Below the pieces are notes generated by a model. That model was not told the origin of the DNA and ran no database searches. It worked only from the letters and a program-made list of their open reading frames with translations. Source: Paenirhodobacter ferrireducens (GTDB taxonomy: Bacteria; Pseudomonadota; Alphaproteobacteria; Rhodobacterales; Rhodobacteraceae). From it: a DNA stretch of 64,000 nt. The position numbers and the translations under genes are program-made. This document shows positions 1-64,000 of the stretch, piece after piece. Every line of letters begins with the position of its first letter. The stretch's first letter is position 1. Where the stretch lies: contig NZ_SAVB01000027.1 of the NCBI RefSeq assembly GCF_004022265.1, forward strand, positions 1 to 64,000, given 5' to 3'.

Positions 1-207
1 GTTGATGCAGCGGATCAGCGTCGACTTGCCCGAGCCCGAGGGCCCGGCGATGACGATCCGCTCGCCCCGGTTCACCGTCAGGTTCACGTCGCGCAGCACG
101 TGAAACGCGCCGTACCACTTGTTCATGTTCTCGATCTGGATCGCCACCTCGTCCGAGACCTGCAGCTTGCTGCGGTCGACGGGGCGCTCGATGTGCGGTT
201 CCGACAT
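1..207 (-). CDS. bztD: Polar amino-acid ABC transporter ATPase, N-terminal part (BztD/AapP type)
   Basis: Only the first 69 codons are in the window; the gene runs off the left edge. The visible protein ends shortly after a Walker A motif (GPSGSGKST), so it is the start of an ABC ATPase that would energise uptake of glutamate, glutamine, aspartate or asparagine with the two permeases next to it. The ATG at 207 follows an AAGGAG box seven bases upstream and lies 11 bases after the bztC stop, so it belongs to the same operon. Family assignment comes from the motif plus the four-gene context; the substrate is inferred. Confidence 0.9.
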   Translation of the reverse strand, partial: MSEPHIERPVDRSKLQVSDEVAIQIENMNKWYGAFHVLRDVNLTVNRGERIVIAGPSGSGKSTLIRCIN

Positions 208-218
208 GGGGGAACTCC

Positions 219-1532
219 TTAGCGATGGTCACGCTTCAGCTTGCGCTCGAGATACATCGAGTAGCGCGACATGCTGAAGTTGAGGATGAAGAAGATGGCG
301 CCGACGAAGATGAAGTGCTCCCAGTAGGTGCCCTTCCACGCGATGTCGGCGCGGATCGAATCGGGGATGGACTTCAGCGGCTCGAACAGGCCCACGAAGG
401 TGACGAGCGTGGTGTCCTTGAACATGCTGATGAAGGTCGAGACGATGCCCGGGATCGAGATCTTCAGCGCCTGCGGCAGGATCACCAGCCGCTGCGCCTT
501 CCAGTAGTCGAGACCAAGCGCATCGGCCGCCTCGTACTGCCCGCGCGGCAGCGCCGCGAGACCGCCGCGGATGACCTCGGCGATATAGGCGGCCGAGAAC
601 AGCGTGACGAGGATCATCACCCGCAAGATAATGTCGAAGTTGGTGCCCGGCGGCAGGAAGTAGTTCAGCAGAAGCGAGGCCACGAACAGCAGCGTGATCA
701 GCGGCACGCCGCGGATGAACTCGATGAACATGATCGAGAAGGTCTTGATCAGGAACATGTCCGACTGCCGGCCGAGCGCCAGCAGGATGCCGAGCGGCAG
801 CGACATCGCGATGCCGCCGGCGCCCAGCGTGATGGCGAGCAGGAAGCCGCCGAACTGGCGCGAGGCCACGGGCTCGAGCGCGATCGGCAGCACGCGGCCG
901 AGAACCGCATCGACCGGGCCCGGCACGAAGATCCAGAACAGCACCGCCGCGACGACGGCCCCCAGGATCGCGAGGATCATCCCCCAGCGGGCGAGGATCC
1001 GGGCCACCAGATAGCCCACGGCAAAGCCCGCGGCGATCATCACCACCGGCCAGATCGAGCCGCCCCAGAGCAGCCAGATGGCGAGCAGCGGGAACACGGC
1101 CGAGACCTTCAGCATCCCCCGCGGCAACTGGGTGAAGAGCACCGGCGCCACCGCGACGAGCATCAGCCCGAAGGTCAGCACCGGGCGCCAGAACAGCTCG
1201 GGCGGGTAGAAGCCGAAGATGAACTGCGTCCAGCGGGCATGGATCACGGCCCAGCAGGCGCCGGTCGCGCCCTCGCCCCAGCGCGCGGCGATGATCTGGC
1301 GGCATTCGGGCAACGAGGCCGCGTTCCACACGCCATGGCGGAACCAGGGGTAGAAATGGCTGGCGAGGCCCCAGATCAGCGCGATTCCCGCGAGGGTGAG
1401 GATCGTGTTCAGCCAGCCCGAGAACAGGTTCTCGCGCACCCATTTCGACACCCCCGTCTGCCGCGCCGGCGCGGGTTCGGGGGGAAGCATCGTCTTGCGG
1501 ACGAAGACGGCACTGTGCGACGTGTCACTCAT
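219..1532 (-). CDS. bztC: Amino-acid ABC transporter permease, BztC/AapM type
   Basis: 437-residue inner-membrane permease with many hydrophobic segments. The N-terminal half carries the extra membrane region typical of BztC/AapM, which makes it longer than ordinary HisM-type permeases. The C-terminal half is the conserved permease domain, with the EAA loop (EAADALGL..., around residues 333-342) that docks on the ATPase. It is expected to pair with BztB as a heterodimeric channel for acidic and amide amino acids. It starts one base after the bztB stop, which indicates co-translation. Confidence 0.92.
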   Translation of the reverse strand: MSDTSHSAVFVRKTMLPPEPAPARQTGVSKWVRENLFSGWLNTILTLAGIALIWGLASHFYPWFRHGVWNAASLPECRQIIAARWGEGATGACWAVIHARWTQFIFGFYPPELFWRPVLTFGLMLVAVAPVLFTQLPRGMLKVSAVFPLLAIWLLWGGSIWPVVMIAAGFAVGYLVARILARWGMILAILGAVVAAVLFWIFVPGPVDAVLGRVLPIALEPVASRQFGGFLLAITLGAGGIAMSLPLGILLALGRQSDMFLIKTFSIMFIEFIRGVPLITLLFVASLLLNYFLPPGTNFDIILRVMILVTLFSAAYIAEVIRGGLAALPRGQYEAADALGLDYWKAQRLVILPQALKISIPGIVSTFISMFKDTTLVTFVGLFEPLKSIPDSIRADIAWKGTYWEHFIFVGAIFFILNFSMSRYSMYLERKLKRDHR

Positions 1533-1533
1533 C

Positions 1534-2796
1534 TCAGCGCTCCTTCAGCCGGACCTTGTGGTTGTAGAGGTTCATCACCCCCGAGATCACCAGCGAGATC
1601 GCCAGGTAGATCAGCATCATCAGCAAGATCGCCTCGAGCTCGCGGCCGGTCTGGTTCAGCGTGATGCCGCCCAGCGTGCCGCGCAGGTCCATGTAGCCCA
1701 CCGCGATGGCGAGCGAGGAGTTCTTTGTCAGGTTCAGGAACTGCGAGATCAGCGGCGGCACGATCACCCGCAGCGCCTGCGGCAGGATCACCAGGCGCAT
1801 CGTCTTGCCCGGCCGCAGGCCAAGGGCGAAGGCGGCCTCGGTCTGGCCCTTGGAGATGGCGAGGATGCCGGCGCGCACGATCTCGGCGATGAAGGCACCG
1901 GTATAGAGCGACAGGCCGGCCCAGAGCGCGACGAAGGCGTTCGACACATTGGTGCCGCCGGTGAAGTTGAAGCCCTTGAGCGTGGGCCCGTGCAGCTGGA
2001 AGCCAAGCGCGGCCAGCAGCAGGGCGAGCGGCCCCAGAAGGAGCAGCAGGCTCTTCCACCAGGTCACCGGGCGGGCGCCGGTGGCATCCTGCACCGCGCT
2101 CGCATGGGCGAGCAGCCTGCGGTTCACCCAGATCGCGCCCGCGAGCACCAGCACGATCGCCAGCACGTTGAGCGAGACCGGCGCCAGCGCGGTGTCGATC
2201 ACGCCGAGCGAACGCTCGAAACTGACCGCGGGGATGGCGGTGTAGCGGTTGGTGAGGGCGATCGAGTCGAGGATCATCGAGGCATTCGCCTCGCCCGTCG
2301 CCGGGTTCACCTTGTAAGCGTTCGGCGCCGGCGTGATCTCGGTCAGCACCGCCATCGCGACCAGGATCCACAGCAGCACCGGGACGTTGCGGAAGGTCTC
2401 GACATAGACGGTCATCAGCCGCGCGACGAGCCAGTTCTTCGACAGACGCAGCACGCCGACGAAGATGCCGATCACCGTCGCCGTGGCGCAGCCGAGCAGC
2501 GATACCCAGATCGTGTTCAGCAGCCCCACCAGCATCGCCCGGGCATGGGTGTTGTCGTTGGTATAGGGGATCAGGTGCTGCGCGATGTCATAGCCCGCGC
2601 GGTTGTCAAGGAACCCGAAGTTGAAATCCTTGCCGAGAACCCTGAGGTTCTGGATCGTGTTGTCGACGAGCCAGCCCGCAGCCCCCATCACCACGATCAG
2701 CGTGATGACCTGGATGGTGAGCGAGCGGTATCGGGTGTCGTAGATAAGCTGACTGAGCCGGAACCCTCGGTCCGGCGCGTCGGATGCGCTGGTCAT
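1534..2796 (-). CDS. bztB: Amino-acid ABC transporter permease, BztB/AapQ type
   Basis: 420-residue integral membrane protein, partner of BztC. It has an N-terminal membrane segment (about residues 25-45), a long variable middle region and a C-terminal permease domain with the EAA motif (EAAFALGL, about residues 320-327) followed by the ILPQAL signature. It lies between the binding-protein gene and bztC, the usual Bzt/Aap order. A 127-bp gap containing a hairpin separates it from bztA, consistent with lower expression than the binding protein. Confidence 0.92.
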   Translation of the reverse strand: MTSASDAPDRGFRLSQLIYDTRYRSLTIQVITLIVVMGAAGWLVDNTIQNLRVLGKDFNFGFLDNRAGYDIAQHLIPYTNDNTHARAMLVGLLNTIWVSLLGCATATVIGIFVGVLRLSKNWLVARLMTVYVETFRNVPVLLWILVAMAVLTEITPAPNAYKVNPATGEANASMILDSIALTNRYTAIPAVSFERSLGVIDTALAPVSLNVLAIVLVLAGAIWVNRRLLAHASAVQDATGARPVTWWKSLLLLLGPLALLLAALGFQLHGPTLKGFNFTGGTNVSNAFVALWAGLSLYTGAFIAEIVRAGILAISKGQTEAAFALGLRPGKTMRLVILPQALRVIVPPLISQFLNLTKNSSLAIAVGYMDLRGTLGGITLNQTGRELEAILLMMLIYLAISLVISGVMNLYNHKVRLKER

Positions 2797-2885
2797 GGTG
2801 TATCCCCTGTTCCTGTCCGGTGTCCGGGCTTTTGCCCATGTGAGGTGGGGTCAGGCCCCGCCGGCAGGTTTGCTTTTCATGGCAG

Positions 2886-2910
2886 AGGGGCGCCGCGGTG
2901 CGACGCCCCT
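2886..2910 (-). terminator. Hairpin between bztA and bztB
   Basis: GC-rich inverted repeat (AGGGGCG ... CGCCCCT, with further near-complementary bases inside) directly after the bztA stop and before bztB. No T-tract follows, so it more likely acts as an mRNA-stabilising or attenuating structure that lets the binding protein exceed the permeases. Confidence 0.45.
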
Positions 2911-2923
2911 TGCAAGTGGTGGC

Positions 2924-3940
2924 TCAGCGGAACGGCGGGGCGTACATCAGCCCGCCCTGGGTCCACTGCGCGTTCAGACCACGGGCAAGGCCGATCGGGG
3001 TCGACTCGCCGATGGTGGCGGCGAAGATCTCGCCATAGTTGCCGCCGGCCTTGATCGCCTTTACGGCCCAGTCCTTCTCGAGACCAGTCATCGGCCCGAG
3101 ATCGCCGTCGACGCCGAGAATGCGGTTGATCTCCGGGTTCTCGGTGCCCTTGGCGAGCTCGTCGATATTGGCCGAGGTGATGCCATATTCCTCCGCCGCG
3201 ATCAGCGCGAAGAGGGTCCAGCGCACGATGTCGCCCCACTGGTTGTCGCCATGGCGCACGGCCGGCCCGAGCGGTTCCTTCGAGATGATTTCCGGCAGGA
3301 TGACGTGGTTTTCCGGATCGGCATAGGCGGCGCGGGTGGCGGCCAAGCCCGAGGCATCGGTGGTATAGGCATCGCAGGCGCCGGCCAGATACTGCTGTTC
3401 GCCCTCGGCGTTCGAATCAACCGCGATCGGCTGATAGGTCATGTTGTTCGCCTTGAAATAGTCGGCGAGGTTCATCTCGGTGGTGGTGCCGGTCTGGATG
3501 CAGACCGAGGCGCCGTCGAGCTCCTTGGCGGAGGTGATGCCGCTGTCCTTGCGCACCATGAAGCCCTGACCGTCGTAGTAGTTCACGCCGGCGAAATCCA
3601 TCTTCAGGTCGGTATCGCGCGAGAAGGTCCAGGTGGAGTTGCGCGCGAGCATGTCGACCTCGCCCGAGGTCAGCGCGGTGAAGCGGGTCTGGCCGGTGGT
3701 CGGCACATATTTGACCTTCGTCGGATCGCCCAGGACGGCAGCCGCGACAGCCTTGCACAGTGCAACGTCAAAGCCGGACCAGTTGCCGTTGGCATCGGGA
3801 GCGGCGAAGCCCACGAGGCCCGTGTTCACGCCGCAGTTCAGCACGCCGCGGGCCTTGACGTCCTCGAGCGTGGTCGCCGAAGCGATGCCCGCGGTCAGAC
3901 CGGCCGCCATCAGCGTGCCGAAGAATACCGATTTCTTCAT
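2924..3940 (-). CDS. bztA: Periplasmic amino-acid-binding protein, BztA/AapJ type
   Basis: 338 residues from the ATG at 3940. That start was chosen because it opens directly on a signal peptide (KK, hydrophobic core, cleavage after ASA near residue 22) and has an AGGAAGAGG box just upstream; an in-frame start 93 bases earlier would bury the signal. The mature part is a family 3 solute-binding protein (DVKARGVLNCGVNTGLVGF near its N-terminus, then a two-lobe fold). It should capture Glu/Gln/Asp/Asn-type amino acids in the periplasm and deliver them to BztBC. First gene of the bzt operon. Confidence 0.93.
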   Translation of the reverse strand: MKKSVFFGTLMAAGLTAGIASATTLEDVKARGVLNCGVNTGLVGFAAPDANGNWSGFDVALCKAVAAAVLGDPTKVKYVPTTGQTRFTALTSGEVDMLARNSTWTFSRDTDLKMDFAGVNYYDGQGFMVRKDSGITSAKELDGASVCIQTGTTTEMNLADYFKANNMTYQPIAVDSNAEGEQQYLAGACDAYTTDASGLAATRAAYADPENHVILPEIISKEPLGPAVRHGDNQWGDIVRWTLFALIAAEEYGITSANIDELAKGTENPEINRILGVDGDLGPMTGLEKDWAVKAIKAGGNYGEIFAATIGESTPIGLARGLNAQWTQGGLMYAPPFR

Positions 3941-4010
3941 GTGTACCTCTTCCTGAGTTTCCGCCAGCGGACGGCGGCAAAAGTGCCCCTGTGGGGTCTG
4001 GAACGTTATT

Positions 4011-4089
4011 TGGGGGTCGCCCCCAGTGACCAAGTTTGGTCCGAAGGATCAAAAAAGGTCAAGGGGAGTTGAACGACGCCGCGGCGTCG
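4011..4089 (-). promoter_or_regulatory. Palindrome-rich region upstream of bztA
   Basis: Three inverted repeats lie here: TGGGGG-TCG-CCCCCA (4011-4025), GACCAA-GT-TTGGTC (4028-4041) and a perfect 16-bp palindrome CGACGCCGCGGCGTCG (4074-4089). On the minus strand a TTGACC hexamer (4057-4062) is a possible -35, but the best -10 (CAAACT) is weak. The 16-bp palindrome may instead serve as the end of the ATP12-family transcript. The promoter call is tentative; the repeats are directly visible. Confidence 0.35.
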
Positions 4090-4154
4090 CCTGCCCAAAA
4101 CTCAGGCATATGAGTGAAAGACGGGCGCGAACGGCCCGCCGACGGCGCCGCGTC

Positions 4155-4868
4155 TTAAAGCGCGTGACGCATCCGCCAGAATCGTTCGGCATCGAGCAGC
4201 GCGGCGCGCTTGCGTTCGGCATGCGCGGCGGCCTCGTCGTCGGCGCCCCATTGCTCGGCCTGCCAGGTCTCGTCGATCTGCGCGATCGTCCAGGCCTCGT
4301 CCGCCGTCAGCCGCCCCTCGGCCACGGCAAGGCCCAGAACGAGCGAGCCGGTGAGGCCGACAAGATCATGCAGCGCCGCAAGCTGCCACTCGTCCATCGC
4401 CGCGACGCGGGCGGAAAGCGCTGCCAGCGCCGCCTCGGGCTGCGCCACCGGCACCACGCCCTGCGTCACCGCAAGCCGCGCGCCAAGCGCCGCCTCGGCC
4501 CAGTCGAGCAGCGGATCCCAATGCGCGGATTGCCGCGCCACCAGCTCGCGCGGGGCCTCAGCGCGATAGCACAGAAGGTCGGTGCCGCCATAGTCGGCGA
4601 TCAGCGCCGCGACTTCGGCATGCTGGCTGCGTACCTTGTCGATCGCGGCATTCGCACCGCGGGTGACCGGCATCGTCGCCGGATCGATCTTCTCGTCCTG
4701 CGCCTGCCATTCGCGCGCGATCGCCTCGGCCAGCGCCCGGCTCGGCACGACGAGCGGCGCCTTCGCCGGGGTCTTCACATGCCGCCCGTCGAGGGTAACG
4801 GCAAAGCCGCCCGGCACCTCGGCCACATCGGTCGCGGTCCAGAACCGTTTCGGTGCCCAGGCACTCAT
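4155..4868 (-). CDS. ATP12-family F1 ATPase assembly chaperone
   Basis: 237 residues, resembling alphaproteobacterial and mitochondrial ATP12, which chaperones the F1 alpha subunit during ATP synthase assembly. Recognised from the N-terminal KRFWTATDV...TLDGRHVKTPAK region, the VPSRALAEAIAREWQAQ block and the conserved tryptophan-containing middle (HWDPLLDWAE). I chose the ATG at 4868 because it overlaps the upstream stop as ATGA, the coupling used throughout this operon; an ATG two codons earlier is possible. Last gene of a crcB-rluC-HAD-ATP12 run. Confidence 0.85.
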   Translation of the reverse strand: MSAWAPKRFWTATDVAEVPGGFAVTLDGRHVKTPAKAPLVVPSRALAEAIAREWQAQDEKIDPATMPVTRGANAAIDKVRSQHAEVAALIADYGGTDLLCYRAEAPRELVARQSAHWDPLLDWAEAALGARLAVTQGVVPVAQPEAALAALSARVAAMDEWQLAALHDLVGLTGSLVLGLAVAEGRLTADEAWTIAQIDETWQAEQWGADDEAAAHAERKRAALLDAERFWRMRHAL

Positions 4869-5530
4869 GCGCATCCTCCCAGAAGCTCGTCCACCGCCGT
4901 CTCGAGCGCGGCGAAATCGTCGACCAGCCGGTCGGCACCGGCGGCCACGAGGTCCTCGGCCGGGTGATACCCCCAGCGGACCCCGATGGTGGCGACGCCC
5001 GCGGCGCGCCCCATCTCGATGTCATAGGTGGTGTCGCCGATCATCACCGCCTCGGCCGGATCGGCACCGGCATCCGCCAGCGCCGTCAGCACCATCGACG
5101 GATGCGGCTTCGAGGGGTGATCGTCCGCCACCTGCCGGGTGAAGAAGGTGCCCGTCAGCCCGTGATGGGCGATCAGCGCGTCAAGCCCGCGTCGCGACTT
5201 GCCGGTGGCGACGCCCAGCAGCAGGTCTTCGCGCCCCGACAGCCGATCGAGCGTCTCGGCCGCGCCGGCAAACAGCGGCGCAGGCTGCGCGATGCGGCGG
5301 TCCTGATAGCTTTTCTTGTAGAATTCGACGATCTCGGCGCGGGTCGCCGCGGGCAGCTCGGGCACCAGCTGCGCCACCGCCTCGGGCAGCGACAACCCGA
5401 CGATCGACAGCGTCGCGGCGCGCGAGGGCACCGGCAGGCCAAGCTGCGAGAAGCCCCAGTCCATCGAGGCGCAAATCTGCGCCGCGCTGTCCGAGAGCGT
5501 GCCATCGACGTCGAAGATGACGAGCTTCAT
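4865..5530 (-). CDS. HAD-superfamily hydrolase (phosphoglycolate phosphatase-like)
   Basis: 221 residues with all four HAD motifs: DVDGT at 7-11 (nucleophile D7, acid D9), a TGKS motif near 109-112, lysine 141 in KPHP, and GDTTYD at 165-170 giving the metal-binding aspartates. The helical cap after motif I is of subclass IA, as in Gph and PpaX. A small phosphorylated metabolite is the likely substrate, but the sequence does not fix which one. It overlaps rluC upstream and ATP12 downstream by ATGA junctions. Confidence 0.88.
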   Translation of the reverse strand: MKLVIFDVDGTLSDSAAQICASMDWGFSQLGLPVPSRAATLSIVGLSLPEAVAQLVPELPAATRAEIVEFYKKSYQDRRIAQPAPLFAGAAETLDRLSGREDLLLGVATGKSRRGLDALIAHHGLTGTFFTRQVADDHPSKPHPSMVLTALADAGADPAEAVMIGDTTYDIEMGRAAGVATIGVRWGYHPAEDLVAAGADRLVDDFAALETAVDELLGGCA

Positions 5531-6588
5531 TCAAGCTCCTCGAACGGATCGGCGGGCACGTCATTCTCGTACCAGCCCAGCGTCTTCCAGGTGCGCTGCA
5601 TGTGCGACGGCAGGGGGGCGACCACGGTGATGCGCTTCTTGGTGATCGGATGGTCGAAGCTGATCTGGCGCGCATGCAGGTGCAGCTTGCGCGAGATCTC
5701 GCCGCCGAGCTGCGCGCCCCAGCCGTCGCCCAGGTTCTCCTGCCCCGAGCCACCATACTTGCCATCGCCGATGATCGGGTGCCCCATCTCGGCCATATGC
5801 GCGCGCAGCTGGTGGGTGCGGCCGGTGATCGGCACCAGCGCAACCCAGCTCACCCGCGTGCCGAGCGAATCGAGCACGGCATAATCGGTGGTGGCGCGTT
5901 TCGCCCCCTCGGTCGCGTCGACCTTCGAGGGATGGATGCAGATCATCTTCTCGCCCTCGCCGCCGCGGCCATGGCCCGGCGCCTTGACGAGGCCATAGCG
6001 CACCGTACCCATCTTCGGGTTCGGCACGCCCGCGACCGCCGCCCAATAGATCTTGCGCGTGGTCTTCAGCCGGAACGCCTCGGACAGATGCCGCGCGATG
6101 CGGTCGGTGCGCGCGACCAGCAGCACCCCCGAGGTGTCCTTGTCGAGCCGGTGCACCATCTTCGGCCGGTCCTTGTAGCCGAAGCGCAGCGCGTCGAGCA
6201 GGCCGTCGACATGGCGGTCGCCCTGCCCCGAGCCGCCCTGCGAGGGCAGCCCCGGCGGCTTGTTCAGCGCAATGATGTGCTCGTCCTTCCACAGCACGCA
6301 GGACTGGATCATCGCCGCATCGGCATCCGAGATCTGCAGCCCCTCGCGGCGCTCGTCCGAGCGGCGCGGCGCGGCGGCGGCATCTGGCAGCGGCGGCACG
6401 CGCACCTCCTGCCCCGGCGCGACGCGGCTGTTCGCCTTGACCCGCCCGCCATCGACGCGCAACTCGCCCTTGCGGCACATCTTCTCGATCGCGCCCTGCG
6501 TCAGCTGCGGAAAGCGTTTCTTCAGCCAGCGGTCGAGACGGCTGTCGCCCTCGGCCTCGGTCACCCGGATCGTCTGCACAGCGCTCAT
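5527..6588 (-). CDS. rluC: RluA/RluC-family 23S rRNA pseudouridine synthase
   Basis: 353 residues. An N-terminal S4 RNA-binding domain (about residues 16-65) is followed by a pseudouridine synthase domain with the catalytic HRLDKDTSG motif at 146-154 (Asp149 the presumed nucleophile). Two-domain architecture and length match RluC/RluD-type enzymes that modify large-subunit rRNA; RluC is the more likely of these but not certain. The ATG at 6588 overlaps the crcB stop as ATGA; the longer open frame upstream lies inside crcB and is not used. Confidence 0.85.
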   Translation of the reverse strand: MSAVQTIRVTEAEGDSRLDRWLKKRFPQLTQGAIEKMCRKGELRVDGGRVKANSRVAPGQEVRVPPLPDAAAAPRRSDERREGLQISDADAAMIQSCVLWKDEHIIALNKPPGLPSQGGSGQGDRHVDGLLDALRFGYKDRPKMVHRLDKDTSGVLLVARTDRIARHLSEAFRLKTTRKIYWAAVAGVPNPKMGTVRYGLVKAPGHGRGGEGEKMICIHPSKVDATEGAKRATTDYAVLDSLGTRVSWVALVPITGRTHQLRAHMAEMGHPIIGDGKYGGSGQENLGDGWGAQLGGEISRKLHLHARQISFDHPITKKRITVVAPLPSHMQRTWKTLGWYENDVPADPFEELE

Positions 6589-6965
6589 GCCAATACCCAT
6601 CTCATCAGATGCACCCCGAAGATCAGCCCGGCCAGCGCCGCGCCCACGGAGGCAAACACGTAAAAGGCCGCATGGCCCACATCGCCCCGCTCGATCAGCG
6701 TCCAGGCCTCGAGCGAGAAGGAGGAGAAGGTGGTGAAGCCGCCGAGAATGCCCGTCGCGAGAAAGGCGTTCCAATGCGTCAGTTCCTTCTGCCCCAGAAA
6801 GGTCACCAGCGCCCCCATGACGACGGACCCGAGGATGTTCACGAAGATCACCCCGAGCGGAATCGTCTGTGGGCCGAGCGCACGCAGGATCGCCACGCCC
6901 GAGAGGTAGCGCGCCGAGGCGCCGAGGGCCCCTCCGAGCGCGACCTGGAAAACGGTGGACAGCAT
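6585..6965 (-). CDS. crcB: CrcB/Fluc fluoride exporter
   Basis: 126-residue membrane protein with four hydrophobic segments and the family hallmark GGFTTFSSFS in the third. CrcB proteins form dual-topology dimers that let fluoride leave the cell. I chose the ATG at 6965 (MLSTVF...) because it opens on the first membrane helix and is preceded by a GGAGAG box; the longer frame begins inside rarA. First of four ATGA-coupled genes. A TTGACA hexamer lies just after the rarA stop, but no good -10 follows it. Confidence 0.9.
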   Translation of the reverse strand: MLSTVFQVALGGALGASARYLSGVAILRALGPQTIPLGVIFVNILGSVVMGALVTFLGQKELTHWNAFLATGILGGFTTFSSFSLEAWTLIERGDVGHAAFYVFASVGAALAGLIFGVHLMRWVLA

Positions 6966-7009
6966 GGGTCTCTCCTTTGCCGCCCTCAAAGCCTCCGGGG
7001 GCCGGAATG

Positions 7010-8320
7010 TCAAGTTTTGCGCTTGTCGCGCAGCTTCGCGAACCAGTCGACGCGCTTCTTCAGCTCGCGCTCGAAACCGCGCTCGACCGGGGCATAGAAG
7101 ACCGGGCGCTTCATCGTCTCGGGGAAGTAGTTCTGTCCCGAGAAGCCGTCCTCGGCGTCGTGGTCATACTGATAACCCGCACCAAAGCCCTGCTCTTCCA
7201 TCAGCCGGGTCGGCGCGTTCAGGATGTGGCGCGGCGGCGGTTCCGAACCTGTCTTCTTCGCCGCCGCCCGCGCCGCCTTGTAGGCGACATAGCCCGCGTT
7301 CGACTTCGGCGCGAGGGCGAGATAGATCACCGCCTGGGCAAGCGCGAGTTCGCCCTCGGGCGAGCCGAGGCGTTCATAGGTCTCCCAGGCGTGCAGGCAC
7401 ACGGTCTGCGCCTGCGGATCGGCAAGGGCGATATCCTCGACCGCCATCCGCACCAGCCGCCGGGCCAGGAAACGCGGGTCCTCGCCCCCCTCGAGCATCC
7501 GCGCATACCAGTAAAGCGCCGCATCCGGGTCCGAGCCGCGCACCGATTTGTGCAGCGCCGAAATCAGGTTGTAATGCTCGTCGCCCGACTTGTCGTATTT
7601 CGCCGCCCGCCGCATCAGCCGCGCCGACAGCGCCTCCGTGTCAAGCGGCGCGGCGACCTTCCAGGCCATCACCTGCTCGATCAGGTTCAGCAGCGCCCGC
7701 CCGTCGCCATCGGCCATCTCGAGCAGCGCCTCGCGCGCCGGCGCCTTGAGCGGCAGCGCCCGGTCAAGCGCCTTCTCGGCGCGCTGCGCGAGGCGCTCGA
7801 GGCTTGCAAGGCTCAGCCGCTCGAGGATCAGCACCTGCGCGCGCGACAGCACGGCGGCGTTCAGCTCAAAGCTCGGGTTCTCGGTCGTCGCACCCACGAG
7901 AAGGATGGTGCCATCCTCCATGTAGGGCAGAAAGCTGTCCTGCTGCGCCTTGTTGAAACGGTGGATCTCGTCGACGAAGAGCAGCGTGCCCTTGCCCTGC
8001 GAGAAGCGCAGCTTCGCCGCCTCGAACACCTTGCGCAACTCCGGCACGCCGGTGAAGATCGCCGAGATCTGCACGAAGGCGCGGTCGGTTTCGGACGCCA
8101 GAAGCCGGGCGATCGTCGTCTTGCCGACGCCGGGCGGGCCCCACAGGATGATCGACGAGAGCGAGCCCGCAGCCAGCATCGCGCCAAGCGGTGCCTCGGG
8201 GCCAAGCACATGTTCCTGCCCGATCACCTCGGCAAGGTGTTGCGGGCGGATCCGGTCCGCGAGCGGGCGCGGCGCCTCGTGCGCGGGCTCCCGGGTGGGG
8301 CTGTCGAAAAGGTCGGACAT
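7010..8320 (-). CDS. rarA: Replication-associated recombination protein A (AAA+ ATPase)
   Basis: 436 residues of the RarA/MgsA family, a clamp-loader-like AAA+ ATPase that acts at stalled replication forks. Walker A (GPPGVGKTT, 61-69), Walker B with DEIH (117-120), a sensor 1 region (GATTENPSFE) and a C-terminal helical tetramerisation domain with the family pattern SDPDAALYWYARMLEGGEDP are all present. Length is normal. Located 44 bases upstream of crcB; it may feed transcription into that operon. Confidence 0.93.
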   Translation of the reverse strand: MSDLFDSPTREPAHEAPRPLADRIRPQHLAEVIGQEHVLGPEAPLGAMLAAGSLSSIILWGPPGVGKTTIARLLASETDRAFVQISAIFTGVPELRKVFEAAKLRFSQGKGTLLFVDEIHRFNKAQQDSFLPYMEDGTILLVGATTENPSFELNAAVLSRAQVLILERLSLASLERLAQRAEKALDRALPLKAPAREALLEMADGDGRALLNLIEQVMAWKVAAPLDTEALSARLMRRAAKYDKSGDEHYNLISALHKSVRGSDPDAALYWYARMLEGGEDPRFLARRLVRMAVEDIALADPQAQTVCLHAWETYERLGSPEGELALAQAVIYLALAPKSNAGYVAYKAARAAAKKTGSEPPPRHILNAPTRLMEEQGFGAGYQYDHDAEDGFSGQNYFPETMKRPVFYAPVERGFERELKKRVDWFAKLRDKRKT

Positions 8321-8370
8321 GGTGGCCCACAGTATCGCCCCGGCGCCCGGGACGGAAGGGGCAGATCGGA

Positions 8371-8388
8371 GCGGGCCCGAAGGCCCGC
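8371..8388 (-). terminator. Hairpin between luxI-type gene and rarA
   Basis: Perfect inverted repeat GCGGGCC-CGAA-GGCCCGC just after the AHL synthase stop. On the transcribed strand the loop is a stable UUCG tetraloop, but no T-tract follows, so termination is uncertain. Confidence 0.4.
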
Positions 8389-8405
8389 CCCCGCATCGGC
8401 AACGT

Positions 8406-8996
8406 TCAGTGCATCTTGCCGCTCAGGTCGATCGAGACGCACTGGTAATCGCCGTCGTCGATGAACATCGGCCGGCCGATCGCCTCGGCGGCCAGGCCGC
8501 AACGCCCGTACCAGCGCGGCCAGTTCGCCGCGGTGAGCGCGATGAGCCGCGTCGCGCCGAGTTCACGCGCCGCGCTGGTCATCGTCTCGGCGAGGCGGAA
8601 GTGCACCTTGCGGCGCAGGCTCTGCGGGATGTCGTGCGAGACGAACACCCGCGTGCTCTCCCAGATCTGCGGCGAGACCGGCGCCTCGTCGAAGAGCAGG
8701 TCGGAGGGGATGGAGCCGCCAAGCAGCCCCTTCTGCGCGTCGCGGATCATGTAGGAATAGATGCCGCAGCGCGCCGTGGTCGGCGTCAGCCGCATACCGG
8801 CCAGCACGTGACCGAAGTCGTGGATCGCGATCCAGCGGCTTTGCGGCGTGTCGTACTGGTCGAACTCCATGCCCATCTCTTCGGGCAGGTCCCAGTTCTT
8901 CTGGACGATGAAGCTTTGCCGCCGTGCGCGAAAGAGGTTCGCGAAAAGCTCGCCGTAGTTGTGCATGTTGGCAAAGGACAGGGTAGTGGTCTGCAT
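8406..8996 (-). CDS. gtaI: Acyl-homoserine-lactone synthase, LuxI family
   Basis: 196 residues. The residues that define LuxI-type autoinducer synthases are present and ordered: R25 and F29 (RRQSF), W35, E44/D46/D49 (EFDQYD), R69 (GMRLTPT) and E113/R116 (WESTRVF). The enzyme makes an acyl-homoserine lactone from SAM and an acyl carrier; chain length cannot be read from the sequence. It lies 52 bases downstream of a luxR-type gene in the same orientation. The symbol reflects positional similarity to R. capsulatus gtaI as I remember it; treat it as provisional. Confidence 0.87.
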   Translation of the reverse strand: MQTTTLSFANMHNYGELFANLFRARRQSFIVQKNWDLPEEMGMEFDQYDTPQSRWIAIHDFGHVLAGMRLTPTTARCGIYSYMIRDAQKGLLGGSIPSDLLFDEAPVSPQIWESTRVFVSHDIPQSLRRKVHFRLAETMTSAARELGATRLIALTAANWPRWYGRCGLAAEAIGRPMFIDDGDYQCVSIDLSGKMH

Positions 8997-9048
8997 GGTC
9001 TTTCTCCGGGTTGGCAGCTATGCCCGGGGCGGACCGTTGCAAAGGGAC

Positions 9049-9660
9049 CTACAGCAGCCGGTACTCCTTCGCTCTCTGAATGGTTTCGGCAGTGGTGCGC
9101 GCCATCAACCGTTCCCGAGCAGACAGGAGCCGGGCCTTGAGCGCGCTTTCCGAGATTCCGAGTTTTGCAGCGGCAGCGGCATGTCGGTCCCCTGCAGCGA
9201 TACACCGCAGGGCCTCGATCTGAGCCTTCGTCAGGCTCTCCGGCGGCTGTGTAATGTCATGCAGTCGCCGGATCTGGTGCGAGATCGCGACAATCTCGTC
9301 ATTGGTGAATTCCCGGTCGCGGCGGGTGAAGCTCGCGATCGTGCGCGAGCTGATCGGCCCGCAAGAGACGGTCAGCCCGTAGTTCAGGCCGAATTTTCGC
9401 GCCTCTCCGAGAATGTTAAACGGGTCCGGCAGGGTGAACTCGCTCCAGCGCGAGGCGCCCTCGGTCGAGAAGCCCCAGGCGATGGTCGGGTCACGCAGCG
9501 CATAGGCCTCGCGCGTGTAATGCTCGCTCCAGGCCTCGGGATAGGTCTGGAACTGCATGATCGGGGCGGCGAAGCGGATATGCAGGCCGACGAAATAGCC
9601 GTCCGGCGCGAGACGGCCAAGCTCGGCAAGGCATTTGTTGATGTCGACATGAATGGACAT
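9049..9660 (-). CDS. gtaR: LuxR-family autoinducer-responsive regulator
   Basis: 203 residues, short for the family (usually about 240). The N-terminal autoinducer-binding domain keeps W44, Y48, D57-P58 and W72, matching the ligand-pocket residues of LuxR/TraR. The C-terminal part (about 142-195) is a GerE-type helix-turn-helix (LTKAQIEALRCIAAG...ESALKARLLSARERL). It would sense the product of the neighbouring synthase; GtaR is described as a repressor released by AHL, but activity here is inferred. It lies directly downstream of the rplQ terminator. Confidence 0.85.
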   Translation of the reverse strand: MSIHVDINKCLAELGRLAPDGYFVGLHIRFAAPIMQFQTYPEAWSEHYTREAYALRDPTIAWGFSTEGASRWSEFTLPDPFNILGEARKFGLNYGLTVSCGPISSRTIASFTRRDREFTNDEIVAISHQIRRLHDITQPPESLTKAQIEALRCIAAGDRHAAAAAKLGISESALKARLLSARERLMARTTAETIQRAKEYRLL

Positions 9661-9731
9661 GCCTTTTTAGACAGGCGCGCGGCGAAAGAATCAACTGGGA
9701 ATTGTATCCGGCCGATCAACTCTGAGGGGCC

Positions 9732-9751
9732 ATCGCGCCGATCGACGTGAT
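9732..9751. promoter_or_regulatory. Imperfect 20-bp dyad upstream of luxR-type gene
   Basis: ATCGCGCCGA / TCGACGTGAT: the two 10-base arms match at eight positions. Length and position (72-91 bases before the regulator start) suit a lux-box-like operator for autoregulation, though it does not match the classical Vibrio lux box. Candidate only. Confidence 0.3.
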
Positions 9752-9762
9752 TGCCCGGAAAC

Positions 9763-9790
9763 AAAAAATCCCGCCCAGAGGGCGGGATTT
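9763..9790 (-). terminator. Intrinsic terminator of rplQ
   Basis: Perfect 11-bp stem (AAATCCCGCCC / GGGCGGGATTT) with a 3-base loop; on the minus strand it runs into a T-rich tract. It ends the rpsM-rpsK-rpoA-rplQ unit and isolates the luxR-luxI pair. Confidence 0.85.
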
Positions 9791-9814
9791 CCGGCCTTCC
9801 CTTGTGGGAACGGC

Positions 9815-10234
9815 TCAGTCTTCGGCAGCCTCTTCGGCCTCGAGGCGGGCCTTGTCGGCGGCGCCCTTGGCCGAGTGGTCGCGGTCGACGAATTCGATGA
9901 TCGCCATCGGCGCCATGTCGCCGTAGCGGAAGCCGGCCTTCAGGACGCGGGTGTAGCCCCCCTGACGGTCCTTGTAGCGGGCGGCGAGAACGTCGAACAG
10001 CTTCACGACGTCCTTGTCTTCCTTCAGCATGGCAGCAACCTGGCGGCGGGCGTGCAGGTCACCGCGCTTGGCGAGGGTGATCAGCTTCTCGACGACCGGG
10101 CGCAGTTCCTTCGCCTTCGGCAGGGTGGTCTTGATCTGCTCGTGCTCGATCAGCGAGCCGGCCATGTTGGCGAACAGCGCCTTGCGGTGTTCGTGGGTGC
10201 GGTTCAGACGGCGATAGCCGCGGGCGTGACGCAT
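9815..10234 (-). CDS. rplQ: 50S ribosomal protein L17
   Basis: 139 residues with the unmistakable L17 N-terminus ([20 protein letters not shown]). L17 is a primary-binding large-subunit protein near the exit tunnel. The C-terminus carries a charged extension (about residues 120-139, rich in Ala/Glu/Lys) common in alphaproteobacteria. It follows rpoA by about 190 bases with a hairpin between, as the last gene of the alpha operon. Confidence 0.97.
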
Positions 10235-10378
10235 GGGTCTTCTCCGAAATTGCGTTTTGCTTTGTGTTGCGCCGCCTGCGTTGGACGGTGCGTCGTTGGG
10301 GCATCATGCCCATTCGGGTCGTCGACGCTCCACCGGAGCCTCTCCTTCCCTCATTCCCCGGCATCCCGGGCATTGAAT

Positions 10379-10403
10379 GGGGGGCGTGTACTCCACGCCC
10401 CCC
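10379..10403 (-). terminator. Strong hairpin between rpoA and rplQ
   Basis: GGGGGGCGTG-TACTC-CACGCCCCCC, a perfect 10-bp stem immediately after the rpoA stop. No T-tract, so partial attenuation or 3'-end protection of the rpoA message is more likely than full termination. Confidence 0.45.
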
Positions 10404-10424
10404 GAAAGAGTCAAGCGACAGCGC

Positions 10425-11441
10425 TCAGAACTGGTCTTCGAAGCGCTTCGCCAGATCCTCGATGTTCTCCGGCGGCCAGTCCTCGACTTCCATGCCGAGG
10501 TGCAGCCCCATGCCCGAGAGCACTTCCTTGATCTCGTTCAGCGACTTGCGGCCGAAGTTCGGGGTGCGGAGCATCTCGGCTTCGGTCTTCTGGATCAGGT
10601 CGCCGATGTAGACGATGTTGTCGTTCTTCAGGCAGTTGGCCGAACGGACCGACAGTTCCAGCTCGTCGACCTTCTTCAGCAGCAGCGGGTTGAACTCGAG
10701 CCCGTCTTCCGCGTCCTGCTTCGAGGCCGATTCCGGTTCCTCGAAGTTGACGAAGATGCTCAGCTGGTCCTGCAGGATGCGCGCGGCATAGGCCACGGCG
10801 TCCTCGGGGGTCAGCGCGCCGTTCGTCTCGATCTTCATCGTCAGCTTGTCGTAGTCGAGCACCTGGCCCTCACGGGTCGGCTGGACTTCGTAGGCAACCT
10901 TCTTCACCGGCGAGTAGATCGCGTCGATGGCGATCAGGCCGATCGGCGCATCTTCCGGCTTGTTCTTGTCGGCCGCGACATAGCCCTTGCCGGTGTTCAC
11001 GGTGAGTTCCATGAACAGGTCGGCGCCGTCGTCGAGGTGGCAGATCACGTGATCCTTGTTCAGGACCTCGATGCCGGCCGATTCCGAGATGTCACCGCCG
11101 GTGACGACGCCCGGCCCCTTCGCCGAGATCGACAGCCGCTTCGGCCCCTCGACGTCCATCTTGAGCGAAACGCCCTTCAGGTTCAGGATGATGTCGGTGA
11201 CATCTTCGCGCACGCCGGCGACGGAAGAGAACTCGTGCAGCACGTTGTCGATCTGCACCGAGGTGATCGCCGCGCCCTGCAGCGACGACATCAGCACACG
11301 CCGCAGCGCGTTGCCGAGCGTGAGGCCAAAGCCACGCTCCAGCGGCTCGGCGATCACCGTCGCCTGACGCTGCGGGTCGTTGCCCGGCTTGACTTCAAGC
11401 TGCGTCGGCTTGATGAGCTCGGCCCAATTCTTGTGGATCAT
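10425..11441 (-). CDS. rpoA: RNA polymerase alpha subunit
   Basis: 338 residues. The N-terminal domain (about 1-235; [12 protein letters not shown]..., then the dimerisation region around [18 protein letters not shown]) assembles beta and beta-prime; the C-terminal domain (about 255-330) with [17 protein letters not shown] contacts UP elements and activators. The ATG at 11441 matches the conserved alphaproteobacterial start; an ATG five codons upstream is less likely. Located in the usual place between rpsK and rplQ. Confidence 0.97.
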
Positions 11442-11562
11442 GCGTTCTGCCTCCATACCTGTCCCGTGCCCATGTCCGTAAGCGCGGAACGCCCGAGGTT
11501 AAAAACGTAAGCGACCGGGCCGCGCGGGGATCTCCCACACGGCCCGATCGTTGAAAATCAGA

Positions 11563-11952
11563 TCAGACGCGGCGACGCTTCGGCGGGCGGCAGCCGTTGT
11601 GCGCGATCGGGGTCACGTCACGGATCGAGGTGATCGTGAGGCCGACGGCGGCCAGCGCGCGCAGCGCCGACTCACGGCCCGAACCGGGCCCCTGCACTTC
11701 GACGTCGACGGTCTTCAGGCCGTGGTCCTGCGCCTTCTTGGCGGCGTCTTCGGCGGCCATCTGGGCAGCGTAGGGGGTCGACTTACGCGAGCCCTTGAAG
11801 CCCATGGTGCCCGAGGACGACCACGAGATGGCGTTGCCCTGCACGTCCGAGATCAGGATCTTGGTGTTGTTGAACGAGGAGTTCACGTGAACAACGCCAG
11901 CGGCGATGTTCTTGCGCTCTTTGCGCTTAACGCGGGTCTTGTCGCGAGCCAT
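11563..11952 (-). CDS. rpsK: 30S ribosomal protein S11
   Basis: 129 residues, S11 of the platform of the small subunit, close to the Shine-Dalgarno helix. Diagnostic stretches are HVNSSFNNT, the [14 protein letters not shown] segment and the basic C-terminus [11 protein letters not shown]. It follows rpsM by 15 bases and precedes rpoA by about 120 bases, the standard alpha-operon order. Confidence 0.97.
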
Positions 11953-11967
11953 TGTCTCAGCCTCCCC

Positions 11968-12336
11968 TTACTTCTTCTTGCCGGCGATCGGCTTGGCCGG
12001 GCCCTTGCGGGTACGAGCGTTGGTGTGGGTGCGCTGGCCGCGAACCGGAAGGTTCTTGCGGTGACGCAGGCCGCGGTAGCAGCCGAGGTCCATCAGACGC
12101 TTGATGTTCATCGACACTTCACGGCGCAGGTCGCCCTCGACCGTGAGGTTGGCGTCGATGTATTCGCGAATGGCGAGCACTTCGGCGTCGGTCAGATCAT
12201 TCACGCGGCGGGTCGGATCGATGCCGACGGCCTCGACGATCTGGGTGGCGAACATCGGGCCGATGCCGTGGATGTACTGAAGAGCGATCGGGACGCGTTT
12301 CCCGGTCGGAATGTTGACGCCAGCAATACGTGCCAA
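11968..12336 (-). CDS. rpsM: 30S ribosomal protein S13
   Basis: 122 residues; begins [15 protein letters not shown] and ends in the basic tail [17 protein letters not shown] that reaches the decoding-site tRNAs. S13 sits in the head of the 30S subunit and forms bridges to the 50S. rpmJ, often found just upstream of rpsM in other bacteria, is not present here; instead a 160-bp gap with a promoter separates it from adk. Confidence 0.97.
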
Positions 12337-12456
12337 AGCGTGGATCCCTTCGTTGCGGTTCCGTAGCGCCAGAACCTTTTTTCACAACAAGGCCCGAAAC
12401 CTCTTGCTCCGGGCCCCTCACCTGAAGACTCAGGCGATTCTCTTGCGAGACGCCGT

Positions 12457-12485
12457 GACCTAGAGGCTTTTGCCCACCGGGTCAA
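12457..12485 (-). promoter_or_regulatory. Promoter for rpsM-rpsK-rpoA-rplQ
   Basis: On the minus strand TTGACC (12480-12485), a 17-base spacer and TAGGTC (12457-12462). It lies in the gap after adk and about 120 bases before rpsM, allowing transcription of the alpha operon independent of secY-adk. Confidence 0.6.
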
Positions 12486-12496
12486 GCGTCAAGATG

Positions 12497-13153
12497 TCAC
12501 TCTGCCTTGCCGTCGAGGATCGCGGCCACGGCCGAGGCCACCGCGTCGATCTCGGCCAGCCCGTCGACAGTGAAGAGCTTGCGCGCGTGGTAGTAATACC
12601 CGATCAGCGGCGAGGTCTTCTTGTAATATTCCATCAGCCGGGTCTTGAGGCTGTCCTCGTTGTCGTCGGCACGCCGCTTCATGTCGTGGCTGCCGCAGAC
12701 GTCACACACGCCCGCAACCTTCGTCGGCTTGGTCTCGTCGTGATAGACCTCGCCGCAATTGCCGCAGGTGTAGCGGCCGGTGATGCGGGCAACAAGCGCG
12801 GCATCGTCGACGCGCATCTCGATCACCGCATCGAGGGTCTGGCCGTTCTTCGCCAGCAGCTCGCCAAGCGCATCGGCCTGGGCCAGCGTGCGCGGGAAGC
12901 CGTCGAAGATGAAGCCCGAGGCCTTCACCGTGTTCAGCTTCTCCTCGATCAGGCCGATGACGATCTCGTCCGTCACCAGCTGCCCCCGGTCCATCACCTC
13001 GGCGACGCGGCGGCCCATCTCGGTGCCCGAGGTCTTGGCCTCGCGCAGCATGTCGCCGGTCGACAGCTGCACCATGCCGCGCTCCTCCACCAGCTTGCGC
13101 GCCTGCGTGCCCTTGCCTGCGCCGGGCGGCCCCAGCAGGATGATGTTGGTCAT
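12497..13153 (-). CDS. adk: Adenylate kinase
   Basis: 218 residues. Walker [10 protein letters not shown] at 8-16, the AMP-binding region (LSTGDMLRE), and a long LID domain that carries a four-cysteine zinc site (CGNC ... CDVC around residues 130-155), the zinc-containing form. It converts ATP and AMP to two ADP. It follows secY by 18 bases, the classical secY-adk pair of this cluster. Confidence 0.96.
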
Positions 13154-13171
13154 GTCACTTCCCCCGGTAGA

Positions 13172-14530
13172 TCAGCGGCGTGCGGGCGCCTTGCGGCCCG
13201 ACTTTTTCTTGCCGCGCAATTGCGAACGTTCGATCAGCCCCTCGTACTGGTGCGCGAGCAGATGCGACTGGACCTGGTTGATCGTGTCCATCGTCACCGA
13301 GACCACGATCAGCACCGAGGTGCCGCCGAAGTAGAACGGGATCGACAGCTGCGAGCGCAGGATCTCGGGCAGCAGGCAGACGGCGGCGAGATAGGCCGAG
13401 CCGATCACCAGAACGCGCGCCACGACGTAATCGAGATATTCCTCGGTCTTCTTGCCGGGCCGGATGCCCGGGATGAAACCGCCCTGGTTCTTCAGGTTGT
13501 CGGCAACCTCGTCCGATTTGAACGCCACGTTCGCGGTGTAGAAATAGGCGAAGAAGACGATCATCGCGGTGAAGAACGCGAGATAGAGCGGCTGGCCGGG
13601 GCCGAAATAGGCGAGAATCGTCGACATGATCGGGCCGGTCTGGCTGCCCGAGAAGGTCGAGATCGTGGTCGGCAGCAGCAGCAGCGACGAGGCGAAGATC
13701 GCCGGGATCACGCCCGCCGGGTTCACCTTGATCGGCAGGTGCGACGAGCCGCCGTCATAGATCTTCATGCCCACCTGGCGGCGGGGATACTGGATATGGA
13801 TCTTGCGCAGGGCGCGTTCCATGAACACCACGAAGGCGATCACCGCGACCACCATCACGATCACGCCGAGGATCACCGGCGTCGAGACGGCGCCGGTGCG
13901 GCCCTGCTCGAGGAAGCTCGCGAGCGCATGCGGGATGTTCGCGACGATGCCGACGAAGATGATCAGCGAGACGCCGTTGCCGATGCCGCGCGAGGTGATC
14001 TGCTCGCCCAGCCACATCAGGAACATCGTGCCGCCAACGAGGGTGATGACCACCGAGGCGAGGAAGAAGATGCCCGGGGTGTGGGCAAGGTCGCCCTTCT
14101 CGAGACTGACGGCCAGGCCCCAGGCCTGGAACGTGGCAAGGCCCACGGTCGCATAGCGCGTGATCTGGTTGATCTTCTTGCGGCCCTGCTCGCCTTCCTT
14201 CTTCATCTGCTCGAGCGACGGCACGAGGGCGGTCAGCAGCTGCACGATGATCGAGGCCGAGATGTAGGGCATGATGCCGAGCGCGAAGACGCCCATGCGA
14301 CCAAGCGCGCCGCCGGTGAACATCGACAGCATGCCGCCGATGCCCGAGCCCGCCTTGTCCATGAACTCGCGCAGCGCGTTCGCATCAATGCCGGGCACCG
14401 GGATGTAGGTGCCGAGCCGGTAGATGATGAGGAGGCCGATGGTGAAGTAGATGCGCTGCCGCAGCTCGGTGGCCTTGCCGAGGGCCTCCCAGCTGAGGTT
14501 CGCCGCCATTTGCTCTGCAGCAGAAGCCAT
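13172..14530 (-). CDS. secY: Protein translocase subunit SecY
   Basis: 452 residues, ten predicted membrane helices. The N-terminus runs through FTIGLLIIYRLGTYIPVPGID, the plug region (GGMLSMFTGGALGRMGVFALGIMPYISASII) is recognisable and the basic C-terminus (GKKKSGRKAPARR) faces the cytoplasm. It forms the SecYEG channel with SecE (also in this window) and SecG. Translation starts after a 105-bp gap downstream of rplO that holds a strong hairpin. Confidence 0.96.
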   Translation of the reverse strand: MASAAEQMAANLSWEALGKATELRQRIYFTIGLLIIYRLGTYIPVPGIDANALREFMDKAGSGIGGMLSMFTGGALGRMGVFALGIMPYISASIIVQLLTALVPSLEQMKKEGEQGRKKINQITRYATVGLATFQAWGLAVSLEKGDLAHTPGIFFLASVVITLVGGTMFLMWLGEQITSRGIGNGVSLIIFVGIVANIPHALASFLEQGRTGAVSTPVILGVIVMVVAVIAFVVFMERALRKIHIQYPRRQVGMKIYDGGSSHLPIKVNPAGVIPAIFASSLLLLPTTISTFSGSQTGPIMSTILAYFGPGQPLYLAFFTAMIVFFAYFYTANVAFKSDEVADNLKNQGGFIPGIRPGKKTEEYLDYVVARVLVIGSAYLAAVCLLPEILRSQLSIPFYFGGTSVLIVVSVTMDTINQVQSHLLAHQYEGLIERSQLRGKKKSGRKAPARR

Positions 14531-14551
14531 ATGCAGTCTCTTTCATACGAG

Positions 14552-14587
14552 AGGCGCCGCGCGACCGTCTTCCGGTCGGCGGCGCCT
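14552..14587 (-). terminator. Large hairpin between rplO and secY
   Basis: Extended inverted repeat: AGGCGCCGC and CGACCG arms close over a TCTT loop and pair with CCGGTCG and GCGGCGCCT. There is no T-tract. Probably an attenuator or processing site setting secY level relative to L15. Confidence 0.5.
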
Positions 14588-14635
14588 GGAAAACTGTTGC
14601 CTTATGTAAGCGGGCCGGGGCCCGCTCACAACCGA

Positions 14636-15100
14636 TTATTCGGCAGCGGCAACGGTCAGCTTGCCACCGGCCTTCTCGACGGCTTCGATCGCCGGCTTCG
14701 AGGCGCCGGTCACGGTCAGCGTGACCTTCGAGGTGATCTCGCCCTTGGCCAGAACACGGATGCCGTCGAGCTTGCGGCGCACGAGGCCCGACGCGACCAG
14801 CACGTCCTCGGTGATCTCGACCGAGGCGTCGATCTTGCCTTCCGCGATGAACTTCTCGATCAGGCCGAGGTTGACGACGGCGAAGTCGAGGCGGTTCGGC
14901 TTGGTGAAGCCGCGCTTCGGCAGACGCCGGTAGAGCGGCATCTGGCCGCCTTCGTAGCCGCCGATGGCGACGCCCGAACGCGATTTCTGGCCCTTGATAC
15001 CACGGCCGGCGGTCTTGCCCTTGCCCGAGCCCGGGCCGCGCGCAACGCGCTTGGATTTCTTGGCGGCGCCCGCGTTGTCGCGGAGTTCGTTGAGTTTCAT
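14636..15100 (-). CDS. rplO: 50S ribosomal protein L15
   Basis: 154 residues; start ATG 15100 gives [12 protein letters not shown], the conserved N-terminus, followed by the glycine/lysine-rich stretch ([20 protein letters not shown]) and [18 protein letters not shown]15 joins late in large-subunit assembly. Normally it directly follows rpmD; here two genes and a terminator lie between, and L15 has its own promoter. Confidence 0.96.
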
Positions 15101-15193
15101 GTCGCTTCTCCTTTGCCGGAAACCCCCTCGCAAGCGACAGAAGAGGGCACACGGCGTTTCTTGTTGAGTCCGGGTCCGAAGACCACCGGGGGC

Positions 15194-15222
15194 GTATAGC
15201 GGGAATGGGGCGCGCCGGTCAA
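15194..15222 (-). promoter_or_regulatory. Promoter for rplO-secY-adk
   Basis: On the minus strand TTGACC (15217-15222), 17-base spacer, CTATAC (15194-15199; TATACG one base on). Located about 95 bases before rplO, downstream of the small membrane-protein gene. Confidence 0.65.
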
Positions 15223-15238
15223 GCCGGTTGATCGGCCC

Positions 15239-15577
15239 TCACCAGACCCCCCAACGCTTCGGGACGTCCTTGCACTGCCGCAGCACGTTATGAAGCACGA
15301 TCGCGGTAAAGCCGAGGATGAAGACCACCAGGGCAACGCGCTCATAGACCGCCATCAGCTCGTAGCCGGACTGCGACACCGGCCTGTAGCGCCCGTGATC
15401 CCCCAGAAAATGCTGGCCATCGACGACTTTGCCGAGGCTCGTCGTGCCCCCGAGCGAAACGCTTACGGCCGCGAATGTCGCAGAGTGGAGCCAGGCCAGC
15501 AGGAAGAATCTCCGCGCAAACCTGCACAGCTTGCAGATGCGCTCGTCAACCGGCGCACAGTCCATGCCCTCACTCAT
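15239..15577 (-). CDS. Small two-helix membrane protein, unknown function
   Basis: 112 residues, not recognised. Two hydrophobic segments are visible (about 24-42 and 82-100), with a cluster of cysteines before the first (C7, C15, C18) and a basic C-terminal tail. It sits between rraB and rplO, where most bacteria have no gene. The Shine-Dalgarno match before the ATG at 15577 is weak, so the start, and to a lesser degree the gene, is uncertain. No functional claim can be made. Confidence 0.5.
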   Translation of the reverse strand: MSEGMDCAPVDERICKLCRFARRFFLLAWLHSATFAAVSVSLGGTTSLGKVVDGQHFLGDHGRYRPVSQSGYELMAVYERVALVVFILGFTAIVLHNVLRQCKDVPKRWGVW

Positions 15578-15605
15578 CGCGCAAACTCATCTTCGCGGGC
15601 GCCCG

Positions 15606-15938
15606 TCAGGCGCCGACGAATCCCCAGCCGTCGGGGATGAAGCCGTAGACCGCGGCGAGCAGGGTGAGCTTCTCTTCCTCGGCCCACAGCCCCTCGGCCG
15701 TCAGCGCCATCTCGGGCGTGATGATCTCGAGGCAGTCCTCCTCGTCGTCCTCCACCGCCTCGAAGCCCTCGGCCTCATAGCCCAGATCCTCGACCGCCTC
15801 GCCGAAGCCGTCCCAGTCAGCGCGCGGATCCTCGGCGACGAACTGGAAGGCCACACGACCACGTTCGGGCAGCGGTTCCATCGCGGCGATCTCGCGGAAG
15901 GTCCGCAGCGTCTCCGCCTTCTGCTGTTTCATGTCCAT
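15606..15938 (-). CDS. rraB: RraB-family ribonuclease E inhibitor-like protein
   Basis: 110 residues, acidic, resembling the RraB (regulator of RNase E activity B) family: KAETLRTFREI, then RGRVAFQFVAEDPRADWDGF and DDEEDCLEIITPEMALT. RraB proteins bind RNase E and change mRNA turnover. The ATG at 15938 is chosen for its AAGGAGA box seven bases upstream; earlier in-frame ATGs lack one. It lies 35 bp past a strong terminator after rpmD, so its transcription is either read-through or from an unseen promoter. Confidence 0.75.
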   Translation of the reverse strand: MDMKQQKAETLRTFREIAAMEPLPERGRVAFQFVAEDPRADWDGFGEAVEDLGYEAEGFEAVEDDEEDCLEIITPEMALTAEGLWAEEEKLTLLAAVYGFIPDGWGFVGA

Positions 15939-15973
15939 CGCCGTCTCCTTCATCGCGCGGTCAGGTTCCAATG

Positions 15974-16003
15974 AAAAACGCCCCGGCCAGGCCGGGGCGT
16001 TTT
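15974..16003 (-). terminator. Intrinsic terminator after rpmD
   Basis: AAAAACGCCCCGGCC and AGGCCGGGGCGTTTT form a long near-perfect stem; on the minus strand it ends in TTTTT. It closes the rpmC-to-rpmD transcription unit in the middle of the spc cluster. Confidence 0.85.
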
Positions 16004-16022
16004 CAATCGTTTCGAACGAGGC

Positions 16023-16214
16023 TCAGCCGCGCTCTTCGATGATCTTCACAAGATGCGAGATCTTGTTGACCATGCCGCGGACGGCCGGGGTGTCTTCCAG
16101 CTCGCGGGTGCGGCGGACCTTGTTCAGGCCGAGGCCCTTCAGGGTCGCGGTCTGGATCGCGGGACGGCGGGCGGCCGAGGCCACCTGCTGCACGACGATG
16201 GTTTTCTTCGTCAT
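16023..16214 (-). CDS. rpmD: 50S ribosomal protein L30
   Basis: 63 residues, normal for bacterial L30; contains [30 protein letters not shown] and the [14 protein letters not shown] end that define the family. L30 binds 5S/23S rRNA in the large subunit. Follows rpsE by 12 bases and is the last gene before the internal terminator. Confidence 0.96.
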
Positions 16215-16226
16215 CGGTCAGTCTCC

Positions 16227-16787
16227 TCAGGCTTCGGCCGAAGCGTCGGCTTCGGGCTTGGCGAGGATGTCCGCCACCTTCTTGCCGCGGCGGGCCGCGA
16301 CGTGACGGGGCGAGGCTTCCTTCTTCAGGCCGTCGAGCGTGGCCCGGATCATGTTGTACGGGTTCTGCGAGCCGATCGACTTCGCAACCACGTCCTGCAC
16401 GCCCAGCATCTCGAAGACGGCACGCATCGGGCCGCCGGCGATGATCCCGGTACCGGCAACGGCGGTGCGCATCACCACCTTGCCGGCGCCGTGACGGCCC
16501 TCGACGTCGTGGTGCAGCGTGCGGCCGTCGCGCAGCGGAACGCGGACGAGCGAACGCTTCGCCTGTTCGGTCGCCTTGCGGATCGCTTCCGGAACTTCCT
16601 TGGCCTTGCCCTTGCCGAAGCCGACGCGGCCGCGCTGGTCACCGACCACCACGAGCGCGGCGAAACCGAAGCGCTTGCCGCCCTTCACGGTCTTCGACAC
16701 GCGGTTGATCGCAACCAGACGATCGGCGAATTCCGGGGTTTCCTCGCGCTCGGCGCGGCGGTCCCGGCGATGTTCACGTTCTGCCAT
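16227..16787 (-). CDS. rpsE: 30S ribosomal protein S5
   Basis: 186 residues from the ATG at 16787, where [15 protein letters not shown] gives the charged N-terminal extension typical of alphaproteobacteria. The double-stranded RNA-binding part ([20 protein letters not shown]...) and [19 protein letters not shown] are diagnostic. S5 contributes to decoding fidelity. An upstream in-frame ATG at 16820 is inside the leader and less likely. Confidence 0.96.
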
Positions 16788-16886
16788 GAGGCATTCCTTT
16801 TCGTGATGGCGTGCGCACACGCCGTTTTGTCCAATCCTGGTGAACGACCCGAAGCGGCGAACCGCCGGGCCATTCCCGGATCATCG

Positions 16887-16906
16887 GGGGGACGCGAACG
16901 TCCCCC
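16887..16906 (-). terminator. Tetraloop hairpin between rplR and rpsE
   Basis: GGGGGACG-CGAA-CGTCCCCC, a perfect 8-bp stem closing on UUCG in the RNA, just after the rplR stop. No T-tract. Possibly an RNA stability or processing element. Confidence 0.4.
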
Positions 16907-16912
16907 ACCGGA

Positions 16913-17272
16913 TCAGAACTTCAGGCCGCCCTCGCGGGCCGCATCGGCAAGCGCCTTGATCTTCCCGTGGAAGAGGAAGCCGCCACGGTCGAAGTAGCAT
17001 TCTTCGACACCCGCCGCCTTCGCGCGCTCGGCAATCGCCGCACCGATCTTCGCCGCCGCTTCGACGTTGTTCTTGCCGACGACACCGAGCTCTTTTTCGA
17101 GAGTCGAGGCCGAGGCAAGGGTCACGCCCTTGACGTCGTCGATCAGCTGGACGCTGATGTTCTTCGAGGAGCGATGGACCGAGAGGCGCAGACGCCCGTT
17201 GGCCATCGCACGAAGCTTGTTCCGCACGCGCAGGCGGCGCTTGAGGAACAGATCGCGTTTGTTGTTCGCCAT
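16913..17272 (-). CDS. rplR: 50S ribosomal protein L18
   Basis: 119 residues; [20 protein letters not shown] start and [19 protein letters not shown], then a C-terminal [25 protein letters not shown]18 binds 5S rRNA with L5 and mediates its attachment to 23S rRNA. The ATG at 17272 sits 11 bases after the rplF stop. Confidence 0.96.
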
Positions 17273-17283
17273 TTTCGCCACCC

Positions 17284-17817
17284 TTACTTCTTCTTGCCTT
17301 CCTTGCGGAAGATGTACTCGCCCTTGTAGCGAATGCCCTTGCCCTTGTAGGGCTCCGGCTGCCGCCACTCGCGGATGTTCGCCGCGACCTGACCGACCAG
17401 CTGCTGGTCGATGCCTTCGACGGTGATTTCGGTGGGCTTCGCCGACGTGACGGTCACGCCTTCGGGCACTTCGAAGTTCACTTCGTGCGAATAGCCGAGC
17501 GAGAGCTTCAGAACCTTGCCCTGCATCGCGGCGCGGTAACCCACGCCCTGGATCTCGAGCTCTTTCTTGAAGCCGGTGGTGACGCCGATGCCGAGGTTCT
17601 CGATCATCGAGCGGGCCATGCCCCACTGCTGACGCGCCCGTTTGGACGTGCCACGCGGAGTGACCTTGACGGTGTTGCCCTCGAGCGTGAGGGTCACGTC
17701 GTCGGTGGCGGTGAAGCTGCGGGTCCCTTTCGGGCCCTTCACTTCGATGGTCTGACCGTCCAGCTTGGCAGTGGTGCCAGCGGGCAGCTCGACCGGTTTT
17801 TTACCAATACGAGACAT
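17284..17817 (-). CDS. rplF: 50S ribosomal protein L6
   Basis: 177 residues; conserved [14 protein letters not shown] start (ATG 17817), two repeated domains and the C-terminal [24 protein letters not shown] that defines L6. L6 lies at the base of the L7/L12 stalk near the sarcin-ricin loop. The longer open frame (to 17859) runs into rpsH and is not used. Confidence 0.97.
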
Positions 17818-17827
17818 GCTTCCCTCC

Positions 17828-18226
17828 TTAGAACACGGTGCAGAGCACTTCACCGCCAACGTTGGCAGTGCGCGCGGCCGCGTCCGTCATGACGCCCTTG
17901 GGCGTGGAGACGATCGAGATGCCCAGGCCCTGACGGACCGTCGGGATCTCCTTGACCGAAGCGTACACGCGACGGCCGGGGGTCGAGACGCGCTTCAGTT
18001 CGCGGATCACCGGGGTGCCCTCGAAATACTTGAGCGAGATCTCGAGTTCCGGCAGGCCCTGCGTGCCGTCCTTCTTCTCGTAGCCACGGATGTAGCCTTC
18101 CGCCGCCAGCACGTCGAGCACCCAAGCACGCAGCTTGGACGCGGGGGTGCGCACGGTGGACTTGCCGCGCATTTGCGCGTTGCGGATGCGGGTCAGCATA
18201 TCGCCGAGAGGATCGTTCACAGACAT
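17828..18226 (-). CDS. rpsH: 30S ribosomal protein S8
   Basis: 132 residues; [19 protein letters not shown] start and [14 protein letters not shown] near the end are family signatures. S8 binds helix 21 of 16S rRNA and in E. coli represses the spc operon by binding near the L5 start. No such site was identified by eye here. Confidence 0.97.
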
Positions 18227-18239
18227 TCCCGTCTCTCCC

Positions 18240-18545
18240 TTACCAGCTCGACTTCACCATGCCCGGGATCTGGCCGAACGAGGCCAGGTCACGGAGCATG
18301 ATCCGCGAGAGTTTGAGCTTACGGTAGTAAGCATGCGGACGACCGGTCAGCTGGCAACGGTTGTGCAGCCGGGTCGCCGACGAGTTGCGCGGCAGTTCCG
18401 CGAGCTTCAGGGTCGCCTTGAAGCGCTCTTCCATCGGCTTGGACTGGTCTTCGATGATCGCTTTCAGCGAGGCGCGCTTGGTGGCGTACTGTTTCACCAG
18501 CTTCGCGCGCTTCACTTCGCGTTCAACCATGGATTTCTTGGCCAT
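18240..18545 (-). CDS. rpsN: 30S ribosomal protein S14 (zinc-free type)
   Basis: 101 residues, the long form without the CxxC zinc ribbon (only a single cysteine in NRCQLTGRP). [13 protein letters not shown] start and the C-terminal [11 protein letters not shown] are diagnostic. S14 sits in the 30S head. Between rplE (16 bases upstream) and rpsH (13 bases downstream). Confidence 0.96.
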
Positions 18546-18561
18546 AAATTCTCTCCGGCGA

Positions 18562-19122
18562 TCAGCTGTTGAACGGCATGTTGAAATGCTTCAACAGCGC
18601 CTTCGCTTCCGCATCCACGCTCGAGGTGGTGCAGATGATGATGTCCATGCCGAGCACCTCGTCGACCTTGTCGAAGTCGATTTCGGGGAACACGATCTGC
18701 TCTTTGAGCCCCATCGCGTAGTTGCCACGGCCATCGAACGAAGAGCCCTTCACGCCGCGGAAGTCGCGGACGCGCGGCAGGGCCACGTTGATCAGACGAT
18801 CGAGGAATTCATACATGCGGTCACCGCGCAGGGTCACCTTGCAGCCGAGCGGCATTTCTTCACGAACGCGGAAGCCGGCGACCGACTTCTTGGCGTGGGT
18901 GATGACAGCCTTCTGACCGGCGATGAGCGTCAGCTCTTCGGCGGCCTGCTTGACCTTCTTGGTGTCCTTGACGGCTTCGCCGACGCCCATGTTCAGGACG
19001 ATCTTGTCCAGACGCGGGATCTGCATGTCGTTCTTGAAGCCAAACTCTTCCTTCAGCGCCGGACGGATGGTTTCCCGGTACAGCGTCTTCAGGCGGGGCG
19101 TGTAGGTTGCCTGGTCGAGCAT
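18562..19122 (-). CDS. rplE: 50S ribosomal protein L5
   Basis: 186 residues; [38 protein letters not shown] and [17 protein letters not shown] mark the family. L5 binds 5S rRNA and contacts P-site tRNA. Its first base overlaps the last base of rplX, indicating coupled translation. Confidence 0.97.
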
Positions 19123-19427
19123 CAGATCGCCTCCCCGGTGGTCTTGGCGTAACGGACCTTGTTCTCGCCTTCCACGCGGAAGCCGACACGGGTCGCCTTG
19201 CCGTTGGCATCGACGAGCGCGAGGTTCGACAGGTCGATCGGCATCGCCTTGGAGATGCGGCCCCCCTGCGAGGTCTGGGTCTGGCGGGTATGGCGGATCG
19301 CCATGTTCACGCCTTCGACGACGGCCTTGTTGTCCTTCGGCATGACAGAGGTGATTTCACCCTGCTTGCCTTTGTCCTTGCCGGCGAGAACGACGACCTT
19401 GTCGCCTTTGCGGAGCTTCGCAGCCAT
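19122..19427 (-). CDS. rplX: 50S ribosomal protein L24
   Basis: 101 residues with the KOW motif near the start ([19 protein letters not shown]) and the family segment [18 protein letters not shown]24 is an assembly initiator for the large subunit. Overlaps rplN and rplE by one base each. Confidence 0.97.
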
Positions 19428-19795
19428 TACAGCACCTCCGGAGCGAGCGAGATGATCTTCATGAAGTTCTTCGCGCGCAGTTCACGAACGACCGGCCCGA
19501 AGATACGGGTGCCGACCGGTTCGCCCTGGTTGTTCAGGATGACGGCGGCGTTGCGGTCGAAGCGGATGGCGGTGCCATCTTCGCGACGGACTTCCTTGGC
19601 GGTGCGAACGACAACGGCCTTGCGGACGTCACCCTTCTTCACGCGGCCCTTCGGAATCGCCTCCTTGACCGACACCACGATGATGTCGCCCACGGATGCG
19701 TAGCGGCGATGCGAGCCGCCCAGGACCTTGATGCACTGAACTCGGCGTGCGCCGGAGTTGTCAGCGACATCCAGATTGGTCTGCATCTGGATCAT
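19427..19795 (-). CDS. rplN: 50S ribosomal protein L14
   Basis: 122 residues, exactly the usual length; [27 protein letters not shown] and [26 protein letters not shown] are textbook L14. It contacts L19 and the 30S bridge region. It lies 77 bases after rpsQ. Confidence 0.98.
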
Positions 19796-19872
19796 TTGGT
19801 TACTCCCGACCTTTGGGGACGAGCCCCAGGGTTTCGATAAACTGAACGTTTATCGCCGGGACCTGACGGAAG

Positions 19873-20106
19873 TCAGGCCTCGACGACAACCTTCCAGCGT
19901 TTCGTTTTCGAGATCGGCGCGCACTCTTCGATGCGAACGGTGTCACCGGTCTTGAAAGTGTTCTCCGCGTCATGGGCGCGGTATTTCTTCGACTTCCGCA
20001 CCGTCTTCTGGAGAAGCGGGTGCTTGAAGCGGCGTTCCACGAGGACGGTGACCGTCTGGTCGTTCTTGTCCGAGGTGACGACGCCTTGCAGGATACGTTT
20101 GGGCAT
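19873..20106 (-). CDS. rpsQ: 30S ribosomal protein S17
   Basis: 77 residues; [21 protein letters not shown], the [21 protein letters not shown] block and [15 protein letters not shown] are conserved S17 features. S17 is a primary 16S rRNA-binding protein. Between rpmC (11 bases) and rplN. Confidence 0.97.
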
Positions 20107-20117
20107 CGGAAGACTCC

Positions 20118-20318
20118 TTACTTCGCGGCTTCAGCGGCTTTGGCGGTCAGCACCGTCTGGATGCGGGCGACGTCGCGACGGACGTTGCGCATGCGGGCGG
20201 TGTTCTCGAGCTGGCCGGTGGCCTGCTGGAAGCGGAGGTTGAAGGCTTCCTTCTTCAGCGCGATCAGCGCGTCGCGGAGCTCATCAGGCGTCTTCGCCTT
20301 GAGTTCTTGGGCTTTCAT
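20118..20318 (-). CDS. rpmC: 50S ribosomal protein L29
   Basis: 66 residues from the ATG at 20318 ([21 protein letters not shown]), followed by the family signature [34 protein letters not shown]29 lines the exit-tunnel rim where trigger factor and SRP dock. It starts a transcription unit: a promoter lies about 90 bases upstream instead of the usual direct linkage to rplP. Confidence 0.96.
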
Positions 20319-20405
20319 GCCACGGTCCTTTTTTGGCACCAGAGGGCCCCTTGGGGTGACCCTGATCCTGGTGGGTTATGTCTGCCCGGCGTGCCGGACC
20401 CGCGG

Positions 20406-20434
20406 CCTATAGCACCAGAGCCCCAGTCTGGCAA
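20406..20434 (-). promoter_or_regulatory. Promoter for rpmC-to-rpmD unit
   Basis: Minus strand TTGCCA (20429-20434), 17-base spacer, TATAGG (20406-20411), about 90 bases before rpmC. It explains how genes downstream of the rplP terminator are transcribed. Confidence 0.65.
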
Positions 20435-20483
20435 TGACAAATGCCGCTTCTTCACGGAAGCGCGACAAAATGCAATTTCCCGG

Positions 20484-20512
20484 TTGACGCCGGCCGCACA
20501 ACCCCTTACTTG
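20484..20512 (+). promoter_or_regulatory. Promoter for tRNA-Gln
   Basis: Plus strand TTGACG (20484-20489), 17-base spacer, TACTTG (20507-20512), ending about 50 bases before the tRNA. It is divergent from the rpmC promoter, with the two -35 boxes about 50 bases apart. Confidence 0.5.
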
Positions 20513-20562
20513 GGCCACGCAAGAAGGCAGAAGCCGTTCGCGGCGAAGCGCTTTCTCCCTGT

Positions 20563-20636
20563 TGCCCTCTCGTCTAGCGGCAGGACGCCTGATTCTGACT
20601 CAGGTAAGCGTGGTTCGAATCCACGGAGGGCAGCCA
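20563..20636 (+). tRNA. tRNA-Gln (CTG anticodon)
   Basis: A complete cloverleaf can be drawn: acceptor TGCCCTC (20563-20569) pairs with GAGGGCA (20626-20632), the anticodon stem CCTGA/TCAGG closes the loop TTCTGAC with anticodon CTG, the T-loop is GGTTCGAATCC, and CCA is encoded at 20634-20636. It is on the opposite strand to all surrounding ribosomal genes. Confidence 0.95.
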
Positions 20637-20683
20637 ACCTCCCCCGGCAAAAAAATGATCCGCTCGGCACCAGATGGTGCTCC

Positions 20684-20706
20684 CCCGCGATTCGTCGCGG
20701 GCTTTT
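20684..20706 (+). terminator. Terminator of tRNA-Gln
   Basis: CCCGCGA-TTCG-TCGCGGG followed by CTTTT on the plus strand, about 50 bases after the tRNA. Confidence 0.65.
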
Positions 20707-20764
20707 CGCGTTTCTGCCCCCGCTCCGGTGCCGGGCCCCTGCCCCGCCGCCAGAACCGCCAAAA

Positions 20765-20795
20765 GAAAAGGCCCCCCGATTCGCTCGGGGGGCCT
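20765..20795 (-). terminator. Intrinsic terminator of rplP unit
   Basis: Perfect 11-bp stem AGGCCCCCCGA / TCGGGGGGCCT with a 5-base loop; on the minus strand it is followed by TTTTCTTTT. It ends the rplB-to-rplP transcript. Confidence 0.88.
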
Positions 20796-20818
20796 GATCT
20801 CTTGACGGAAGGACCGGA

Positions 20819-21232
20819 TTACCAGTCTTCGCGCGCCACGATGCGGGTCAGCACCGGCAGCTTGTTGGCGCCAAGGCGCAGAGCCTCGCGCGCAACCACT
20901 TCCGACACACCGTCGATCTCGAACATGATCCGGCCCGGCTTCACCTTGGCCGCCCAGTAATCGACCGAGCCCTTACCTTTACCCATACGGACTTCGGTGG
21001 GCTTCGACGACACCGGCACATCCGGGAAGACGCGGATCCAGACCCGGCCCTGACGCTTCATGTGACGGGTGATCGCACGACGCGCAGCTTCGATCTGGCG
21101 CGCGGTCACACGCTCCGGCTCGGTGGCTTTCAGCGCGAAGGACCCGAAGTTCAGGTTGAAGCCGCCCTTGGCCTCACCGTGAATACGGCCCTTGTGCTGT
21201 TTGCGGAACTTCGTCCGTTTCGGTTGCAGCAT
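20819..21232 (-). CDS. rplP: 50S ribosomal protein L16
   Basis: 137 residues; [19 protein letters not shown] start and [26 protein letters not shown] are diagnostic. L16 organises the A-site tRNA region of the peptidyl-transferase centre. Follows rpsC by 12 bases and is the last gene before a terminator, unlike the common rplP-rpmC linkage. Confidence 0.97.
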
Positions 21233-21244
21233 CTCTCATACCCC

Positions 21245-21955
21245 TCAACGAGCGTCGCGACGCGGGCCACGCGGCGCCGGGCCCTCCTGGGCCTCGGCGG
21301 ACTTGCGGTCGCGTGCTTGCGGATCATGTTCCATGATCTCGCCTTTGAAGATCCAGACCTTCACGCCGATGATCCCGTAGGGGGTCGACGCTTCGGACAG
21401 TGCATAGTCGATGTCGGCACGCAGGGTGTGCAGCGGCACGCGACCTTCACGGTACCATTCGGTGCGGGCGATTTCCGCGCCGCCGAGACGGCCGGCAACG
21501 TTCACCCGGATGCCGAGGGCACCCATGCGCATCGCGTTCTGCACGGCACGCTTCATCGCGCGACGGAAGGACACGCGGCGCTCGAGCTGCTGCGCGATCG
21601 ATTCGGCCACCAGCTGGGCGTCGAGCTCGGGCTTGCGGACCTCGACGATGTTGAGGTGCAGTTCCGACTTCGTGAAGTTCGCCAGCTTCTTGCGCAGGAC
21701 CTCGATGTCCGCGCCCTTCTTGCCGATGATGACGCCCGGACGCGCAGCGTGAATGGTCACGCGGCACTTCTTGTGCGGACGCTCGATGATCACGCGGCTG
21801 ATGCCGGCCTGCTTGGCTTCTTCGTGGATGAAGTCGCGCATCTTCAGGTCTTCGAGCAGCATGTCACCATAGTCTTTCGACTCGGCGAACCAGCGGCTGT
21901 CCCAGGTGCGGTTGACCTGGAGGCGCATCCCGATCGGGTTGACCTTCTGTCCCAT
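21245..21955 (-). CDS. rpsC: 30S ribosomal protein S3
   Basis: 236 residues from the ATG at 21955 ([12 protein letters not shown]), which overlaps the rplV stop by one base. The KH domain is visible around [23 protein letters not shown], and the C-terminal domain around [21 protein letters not shown]3 forms part of the mRNA entry channel and helicase. The C-terminal tail is charged and extended. Confidence 0.97.
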
Positions 21956-22335
21956 TACGCACGCTCCTCGATCTGACGCACCTTGATGGTGATTTCCGAA
22001 AACGGCTTCATGATCTTGCCGAAACGACCACGGGCGCGCGGACGGCCGCGTTTCATGACCAGGTTCTTGCCGACCCAGGCTTCCGCGACGACCAGGTTGT
22101 CGACGTCGAGGCCATGGTTGTTCTCGGCATTGGCGATGGCCGACTGCAGGCACTTCTTCACGTCACCGGCGATGCGGCGCTTCGAGAAGGTGAGATCGGC
22201 GAGAGCCTTGTCGACCTTCTTGCCGCGGATCATCGCAGCGACGAGGTTCAGCTTCTGCGGCGAGGTGCGAAGCATCTTCGTCTTGGCGAAAGCTTCGTTG
22301 TCCGCCACGCGGCGCGGATTGTTTTCCTTACCCAT
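21955..22335 (-). CDS. rplV: 50S ribosomal protein L22
   Basis: 126 residues; [24 protein letters not shown] and the C-terminal hairpin region [21 protein letters not shown] match L22. The beta-hairpin reaches into the exit tunnel. Five bases after rpsS and overlapping rpsC by one. Confidence 0.97.
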
Positions 22336-22340
22336 GGCTC

Positions 22341-22619
22341 TTACTTCCTCTTGGCTTTCTTGTCGGCGGCGTGACCGTAATAGGTCCGGGTCGGCGAATA
22401 TTCACCGAACTTCTGGCCGATCATTTCCTCGGTCACGTTGACCGGGATGTGCTTCTGGCCGTTGTAGACGCCGAAGGTCAGACCGACGAACTGCGGCAGG
22501 ATGGTGGAGCGGCGCGACCAGATCTTGATCACGTCCGATTTGCCCGAAGCTTTCGCCTTCTCCGCCTTCTTCAGCAGATAGGCGTCGACGAAGGGGCCTT
22601 TCCAGATAGAACGTGCCAT
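22341..22619 (-). CDS. rpsS: 30S ribosomal protein S19
   Basis: 92 residues; [21 protein letters not shown] start and [35 protein letters not shown] region (family core) define S19, which with S13 forms the head contact with tRNAs. Three bases after rplB. Confidence 0.97.
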
Positions 22620-22622
22620 GTG

Positions 22623-23459
22623 TTAGCGACCCTTCTTGGCGTTGCGCGAACGGAGAATGTACTTGTCCGTCTTCTTGTTCGAGCGAGTCTTCTTGCCCTT
22701 GGTGTCCTTGCCCCACGGGGTCACCGGGGTACGGCCACCCGAGGTCCGGCCTTCACCACCGCCATGCGGGTGGTCGATCGGGTTCATCGCGACGCCGCGG
22801 ACGGTCGGACGGATGCCCTTGTGGCGCATACGGCCGGCTTTACCGAAGTTCTGGTTCGAGTGGTCGGCGTTCGACACGGCACCGATGGTGGCCATGCATT
22901 CCTGACGCACGATGCGCAGCTCGCCCGACGAGAGGCGGATCTGGGCATAGCCGCCGTCACGGCCGACGAACTGGGCGTAGGTGCCCGCGGCACGGGCCAG
23001 CTGACCGCCCTTGCCCGGCTTCAGCTCGACGTTGTGCACGATCGTACCGATCGGCATGCCCGAGAACGGCATCGCGTTGCCCGGCTTGATGTCGTGCTTC
23101 GGACCCGAGAAAACGGTGTCGCCGACGGCGAGACGCTGCGGCGCCAGGATGTAGGCGAGCTCGCCGTCCTGGTACTTGATCAGCGCGATGAAGGCGGTAC
23201 GGTTCGGATCGTATTCGATCCGCTCGACGACCGCCGGGACGTCGAACTTGCGACGCTTGAAATCGACGACGCGGTAGAGACGCTTGGCGCCACCACCCTT
23301 GTGCCACATCGTGACGCGCCCGGTATTGTTCCGGCCACCGGTCTTGATCAGGCCCTCAGTGAGGGCTTTGACCGGACGGCCTTTCCAAAGCTCCGAACGG
23401 TCGATCAGAACCAGCCCACGCTGGCCCGGCGTCGTCGGCTTATACGACTTGAGTGCCAT
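22623..23459 (-). CDS. rplB: 50S ribosomal protein L2
   Basis: 278 residues, full length; [20 protein letters not shown] start, the RNA-binding core, and the signature [21 protein letters not shown] containing the conserved histidine needed for peptidyl-transferase activity. It starts a unit rather than following rplW directly: a foreign-looking gene and two terminator-like regions separate them. Confidence 0.97.
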
Positions 23460-23547
23460 GCTTTCTGTCTTCCGTTAGCTTGCGGCGGGTTGCCCCGCCT
23501 GTCTGTGTGTAAAGGGCCCCGAAGGTCCCCGAGTTCAATAGTCAAGC

Positions 23548-23631
23548 GCCCCGGAACGAATCCGGGGCTGCGGGACTGGCGCGATGTAGCAGGGTTGGGG
23601 TGGGGAGTCTAGGGGGAACCCACCCCACCAA
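23548..23631. repeat. Two GC-rich hairpins between islet gene and rplB
   Basis: GCCCCGGA-ACGAA-TCCGGGGC (23548-23568) and a GGGGTGGG...CCCACCCC pair (about 23595-23628). The second follows the stop of the islet gene, the first lies about 90 bases before rplB. No T-tracts. I see no convincing promoter for rplB here; a weak TTGAAC-N17-CCTTTA is the best candidate. Confidence 0.4.
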
Positions 23632-23637
23632 TGCGCC

Positions 23638-24084
23638 TTATGCCCTCACAAGAATCTCGATCTGCTCCACCGAGACCCCGAGGCTGTCAGCCAGCAAGTT
23701 TTTTGCCTCGCGAATAGTCAGCGGCCGAACACCTGACGCCCCCTCTTCGTCCTCATCGACAGGGTCGATGACCCCCTCGAGTTCCTCGACTTCCCCCGCA
23801 GCGATTTGCCCAATACTAATCCGGCTGTACGCCCACACGAACCTCGACGTAGCGCCACGGCGGCCGACCAGGAACTCACCGCAGCCGGCAGCCTCAAGAG
23901 CCCGAGCCAACGCAACGGCAGCCGATCGAGAAATATCGATCACCTGCATCATCCGTTCGATTGTGGTTTCCCGAACATCCCTCTGCTTCTCGGCACACCA
24001 GTCCAAGAAAAGCTTCGCATTCTCGTCCGAAGCATAAAGTGCACGAACTGCAGCGACGACGTTGGTATCAATGTTATCCATCAT
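23638..24084 (-). CDS. Winged-helix-like small regulator, islet gene in S10 operon
   Basis: 148 residues, no named family recognised. Residues about 28-85 (FLDWCAEKQRDVRETTIERM...EFLVGRRGATSRFVW) look like a winged helix-turn-helix; an acidic linker follows (residues about 98-118, many E/D), then a short C-terminal motif LTIREAKNLLADSLGV that recurs in small bacterial regulators as far as I remember. The start has an AAGGAG box seven bases upstream; a second ATG follows directly. A strong promoter lies upstream in unusually AT-rich DNA, suggesting horizontal arrival. Function unknown; DNA binding is inferred. Confidence 0.75.
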   Translation of the reverse strand: MMDNIDTNVVAAVRALYASDENAKLFLDWCAEKQRDVRETTIERMMQVIDISRSAAVALARALEAAGCGEFLVGRRGATSRFVWAYSRISIGQIAAGEVEELEGVIDPVDEDEEGASGVRPLTIREAKNLLADSLGVSVEQIEILVRA

Positions 24085-24130
24085 AATGGTTCTCCTTTTT
24101 TAATCCAGGGCACCCTTGCCCATAACACAA

Positions 24131-24159
24131 AACATACACCACAAAGGCACGCGAGTCAA
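24131..24159 (-). promoter_or_regulatory. Strong promoter for islet gene
   Basis: Minus strand TTGACT (24154-24159), 17-base spacer, TATGTT (24131-24136), about 47 bases before the gene. The DNA further upstream (24180-24235) is very AT-rich for this genome and could act as an UP-like element or a xenogeneic-silencer target. Confidence 0.7.
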
Positions 24160-24288
24160 CCCTTAAACTCGCATATGACTTCCTTATTTGTGATTAAAGA
24201 TCTTTTATTATAAATATATCTTCCATTTTACGATTAGACCGCCTCCTCGCCCCGACAAAAACACCCGACGTTATGCTACCCCAAAGCA

Positions 24289-24316
24289 AAAGGCCCCCGC
24301 TTGCGCGAGGGCCTTT
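24289..24316 (-). terminator. Intrinsic terminator after rplW
   Basis: AAAGGCCC and GGGCCTTT arms with an inner CGC/GCG pair; on the minus strand followed by TTTGCTTTG. It ends rpsJ-rplC-rplD-rplW before the islet gene. Confidence 0.75.
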
Positions 24317-24336
24317 CCAGGTTCTGACAGATCGGC

Positions 24337-24633
24337 TCAGAGGCCGGTCGAGACGTCGATCGTCTGACCGTCTTCCAGCGTCACATAGGCCTTCTTCACG
24401 TCCGAGCGCACGCCGGCCATGCCGCGGAAACGCTTGGTCTTGCCCTTGGTGATGGTGGTGTTGACCGCCTTCACCTTGACACCGAAGAGGGTCTCGACGG
24501 CTTCCTTGATCGCCGGCTTGGTAGCCGTTTTCGCGACCTGGAAGACCACCGCGCCGTTCTCCGAGGCCATGGTGGCCTTTTCGGTGATGATCGGCTTCAC
24601 GATCACGTCGTAGTGTTCGGGTTTCGCGCTCAT
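24337..24633 (-). CDS. rplW: 50S ribosomal protein L23
   Basis: 98 residues; [19 protein letters not shown] start and [22 protein letters not shown] are L23 features. L23 at the tunnel exit is the main docking point for trigger factor and SRP. Overlaps rplD by four bases (ATGA junction) and is followed by a terminator rather than rplB. Confidence 0.97.
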
Positions 24634-25250
24634 TTCAGGCGAGCCTCCAGAGCTTCGACACCCGCCTTCGTGAGGACCAGGGTCTCACGCTTGAGGATGT
24701 CATAGACGTTGGCGCCCATCGAGGGCAGCACGTCGATGCCTTCGATGTTGCGCGCGGCTTTGGCGAAGTTCTCGTTCACGGCGGAGCCGTCGATCACCAG
24801 AACCTTCTTCCAGCCCAGCTCCTTCGCGGCCTTGGCAAGCAGCTTGGTCTTGGCTTCGGCCATGTCGGCCGCATCCAGAACCACGAGGTTGCCGGCTTTC
24901 GCCTTGGCCGAGAGCGCGTGGCGCAGGCCGAGCGCGCGGAACTTCTTCGTCAGGTCATGGGCGTGCGACCGCGGGGTCGGGCCCTTGTAGACGCCACCGT
25001 GACGGAAGATCGGAGCCTTCTTGGAACCGTGACGCGCGCCACCGGTGCCCTTCTGGCGGTAGATCTTCTTGGTCGAGTACGACACGTCCGACTTGCCGAG
25101 CACCGAGTGGGTGCCAGCCTGGGCCTTCGCGCGCTGCCAGCGCACGACGCGGTGCAGGATGTCGGCGCGCGGCTCGAGGCCGAACAGCGCATCGTCCAGA
25201 TCGATCGAGCCGGCCTTGCCGCCGTCAAGCGTGATCACATCGAGTTTCAT
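24630..25250 (-). CDS. rplD: 50S ribosomal protein L4
   Basis: 206 residues; the loop region [30 protein letters not shown] that reaches the exit tunnel is fully conserved. In E. coli L4 is the autogenous repressor of the S10 operon; whether that holds in this split arrangement is unknown. Overlaps rplC by four bases. Confidence 0.97.
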
Positions 25251-25975
25251 GCTTCACCCCCTTCGACCGAGACTTCTTCGGCCGGAGCAGCGGCAGCCGT
25301 CTTCAGACCGGCCGGCATCGGAACGTCCGACGGCAGCGGCTTCTTGACGGCGTCCTTGATGGTGACCCAGCCACCCTTGGCGCCGGGCACGGAGCCCTTC
25401 ACCAGGATCAGGCCGCGGTCGGCATCGGTCTTGACGACCTGGATGTTCTGCGTGGTGACACGCACGGCACCCAGATGGCCAGCCATCTTCTTGCCCTTGA
25501 ACACCTTGCCCGGGTCCTGGCACTGGCCGGTCGAACCGTGCGAACGGTGCGAGATCGACACGCCGTGCGAGGCGCGCAGACCGCCGAAGTTGTGGCGCTT
25601 CATGACGCCCGCAAAGCCCTTACCGATCGAGGTGCCGGCGATGTCGACGAACTGGCCGGCATTGTAGTGCTCAGCCGAGATCTCGGCACCGACTTCGATC
25701 AGGTTTTCCGGGTCCACGCGGAACTCGGCCAGCTTGCGCTTCGGAGCGACGTTCGCCTTCGCGAAGTGACCACGCATCGCAGCCGACACGCGCTTCGCCT
25801 TGGCTTCGCCGGCGCCGAGCTGAACGGCCGAATAGCCGTCGGTCTCGACGGTGCGCTGCGCGACGACCTGGAGGTTGTCGAGCTGCAGCACGGTCACCGG
25901 GACCTGCTTGCCGTCTTCGAGGAACAGCCGGGTCATGCCCAGCTTCTTGGCGATAACACCAGAACGTTGAGTCAT
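25247..25975 (-). CDS. rplC: 50S ribosomal protein L3
   Basis: 242 residues from the ATG at 25975 ([24 protein letters not shown]). Conserved [30 protein letters not shown] includes the glutamine that is methylated in E. coli L3. L3 starts large-subunit assembly. A C-terminal extension rich in Ala/Glu is typical of alphaproteobacteria. The open frame continues upstream into rpsJ and is not used. Confidence 0.97.
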
Positions 25976-25986
25976 GGCGTGCCTCC

Positions 25987-26295
25987 TCAGACCTTGATCT
26001 CGACGTCGACGCCAGCGGCGAGGTCGAGCTTCATCAGCGCGTCCACGGTCTGGGGGGTCGGGTCGACGATGTCGAGCAGACGCTTGTGCGTGCGGATTTC
26101 CCACTGGTCGCGCGACTTCTTGTCGATGTGCGGACCACGGAGAACCGTGAATTTCTCGATCTTGTTGGGCAGCGGGATCGGCCCGCGGACCTGTGCACCG
26201 GTACGCTTGGCGGTGTTCACGATTTCCTGGGTGCTGGCGTCCAGCACGCGGTAATCGAACGCCTTGAGCCGGATGCGGATGTTCTGACCACTCAT
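25987..26295 (-). CDS. rpsJ: 30S ribosomal protein S10 / NusE
   Basis: 102 residues; [30 protein letters not shown] and [25 protein letters not shown] region identify S10, which also works as the antitermination factor NusE with NusB/NusG. First gene of the S10 unit, with its promoter about 95 bases upstream. Confidence 0.97.
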
Positions 26296-26390
26296 TTAGT
26301 CTTGCCTCTCGCAGGGGCTATCAGGTTGAGAGGCAGACACCGCCGAATGCGACGCCTGCATCGAACCACAATCTCTTGGAGATCCGGGGC

Positions 26391-26419
26391 GCTCTACGGG
26401 AGGCACCTGAGTCTGTCAA
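26391..26419 (-). promoter_or_regulatory. Promoter for rpsJ-rplCDW
   Basis: Minus strand TTGACA (26414-26419, consensus -35), 17-base spacer, TAGAGC (26391-26396), directly after the tuf terminator. Leader of about 90 bases before rpsJ. Confidence 0.7.
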
Positions 26420-26424
26420 GAGCA

Positions 26425-26450
26425 AATGGTGCGCCCGAAGGCGCACCATT
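26425..26450 (-). terminator. Terminator after tuf
   Basis: Perfect 11-bp stem AATGGTGCGCC / GGCGCACCATT with a CGAA loop (UUCG on the transcript), followed by TTGCTCTT on the minus strand. Separates the str and S10 units. Confidence 0.75.
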
Positions 26451-26493
26451 CATTCGCATCTCGATGTCGGTGGCGGGTCGCCCCGCCGCCCGA

Positions 26494-27669
26494 TCACTTG
26501 AGGATCTTGGAGACGACGCCGGCGCCGACGGTGCGGCCGCCTTCACGGATGGCGAAGCGGAGCTTCTCTTCCATCGCGATCGGGGCGATCAGCTCGACGG
26601 TGAACTTCAGGTTGTCGCCCGGCATCACCATCTCGGTGCCTTCCGGCAGCTTCACGGTGCCGGTGACGTCCGTGGTGCGGAAGTAGAACTGCGGACGGTA
26701 GTTCGCGAAGAACGGCGTGTGACGGCCGCCTTCTTCCTTCGTCAGGATGTAGGCCTCGGCCTCGAACTCCGTGTGCGGCTTCACCGAACCCGGCTTGCAC
26801 AGAACCTGACCACGCTCCACGCCGTCACGGTCGATGCCGCGCAGCAGCGCGCCGATGTTGTCGCCAGCCTCGCCGCGATCCAGCAGCTTGCGGAACATCT
26901 CGACGCCCGTGCAGGTCGTCTTCTTGGTGTCGCGGATGCCGACGATCTCGAGTTCGTCGCCCACGTTCACGGCGCCACGCTCGACACGGCCGGTCACAAC
27001 CGTGCCGCGGCCCGAGATCGAGAACACGTCTTCGATCGGCATCAGGAACGGCTGGTCGACAGCGCGCACCGGGGTCGGGATGTACTCGTCGACCGCCGCC
27101 AGCAGCGAGCGGATCGAGTTCTCGCCGATTTCCGGATCACGGCCTTCGAGCGCGGCCAGAGCCGAACCCTTGACGATCGGGGTCTCGTCGCCCGGGTAGC
27201 CGTAGGCCGACAGAAGTTCGCGGATTTCCATTTCCACGAGCTCCAGCAGCTCTTCGTCGTCCACCTGGTCGACCTTGTTCATGTACACCACGATGTACGG
27301 GATGCCGACCTGACGGCCGAGCAGGATGTGCTCGCGCGTCTGCGGCATCGGGCCGTCGGCCGCCGAAACCACCAGGATCGCGCCGTCCATCTGCGCAGCA
27401 CCCGTGATCATGTTCTTCACGTAGTCCGCGTGGCCGGGGCAGTCGACGTGCGCATAGTGACGCGCGGCCGTCTCGTATTCCACGTGCGCCGTCGAGATCG
27501 TGATCCCGCGGGCTTTCTCTTCCGGCGCGCCGTCGATCTGGTCGTAGGCCTTGAATTCACCGAAGTACTTGGTGATCGCAGCCGTCAGCGTCGTCTTGCC
27601 GTGGTCAACGTGGCCGATCGTGCCGATGTTGACGTGCGGTTTCGTCCGTTCAAACTTTGCCTTTGCCAT
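26494..27669 (-). CDS. tuf: Elongation factor Tu
   Basis: 391 residues. G1 motif GHVDHGKTT (19-27), DCPGHADY (G3, with the catalytic histidine), and NKVD (G4) are intact, followed by the two beta-barrel domains that bind aminoacyl-tRNA. Delivers aminoacyl-tRNA to the ribosome in the GTP form. Follows fusA in the str operon. Many alphaproteobacteria carry a second tuf elsewhere; none is in this window. Confidence 0.98.
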
Positions 27670-27735
27670 ACTGGCCTCCTGTAGTCCGTGAACCTGGGAA
27701 GAGGCGCCCGGGGTCGCCCCCGGACGCCGTCAACC

Positions 27736-29850
<2,115 letters not shown>

Positions 29851-29864
29851 GAGGGGTTCCTCTC

Positions 29865-30338
<474 letters not shown>

Positions 30339-30347
30339 TCACACTCC

Positions 30348-30719
30348 TCACTTCGGCCGCTTCGCGCCGTATTTCGAACGACGCTGACGACGATCCTTGA
30401 CGCCCTGGGTATCCAGAACACCGCGCAGGATGTGATAGCGCACACCCGGAAGGTCCTTCACACGACCGCCGCGGATGAGCACAACGGAGTGCTCCTGCAG
30501 GTTGTGCTTTTCGCCCGGGATGTAGGAGATGACTTCGAAGCCGTTCGTCAGGCGCACCTTGGCGACCTTACGCATAGCCGAGTTCGGTTTCTTCGGCGTC
30601 GTGGTGTAGACGCGCGTGCAGACGCCGCGCTTCTGCGGGCACTGCTGAAGGTGCTGCGATTTCGATCGCTGCACCTTGGGCTGCCGCGGCTTGCGGATCA
30701 GCTGCTGGATGGTAGGCAT
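30348..30719 (-). CDS. rpsL: 30S ribosomal protein S12
   Basis: 123 residues from the ATG at 30719 ([12 protein letters not shown]). The [10 protein letters not shown] loop and [13 protein letters not shown] keep the lysines whose mutation gives streptomycin resistance, so the sequence looks wild type for that trait. S12 monitors codon-anticodon pairing. First gene of the str operon; a 235-base leader separates it from its promoter. Confidence 0.97.
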
Positions 30720-30953
30720 TCCGGTTCCCCGTGTTTGCTCTGTCAATACTCTCAACCCGGCCCGGTGGGATCCCCGCGCGAGGCTGAGCCGCTTCTCGAC
30801 GGCGCTTCACGCAGATCGTGAAACGCCAAACCGCACCCTTCCCGTCTTGCGGCGGGGCGAATGCGTCGTCGTCTTCAGGGAAAGAGGCCGGTTGGCCGGT
30901 CCTGACCGCTGAAATCCACCTTCAGGACACACTGCGCCCATCAGGTAGCGGCG

Positions 30954-30982
30954 GCTATAGGAGGAGTCGGACCCCTTGTCAA
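30954..30982 (-). promoter_or_regulatory. Promoter for str operon (rpsL-rpsG-fusA-tuf)
   Basis: Minus strand TTGACA (30977-30982), 17-base spacer, TATAGC (30954-30959). It lies just past the PAP2 gene stop and about 235 bases before rpsL. The leader (30720-30950) holds no ORF I can support and may carry autoregulatory structure. Confidence 0.75.
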
Positions 30983-30990
30983 CAGCGCCC

Positions 30991-31713
30991 TCAGGGCGCC
31001 CCGGCGGCATTGCGCCGCGTCCCGAGCTGGCCGGCGAAGAGGGCGTAGAGCCCCCAGGCGAGCGTCAGGGTGATCAGCGCGGCAAAGACCGCGTCCGAGG
31101 CGAAGTGCCGCCCCGTCGCCACCCGCTGCACGATGACGAAGGCGGGGATGAACAGTGCGACAGCGCGCAGATACAGCCGCTGCCAGCCCTCGATCCGGGT
31201 CCAGAGCACCGAGGCAAGCCACAGCGCCACGGCGAGCGCCACCGCCGCCGAGACCTCGCCCGAGACAAAGGAGCAATTGCGCGCACACTGGTCGGTAAAG
31301 GTGCCTGCCGGGGTGAACAGCTTGGTGCCACCGAACTCGGTCACGAAGGCCGGGCGGGCGCGACCGGAATAGGCCTTGAGAAAGCCGTTCACGATCAGCC
31401 CCGGCCCGAGGACATAAAGCGCCACGACGAATCCCCAGGCCCGCGCCGGCAGGCCCCAGACGCTGCGCCCCTTGGCAAAGGCGCGCAGCCCGGCGACGAT
31501 CGCCACCGCAAGCACGATCAACGCCAGATCCCACAGCCGCTGCCGCAGCCATTCCCACAACGGGTTGGTGATCACGTCGAACCCAGATCCCGCATGCCAG
31601 AACAGCCCAGAGACCGCCAGATCGACCGAGGGCGCGCCACGGAACAGCATCACCGCGGCGAACCAGCCGGCCAGCAGCCAGCGTCCGGTCAGGCTCAGGT
31701 CAAGACGCGGCAT
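30991..31713 (-). CDS. PAP2-family membrane phosphatase (LpxE-like)
   Basis: 240 residues with about six membrane helices and the three-part PAP2 phosphatase signature: KAYSGRARP, then CSFVSGEVSA in the position of the usual PSGH motif, and RVATGRHFASD. The CSFVSGE form is one I associate with lipid A or undecaprenyl-diphosphate phosphatases such as LpxE rather than with phosphatidate phosphatases. Active site faces the periplasm in the family. It overlaps the glycosyltransferase gene upstream by 14 bases, so the two are co-expressed. Confidence 0.8.
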   Translation of the reverse strand: MPRLDLSLTGRWLLAGWFAAVMLFRGAPSVDLAVSGLFWHAGSGFDVITNPLWEWLRQRLWDLALIVLAVAIVAGLRAFAKGRSVWGLPARAWGFVVALYVLGPGLIVNGFLKAYSGRARPAFVTEFGGTKLFTPAGTFTDQCARNCSFVSGEVSAAVALAVALWLASVLWTRIEGWQRLYLRAVALFIPAFVIVQRVATGRHFASDAVFAALITLTLAWGLYALFAGQLGTRRNAAGAP

Positions 31714-33142
31714 TCAGGCACTCTCCCGGCACGATGTAGGGGGTGACCCCCTTCCCCTCCCAGGTGCCCGAGCCGTTCAGCATTCCTGCCGGCGGCACGG
31801 GCCCCGCGCCGCAGTCGATCGGGCTGCGGCGAATGACCAGAATGCGGCCGGCAAAACCCGCGGGCAATGGGAAATTCTGCTCGTAATAGTTCATCGGCCG
31901 GCCCGTCGGGCGCGGCGCATAGATCGTCACCCCGGCATCGCGGCCGGTGTAGAAGAGATCAGCAAGGATGTCGCGGTCGTCGCTGTAGACCGGCACGCCC
32001 TCGGCGGTGGCAAGGGCGAGGATGCGCCGGCTCAGCTCGGTGCGGCCGAGATAGCGGTTCAGGAGCGGCTTGCCGCCCGGCGCGGGCCACGGGGCCAGCA
32101 CCGTCAGCGCCGCGACCGCCGTCACCGCGGCAAGATTCGTCACCAGCGCCAGCCACCGGCCCCACCGCGGCAGCACCAGAACGGCCAGAATCACCCCCGC
32201 GAGATAGGCCGAGACTGCCCAGTTCGCATAGGCCTTCTCGAGCAGCGCCTGCAGCGTCACCACGAGCAGCGGCGGAAGCGTCAGCACGGCCAGAACGCGC
32301 CGTTCCGCCGTGCGCGCGCGCAACACGCCGAAGACCAGCCCGCCCATCGTCACCGGGCCGAAGACCGCGATCTGCGCCACAAGCCAGCCGCCCATCGAGC
32401 CCCAGTTCAGCCCCGCGCTCTCGCCCTCGCGCAGCCAGCCGACATTGTCCATCGTGTGCTCGAGCGTGGCGAACTGATGCGTCATGTTCCAGGCGACATT
32501 CGGCGCGATCACCAGCGCGAAGGCCAGCGTCGCGAGCAGCGCATTGCCCCAGCTGATCCGCCGCGTGGGCGCGACCAGCACCGCCAGCACGATCCCCGCC
32601 GGCAGGAACAGCGCCACGTATTTCGCCATGAAGGCAAAGCCCGCGCACAGGCCAAGCGCCAGCGCATCGCCCGCCCGCCGGCTCTCGCCAAGGCGCCAGA
32701 AGAACAGCATGCCGCCCGCGAAGAAGGGCGCCATCACCGTGTCGGTGGAGATCATCGCCGAGCCGACGGCGGTGAAGGGCAGCGTGACGTAAAGCGCCGC
32801 GGTCCAGATCGCCGCGCCGCGCCCGGCGATGCGGGCGGCAAGCGCCGCAAGGATCACACCGGTCAGCCCGTGCAGCAGCGGCGCCGGCAGCCGCACCCAG
32901 AACGGCGCGCTCGATCCCGCCAGATCGGTCACAGCGCGGATCAGCCAGCCGATCAGCGGCGGCTTCGAGTAATAGCCGAAATCGAAGCGCTGGCCCCAGA
33001 GCCAGTATTGCGCCTCGTCGACGAAGAGGTCGGTGCGGTCGAAGGCCAGTGCCAGCACCCGCGCGACCGTCACTGCGGCGACGATCGCCAGCGCCGGGCC
33101 GAGCCAGCCGCGCGCCTCAGGCTTCACGTCGACGCTTGGCAT
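31700..33142 (-). CDS. ArnT/PMT-like GT-C glycosyltransferase (family 39)
   Basis: 480 residues, about 11-12 membrane helices. The first periplasmic loop carries the acidic pair D42-E43 (FVDEAQYW) and YYSKPPLIGWL, the hallmark of GT39/GT83 enzymes that transfer a sugar from a polyprenyl-phosphate carrier to lipid or protein. The acceptor is unknown. Flanked by a PAP2 phosphatase and by LAB_N and GT2 genes, with overlaps on both sides, which suggests one lipid- or glycan-modification pathway. Confidence 0.82.
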   Translation of the reverse strand: MPSVDVKPEARGWLGPALAIVAAVTVARVLALAFDRTDLFVDEAQYWLWGQRFDFGYYSKPPLIGWLIRAVTDLAGSSAPFWVRLPAPLLHGLTGVILAALAARIAGRGAAIWTAALYVTLPFTAVGSAMISTDTVMAPFFAGGMLFFWRLGESRRAGDALALGLCAGFAFMAKYVALFLPAGIVLAVLVAPTRRISWGNALLATLAFALVIAPNVAWNMTHQFATLEHTMDNVGWLREGESAGLNWGSMGGWLVAQIAVFGPVTMGGLVFGVLRARTAERRVLAVLTLPPLLVVTLQALLEKAYANWAVSAYLAGVILAVLVLPRWGRWLALVTNLAAVTAVAALTVLAPWPAPGGKPLLNRYLGRTELSRRILALATAEGVPVYSDDRDILADLFYTGRDAGVTIYAPRPTGRPMNYYEQNFPLPAGFAGRILVIRRSPIDCGAGPVPPAGMLNGSGTWEGKGVTPYIVPGECLNAAS

Positions 33143-33425
33143 AGATCAGCCACAGGTTACGGGCGTAGATCACCACGCCAAGCGCCTGCCCCAGGATGAA
33201 CACCGGATCGGCGCGGTAAAGCGCATAGGCGAGCAGCATCACCCCGCCCGCAAGCGAGAAATACCAAAACGCCACCGGCATCACCGAGTCCCTGGCGCGC
33301 TCCGACGCGATCCACTGCAGCAGGAAGCGCGCGGTGAACATCAGCTGCGCGGCAAGGCCGAAGATCACCCATGCGAGCTCGGTCATCGAGCCGACATGGA
33401 GCAGCTTTTCCAGCCATTCGGTCAT
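33117..33425 (-). CDS. LpxB N-terminal-domain (LAB_N) small membrane protein
   Basis: 102 residues with three hydrophobic helices (about 15-35, 48-67, 72-92). The ending GQALGVVIYARNLWLIYAKR and QLMFTARFLLQWIASER are typical of stand-alone lipid-A-disaccharide synthase N-terminal domain proteins. These often lie next to GT2 and GT39 genes; a role in handling or flipping the polyprenyl-linked sugar is an inference. Overlaps both neighbours. Confidence 0.8.
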   Translation of the reverse strand: MTEWLEKLLHVGSMTELAWVIFGLAAQLMFTARFLLQWIASERARDSVMPVAFWYFSLAGGVMLLAYALYRADPVFILGQALGVVIYARNLWLIYAKRRREA

Positions 33426-34144
33426 TTCGTCACCTCGGTCGGGCGCGCCGTCTTGCGGCGCCGGATCAGCCAGGCAACGCCCGCCAGATCGACGATGCCG
33501 ACAAGTCCGCGCTGCAGGTTCGAATAATGCGAGCGCCCGCCGCCGCGCGGCCGATGGCTCACGTCGACATGCGCCACGCCCCAGCCGTCACGCGCGAAGA
33601 GCGCCGGCAGATAGCGGTGCATGTGATTGAAATAAGGCAGCTCCAGATAGGCCGCGCGACGGAAGGCCTTGAGCCCGCAGCCGGTGTCGCGGGTGTGGTC
33701 ATTGAGCACCCGCGCCCGCAGCCCGTTCGCGAATTTCGACGCCAGCCGCTTCGACAGCGTGTCCTGACGCGCCACGCGCTGCCCGGCGACCAGCCCGATC
33801 GCCTCGGACCCGGGTGCCTCGAGCGGCGCGATCAGCTTCGGCAGTTCCTCGGGCGGGTTCTGTCCGTCGCCGTCGAGCGTCGCACAAATCGCCCCCTGCG
33901 CCACGCGCACACCCGAGTTCACGGCGGCCGACTGCCCGCCCGACAGGTCGTGGCGCAGCACCCGCAGCCGCGGCGCCCGCGCCAGCCTCGCGCGCAGAAT
34001 CTCGGCCATGCCGTCGTCCGAGGCATCGTCGACCACGATCACCTCGTAGTCGCGGCCCGCAAGCGCCGCGTCGATCCCGTCGAGCAGCGTCTCGATGTTT
34101 TCCGCCTCGTTCTTGGCGGGGATCACGATGGAAACTTCGGTCAT
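33422..34144 (-). CDS. GT2 glycosyltransferase, DPM1-like polyprenyl-phosphate sugar synthase
   Basis: 240 residues. Rossmann-like start TEVSIVIPAKNEAENIETLL, VVDDASDDG near residue 40 and the DxD-containing CATLDGDGQNP mark a family 2 transferase close to dolichyl/undecaprenyl-phosphate mannose synthases. It lacks a C-terminal membrane pair, so a partner such as LAB_N may anchor it. ATG at 34144 is used; the longer frame begins in the leader. First gene of the four-gene cassette. Confidence 0.85.
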   Translation of the reverse strand: MTEVSIVIPAKNEAENIETLLDGIDAALAGRDYEVIVVDDASDDGMAEILRARLARAPRLRVLRHDLSGGQSAAVNSGVRVAQGAICATLDGDGQNPPEELPKLIAPLEAPGSEAIGLVAGQRVARQDTLSKRLASKFANGLRARVLNDHTRDTGCGLKAFRRAAYLELPYFNHMHRYLPALFARDGWGVAHVDVSHRPRGGGRSHYSNLQRGLVGIVDLAGVAWLIRRRKTARPTEVTK

Positions 34145-34217
34145 CTGTCGCGGCCCTTTCCGCCCGGCACGGGCCGCCACCTCTTACCCGCAGGCCCCGA
34201 AGTTGTAAACGGAGCAC

Positions 34218-34240
34218 GCGCCGGGGGCCGCCCCCGGCGC
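34218..34240 (-). terminator. Hairpin after the periplasmic helical protein gene
   Basis: GCGCCGGGGG-CCG-CCCCCGGCGC, a perfect 10-bp stem 15 bases past the stop at 34256, without a T-tract. Confidence 0.5.
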
Positions 34241-34255
34241 GGCGCTCGGCACGGT

Positions 34256-34969
34256 TCAGCCGAACTGGGCGAAGAGCTTGGAATAGGGCACCTTCAGCGC
34301 GCCACGGGCCGCAAGGGCCCCGGCCACGTCCCCGCTGTCGGCCGCGGCCCGGAACGCCCTGGCCGAGGCTGCGAAAGCATCGACCAGCGGCGCATAGGCG
34401 GGATTTTCCGCCTCGGGCGCCGGGTTCGCGACGATCTGTGCCGCGAGATAATCGAGCACCGCCGCATCCCCCGCCAACGCCGCCGCGGCCCCCGGCCCCA
34501 TCGCCGCATAGTCGCGCCCCAGAACCTCTTCCATCGCGGCGTGATAGGCGTTCATCCGGTCGGAAAAGCCGATCAGCCCGGCGCGCTCATGCAGCCCTGC
34601 AATCTCGGCCCGCACGCCCTCGAGCGTCTCATGCGCCGCCGGCAGCTTGCCCGCCGCGACCTCGTCGCGGGCCTTGCCGATCAGCGCCGAGACCGCGTCG
34701 AAGGTCTGCGGCAGCGCGGCATCGGCGGCGTATTGCGGCGGCGGGGTGGTGCCCCATTGCGCCGACATCTCGCTCCAGGCGGTGTCGAACCCCGCCAACG
34801 CCTTCGCCGTCTCGGGCGCCTTTCCGGCATTCGACAGAAACAGTGCCGCGCGATAGTCGCCATAGACCGCGCGCAGCTGCGCCTCGGCATCGGTGAAAGG
34901 GCTCGCCAGCGCCGGCAGCGCCAGCGTCCCAAGGACGGCCGCAAGCGCAGCCTGGGTGATCCTGTTCAT
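34256..34969 (-). CDS. Exported alpha-helical protein, unknown function
   Basis: 237 residues with a signal peptide (NR, then hydrophobic core, cleavage near ALA-SP at about residue 22). The mature protein is Ala-rich and predicted all-helical, reminiscent of imelysin or cytochrome c-prime-like four-helix bundles, but it has no CxxCH haem motif and no metal motif I can name. ATG 34969 follows a GGAGG box. It sits alone between the rpoC terminator and the glycosyltransferase cassette. Unrecognised. Confidence 0.7.
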   Translation of the reverse strand: MNRITQAALAAVLGTLALPALASPFTDAEAQLRAVYGDYRAALFLSNAGKAPETAKALAGFDTAWSEMSAQWGTTPPPQYAADAALPQTFDAVSALIGKARDEVAAGKLPAAHETLEGVRAEIAGLHERAGLIGFSDRMNAYHAAMEEVLGRDYAAMGPGAAAALAGDAAVLDYLAAQIVANPAPEAENPAYAPLVDAFAASARAFRAAADSGDVAGALAARGALKVPYSKLFAQFG

Positions 34970-35070
34970 TCTGTCCTCCGTGTTCCGCACGGCACCTGCG
35001 CGCCGTTCTCCCGTGGAACGGGTCAGTCCTGCGCCTCTGTCGGGGCTGCGTCAACCCGTCGCGGAAACGG

Positions 35071-35100
35071 AAAACCCCCGCGCGAGCGATCGCGCGGGGG
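35071..35100 (-). terminator. Terminator after rpoC
   Basis: Perfect 11-bp stem CCCCCGCGCGA / TCGCGCGGGGG with a GCGA loop; on the minus strand followed by TTTTCC. It closes the rpoBC transcript. Confidence 0.85.
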
Positions 35101-35124
35101 CTGATTTTCAGGCCTTGGCCGCGA

Positions 35125-39363
<4,239 letters not shown>

Positions 39364-39392
39364 CTATTCCTTGAGTGAGAGGTCAGAGGGTG

Positions 39393-39408
39393 GTGAGCGC
39401 CGCGGCGC

Positions 39409-39412
<4 letters not shown>
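39393..39412. repeat. 20-bp perfect palindrome at rpoB stop
   Basis: GTGAGCGCCGCGGCGCTCAC spans the rpoB stop codon and the start of the rpoB-rpoC gap. In RNA it would make a hairpin that might affect coupling or stability between the two messages. Confidence 0.6.
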
Positions 39413-43545
<4,133 letters not shown>

Positions 43546-43688
43546 GCTCGTCGTGACCTTTCGTCGTTTCGCGGGCGCACGCACCGTCGGGGCCCGGTGC
43601 GCGGCGCGTGGCGATCAAGGGGGGCGGTTCCATACCTGCCTTCCGTCCCACCGGAAGGCTCCCGAACCGCGAACGCCGCCTTGGACAA

Positions 43689-43753
43689 GGCTTCGGGCCG
43701 AAGCCCTCGCCAAGACAGGTTCGGCTGGGCCCGGGAAGACCCCGGACCCAGCC
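43689..43753 (-). terminator. rplL-rpoB attenuator hairpins
   Basis: Two stems in the gap: GGCTGGGCCCGGG / CCCGGACCCAGCC (43723-43753, 12 of 13 pairs) and GGCTTCG-GGC-CGAAGCC (43689-43705). The T-run is missing, so partial termination or processing (as known for the E. coli rplL-rpoB gap) is likely, lowering RpoB relative to L7/L12. The other bases of the 246-bp gap hold nothing I can support. Confidence 0.55.
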
Positions 43754-43791
43754 CATTTTCACAGAAGCGGATGCAGACGCATCCGGCCCGA

Positions 43792-44166
43792 TTACTTGAG
43801 CTCGACCTTGGCGCCGGCTTCTTCGAGCTTCTTCTTGATCTCTTCGGCTTCGGCCTTCGCCGCGCCTTCCTTGACCTTGCCGCCAGCTTCGACCAGGTCC
43901 TTGGCTTCCTTGAGGCCAAGGCCGGTGATCGCGCGGACTTCCTTGATCACGTTGATCTTGTTCGCGCCGGCGTCGGTCAGGACGACGTCGAACTCGGTCT
44001 TTTCTTCGGCGGCTTCAGCCGGGCCAGCAGCCGGGCCAGCCATCATGACGGCGCCACCGGCAGCCGGCTCGATGCCGTATTCATCCTTGAGGATGGTTTT
44101 CAGTTCCTGGGCTTCGAGCAGGGTCAGGTTAACAATCTGCTCGGCAAGGGCTTTAAGATCGGCCAT
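43792..44166 (-). CDS. rplL: 50S ribosomal protein L7/L12
   Basis: 124 residues from ATG 44166 ([22 protein letters not shown]). N-terminal dimerisation helices, an Ala/Gly/Met-rich flexible hinge (about 37-55) and the C-terminal factor-binding domain ([32 protein letters not shown]) are clear. It forms the mobile stalk that recruits EF-Tu and EF-G. The longer frame (to 44220) is leader sequence. Confidence 0.97.
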
Positions 44167-44229
44167 TTTTCCGTTCCATTCTGATATAGGGTTATCCAAC
44201 GTCGGTTCCGACGAAGGCAATTGGTTGCG

Positions 44230-44745
44230 TCAGGCGGCTTCCCGCTCCTCAAGAGTCTTGAGGATACCCGCGATGTTCGAAGCAGGCGCGCCAATGGCGC
44301 CGGCGATGTTCGAAGCCGGAGCACCGATGCACGAGGCGATCTGAGCGATGAGCTCTTCGCGCGACGGCATGGCAGCCACGGTTTTGACACCGGCCGGATC
44401 CAGAGCCTCCGTGCCCATGGCCCCGCCAAGGATGGCGAACTTGTCGTTCGCCTTGGCGTAGTCCACCGAGACCTTGGCCGCAGCCACCGGGTCTTCGGAG
44501 AAGGCAAGGACGGTCATCCCCGTCAGAAGTTTCCCCATGCTTTCGCAGGGTTTTCCTTCAAGGGCGATCTTGGCGAGCGTGTTCTTGGCAACGCGGACCG
44601 AACCACCGGCTTCGCGCATGCGCGCCCGGAGGTCCTGCATCTGAGCAACCGTCATGCCTTCGTAGTGGGCAACCACCACGACGCCAGAGCTTGCGAAGAT
44701 CTGGCCGAGTTCCTCGACCACTTTCTCTTTCTGGGCTCTATCCAC
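44230..44745 (-). CDS. rplJ: 50S ribosomal protein L10
   Basis: 171 residues; [36 protein letters not shown] start is typical, and the C-terminal helix region ([27 protein letters not shown]) anchors L7/L12 dimers. That C-terminus contains a direct repeat of GAPASNIAG. In E. coli the L10/L7-L12 complex represses its own mRNA by binding the leader upstream. Confidence 0.96.
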
Positions 44746-44966
44746 GGTTACACTCCAAGTTCGGGGGTTTCCCCCCTGCTCTCATTTCCTTCGGGCGATT
44801 GCCCGGAGGTCGGGTCCGATCGGTTCCCGAGAAGATCGCCCGAGGTCACCCCCGGAATTTCTCGTTCCCCATCTCAGGAAGGATATTAAGCCGGGAACCG
44901 GCTCCCTCCGTCTCGGACAGGACGGGGCGTCACCGCCCCGCCATTCGCCGGTTTCCCGGCAAATTC
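44746..44966 (-). promoter_or_regulatory. Structured leader between rplA and rplJ
   Basis: 221 bases without an ORF. Visible elements on the transcript: a CGGGGCG-GTGA-CGCCCCG hairpin near the rplA stop (44923-44940) and a GGGGGG-AAA-CCCCC hairpin near the rplJ start (about 44766-44782). Position fits the L10 autoregulatory leader, and it could also hold an internal promoter; neither is proven by sequence alone. Confidence 0.45.
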
Positions 44967-45665
44967 TCAGTTGGCGGTCGCCGACGACAGGTCGACGGTC
45001 ACGCCCGGGCCCATGGTCGAGCTCAGCGACACCTTCTTCAGGTAGGTGCCCTTCGCGCCGGCGGGCTTCGCCTTCGACACGGCCTCGACGAAGGCGCGCA
45101 CGTTCTGGGCGAGGGCTTCCTCGGTGAACGAGACCTTGCCGATGCCGCCGTGGATCACGCCGGCCTTCTCGACCTTGAACTGGACCTCACCGCCCTTCGC
45201 GGCCTTGACCGCGTTGGCGACGTCCATGGTCACGGTGCCGACCTTCGGGTTCGGCATCAGGTTGCGCGGCCCGAGGATCTTGCCCAGACGGCCGACCAGC
45301 GGCATCATGTCCGGCGTCGCGATGCAGCGATCGAACTCGATCTTGCCCGACTGGATGGTTTCCATCAGGTCCTCGGCGCCGACGATATCGGCACCGGCAG
45401 CCTTGGCCTCGTCAGCCTTGGCCGCGCGGGCGAACACCGCCACGCGCACGGTCTTGCCCGTGCCGTTCGGCAGCTGGACCACGCCGCGGACCATCTGGTC
45501 AGCGTGACGCGGGTCCACACCCAGGTTCATGGCGATTTCAAGCGTCTCGTCGAACTTCGCCGCAGCGGCCGACTTGATCAGCTTGACGGCGTCCTCGACC
45601 GAGAGGTTCGCCTTGCCTTCGAAAGCGGCGCGCGCGGCGGCCGTGCGTTTACCCAGCTTCGCCAT
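44967..45665 (-). CDS. rplA: 50S ribosomal protein L1
   Basis: 232 residues; [34 protein letters not shown] and [21 protein letters not shown] are the family blocks. L1 forms the mobile L1 stalk at the E site and commonly represses the rplKA message. Three bases after rplK. Confidence 0.97.
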
Positions 45666-45668
45666 GGC

Positions 45669-46121
45669 TTACCCCTTAACCTCGATACCGATCGACTTCG
45701 CCGAGCCCAGGATGATGTGCATCGCGGCTTCGACGTCGTTCGCGTTCAGGTCCTTCATCTTGGCTTCGGCGATCGCACGCACCTGGGCGGCGGTCACGGT
45801 GCCGGCAACCTCGCGGCCCGGCTTCGCCGAGCCCTTCGGACGGTTGCGCTTGCCGACAGGCTTCAGACCGGCGGCCTTCTTCAGCAGGAAGGAGGCGGGC
45901 GAGGTCTTGGTCTCGAAGGTGAACGACTTGTCGGCGTAGTAGGTAATCACCACCGGAACGGGCGAACCCTGTTCCATTTCCTGCGTGCGAGCGTTGAACG
46001 CCTTGCAGAATTCCATGATGTTGATCCCGCGCTGACCGAGCGCGGGGCCGACCGGCGGGGAGGGGTTGGCCTGCCCGGCCTTGATTTGCAGCTTCAGCTG
46101 CCCGATAACTTTCTTGGCCAT
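45669..46121 (-). CDS. rplK: 50S ribosomal protein L11
   Basis: 150 residues; [34 protein letters not shown] is diagnostic, with the prolines of the thiostrepton-binding loop (ANPSPPVG) conserved. The C-terminus is longer than in E. coli (142), with an insertion around [16 protein letters not shown]11 supports the GTPase-associated centre. Confidence 0.96.
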
Positions 46122-46210
46122 CTGGCCTGCTCCTTTTCACTGTCACGCCATCAGGCGCGAAGTTTAGCGGTGCGGTCCGGGGCGTCGCCCTCGCCTCCCG
46201 CAGCTCCCAC

Positions 46211-46750
46211 TCAGGCGACCTTGGACACCTGGGTGAATTCCAGCTCGACCGGCGTCGGCCGGCCGAAGATCGACACGGTGACCTTCAGGCGGCCTGCCGC
46301 ATCGTCGACCTCCTCGACCATGCCCGAGAAGCCCTCGAAGGGCCCGTCGGTCACGTTCACATTCTCGCCGACCTCGAAGCGGATCAGGTTGCGCGGCGCG
46401 ACCGCCTCACCCGATTCGCTGGTGCGGTTCAGCATCGCGTTCACCTCGGCGTCGCGCATCGGCGTCGGCCGCCCCTGCGGGCCGAGGAAGCCGGTGACCC
46501 GGTTGATCGAGGTGATCAGGTGATAGCCCCGGTCGCTCATCTCCATCCGCACCAGCACATAGCCGGGCATGAAGCGGCGCTCCGAGGTGACCTTCTTGCC
46601 ACGACGAATCTCGATCACCTCTTCGGTGGGAACGAGAACCTCTTCGATCTCATCCTCGAGGCCCTTCTCGACCACGGCCTGCTTGATCTGCTCGGCGACC
46701 TTCTTCTCGAAGTTCGAGAGAACGCTCACCGAATACCACCGCTTCGCCAT
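46211..46750 (-). CDS. nusG: Transcription antitermination factor NusG
   Basis: 179 residues from the ATG at 46750 (MAKRWYSVSVLSNFEKKV). The NGN domain (KRWYSV ... RFMPGYVLVRMEM) binds RNA polymerase; the C-terminal KOW domain (VNVTDGPFEGFSGMVEEVDD) contacts S10 or Rho. The longer frame (to 46855) is not used. Between secE and rplK as usual. Confidence 0.97.
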   Translation of the reverse strand: MAKRWYSVSVLSNFEKKVAEQIKQAVVEKGLEDEIEEVLVPTEEVIEIRRGKKVTSERRFMPGYVLVRMEMSDRGYHLITSINRVTGFLGPQGRPTPMRDAEVNAMLNRTSESGEAVAPRNLIRFEVGENVNVTDGPFEGFSGMVEEVDDAAGRLKVTVSIFGRPTPVELEFTQVSKVA

Positions 46751-46938
46751 GCCCACTGCCTCTTCCACCGGCGGTGACCGCCGAAAATTCCATTTCCCCA
46801 ACGGGTTCCCCCGAATTCCGGAACAAAAAAGCGCGCACGACCCGAATCGTTGCACGCCGGTTCCGGAAAGGTCCCGCCCCTTTAGCGCCCCAGCCCCATG
46901 ATTTCAAGCAAATTGCGCGGGGCCGCAGCCTTGCCGCC

Positions 46939-47121
46939 TCAGCCGATCACCGCGGTGACGCCGAGGCGGATCGCCCAGTCGACGAGCGAGAAGAACAGCG
47001 CCGTCAGCGCCGCCATCACGAAGACCATGACCGTCGTCAGGAAAACTTCCCGGCGGGTCGGCCAGGCAATCTTGCCCACTTCCGAGCGCACCTGCTGCAG
47101 GAACTGAACGGGGTTTGCCAT
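46939..47121 (-). CDS. secE: Protein translocase subunit SecE
   Basis: 60 residues, the short single-helix form. FLQQVRSEVGKIAWPTRREVFLTT is the conserved amphipathic clamp segment and residues about 30-55 form the single membrane helix. It stabilises SecY. Normally it directly follows tRNA-Trp; here the prophage begins between them, so secE now relies on the promoter at 47152-47180. Confidence 0.96.
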   Translation of the reverse strand: MANPVQFLQQVRSEVGKIAWPTRREVFLTTVMVFVMAALTALFFSLVDWAIRLGVTAVIG

Positions 47122-47151
47122 GCACGTGATCCTCTTGTTCGCGACCGGCTC

Positions 47152-47180
47152 CAGATACGCGCTCGGCCACAGGATTACAA
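47152..47180 (-). promoter_or_regulatory. Promoter for secE-nusG
   Basis: Minus strand TTGTAA (47175-47180), 17-base spacer, TATCTG (47152-47157), about 30 bases before secE. It lies on the host side of the prophage junction, so integration need not silence secE. Confidence 0.6.
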
Positions 47181-47226
47181 GCGGCTTGCCGCCCGTCTGA
47201 TGTGTCGCGATGTCCGGAAAGCGGCC

Positions 47227-47276
47227 TGGCAGGGGTTGGGGGACTCGAACCCACGACCCTCGGTTTTGGAGACCGA
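47227..47276 (-). pseudogene. 3' half of tRNA-Trp (CCA), prophage attachment site
   Basis: Reading the minus strand, the anticodon arm TCGGT-CTCCAAA-ACCGA (47260-47276), the T-arm with GGGTTCGAGTCCC and acceptor end AACCCCTGCCA are present. What should be the D-arm and 5' acceptor strand are replaced by unrelated phage sequence from 47277. So only the 3' half remains. The T-stem also has a T-C mismatch, consistent with loss of selection. A full tRNA-Trp is expected at the far prophage end, rebuilt from the host 5' half and a phage-borne 3' half. Confidence 0.85.
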
Positions 47277-47425
47277 AAGCCTTGCATTTCAGCAGCTTTC
47301 AGTTCCGTTCTCTGGGTGTCTGAAACATTCGTAATATTTTACTAAGGCATTGATATTACGTCGCTTGATACGTTCTATTGCATTCCCAAGCGTTCACGAG
47401 CATTCTCTTGCAGCCACCCGAAAGT

Positions 47426-47444
47426 GTTACCCCAGCGTTACCCC
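47426..47444 (+). repeat. Tandem GTTACCCC repeat before integrase
   Basis: GTTACCCC occurs at 47426-47433 and 47437-47444, 11 bases apart (about one helical turn), just before the int start. It could be a pair of arm-type integrase sites or an operator. The 150 bases between this and the att remnant are otherwise AT-rich without an ORF. Confidence 0.5.
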
Positions 47445-47456
47445 GGAGCGCATGAG

Positions 47457-48704
47457 ATGCCCAAATCCCTGACTGCGAAGACCGTCGAAAACCTCAAGCC
47501 GAACCCTTCGAGACGAATTGAGATACCGGACCCGGCGTTGGCGGGGCTGTATCTGGTCGTTCAGCCTTCGGGGGTGAAATCATGGGCGCTGCGGTATCGG
47601 TTCGGCGGGAAGCCTGCCAAGCTGACGCTCGGGCGCTGGCCTCTGATGGGGCTGGCGGATGCGCGCAAGGCGGCGGCTGATACGCAAGGCCGGATAGAGG
47701 AAGGCGTGAACCCTGCCGCTGAGAGAAAGCGCGCAAAGGCGGACCGGGCAGAGGCGGAACTCACGGAGCGCGACAAGGTCAAGACGCTGATCGAACAGTT
47801 CGATAGACGCCACCTTTCGAAGCTGCGTGATGGGCGCGGCACCCGTCAGCGGCTCAACATTCATGTCTTGCCTGTCTGGGGAGAGCGGGAAATCCAGTCC
47901 ATCACCCGGCGCGACGTGATCGACCTTCTCGATGGGATCGTTGACGCGGGCACGGCGGTGACGGCGAACCGGATCAGGACAATCCTGTCCAAGTTCTTCA
48001 ACTGGTGTGCCAGCCGCGACATCATTGAAGTGCCTCCAACTTTGGGGGTCAAAGCCCCGGTGAAGGAATACAAGCGTGACCGGGTGCTGACCGACGATGA
48101 AATCCGGTGGCTCTGGCAGGCGACAGGAGAGGCCGCATATCCGTTCGGTCCTATGGCGCGCTTGCTTCTGCTCACAGGGCAGCGTCTCCGCGAGGTTTCT
48201 CAGATGACCGATGCTGAGATCGACGGCGATGTGTGGCACCTCGCGGCGGAGCGAACGAAGAACGGGCACCCGCATGATGTGCCGCTGACCGACCCCGTGC
48301 GCACCACCATAGCAGGCCTGCGCAGGCTCGACTCTCCCGCCGGGTATATCTTCACCACGACGGGCAAGACGCCTGTCAGTGGCTTCAGCAGGGCCATGAA
48401 AATACTCAACGCCCGCATGAACGCCATCGCCTCAAAGGAGCGGGGCGAGCCGGTCGAAATCCCTCACTGGATATTCCATGACCTGCGCAGGACAGCCGCG
48501 ACCGGCATGGCCCGGATCGGTATCCCTGTGCGCGTGACCGAGGCGGTGCTGAACCATGTCTCGGGCACAGGCGGCGGGATTGTTGCGGTCTATCAGCGCC
48601 ACGACTATGCCGACGAAAAGCGCAAGGCGCTCGATGCTTGGGCGGGTCTGGTGGAGCAGATCGTCAACGGCAAGGCCGATAATGTGGTGCGGATCAGGGG
48701 TTAG
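47457..48704 (+). CDS. int: Tyrosine-recombinase phage integrase
   Basis: 415 residues of the P4/DUF4102-type integrases: an N-terminal arm-binding DUF4102-like domain (about 1-90), a core-binding domain (about 105-190), and a catalytic domain with R243 (GQRLRE), K268, H341 and R344 (HDLRR), H367 and the nucleophile Y379 (VYQRHDY). It integrates the phage at the neighbouring tRNA-Trp. ATG 47457 follows a GGAG box; other in-frame starts upstream lie in the att region. Confidence 0.93.
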   Translation: MPKSLTAKTVENLKPNPSRRIEIPDPALAGLYLVVQPSGVKSWALRYRFGGKPAKLTLGRWPLMGLADARKAAADTQGRIEEGVNPAAERKRAKADRAEAELTERDKVKTLIEQFDRRHLSKLRDGRGTRQRLNIHVLPVWGEREIQSITRRDVIDLLDGIVDAGTAVTANRIRTILSKFFNWCASRDIIEVPPTLGVKAPVKEYKRDRVLTDDEIRWLWQATGEAAYPFGPMARLLLLTGQRLREVSQMTDAEIDGDVWHLAAERTKNGHPHDVPLTDPVRTTIAGLRRLDSPAGYIFTTTGKTPVSGFSRAMKILNARMNAIASKERGEPVEIPHWIFHDLRRTAATGMARIGIPVRVTEAVLNHVSGTGGGIVAVYQRHDYADEKRKALDAWAGLVEQIVNGKADNVVRIRG

Positions 48705-48854
48705 GCCGCGACGAGGACGGGGATCTTCGACACGTCGACGCTGCGCGCGGCAAGAGGGGCGTATCGTGAACGGGCGCTGCCTTCGGATGGCAGAGGGCTA
48801 TCCGCACGCTTGACAAAAAGAGCCCCCCTTGCAACGATGCCAACAGACGTATTG

Positions 48855-48881
48855 CGCCCGGAGGTGAGAGCCTGCCGGGCG
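48855..48881 (-). terminator. Weak hairpin after Arc-like repressor gene
   Basis: CGCCCGG ... CCGGGCG separated by 13 bases, right after the stop at 48885. No T-tract. The rest of the 48705-48884 gap shows nothing else. Confidence 0.3.
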
Positions 48882-48884
48882 TTG

Positions 48885-49286
48885 TCATTTCTGGTCATCA
48901 GATTCGTCTGCCAGAAACTTAGCGGAAAGGTCTGTCCACTTATCCTTCGTTGTGAAAAAGGCTGCGGAGTTCCCATCTTTCATGTCGACGAGTTTTATCT
49001 GAAGAAAGCCATACTTAGGGCTCTTTGAAAGCCTATCATTGATTTGCTCAATGCGGTCTATCCTGTCGTGGGAGCTGGTCGCATTGTCGACATAGTCCAT
49101 CCATTCGGTCATTGTCGCGCTATCCAGGTCGTCATCGGGAGCAGGATACTTCTCCTCCAGCGTGGCCACGATCTCGGCGTTCATGGAGCGATTGTTCGCT
49201 TCGGCGGCGGCTTTGATCCGGGCCCGCATCCCCGCAGGCGGACGGATAACGATCTGGCCCGTCTCTTCATTCTTGCTTCGTGCCAT
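48885..49286 (-). CDS. Arc-like ribbon-helix-helix DNA-binding protein (candidate lysogeny repressor)
   Basis: 133 residues. The N-terminal 50 form an Arc/Mnt-type ribbon-helix-helix (GQIVIRPPAGMRARIKAAAEANNRSMNAEIV), in which the beta strand (QIVIR) would read the major groove. The C-terminal part (about 55-133) is unrecognised and may allow oligomerisation or an extra function. It is the only leftward gene in the visible prophage and faces another RHH gene across a 116-bp region with three operators, the position of a phage repressor. Repressor role is inferred. Confidence 0.8.
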   Translation of the reverse strand: MARSKNEETGQIVIRPPAGMRARIKAAAEANNRSMNAEIVATLEEKYPAPDDDLDSATMTEWMDYVDNATSSHDRIDRIEQINDRLSKSPKYGFLQIKLVDMKDGNSAAFFTTKDKWTDLSAKFLADESDDQK

Positions 49287-49322
49287 TTGGATCTGCCCCT
49301 ATCCGTATTCCGATAGAAAATC

Positions 49323-49352
49323 ACAATATGTGACTATAGCCCCTTGACGCAA
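49323..49352 (-). promoter_or_regulatory. Leftward promoter for Arc-like repressor
   Basis: Minus strand TTGCGT (49347-49352), 18-base spacer, TATTGT (49323-49328). Its -35 overlaps the rightward -35 and its -10 is inside operator 1, giving a compact back-to-back switch. Weaker match than the rightward promoter. Confidence 0.4.
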
Positions 49353-49375
49353 TGCTCACTCAGTGTGACTATACT
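49344..49375 (+). promoter_or_regulatory. Rightward early phage promoter
   Basis: TTGACG at 49344-49349 with ACTATA (49368-49373, spacer 18) or TATACT (49370-49375, spacer 20) as -10; operators 2 and 3 cover or abut the -10, so a bound repressor would block it. Transcript would enter the RHH gene at 49403. Confidence 0.55.
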
Positions 49376-49402
49376 CACACGTTGTGACCATAAGGAGGGA
49401 AT

Positions 49403-49639
49403 ATGCAGACCATTCAGGTCGGTATCCGCTTCCCCGTCGAGATGAAGAAATGGCTTGAGCAACAAGCAGCGCTCAACCGTTCAAGTCAAAACTCGGAAGT
49501 GGTTCGCGCGGTTCGCGCAATGATGAAGGCAGCGGGGGTCCAGTTTGGCGACCACGCCCCCGCTGCCCCGGTGACCAAGGAAACCCTCAATCAGGAGGCA
49601 ACATCCCATGACGGTGATGATTCCGCAATCCGTGTCTGA
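49403..49639 (+). CDS. Second ribbon-helix-helix regulator, divergent from Arc-like gene
   Basis: 78 residues; the first 45 (TIQVGIRFPVEMKKWLEQQAALNRSSQNSEVVRAVRAMM) form a second Arc/MetJ-type RHH fold with the strand IQVGIRF. ATG 49403 has an AAGGAGG box seven bases upstream. It is the first rightward gene; in a two-repressor switch it would play the Cro-like role. The two RHH proteins differ clearly in sequence, so this is not a simple duplication. Confidence 0.8.
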   Translation: MQTIQVGIRFPVEMKKWLEQQAALNRSSQNSEVVRAVRAMMKAAGVQFGDHAPAAPVTKETLNQEATSHDGDDSAIRV

Positions 49640-49847
49640 GACAGGCATGGAGCACCCGTCGCGCCTCATGGCACCTGCGGCCATGCGCAAGGAACTTCTC
49701 GGCGGCATCAGCGAAGCAACGCTGTATCGCCTGACACATAACCCGGAAGCTGGCTTCCCGAAGGCCGTGAAGATTGGGCGCAAGTCGTTCTGGCGCGTCT
49801 GCGATGTGGTCGAGTGGATCGGTTCCCGCGCGGAGGTGCAGGCATGA
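49608..49847 (+). CDS. AlpA-family helix-turn-helix regulator or excisionase-like protein
   Basis: 79 residues; GGISEATLYRLTHNPEAGFPKAVKIGRKSFWRVCDVVEWI is the AlpA/MerR-like winged HTH seen in phage AlpA and some excisionases. The ATG at 49608 follows AGGAGG and lies inside the end of the upstream RHH gene. It may control int or act as the recombination directionality factor; no separate xis is visible, so it is the best candidate for that role. Confidence 0.75.
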   Translation: MTVMIPQSVSETGMEHPSRLMAPAAMRKELLGGISEATLYRLTHNPEAGFPKAVKIGRKSFWRVCDVVEWIGSRAEVQA

Positions 49848-50053
49848 GAAAGGAACTTGCGACCTACCTCAGCGATATGCAGACGAAGGCGTTGCAGCTG
49901 GAATGCCTGGCCGAGGCCCTGAATGCCGTGATCGACTACAAGGAGCATCACGATATTGCGGTGGCCTTGCTTGCGAAGATCCAATCCATGGCCGACGAAC
50001 TGAACAACGGCCTCGACAGCGTGTCTCTGCGCAAGATCGGGGGTGCGGAATGA
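49844..50053 (+). CDS. Small phage early protein, unknown
   Basis: 69 residues, mostly helical (ELATYLSDMQTKALQLECLAEALNAVIDY...), likely a coiled-coil or helical dimer. No family recognised. Starts with an ATGA overlap on the AlpA-like gene and ends with another on the next gene, so it is part of a coupled early operon. Confidence 0.6.
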   Translation: MRKELATYLSDMQTKALQLECLAEALNAVIDYKEHHDIAVALLAKIQSMADELNNGLDSVSLRKIGGAE

Positions 50054-50277
50054 GCGATATGTTCAAGTTCACCCCCGTGAAGATGGGCACGCCCGAAGAC
50101 AACCTGCGGTTCGCGATCAGCATCCTTCAGACCCACATCCTCGCCACCGACACGGGACTGAACGCCGACGTGATGTTTGGGGGTTACCGCAGCGACCGGC
50201 TTGATCTGGAAGCGGTTGTCTCGATGCTCGCGGCGCTGATCGACGTGATTGACAGCGTGAATTGGGAGGTGGACTGA
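50050..50277 (+). CDS. Small phage early protein, unknown
   Basis: 75 residues, acidic toward the C-terminus with a hydrophobic helix (LEAVVSMLAALIDVIDSV). No recognised domain. ATGA overlap with the gene before, TGATG overlap with the next. Similar-length helical genes next to each other suggest accessory phage functions. Confidence 0.6.
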   Translation: MSDMFKFTPVKMGTPEDNLRFAISILQTHILATDTGLNADVMFGGYRSDRLDLEAVVSMLAALIDVIDSVNWEVD

Positions 50278-50540
50278 TGCGCGCCTTCCGTTCCAAGATG
50301 TTCACCCCTGAACATAGCGCCGAAGAGTGCATCCGTCTCTGGCCCACCGTGATGATTCGTGTGCCGATGAGCTCGCAAGACTGGGCGTTCGCGGAAAAGA
50401 TCGAGTTGCAGGCAATGCGTCCCGGATGGGATCCGAGTGCCTCGCAACTCACCTACATGCGCAAGCTGGTCCGCTCCTACGTGTCGGATGGTGTTCGCCT
50501 CGACCCGGACTTCGACTTCTCGGAGCGGGACGGTCTCTAG
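50277..50540 (+). CDS. Small phage early protein, unknown
   Basis: 87 residues, rich in aromatic and charged residues; contains QDWAFAEKIELQAMRPGWDPSASQLTYMRKLVRSYV. Not recognised. Starts on the stop of its neighbour (TGATG). Ends one base before the next start; probably expressed as part of the same early mRNA. Confidence 0.6.
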   Translation: MRAFRSKMFTPEHSAEECIRLWPTVMIRVPMSSQDWAFAEKIELQAMRPGWDPSASQLTYMRKLVRSYVSDGVRLDPDFDFSERDGL

Positions 50541-50541
50541 G

Positions 50542-50772
50542 ATGGAGGTAACACGTCAAAAGGCGTGGCGGCTGGCTCACCCCAGCCGTTACCACGCGCA
50601 CCTTGCCGTTGATCGCGCCAAGCGGCGCGGCGAGATCGAGTCACAGCCCTGCGCGGTTTGTGGCAATCCGAAATCCGAAGCCCATCACCCAGACTATCGC
50701 TTCCCGCTCAAGGTGATCTGGCTGTGCCGCAAGCATCACGTGCGGCTGCACAAGAAGGAGGGGCGGGCTTGA
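50542..50772 (+). CDS. Small HNH-like zinc-binding phage protein
   Basis: 76 residues. CAVCGNPKSEAHHPDY ... WLCRKHHVRLHKKEG holds a CxxC, an HH pair and a CxxHH cluster, the outline of an HNH/treble-clef fold. Too short for a standalone homing nuclease core to be certain; it could also be a zinc-stabilised DNA-binding protein. Overlaps the TTG start of the primase gene. Confidence 0.65.
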   Translation: MEVTRQKAWRLAHPSRYHAHLAVDRAKRRGEIESQPCAVCGNPKSEAHHPDYRFPLKVIWLCRKHHVRLHKKEGRA

Positions 50773-52646
50773 ACGCAAGAACCGAAACCCTCTCAGAAAA
50801 AGGACAGGCCGCGCTCGCATACGCCGGGCGCGGCTGGAAGGTGTGCCCGCTCCGGGACGGCACCAAGTCCGATCACCTGACCGGACACGGCGGCTATCAC
50901 AACGCCACGTCTGACCCAGATCAGGTGCGCAAATGGTGGATGCAATGGCCGGATGCGAACATCGGATTGAACCTCGAAGCCTCTGGCCTCGTGGTGCTGG
51001 ATGCGGACACATACAAGCCCGATTGCGGCTGGCAGAACTATATCGAAGGCCGTGAAGCCCCGTGGACACTGATCCAGAAATCGGCGCGCGGCGGAACCCA
51101 CTACATCTATCAGGCAGAGCAAGGCGTCGAGTATCTGGGAAAGCTGTGCCAAGGCGTCGATATCAAGCACAAGGGCTATATCCTCCTCGAACCATCGACC
51201 TTTGAGGGCGGGCAATATCGCTTCGAGACTGACGACGAGCCGGAACCGTGCCCCGATTGGGTGCCTCGCAAGGCTGGTGCGCCGGAAGGGGCAAAGCAGA
51301 CCGTCACGGAAGACGACCGGCTGTTGATCCTGCATCGGCTTGCTGACGCCCCGAATGACCTGTCGCGCGAAGATTGGGTGCGGCTCTGCTTCGCCCTCAA
51401 GCACGCTCTCGGAGATGACGGGCGAGAGGCGTGGCTGGACTTCTGCAATCGCTTCCCCGGCGAAAAGAAGCAAGGCGAGGCCGAACGGGTCTGGGATACG
51501 GCCAAGCCGGACGGGACTTCGAACGCGGGCACGATCTTCTATCTGTTGCAGACCCCTGCGCAGAAGGCGGTTGCTCCAAAGACCTTCAACCTCGTTGCGG
51601 TCGGAGATCTGGAATATCGCCCGCCTGTATTCCTTGCCGAAGGGTTGATCGAGACAGAGACGCTTGGCCTTCTCTTTGGGGATCCGGGTTGCGGCAAGTC
51701 ATTCCTCGCGGCGGACCTGTCTTTGTCCGTAGCCACTGGGGAGCCGTTTCACGGGCGTGCGGTAAAACAGGGGACCGTGATCTATATTGCGGGCGAAGGT
51801 CATAACGGTCTGGCGCGTCGCTTCAACGCCTGGGCGCAGCATCACGGGCGCAGCCTGAAAGGCGTGCCGATGTTCAAGAGCGAACGGGCGGCACAGTTCC
51901 TCGACGGCGCATCAGCGCAATCGGTCACAAATGCTGTGCGCTCACTGGCTGCCAAGGTCGGGGAACCGGCGCTGATCGTCGTCGATACTCTGGCCCGAAA
52001 CTTCGGTGGAGGCGACGAGAACAGCACCCAAGAGATGGGGCAGTTCATCGCAGCGATGGACGATCTGCGGTCAAACTGGCCCGAGTGCGTGCTACTGATC
52101 GTTCACCATTCCGGCCATGCAGAGAAGCAACGGGCACGCGGTGCTATGGCACTCAAGGGTGCCCTCGACTTCGAATACCGGCTCGAAAAGGAAGGGGATG
52201 CGCTGACCCTGACCAACACAAAGATGAAGGACGCAGAGCCGCCCGTCGATCAGGTCTTTGCGCTGGAAACGGTTGATCTCGAAAGAGGCGGATCGTCTGC
52301 GGTGCTGGTCGAAGGAGAGGCAGTTGTCAGGCGCGTGCGCCTCACGGCAACGCAGATGCTTGGCCTCACGACATACAAGACAGCGGCCCTTGCTCATGGC
52401 GTCTGGGATGATGGGGCGTTCAAGGGCGTGCAGTTGGAGGACTGGCGGGCGGAGTTCTATCGAAAGCATACGGGAGACACCTCGGAAGCCAAAAAGAAGG
52501 CCTTCCAGAGAGTGCGCAAGGACCTTGTCGATTACGGAAAGATGACCGCGACCGATGATGTCTATCTCGCCTGCGATCCTGCCGTTTCTCTGGAAATACT
52601 CATGAGCGGGACAGACGGGACAATACCGGGACATGTCCCGTCATGA
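50769..52646 (+). CDS. Phage prim-pol primase / RecA-type helicase replication protein
   Basis: 625 residues. N-terminal prim-pol domain (about 10-165) with the metal-binding pair D78/D80 (VVLDAD) and H111 (GGTHYIY); then a PriCT-like region (about 183-262); then a RecA/RepA-type ATPase with Walker A GDPGCGKS (304-311), Walker B D406 (LIVVDT) and LLIVHHSGH. I place the start at TTG 50769: it follows AAGGAGG by about 8 bases and overlaps the previous stop as TTGA, while the upstream ATG frame lies inside the HNH-like gene. It should prime and unwind phage DNA. Confidence 0.88.
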   Translation: MNARTETLSEKGQAALAYAGRGWKVCPLRDGTKSDHLTGHGGYHNATSDPDQVRKWWMQWPDANIGLNLEASGLVVLDADTYKPDCGWQNYIEGREAPWTLIQKSARGGTHYIYQAEQGVEYLGKLCQGVDIKHKGYILLEPSTFEGGQYRFETDDEPEPCPDWVPRKAGAPEGAKQTVTEDDRLLILHRLADAPNDLSREDWVRLCFALKHALGDDGREAWLDFCNRFPGEKKQGEAERVWDTAKPDGTSNAGTIFYLLQTPAQKAVAPKTFNLVAVGDLEYRPPVFLAEGLIETETLGLLFGDPGCGKSFLAADLSLSVATGEPFHGRAVKQGTVIYIAGEGHNGLARRFNAWAQHHGRSLKGVPMFKSERAAQFLDGASAQSVTNAVRSLAAKVGEPALIVVDTLARNFGGGDENSTQEMGQFIAAMDDLRSNWPECVLLIVHHSGHAEKQRARGAMALKGALDFEYRLEKEGDALTLTNTKMKDAEPPVDQVFALETVDLERGGSSAVLVEGEAVVRRVRLTATQMLGLTTYKTAALAHGVWDDGAFKGVQLEDWRAEFYRKHTGDTSEAKKKAFQRVRKDLVDYGKMTATDDVYLACDPAVSLEILMSGTDGTIPGHVPS

Positions 52647-52718
52647 CCCGGGACAGACGGGACACACATCTATAGGTGTGTCCCGCAGGAGGCATGGAAG
52701 AGGCAAACTATCGGGACA
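52608..52718 (+). repeat. GGGACA repeat cluster (candidate replication origin or operator)
   Basis: GGGACA occurs directly at 52608, 52617, 52628, 52650, 52659 and 52713 and inverted (TGTCCC) at 52634 and 52679. It includes two copies of GGGACAGACGGGACA (52608-52622, 52650-52664), the palindrome GGGACATGTCCC (52628-52639) and a perfect 10-bp inverted repeat CGGGACACAC/GTGTGTCCCG (52658-52685). It spans the primase 3' end and the gap to the next gene, a usual place for iterons. Confidence 0.7.
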
Positions 52719-52724
52719 AGAGCA

Positions 52725-52973
52725 ATGAACCACGACAGACGACTGACAGCCCAACCTCTCACGGCAGAGGCCTTCGACCTGGCATTCGTGCCGCGCAAGC
52801 GTCCGACGCTGTGGGGCATCGGTGCGATTGCCCGTTACCTCGGCGTGTCGCATGACAAGGTGCGCAAGCTGGCACGTCACCCACAAGTGCCGATCAACAA
52901 GCCGGAGGGCAGCGGCACCTGGTGTGCGGAGCCGGATGACCTTGACGCGTGGAAGCGAGGGCGGACGGGGTGA
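52725..52973 (+). CDS. Small helix-turn-helix phage protein
   Basis: 82 residues; GIGAIARYLGVSHDKVRKLARHPQVPINKPEGSGTWCAEPDDLDAW is an excisionase/AlpA-like winged HTH. It begins within the GGGACA repeat cluster, the last repeat ending seven bases before its ATG, so it may be autoregulated through them. Late-gene control or DNA binding at the origin are both possible; not decidable here. Confidence 0.7.
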   Translation: MNHDRRLTAQPLTAEAFDLAFVPRKRPTLWGIGAIARYLGVSHDKVRKLARHPQVPINKPEGSGTWCAEPDDLDAWKRGRTG

Positions 52974-53212
52974 GTGACGCGTGAGGCACGCGTGGGTGCG
53001 GTCCAACCTCAGATTGAGGACGAAGGCGGCAGATCGGACCGGATCGGACCCATTACATCACAACAAGGGGGGGGTGGTCTCCGACTTTGCCCCCCTTGAG
53101 GGGACCGGCGCGGGGAGCCTCGCGCGTGATTTTTTCTAAATGGGATTTTTTATAGGCCCAAAGAACCACTGAAAACCTGCGTTTTGCACAGTTTTGCTAG
53201 CTGCCTAAGCTG
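52974..53212 (+). other. Non-coding gap before portal gene with repeats
   Basis: About 240 bases without a supportable gene. It holds a tandem GATCGGACC pair (53032-53050), an inverted repeat CAAGGGGGG/CCCCCCTTG (53064-53098), and an AT-rich run (53130-53155). It may contain the late promoter, a terminator for the early genes, or a cos/pac site. I cannot choose among these from sequence. Confidence 0.4.
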
Positions 53213-54436
53213 ATGAATAAGCCCGATATTCAGGGCATGTTCAAGATACTCTCGAAGTTCACCCGCAAGTCTCTGTCCGAACCTGACGACGCATTGCTGT
53301 CGCTGTTCGGTGCTGTGCCGACTGTCTCGGGCGTGACAGTCACGGCAGCCTCGGCGCTGCGGGTTCCGGCTGTGGCCTCGGCGGTGCGGCTGATCTCGGA
53401 AGCGGTGGCCGATCTCGACGTGCTGGTGAAGCGCGTGGGGACGGATGGGGCCGAGACCGAGGAGAAATCGCATCCGCTTCTGGGCATCCTGCGCGGCGAG
53501 GCGAACGACTGGACGGACGGCTTTACCTTCATCCGCGATCTGATGATCGACGCGCTGACCCGCGATGAGGGGGGCCTTGCCTATGTGAACCGGGTGAACG
53601 GGCGCGTGGTCGAGGTGATCCGCTATGCGCCGGGGGCGATCTCGGTTGATTACGATCCGCTGACGCTCGAACCGACCTACCGCTTGCAGGGCGCTCCGAT
53701 CCCCTCGCAGAACGTGGTTCACTTGCGCAGCCCGTTCGGCAGGGCCCCCTTGTCTCTGGCACGCGAGGCGATTGCGCTGGCGACGGTGCTGGAACGTCAC
53801 GGCTCGAAACTCTTTGGCAACGGTGCGCGGCCTTCTGGCCTTCTCAAGTTCCCGAAGGGGATGGGTGAAGAGGCGGTGAAGCGGGCGCGTGAGGGCTGGC
53901 GTCAGACCCATGAGAACGGCGACACGGGCCGAACGGCGATCCTTTACGACGATGCCGACTTCGTTCCGCTGACCTTCAACAGCGTCGATGCGCAGTATCT
54001 CGAACTGCGGACCTTCCAGATTGTCGAGATCGCGCGGGCGTTCCGGGTTCCGCCGTCGATGATTTACGAACTGAGCCGCGCCACGTGGTCGAACGCGGAA
54101 CAGATGAACCTGGAGTTCCTGACCTACTGCCTCGATCCGTGGATCAAGGCGATGGAAGGGGCGCTGCGTCGGGCGCTGTTCATGGCAGACGAGCGGGCGA
54201 AATACGCGATCCGCTTCGACCGTGATGACCTGACGCGGGCCGATCTGGCGACCCGTTCGATGGCGATCAACAGCCTGATCGCAAGCCGGGTGCTGAACCC
54301 GAACGAGGGCCGCGAATGGCTTGGCCTCGATCCTTACGAGGGCGGCGACGAATACGCCAACCCGAACACCGGATCGTCGCAGCCCAATGAGGCTAGCCCG
54401 ATAAAATCAGACGAGGGTGAAGATGGAACTGAATGA
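53213..54436 (+). CDS. Phage portal protein, HK97 family
   Basis: 407 residues. ALRVPAVASAVRLISEAVADLDVLV near the start, the middle VVHLRSPFGRAPLSLAREAIALA and FRVPPSMIYELSRATWSNAEQMNLEFLTYCLDPWIKAMEGALRRALF (portal core) are typical HK97-type portal sequences. It forms the dodecameric DNA gateway in the capsid vertex. Start is uncertain: ATG 53213 has a poor Shine-Dalgarno match and ATG 53237 (MFKILSKF) is an alternative typical of portals. Confidence 0.9.
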   Translation: MNKPDIQGMFKILSKFTRKSLSEPDDALLSLFGAVPTVSGVTVTAASALRVPAVASAVRLISEAVADLDVLVKRVGTDGAETEEKSHPLLGILRGEANDWTDGFTFIRDLMIDALTRDEGGLAYVNRVNGRVVEVIRYAPGAISVDYDPLTLEPTYRLQGAPIPSQNVVHLRSPFGRAPLSLAREAIALATVLERHGSKLFGNGARPSGLLKFPKGMGEEAVKRAREGWRQTHENGDTGRTAILYDDADFVPLTFNSVDAQYLELRTFQIVEIARAFRVPPSMIYELSRATWSNAEQMNLEFLTYCLDPWIKAMEGALRRALFMADERAKYAIRFDRDDLTRADLATRSMAINSLIASRVLNPNEGREWLGLDPYEGGDEYANPNTGSSQPNEASPIKSDEGEDGTE

Positions 54437-54809
54437 CCTGATCTCTGCATCCGCCGATCATGAGCGCGGCGCGTGGCTCGAACTGGCGCACCCGGTGACC
54501 GGGATGCTGACGGGGATGCGGGTCAAACTCGCTGGCCCTGACAGCGACACGCAGGCCAAGGCGCGGCTGCGCATGGCGGATGACCTCGGGGAATATGCAG
54601 AACTCGACGGCACGCTGACGGCAGAGAAGCGCGAGAAGGCGCGGCTCGACTGCCTCGCCCGCTGTTTCCTTGACTGGGACATGACCGAGGACGGGCAGCT
54701 TCTGCCCTTCACGCACAAGAACGTGGTGCGCTTCCTGCGCGCGGGCACCTGGGTTCAGGCGCAGGTCGATGCTTTCGCGGGCGACCGTCGCAATTTCGGG
54801 GGGCTGTGA
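54423..54809 (+). CDS. Phage morphogenesis-module protein, unknown
   Basis: 128 residues, no family recognised, helical in outline (RMADDLGEYAELDGTLTAEKREKARLDCLARCFLDWDM...). ATG 54423 overlaps the portal end and follows GAGG by six bases; a GTG six bases earlier is possible. Located between portal and protease-capsid genes, where some phages have a head-assembly accessory gene. Confidence 0.65.
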   Translation: MELNDLISASADHERGAWLELAHPVTGMLTGMRVKLAGPDSDTQAKARLRMADDLGEYAELDGTLTAEKREKARLDCLARCFLDWDMTEDGQLLPFTHKNVVRFLRAGTWVQAQVDAFAGDRRNFGGL

Positions 54810-54810
54810 G

Positions 54811-56313
54811 ATGGACCGGATCGAGATCAAAGCGGATCTGTCGATTGACGACGCGGGCGCTATCACCGGCTTGGCGTGGCCGTTCGGTTCGCCGGATCGG
54901 GTGGGGGACGTGATCGAGGCCGGGGCGTTTGCCAAGGCGGCGGCTCCTTTGCCCATGCTCGACAGCCACGATCAGAAGACGGTGGTCGGCGTCTGGGACG
55001 AAATCAGTGAGACGCCCGAGGGTCTGACGGTCAAGGGGCGGCTGTTGATCGAAGATGTGCAGCGTGCCCGAGAGGTCCGGGCGCTGGTGCAGGCAGGGGC
55101 GATGCGCGGCCTGTCGATTGGCTTTCGGGCCGCCAAGGCGCTGCCCCGTCAAAAGGGCGGGCGCACGATTGAAGACCTCGAACTTCTGGAAATCAGCATC
55201 GTCGCGGTCCCGGCACATCCGGGCGCGCAAATCACCTCTGCAAAGGACATGACTATGGCAGGCGAAAATGAAGACGGCATTGCGGCGCTCGAAGCCAAGA
55301 TGACCGAGATTGAAAAGAAGGCCGATACTTCGGCCCTCACGGCGCGCCTCGACAAGATCGAAGCGAAGATGAACCGCCCGGGCACCGAGACCAAGCCCGA
55401 GGCGACGGACGAGGTGAAAGCCTTTGCGGCCTATCTCTCGACCGGCACGACCGAAGGAAAGGCGCTGACCACGGCGGCGGATACGGCGAACCACATCCTT
55501 GCCCCCGAACAGGTCGAGAGCGAGTTCATCCGCAATCTGGTCGAGTTCAGCCCGATCCGCACCATTGCGGACGTTCGCAGCACGACTTCGGCCAAGGTGA
55601 TCTTGCCGAAGCGCACCGGCATCACGAACGCTGTCTGGGTGGGAGAAACCACGGCCCGCACCGGCTCGGAGCCGACCTTCGATCAGGCCGATATCGAGGT
55701 GAAGGAGATCGCGACCTATGTCGATATCTCGCTCCAGATGTCGGAAGACAGTTCGAACGTGCTGACCGAGGTCAACCTCGCACTGGCCGAGGACTTCGGG
55801 CAGAAGGAAAGCCTTGCCTTCGTCAACGGCTCGACGACGCTCGAACCCAAGGGCTTCATGCAGGATGCGACGATTGCCACGACCGACAACGGCAGCGTGA
55901 GCGCGCTCGATCCTGATGCCCTGATCGCGCTGATGTATGCGCTGCCTGCGACCTATCGCAATGCGGGCACTTGGGTGATGAACGGCAACACGCTGGCCGT
56001 GATCCGCACCCTGAAAGACGGCGACGGACGTTACCTGTGGCAGCCATCCTATCAGGCGGGTCAGCCTGAGACGATCCTCGGGCGTCCGGTGGTTGAGGCG
56101 GTCGATATGCCTGATATCGCAGAAGATGCGCAGCCGATCATCTACGGCGACTTCATGCGGGGCTATCGGATCTATGACCGGCTGTCGCTGGCGATCCTCG
56201 CTGACCCCTATTCGGTGCGGGTGAACGGGCTGGTCCGGTATCACGCGCGCCGTCGCGTTGGCGCTGACGTGGTGCGGCCTGCGGCCTTCCGCAAGCTGGT
56301 CATGGCGGTCTGA
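54811..56313 (+). CDS. Fused prohead protease and major capsid protein (HK97 type)
   Basis: 500 residues in one frame. Residues 1-145 are a prohead serine protease with H53 (LDSHD), S102 (RGLSIGF) and E127 (ELLEIS) as catalytic triad. A coiled-coil delta-like region follows (about 152-190), then an HK97 capsid fold from about 210 (AFAAYLSTGTTEGKALTTA..., later YGDFMRGYRIYDRLSLAIL). An internal ATG at 55255 with AAGGA seven bases upstream would give a 352-residue capsid protein alone, in frame. So protease and capsid may be made both fused and separately. Confidence 0.9.
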   Translation: MDRIEIKADLSIDDAGAITGLAWPFGSPDRVGDVIEAGAFAKAAAPLPMLDSHDQKTVVGVWDEISETPEGLTVKGRLLIEDVQRAREVRALVQAGAMRGLSIGFRAAKALPRQKGGRTIEDLELLEISIVAVPAHPGAQITSAKDMTMAGENEDGIAALEAKMTEIEKKADTSALTARLDKIEAKMNRPGTETKPEATDEVKAFAAYLSTGTTEGKALTTAADTANHILAPEQVESEFIRNLVEFSPIRTIADVRSTTSAKVILPKRTGITNAVWVGETTARTGSEPTFDQADIEVKEIATYVDISLQMSEDSSNVLTEVNLALAEDFGQKESLAFVNGSTTLEPKGFMQDATIATTDNGSVSALDPDALIALMYALPATYRNAGTWVMNGNTLAVIRTLKDGDGRYLWQPSYQAGQPETILGRPVVEAVDMPDIAEDAQPIIYGDFMRGYRIYDRLSLAILADPYSVRVNGLVRYHARRRVGADVVRPAAFRKLVMAV

Positions 56314-56666
56314 TGCCATCCCGCGCCCCTCATATCTGCGGCTGCGGGCATGTCGTTCCTTCGGGGGTGAAATGTCCGTGCCAGATCAAGAGGGACGCGG
56401 AGCGCAAGGCCCGGTTCGACAAGGACCGGCCAAGCGCATCGGAGCGGGGCCTCGGGGCGGACTGGCGCAAGCTGCGCGCCCGTCACATCAGGAAGCACCC
56501 GTTCTGCGTGATCTGCGGCGCGCCTGCTACGGATGTTGATCACATCATCCCAAGGCGCGTTGCCCCTGAGCGCAGGCTCGATCCGACGAACCTGCAATCG
56601 CTTTGCAAGAAGCATCACTCTGGCGCGAAGCAACGAGAAGAGCGCCGCAAATACGGGATGAACTGA
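56313..56666 (+). CDS. HNH endonuclease
   Basis: 117 residues; CVICGAPATDVDHIIPRRVAPERRLDPTNLQSLCKKHHSGAK holds the CxxC-HDx-N-CxxH layout of HNH nucleases. An N-terminal CGCG/CPC segment may bind a second zinc. HNH proteins often assist terminase in packaging; here the terminase lies about 2.4 kb downstream. Starts by TGATG overlap on the capsid gene. Confidence 0.88.
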   Translation: MPSRAPHICGCGHVVPSGVKCPCQIKRDAERKARFDKDRPSASERGLGADWRKLRARHIRKHPFCVICGAPATDVDHIIPRRVAPERRLDPTNLQSLCKKHHSGAKQREERRKYGMN

Positions 56667-56667
56667 C

Positions 56668-57123
56668 ATGACAGTTTTCACCACGAACGGCGCAAAGATC
56701 TATATCGGGGCGTCGATGGATATCACCTCGGGCACGGTGGCCGCGGCTGACTTCACCTCGCAGACCTTCACCCAGATCAAAGAGGTCCAGTCGATCGGCA
56801 CGCTCGGCGATGCGGCCAACGAGGTCACCTTCGCCTCTCTGGAAGACGGGCGGACGCGGCGGTTCAAAGGCACGAGAGATGCGGGCACGATGGAACTGAC
56901 CTGCGGCCTCGATGAGACAGATGCCGGGCAGATCGCGCTCAAGGCGGCAGAGGCGACGAGCGACAACTACGCCTTCAAGGTCGAACTGCCGGACGGATCT
57001 TCGCGGCTCTTTGCGGCGATGGTCGGCACGGCGCAGGAAGCGGTTTCCGAGGCGGATAACATCATCACGTTGACGGCGACGCTCTGGATCAACTCGAACG
57101 TGGTCAGGGTGGCGGCGGAGTAA
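56668..57123 (+). CDS. Phage tail tube protein, copy 1
   Basis: 151 residues, beta-rich, with the tail-tube pattern TMELTCGLDETDAGQIALKAAEAT and PDGSSRLFAAMVGTAQEAV. Aligned by eye with the next gene it shares the (T/S)xxLDxTDAGQIAL core and PxGxSRxxxA. Tail tube subunits form the hexameric inner tube of siphophage tails. One base after the HNH gene. Confidence 0.8.
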   Translation: MTVFTTNGAKIYIGASMDITSGTVAAADFTSQTFTQIKEVQSIGTLGDAANEVTFASLEDGRTRRFKGTRDAGTMELTCGLDETDAGQIALKAAEATSDNYAFKVELPDGSSRLFAAMVGTAQEAVSEADNIITLTATLWINSNVVRVAAE

Positions 57124-57126
57124 TCC

Positions 57127-57546
57127 ATGAAGTTCGCCGCATCAGGATCGAAGCTGTTCATCGACAGCAGCGGGTGGGTGCAGATCACCGGCGTCGAGAC
57201 CCTGAGCGGTCTCGGCGGCGAGTGGGGCATGCTCGATCAACAGGTGATTTGCGAAACGAACGAAGTGCCCATGGTCGAGTTCATGAAGCAGAGCCTTCGC
57301 CCTTCGGCCATGAGCCTCACCCTTGCGCTCGATCCCACGGATGCGGGGCAGATCGCCCTTCATGCGGCCTTTGCCGCGTTCGATGCGACCCCGGCGTTCA
57401 AGATCACCTTTCCGGGCGGAACGTCACGCGAATGGACGGCCTATGTCACGGCCTTCACCGACGATCTGAACAGCGCCGATGACATGGCGCGGGTCAACGT
57501 CACCTTGCAACTCACGGGCCTGATCACAAGGAGCGAAGACACATGA
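57127..57546 (+). CDS. Phage tail tube protein, copy 2
   Basis: 139 residues; SAMSLTLALDPTDAGQIALHAAFAAFD and FPGGTSREWTAYV mirror the previous gene, so the two are paralogues. One may be the main tube subunit and the other a tail terminator-proximal or minor tube variant. Overlaps the following connector gene by four bases. Confidence 0.75.
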   Translation: MKFAASGSKLFIDSSGWVQITGVETLSGLGGEWGMLDQQVICETNEVPMVEFMKQSLRPSAMSLTLALDPTDAGQIALHAAFAAFDATPAFKITFPGGTSREWTAYVTAFTDDLNSADDMARVNVTLQLTGLITRSEDT

Positions 57547-57842
57547 TCGTCACCGCCGCACAGGTCAAGGCGCAACTGAACCTCGATGACGCCATCGACG
57601 ACGATCTTGTCGAGGTGAAGGCGAAGGCCGCGCAAAACCACATCGAGCGTCTTCTCGGGTTCAAGATCGAGGAAGAGTTCGGCGCGGTCGATCAGGACGA
57701 AGTGCCGCCCGCGCTGATCGAGGCCGTGCTTCAGCTTGCCGCGCATTGGTATGAGAACCGCGAAGCCGCGGGTGATGCCACCGATCCCATCCTGTTCGGG
57801 GTGGGTGAGATCGTGCGCGAATATCGGGGGTTCACCTTCTGA
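57543..57842 (+). CDS. Head-tail connector protein (HK97 gp6-like)
   Basis: 99 residues; VTAAQVKAQLNLDDAIDDDLVEVKAKAAQNHIERLLG and LQLAAHWYENREA are typical of the gp6-like helical adaptor that binds the portal ring. ATGA overlap upstream, one-base overlap downstream with the gp10-like gene. Confidence 0.85.
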   Translation: MIVTAAQVKAQLNLDDAIDDDLVEVKAKAAQNHIERLLGFKIEEEFGAVDQDEVPPALIEAVLQLAAHWYENREAAGDATDPILFGVGEIVREYRGFTF

Positions 57843-58318
57843 TGGCCGATGACCTCGCCAGCTTTCAGGCAAAGCTGCAGGCGCTCGGGCGCTCTGCCTC
57901 GAAGTGTGTGGGCAAGGCGATGGAGACCTCGGCGGAAGAGATCTGCGACCTCGCCAGGGCGGCTTGTCCGGTCGATGATGGCGACCTGAAAAAGTCCATC
58001 GGCTGGACATGGGGCGACGCGCCAAAGGGCAGCGTGAGCATCGGCACGGTGGGCGACAATGCGGCGATGCGGATCACGATCTATGCGGGCGATGCCAAAG
58101 CCTATTACGCCCGATGGGTGGAGTTCGGCACGAAAGCCCATGCGATCGGCAAAGGCTCGAACAGCAAGCTCAAGGGCAAAAGCAACCAGACCGGCGCACA
58201 GCACAATGGTGCAAGGGCGCGTCCGTTCTTCTTCCCGGCCTACAGGCTCGGGCGCAAGCGGGCGATCAACCGGATCAAGCGGGCAATCTCGAAGGCCGTG
58301 AAGGAGGCCGCGACATGA
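57842..58318 (+). CDS. HK97 gp10-family tail component
   Basis: 158 residues; LGRSASKCVGKAMETSAEEICDLARAACPVDDGDLKKSIGW and YYARWVEFGTKAH match gp10/tail-completion proteins that cap the tail tube and join it to the head. The C-terminus is basic (RLGRKRAINRIKRAISKAVKEAAT). Overlaps both neighbours. Confidence 0.85.
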   Translation: MADDLASFQAKLQALGRSASKCVGKAMETSAEEICDLARAACPVDDGDLKKSIGWTWGDAPKGSVSIGTVGDNAAMRITIYAGDAKAYYARWVEFGTKAHAIGKGSNSKLKGKSNQTGAQHNGARARPFFFPAYRLGRKRAINRIKRAISKAVKEAAT

Positions 58319-58728
58319 GTGCAGACCTCGAACTTCAAAAGGCGATCCGCGCGGCTTTGGTGGCTGACGGCGGTGTCACGGCACTGGTGCCTGCATCGAA
58401 GATCCTCGACATGAACGCGGCCCCGGCTCCGAACCCGTCGATCATTCTGGGCGAAAGTCAGGTGATCGACAACGGCTCAAGCCTCGCGGGCGATCATGAG
58501 CAGATCGTCCACACGCTCCACATCTGGAAAGAGGAAGCCTCGCTTGTGGGGGTCAAGGGCATTGCTTCGGCAATCCGGGGCGCGCTGGCTGGCAGGTTGA
58601 GCCTTCCGGCCCCTTACCACGTCGCGGGGCAGAAGGTGGCCTCTGCGCGCTTCCTGCGCGATCCTGACGGGGTGACCTCGCACGGGGTGGTGACGCTCGA
58701 AGTGCTGATCTCGGGGGACGCGCCATGA
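58315..58728 (+). CDS. DUF3168-type tail terminator-like protein
   Basis: 137 residues. LELQKAIRAALVADGGVTALV start and IWKEEASLVGVKGIASAIRGALAG are DUF3168 features; the family acts as tail terminator (gpU-like) in related phages. ATGA overlaps on both sides. The longer frame (from 58009) is a shadow of the gp10 gene. Confidence 0.82.
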   Translation: MSADLELQKAIRAALVADGGVTALVPASKILDMNAAPAPNPSIILGESQVIDNGSSLAGDHEQIVHTLHIWKEEASLVGVKGIASAIRGALAGRLSLPAPYHVAGQKVASARFLRDPDGVTSHGVVTLEVLISGDAP

Positions 58729-59048
58729 AGTCGGGAAAGCTGCGGCATCATATCCAGATCGAAGACCCCTCGGTGGCGGTCGATGATTACGGCACGCCCG
58801 TCGAGACGGGGGCGGTGGTCTATACCCTGCGGGCCGAGGTGATCCAGCAGACGGCGCAGGAATACGTGCGCGACCGGGGCGACGTGACCGAGGTGACGGT
58901 GGCCTTTCGCGTGCGCAATCCGGGCGGGGTGACGACCTCGCACCGCGTCCGGTTCGACGGTGCGGCCTACGATATCCGGCAGGTCGTGCCGATCGAGAAC
59001 GGGCGCGGGCTGGAGCTGCAAACGGTGAAGATCGGGGGTGACGCATGA
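58725..59048 (+). CDS. Phage head closure protein
   Basis: 107 residues; GKLRHHIQIEDPSVAVDDYGTPVETG and FDGAAYDIRQVVPIENGRGLELQTVK match the head-tail adaptor/head closure family (SPP1 gp16-like), a beta-barrel that seals the connector after packaging. ATGA junctions upstream and downstream. Confidence 0.85.
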   Translation: MKSGKLRHHIQIEDPSVAVDDYGTPVETGAVVYTLRAEVIQQTAQEYVRDRGDVTEVTVAFRVRNPGGVTTSHRVRFDGAAYDIRQVVPIENGRGLELQTVKIGGDA

Positions 59049-59440
59049 AAGGCGTTAAACCCGAACTGCGTGAAGACCCCGAGGCGGTGACGGTTCTCGA
59101 TCCGCCCGAGTGGATGGGGGCCGATGCGCGCGAGGAATGGGAGCGGGTGATGCCGATCCTTGCGGCACGGCGCATCCTGTCGGCGGCGGACCTCGGGGGC
59201 TTGGAAAACTACTGCATCGCCATTGGCACGGCGCGCGAGGCCGAACGGCTGATCCAGAAATTCGGGCTGGTGACGGAAACCGAGACGGGCCTCAAACGCA
59301 ACCCGGCTGTCGGCATCCAGTCGGAGGCAATCAAGACGGCGCGGCTGATCGGGGCGGAGATGGGGTTGACGCCCGTGTCCCGCTCGCGGCCCGCGATCCG
59401 AGACGATGAGGACGATGATGACCCGTTCGACCTTTCCTGA
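59045..59440 (+). CDS. Terminase small subunit, P27 family
   Basis: 131 residues; LDPPEWMGADAREEWERVMPIL...LSAADLGGLENYCIAIGTAREAERLIQKFGLV and KRNPAVGIQSEAIKTARLIGAEMGLTPVSR are typical P27-type TerS. It would recognise the packaging site. The end overlaps the start of the large subunit by 23 bases. Unusual place: downstream of the connector genes. Confidence 0.88.
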   Translation: MKGVKPELREDPEAVTVLDPPEWMGADAREEWERVMPILAARRILSAADLGGLENYCIAIGTAREAERLIQKFGLVTETETGLKRNPAVGIQSEAIKTARLIGAEMGLTPVSRSRPAIRDDEDDDDPFDLS

Positions 59441-61016
59441 ATGGATCTACGACGGTTCTGAAATCCCCGACCCTCTGGGCTTCGGGGAACGGGCGGTGAC
59501 ATTTCTCAAGAGGCTGCGGCACCCCAAGAGCCGCCAGCCGGTGCAACTCGATCTGTGGCAAGAGCGGATCGTGCGGCGCATCTATGGCCCGCGCCATGAG
59601 GATGGCACGCGGATCGTCAAGACGGCGGTGCTTCTGGTGCCGCGTGGCAATCGCAAGACCTCGCTCGCGGCCTTGCTCATGGCGCTGCATACCATTGGCC
59701 CGGAAGCCATGCCGAGGGGCGAGGCGATCTGTGCGGCTGCGGCGCGCGATCAGGCCCGCATTGCCTATGAGGAATTGAAAGGGCTGATGCTGGCGCATCC
59801 TAAGGTGGCGTCCAAGGTGGCGATCCGCGACAGCAAGAACACCATTAGCTTCCCGAAACTTGGGAGTTTCTGCAAGGCGATCTCGGCGGATGCGGGCGTT
59901 CAGCATGGGCGCACGCCTGTCTTTGTGCTGGCCGATGAATTGCACGCATGGCCGAAGCGCGACCTTTGGGATGTGCTGCGCTCTGGTCTGCCCAAGACGC
60001 GCGGTTCGCTTCTGGTGGTGGCGACCACGGCGGGGCGCGGGCAAGAGAACGTGGCTTGGGATATCGTCGAGGACGCCCGCAAGGTGGCGCGCGGCGAGAT
60101 CGAAGATCCGTCGATCCTGCCCATTCTGTTCGAGGCAGAGCGCGATTGCGACTGGACCGACGAAGATATCTGGTATCGGGTGAACCCCGGTCTGCGTCAT
60201 GGCTATCCCGATATTGAGGGCCTTCGCCAGCTCGCCCGGGAGGGGCAGCGTCGGATCGGCGACCGGGAAGCCTTCCGACAGCTTCACCTGAACATCTGGC
60301 TCGATCACGCAACGCAGCCCTTCGTCGACATGGCGATCTATGACGAAGGCAGGGGCCCGGTCGATCTGGCTGACCTCGAAGCCAGGCAAGCGCCGTGCTG
60401 GATCGGTGTTGACCTGTCGTCGAACTCTGACCTGACGGTTGCGGTGGCGTGCTGGAAGGACGGGGATGACGGCTATCAGGTCTGGCCGTGGTTCTTCTGC
60501 CCCGAAGAGAACCTGCGCGACCGGGAGGACCGCTCCGGCGTGCCCTATACCACATGGGCGGAACAGGGCTTCATCATCCCGACGCCGGGGAATGTGGTCG
60601 ATTATCGCCGGGTGGAAGACGAACTGAGGGAACTCTGTGCGCGGTTCAACGTGCGCGAGATCGCCTTCGACCCGCATCTTGCGCGCAACATGCTGAACAA
60701 TCTTCTCGAAGACGGACTGCCTGCGGTCGAGATGCGGCAAGGCTGGATCACTATGGCCCCGGCGGTGAAGGAGCTGGAACGGGCCATAATCGGGCACGGG
60801 TTCCGCCACGGTGGGCACCCGATCCTGCGCTGGAACTTCGACAATATCGAGGTGGTGACGGACAAGGCCGGGAACATGGCGTTCCACAAGGGCAAGTCGA
60901 AAGACAAGATCGACGGCGCGGTTGCATCGGCGATGGCCGTGGCGCGGGCTGCGGCGGGCGAGGGCGGGTTCGCGCTCGAAGCCGACTGGATGAATGACGA
61001 AATGCTTTGGGCATAG
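59418..61016 (+). CDS. Terminase large subunit
   Basis: 532 residues. N-terminal ATPase with an unusual Walker A PRGNRKTS (75-82) and Walker B VLADE (D173, E174), then an RNase H-type nuclease domain with acidic centres including GVDLSSNSDL. It packages DNA into the prohead through the portal. I chose ATG 59418 because GAGGA is five bases upstream; ATGs at 59406 and 59415 are less well spaced. Confidence 0.93.
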   Translation: MTRSTFPEWIYDGSEIPDPLGFGERAVTFLKRLRHPKSRQPVQLDLWQERIVRRIYGPRHEDGTRIVKTAVLLVPRGNRKTSLAALLMALHTIGPEAMPRGEAICAAAARDQARIAYEELKGLMLAHPKVASKVAIRDSKNTISFPKLGSFCKAISADAGVQHGRTPVFVLADELHAWPKRDLWDVLRSGLPKTRGSLLVVATTAGRGQENVAWDIVEDARKVARGEIEDPSILPILFEAERDCDWTDEDIWYRVNPGLRHGYPDIEGLRQLAREGQRRIGDREAFRQLHLNIWLDHATQPFVDMAIYDEGRGPVDLADLEARQAPCWIGVDLSSNSDLTVAVACWKDGDDGYQVWPWFFCPEENLRDREDRSGVPYTTWAEQGFIIPTPGNVVDYRRVEDELRELCARFNVREIAFDPHLARNMLNNLLEDGLPAVEMRQGWITMAPAVKELERAIIGHGFRHGGHPILRWNFDNIEVVTDKAGNMAFHKGKSKDKIDGAVASAMAVARAAAGEGGFALEADWMNDEMLWA

Positions 61017-61025
61017 GAGGCCAGC

Positions 61026-63395
61026 ATGGCGACGGAAGAGGATATCGCGCGGCTTGTGGTCGCTCTGGAAGCCAAGGTCTCGGACTTTCAGAAGAAGATG
61101 GACGCCGCCGAAAAACGCGGCTCGAAGACGTATCAGACCCTGCAACGCGGCTCGAAGCGGGCCACGGATCAGATGGCGTCTGACATGTCGAAAGGTGCGG
61201 GCCGGATCAATCAGGTGCTGGCGGCGGTCTCGGGGAATATCGGGTCGTTCGGCAAGGCCTTTGCGGGCGGCCTGATCGGCGGGGCGGTGACAGGGGCCTT
61301 TGCTGCCATCACTGACAATCTGCGCGAGACGGTCAAGGGCGTGGCCGAGGTGGGCGACGAGGCGAAGAAGTCGGGCCTCGGTGTGCAGGCGTTTCAGGAA
61401 TGGTCCTATGTCGCGGAACAGAACCGCGTCAGCATCGACGCGCTGACGGACGGCTTCAAGGAACTGTCGCTGCGGGCCGATGAATGGATCAAGACCGGCT
61501 CGGGATCGGGCGCGGAGAGTTTCCAACGTCTGGGATTCACGGCGGACGATCTGGCGAAGCGGCTCAAGAACCCTTCGGACCTCATGCTTGAGATCGTGAG
61601 GCGGTTGCAGCGGTTCGATCAGGCGGCACGTATCCGCATCATGGATGAACTTTTCGGCGGCACGGGCGGGGAGCAGTTCGTTCAGTTGATCGACCAAGGG
61701 GCCGATGGATTGCAAAAGACGATCCGGAGGGCGCATGATGTCGGCGCGGTTCTCGACAGCGAGATGATCGACAAGGCGCAGGAGATCGATCGGCAATGGT
61801 CGGACCTGACGGCGCGGGTGTCGAACTTCGCGAAGACTGTGGCCGTGGAGCTCGCGAACATCCCCTGGAACGTGGTGAATACAAAGCTCTCCGAGCTGTT
61901 CTCGAACGAGCAGGTCGGCCGTTCGATCCTCGGGGATAAGGTCTATGAAGCCCTCAAGGAGATGGGGGCACTGACTGACGAACAGGTGACAAAGGTCGAG
62001 ACCCTGCGCGACCGATATTCGGGCCTTTCGGATGCGGCGCAGGACGTGGGCTTGCAGCTTGCGAGTGCGGCCTCGACGGCTGACATGCTCGGCAACGATG
62101 CGCTTTGGCAGGTGCTGGCGACGGCTTCGGCCGACATGCGCGCGCTGTCCGATCAGTTTGCCCAGGGGAAAATTACCGGCGAGCAATTTGCCGAGGGGAT
62201 GGACGGTATCCGCAAGAAGGCGGCGGATGCGCTCGAACAGCTGGACAGCATCGACAAGGCACAGTTCTCGGGGGTGATCTCGGCGCTCGGTGGGCTTGGC
62301 CGGAAGCTTCTCGACCTGATCGACAATGCCAAGACGCTCAAGGCGGCGCTGCCGGGCGGGTCCGCAGCAATCGAGGACACGCGGGGAGAGGCGATCTCTG
62401 AGGCTCGCTCTGGCAGCTACGATCAATCTTCGCCCTACGCGCCCACAACAAGCCCAACGCCGAAGGCCGCGCCACCGATGATCAGCGAGGGAACCGGATC
62501 GACGGGCGGCAGTTCGAAGAAGTCCGGCTCCTCGAAAAAAACGGTGCAGGATCAGATCGACGAGATCGCACAGGACACGGCGGCATTGCAGGCGCAGACG
62601 GCAGCCTTCAACGAAGCCATCGGCAAGGGCACCGAATACGGCGACATGGCAACCTATGCCGCGACGAAGGCGAAGTTGCTGACGGCAGCACAGCAAGAGG
62701 GCAAGACCGTCACCCCGGAACTTGCGGCAGAGATCGAGAAGGTGGCGCAGGCTTACGGCAAGGCGGCGCAGGGTTCGGACGAGGCGCGGGACAATCTGGC
62801 GCGGATGAAGGCTGAGGCAACCGCCGGGGCCAATGCCCTGAGCAACGTGTTCCTGTCCGTCACGGATGGAGTGGACGGTCTCAAGTCGGCGCTGGCAAGC
62901 CTGTTGCAGCAGATCGCCTCGGCGCAGATGAACAAGGCCTTTGCCTCGCTCGCGACCTCGGGCGGCACGACTGGCAGCATCTTTTCTGCGATTGGATCTC
63001 TGATCGGTGGCTATGCCTCGGGCGGTTATACGGGCGACGGCGGACGTAACGAACCTGCGGGCGTGGTTCACCGGGGCGAATATGTGTTCTCGAAAGCTGC
63101 GACGGCGCGGATTGGTGCGGGCAACCTCGAAGCCATGCACCGGGGAGCGATCAAGGGCTATGCCTCGGGCGGATATGTCGGCGGTTCGACCGGATCGGCC
63201 TCGGGCGGGGCGTCGAACGTCAAGGTCGATGTGGGCGTGAGCGTCGATCAGAACGGCAACCTTCAGGCCTATGTGAAGAACGTCTCGCAGCAGACGGTTT
63301 CCAGTGCTGCCCCGTCGATTGTCTCACAGTCGGTTAAGGCCACGCAGAACCACCTCGTTAAATCCCGCATGATCAATTCGAGGAAGACCCTATGA
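61026..63395 (+). CDS. Phage tail tape measure protein
   Basis: 789 residues. N-terminal coiled coil (VVALEAKVSDFQKKMDAAEKR), Gly/Ala-rich hydrophobic stretch (about 80-100), a long helical middle, and the characteristic C-terminal GGYASGGYTGDGGR...AGVVHRGEYVFSKAA...GYASGGYVGG motif of lambda-type tape measures. It sets tail length and takes part in DNA injection. By the usual rule of thumb its size predicts a tail of moderate length. Ten bases after TerL. Confidence 0.9.
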   Translation: MATEEDIARLVVALEAKVSDFQKKMDAAEKRGSKTYQTLQRGSKRATDQMASDMSKGAGRINQVLAAVSGNIGSFGKAFAGGLIGGAVTGAFAAITDNLRETVKGVAEVGDEAKKSGLGVQAFQEWSYVAEQNRVSIDALTDGFKELSLRADEWIKTGSGSGAESFQRLGFTADDLAKRLKNPSDLMLEIVRRLQRFDQAARIRIMDELFGGTGGEQFVQLIDQGADGLQKTIRRAHDVGAVLDSEMIDKAQEIDRQWSDLTARVSNFAKTVAVELANIPWNVVNTKLSELFSNEQVGRSILGDKVYEALKEMGALTDEQVTKVETLRDRYSGLSDAAQDVGLQLASAASTADMLGNDALWQVLATASADMRALSDQFAQGKITGEQFAEGMDGIRKKAADALEQLDSIDKAQFSGVISALGGLGRKLLDLIDNAKTLKAALPGGSAAIEDTRGEAISEARSGSYDQSSPYAPTTSPTPKAAPPMISEGTGSTGGSSKKSGSSKKTVQDQIDEIAQDTAALQAQTAAFNEAIGKGTEYGDMATYAATKAKLLTAAQQEGKTVTPELAAEIEKVAQAYGKAAQGSDEARDNLARMKAEATAGANALSNVFLSVTDGVDGLKSALASLLQQIASAQMNKAFASLATSGGTTGSIFSAIGSLIGGYASGGYTGDGGRNEPAGVVHRGEYVFSKAATARIGAGNLEAMHRGAIKGYASGGYVGGSTGSASGGASNVKVDVGVSVDQNGNLQAYVKNVSQQTVSSAAPSIVSQSVKATQNHLVKSRMINSRKTL

Positions 63396-63745
63396 CCCCG
63401 GCACAGGACCGACTCAAGGATCAACTCTGCGCGGCGCTGGCGGGCATCCTGCGGCGCAAGAAGGTGCATATCCCAGAGGCAGGCTTGCCCGTCTGGGAAT
63501 CCTTCCTGACGCTGACCCAGACCCGGCGGCACCACGCCAATGGGCCGGAACCGATCAGCCTGTTGGAGATCGAGGCTTACAACCGGATGTTCGGGCCGAT
63601 CTCTCGCCAGCATGTCGAGATGCTTCTGGCGATGGATCTGGTCTGGCTCGAATGGGCTGTGAAGCCGAGTGGCAAATCAGCGAAGAAGAAAGAGCCGGTC
63701 ATTCCCCTCACGGCGGAGATGTTCGATTTCGCGTTCGGGAGATAG
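63392..63745 (+). CDS. Phage tail-module protein, unknown
   Basis: 117 residues. ISLLEIEAYNRMFGPISRQHVEMLLAMDLVWLEWA resembles small proteins near tape measure genes that are often called tail assembly chaperones, though those usually precede the tape measure. Overlaps the tape measure stop by four bases. Function uncertain. Confidence 0.65.
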   Translation: MTPAQDRLKDQLCAALAGILRRKKVHIPEAGLPVWESFLTLTQTRRHHANGPEPISLLEIEAYNRMFGPISRQHVEMLLAMDLVWLEWAVKPSGKSAKKKEPVIPLTAEMFDFAFGR

Positions 63746-63747
63746 GC

Positions 63748-64000
63748 ATGGCCTTTCAGCCGAAATCCATATCCGCGAAGCGCAACCGAAAGGAACGGGA
63801 TGCGCGGCGCGGGCGCTTGGGCGAAGGCCGATACAATGGTCTGGTGAAGGAGCTGGCGCGGGTGATCCGGTTGGCGTTCGAAGCGGGTGCGACCGGCTCC
63901 CTGTGGGGGTTGGAAGGGCCTTTGCGGGCGGGCATCCGCTCGGACCTCTGCCTTCAAGGCTGGACGTGGGAAACGGCGGATCTGGTGACGCGTGACGTGC
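63748..64000 (+). CDS. Phage protein, partial, unknown
   Basis: 84 codons visible, continues beyond the right edge. Starts MAFQPKSISAKRNRKERDARRG, very basic, then ELARVIRLAFEAGATGSLWGLEGPLRAGIRSDLC. No family recognised from this part. Follows the previous stop by two bases. Confidence 0.6.
   Translation, partial: MAFQPKSISAKRNRKERDARRGRLGEGRYNGLVKELARVIRLAFEAGATGSLWGLEGPLRAGIRSDLCLQGWTWETADLVTRDV

Follow-up and report, generated by a model that had tools for sequence, protein, structure and literature searches.

A divergent Mnt/Arc-type gene pair as the probable main switch of a small integrated element in Paenirhodobacter ferrireducens

The gene pair and its control region

The window analysed here, a stretch of 64,000 nucleotides from Paenirhodobacter ferrireducens, contains two divergent genes for ribbon-helix-helix (RHH) proteins with a short control region between them. 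The leftward gene (48885..49286, minus strand) encodes P1, a putative long Mnt-type RHH repressor of 133 residues with a hypervariable C-terminal part, and the rightward gene (49403..49639, plus strand) encodes P2, a short Arc-type RHH protein of 78 residues. P1 matched the Pfam family Arc with an E-value of 1.2e-9, and a profile of P1 and its relatives matched AmrZ (1e-16) and Mnt (1e-12), AmrZ being the best solved relative. The model of full-length P1 was poor outside the RHH part (pTM 0.35). For P2 the Pfam match to Arc (E 0.01) was under the cut-off, and a profile of P2 plus nine relatives matched solved Arc and AmrZ chains with E-values of 3e-5 to 3e-4. The P2 model was of the helix-helix kind, with Arc chains as the top Foldseek matches (probability 0.98, but E 0.29). 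Both proteins are RHH proteins by sequence or fold, albeit P2 weakly so in Pfam, and the initial annotation was right to place an RHH/RHH pair in the immunity position. A tblastn search of annotated phages with P2 returned nothing at E-values up to 1.

Three copies of the palindrome TCACA-N3-TGTGA had been listed for the control region. Their positions were correct, and two are exact matches, O1 (49321..49333, TCACAATATGTGA) and O3 (49375..49387, TCACACGTTGTGA), whereas O2 (49356..49368, TCACTCAGTGTGA) carries one mismatch; none of the three is assigned to a strand. O1 covers the putative leftward -10, which belongs to the P1 promoter, and O2 lies between the putative rightward -35 and -10, both in line with the family geometry described below, and O3 is close to the putative rightward start. 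The centres at 49327, 49362 and 49381 give spacings of 35 and 19 bp. The bases directly after O1, O2 and O3 read CTATA, CTATA and CCATA, exactly the C(T/C)ATA flank that had been noted for each site, and a C(T/C)A flank was also found in locus L170 and at the two sites listed for locus L117.

Exact copies of TCACA-N3-TGTGA were found in the 64 kb at O1 and O3 only, compared with a mean of 0.02 in shuffled sequences, none of which (0/100) contained two. When two mismatches were allowed the pattern was at chance level across the whole window (10 seen, 14.9 expected), and the operator signal therefore lies in the clustering of the sites. Chance palindromes as the source of the operators were ruled out by the shuffle tests, in the window as well as in the family search.

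A putative rightward -35 box, TTGACG (49344..49349, plus strand), and a putative leftward one, TTGCGT (49347..49352, minus strand, read from the sequence as the complement of 49347-49352), share 3 bp. The overlap of divergent -35 boxes pointed out earlier is thus present, but a strict sigma-70 scan gave zero promoters and both promoters are consequently treated as putative. In many relatives TTGACGCAAT or close variants of it lie between O1 and O2. When a separate P2 operator was sought in the relatives, only this shared core emerged, and it is equally explicable by the overlapping -35 boxes. An inverted repeat, CTATC-N8-GATAG, is located between the P1 start and O1 (window 49299-49316).

The element that carries the pair

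An exact 50-bp repeat at window position 47227 and contig position 64738 corresponds to the 3' end of a tRNA-Trp gene that is intact on the right side (L006:2738-2813), and these att repeats define an element of about 17.6 kb. The left copy (47227..47276, no strand) is within the window and the right copy (contig 64738-64787) is outside it, so that the window holds the element except for its last 0.8 kb. The annotation was based on PHROGs scans of 26 hand-picked ORFs between the att sites, and on Pfam scans of some of them.

All features named in this paragraph are on the plus strand. A tyrosine integrase gene (47424..48704; Pfam, PHROGs) stands to the left of the pair. An AlpA-family regulator or excisionase gene (49608..49847; Phage_AlpA, E 1.6e-6) overlaps the end of P2 and is followed by genes for a Prim-Pol/PriCT_2/AAA replication protein, the true start of which is probably further in (50658..52646; Pfam), and for a second AlpA/excisionase-like HTH protein (52725..52973) with weak matches to HTH_17 (E 0.011, under the cut-off) and phrog_66 (E 1e-4). 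Then follow genes for a portal (53213..54436; PHROGs), a head maturation protease fused to the major head protein (54769..56313; PHROGs), two major tail (tube) proteins (56668..57546; PHROGs), a head-tail adaptor with neck/tail completion, tail terminator and head closure proteins (57543..59048; PHROGs and Pfam), the small and large terminase subunits (59045..61016; PHROGs), and a tape measure protein with a tail assembly chaperone (61026..63745; PHROGs and Pfam). HNH or treble-clef genes make up the remaining scanned ORFs, together with a few unknowns.

Among the 26 ORFs, the PHROGs scans recognised no tail-tip, receptor-binding, fibre, holin, endolysin or other lysis gene, though unknown types could escape such a search. 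The host of the pair had been taken for an ordinary temperate phage, a description that does not fit a 17.6-kb element in which tail-tip and lysis genes are unrecognised, and a mainstream autonomous temperate siphophage was rejected on this account. Nor was a CI-like gene recognised among the same 26 ORFs. HTH_3 gave 30 matches across the genome at E-values up to 0.1 and none on the element's contig, and a viral record of 16.8 kb with a P1 identical to that of the window (G316) contained neither HTH_3 nor S24. These searches agree with the earlier remark that no CI-like gene is visible and, since none was recognised among the 26 ORFs, the RHH pair is the best candidate for the element's main switch.

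The element is similar to cf-PICIs in being small and bounded by att sites, and in encoding, besides an integrase, a capsid, portal and terminase of its own. However, cf-PICIs are not known to carry tail genes, while the element in the window encodes a tail tube, a tape measure and tail chaperones, and membership was rejected on the presence of these tail genes. The main cf-PICI host groups named in PMC10803314 include no alphaproteobacteria.

A second divergent Arc pair is present in the same genome, on contig C13 (L007:10325-11839). It has its own TGTCC-type palindrome region and is followed by a Rha/KilAC antirepressor gene (Pfam Phage_pRha, ANT), as in a P22 immI look-alike.

Relatives of the pair and their operators

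P1 and P2 served as baits for loci in viral contigs and genomes, and the resulting sample favours close relatives and is not random. Of 305 sequences collected, 275 had a divergent Arc-like pair and 30 had none, six of the latter being without an Arc gene and included for other reasons. A lone Arc gene without a close divergent partner was seen in 24 Arc-bearing stretches, and also in phage phi3. Removal of repeated stretches left 181 distinct pairs, to which viral contigs contributed 116, named genomes 56 and other sources 9; the hosts of the 56 were Rhodobacterales (49), Hyphomicrobiales (6) and one unplaced. With the genome of the window included, the P1 profile was found in 51 of 390 genomes at the level of the order and 3 of 385 at the level of the class, and P2 in 18 of 295 genomes of the family. 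The initial annotation had proposed a search for paired RHH genes with conserved sites; the pairs do recur, 181 times, but the palindrome sequence varies between lineages.

In a blind search the best three-copy palindrome exceeded all 25 dinucleotide shuffles in 155 of the 181 pairs (about 7 expected), and odd-centred palindromes were better in 168 pairs as against 5 for even-centred ones. Three strong sites were found in 96 pairs, two in 63, and one or none in 22. The geometry of the window, with spacings of about 36 and then 20 bp, was shared by 85 of 121 dereplicated pairs, and another 15 had two sites on the other side; the O1-O2 spacing in the family peaks at 34-37 bp.

The gene after the pair (n=181) was an integrase in 68 cases, a count raised by a roseobacter group of 25 pairs, an antirepressor-type gene in 48, AlpA in 5 and another gene in 60; sampled integrase and antirepressor members were confirmed with Pfam. 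In the annotated phages Pyei1, phiAX1 and Oslo, which also have the pair, the gene downstream encodes an antirepressor or a KilA-N protein. In the window, AlpA directly follows P2, and the pair might mainly control AlpA-dependent excision, with the integrated state kept by host or helper factors and not by P1. A precedent is found in PICMI satellites, in which AlpA is required for excision and its expression triggers activation, leaving satellite gene expression unaltered (PMC10803314). On the other hand, with AlpA after only 5 of the 181 pairs and the other gene types after the great majority, we regard this explanation as unlikely.

The C-terminal tail of P2 (window 49529-49636) is similar to the P2 tails of further AlpA-type elements, including some, such as L012, in which P2 has a different RHH domain. 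Since the tail is kept where the RHH part differs, this suggests that the RHH part of P2 is exchanged as a cassette in AlpA-type elements.

A near-alike P1/P2 pair followed by a small ORF and an integrase gene occurs in many roseobacter species, among loci L087-L122, many of which are roseobacter genomes. This type makes up 25 of the 181 pairs, its integrases fall in a cluster of 45 proteins, and it has two good operators only. It may represent a domesticated form of the pair.

The viral records differed in size with the downstream gene. Records with an antirepressor had a median of 41.7 kb (28 of 38 at least 30 kb, 8 of 38 below 20 kb) and those with an integrase a median of 13.2 kb (24 of 29 below 20 kb, 4 at least 30 kb); the corresponding sizes were 16.8 kb for AlpA (3/3 below 20 kb) and 16.9 kb for other contexts (30 of 46 below 20 kb, 10 at least 30 kb). 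CI-like genes were compared in 42 of the 116 records, comprising 19 of the 38 with antirepressor, each above 34 kb, and 15 of 29 with integrase, 3 of 3 with AlpA and 5 of 46 others, each below 20 kb. A CI-like gene (HTH_3 or S24 over the cut-off) was present in 16 of the 19 large antirepressor records versus 1 of the 23 small ones (Fisher p 9e-8), in a set hand-picked by class and size that confounds size with context and may include fragmentary records. In the lone positive small record the gene lies near a contig end. Small records seldom carry CI, and it does not follow that context alone decides.

Thirteen viral records had both terminase and tape-measure homologues in the examined stretch; ten of them measured 16.2-18.8 kb, three 9.4-14.3 kb, and none was longer. 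Records with a tape-measure homologue alone or together with a capsid ranged from 9.6 to 48.8 kb. A smaller element of 9.9 kb, bounded by 48-bp repeats at a tRNA-Cys gene (L057:3749-13647), has a pair of the same type together with genes for a replication protein, terminase, capsid, portal and integrase, and no tail gene was recognised among its scanned proteins. Exact att repeats in tRNA genes were found for the window element, L057 and L081; in a scan of 25 loci, 21 had no such repeat in the examined stretch.

These sizes and boundaries bear on the possibility that the pair is a leftover of a P22-like immI, carried by a prophage in decay and without any important control function. Such decay would be in line with the frequent antirepressor-type contexts (48/181), with the unrecognised tail-tip and lysis genes, and with the survival of 25 near-alike roseobacter pairs, mostly beside an integrase. 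In contrast, the records with terminase and tape measure cluster at 16.2-18.8 kb (10/13, with three shorter and none longer), three elements have exact att repeats in tRNA genes, and P1 and operators remain matched, as described below, which would point to selection. A remnant is in our judgement rather improbable.

The correspondence between proteins and operators was assessed in 121 pairs, obtained from the 181 by dropping 58 with weak motifs and then 2 near-duplicates. Operator distance correlated with P1 beta-strand distance (r 0.50, against at most 0.16 in 600 permutations), and the partial correlation was 0.45 when the P2 strand and both helix regions were controlled. For the P2 strand r was 0.18, and 0.05 given the P1 strand (p 0.07), and a single P2 strand type, RKPMQLR, was paired with many different operators. 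The information about the operator peaks at P1 residues 4 and 6, and residues 1-2 are tied to the inner two bases. The P1 core of 35 residues after the strand was recognisably similar in 7060 of 7260 P1 pairs, compared with 31 of 7260 for the tail. By this comparison P1 is a predicted conserved reader whose C-terminal part is swapped, in antirepressor and integrase contexts alike.

K4/M6 went with TGTC in 24 of 26 pairs, K4/V6 and K4/I6 with TGGC in 17/17 and 11/11 (together 28/28), and R4 with M, I or L with TGCC in 10 of 11. Exceptions were K4/L6, with TATC in 3 of 4, and R4 with T or Q, which was not TGCC (6 loci); Q4 was loose, Q4/V6 going with TCAC in three of five loci, those three all of the window type. 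The half-site thus appears readable from P1 residues 4 and 6 for the commoner types, and the code is not general. In AmrZ of Pseudomonas aeruginosa (PMC3325190), K18, V20 and R22 contact GGC half-sites, and a GTC half-site is bound 9.8-fold worse. Its beta strand is DKFVVR, and the preference for GGC is what the K/V code would lead one to expect. The AmrZ K and V would correspond to residues 4 and 6, and the AmrZ-DNA contacts are consistent with this part of the code; AmrZ regulates genes of its own host, whereas P1 is in the position of a phage switch.

For a test outside the derivation set, 114 loci were newly fetched, of which 101 had a pair, and scoring was confined to distinct pairs that had a code entry and whose P1 core was not identical to any training core (14). 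Thirteen fitted and the single miss was a weak motif call, although 8 of the 14 (7 right, 1 wrong) were of the roseobacter group, left out of the derivation for weak motifs and with sites seen beforehand, and 11 of 14 had motif scores below 30. The other six all fitted; sites of several of their near relatives had been seen beforehand, and the farthest, L393 (58% identity), was the only one far from all. Kinship was partly controlled with a tree of the remainder of P1: residue 6 showed four independent switches on supported branches, on average 3.9 concordant and none opposed, which is not significant (19 on all branches), and residue 4 showed one on supported branches, too few for significance.

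Three equal sites recall lambda OR and would suit a true CI/Cro analogue, with P1 and P2 competing for the same three operators in opposite order of preference. P2 residues 4 and 6 hold some, albeit weak, operator information (0.2-0.34 bits), and 12 of 13 loci in which P1 and P2 share a code entry fitted, a result that P1 alone suffices to explain. However, in the eight loci for which P1 and P2 give conflicting predictions, the operator followed P1 in seven, P2 in none and neither in one, and none of three P2-only entries fitted, which together with the P2 correlation of 0.05 given P1 and the many operators of RKPMQLR makes competition of this kind quite unlikely. Reading of the same sites by both proteins was set aside as the main case on the strength of the discordant loci. 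The operators appear to follow P1 and not P2, and binding of both proteins to these sites, as the initial annotation had it, is therefore unlikely.

A proposed switch and its relation to known systems

Taken together, the module of divergent Mnt/Arc-type RHH genes is probably the main repression switch of this small integrated element. The pair, the operators, their conservation and geometry and the match of P1 to operator are established by comparison; from these we infer P1 binding, repression, the trigger, the role of P2 and mobility of the element. P1 would bind through its N-terminal beta strand to three copies of one odd-centred palindrome. On O1 it would cover its own promoter and limit its own synthesis, and on O2 and O3 it would cover the promoter of the P2-AlpA-replication operon, keeping AlpA, excision and replication off. 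The rightward operon would open once P1 is inactivated, the probable trigger being a signal or a protein of a helper phage that targets the hypervariable C-terminal part of P1. At that stage P2 would play the role of Arc in P22 and damp the promoters from another site, possibly the TTGACGCAAT core.

The module resembles P22 immI, in which a long RHH gene (mnt) and a short one (arc) likewise diverge from overlapping promoters. Measured from the start of the -35, O2 and O3 lie at 18 and 37 bp, about where P22 has Oarc (about 15 bp) and Omnt (about 43 bp; 14 and 39 bp when an annotated midpoint and a start one base off are used), and by analogy P1 seems to occupy both places. On the other hand, P22 immI has one Mnt operator and one unlike Arc operator, while the window has three like ones; ant lies downstream of arc in P22, while AlpA follows P2 here. 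P22 also has a separate C2/Cro switch, whereas a CI-like gene was unrecognised for the window element (HTH_3 on the contig, PHROGs for 26 ORFs, HTH_3/S24 in G316). In PMC8022706 immI is described as secondary immunity. The archaeal virus SSV1 has an RHH protein, F55, that has been likened to CI in the upkeep of lysogeny (PMC5569661); F55 is a single protein with tandem-repeat sites, from a virus unrelated to the window element. The architecture was earlier called distinct, should it prove to be the main lysogeny switch, but F55 is an earlier case of an RHH protein in control of lysogeny, and the pair itself is P22 immI-like. What is new is the use of a Mnt/Arc-type module without ant and apparently without CI, with three operators of one kind. 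Titles and abstract openings in the literature, in which subscription journals are poorly covered, contained no divergent Arc-pair main switch, no RHH code for such repressors and no tip-less alphaproteobacterial satellite.

In SaPIs the repressor Stl senses helper-phage proteins. A wider proposal, conceivable but rather less than probable, is that a widespread and so far undescribed group of Rhodobacterales mini-prophages or satellites relies on the pair as its sole immunity switch, its members having either head, tail tube and tape measure (about 17 kb) or a head alone (about 10 kb). On this proposal heteroimmunity would arise as two residues of the P1 beta strand change in step with the operator, which would make RHH recognition a readable code, and the hypervariable P1 tail would sense helper-phage proteins in the manner of Stl.

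Textbook phage switches are helix-turn-helix CI/Cro pairs, and in small elements a beta-sheet DNA reader seems to take their place. More than 100 natural operator-protein pairs make RHH specificity partly legible, and immunity groups might be predictable from sequence. A set of tip-less mini-prophages is also indicated, which may depend on helper phages.
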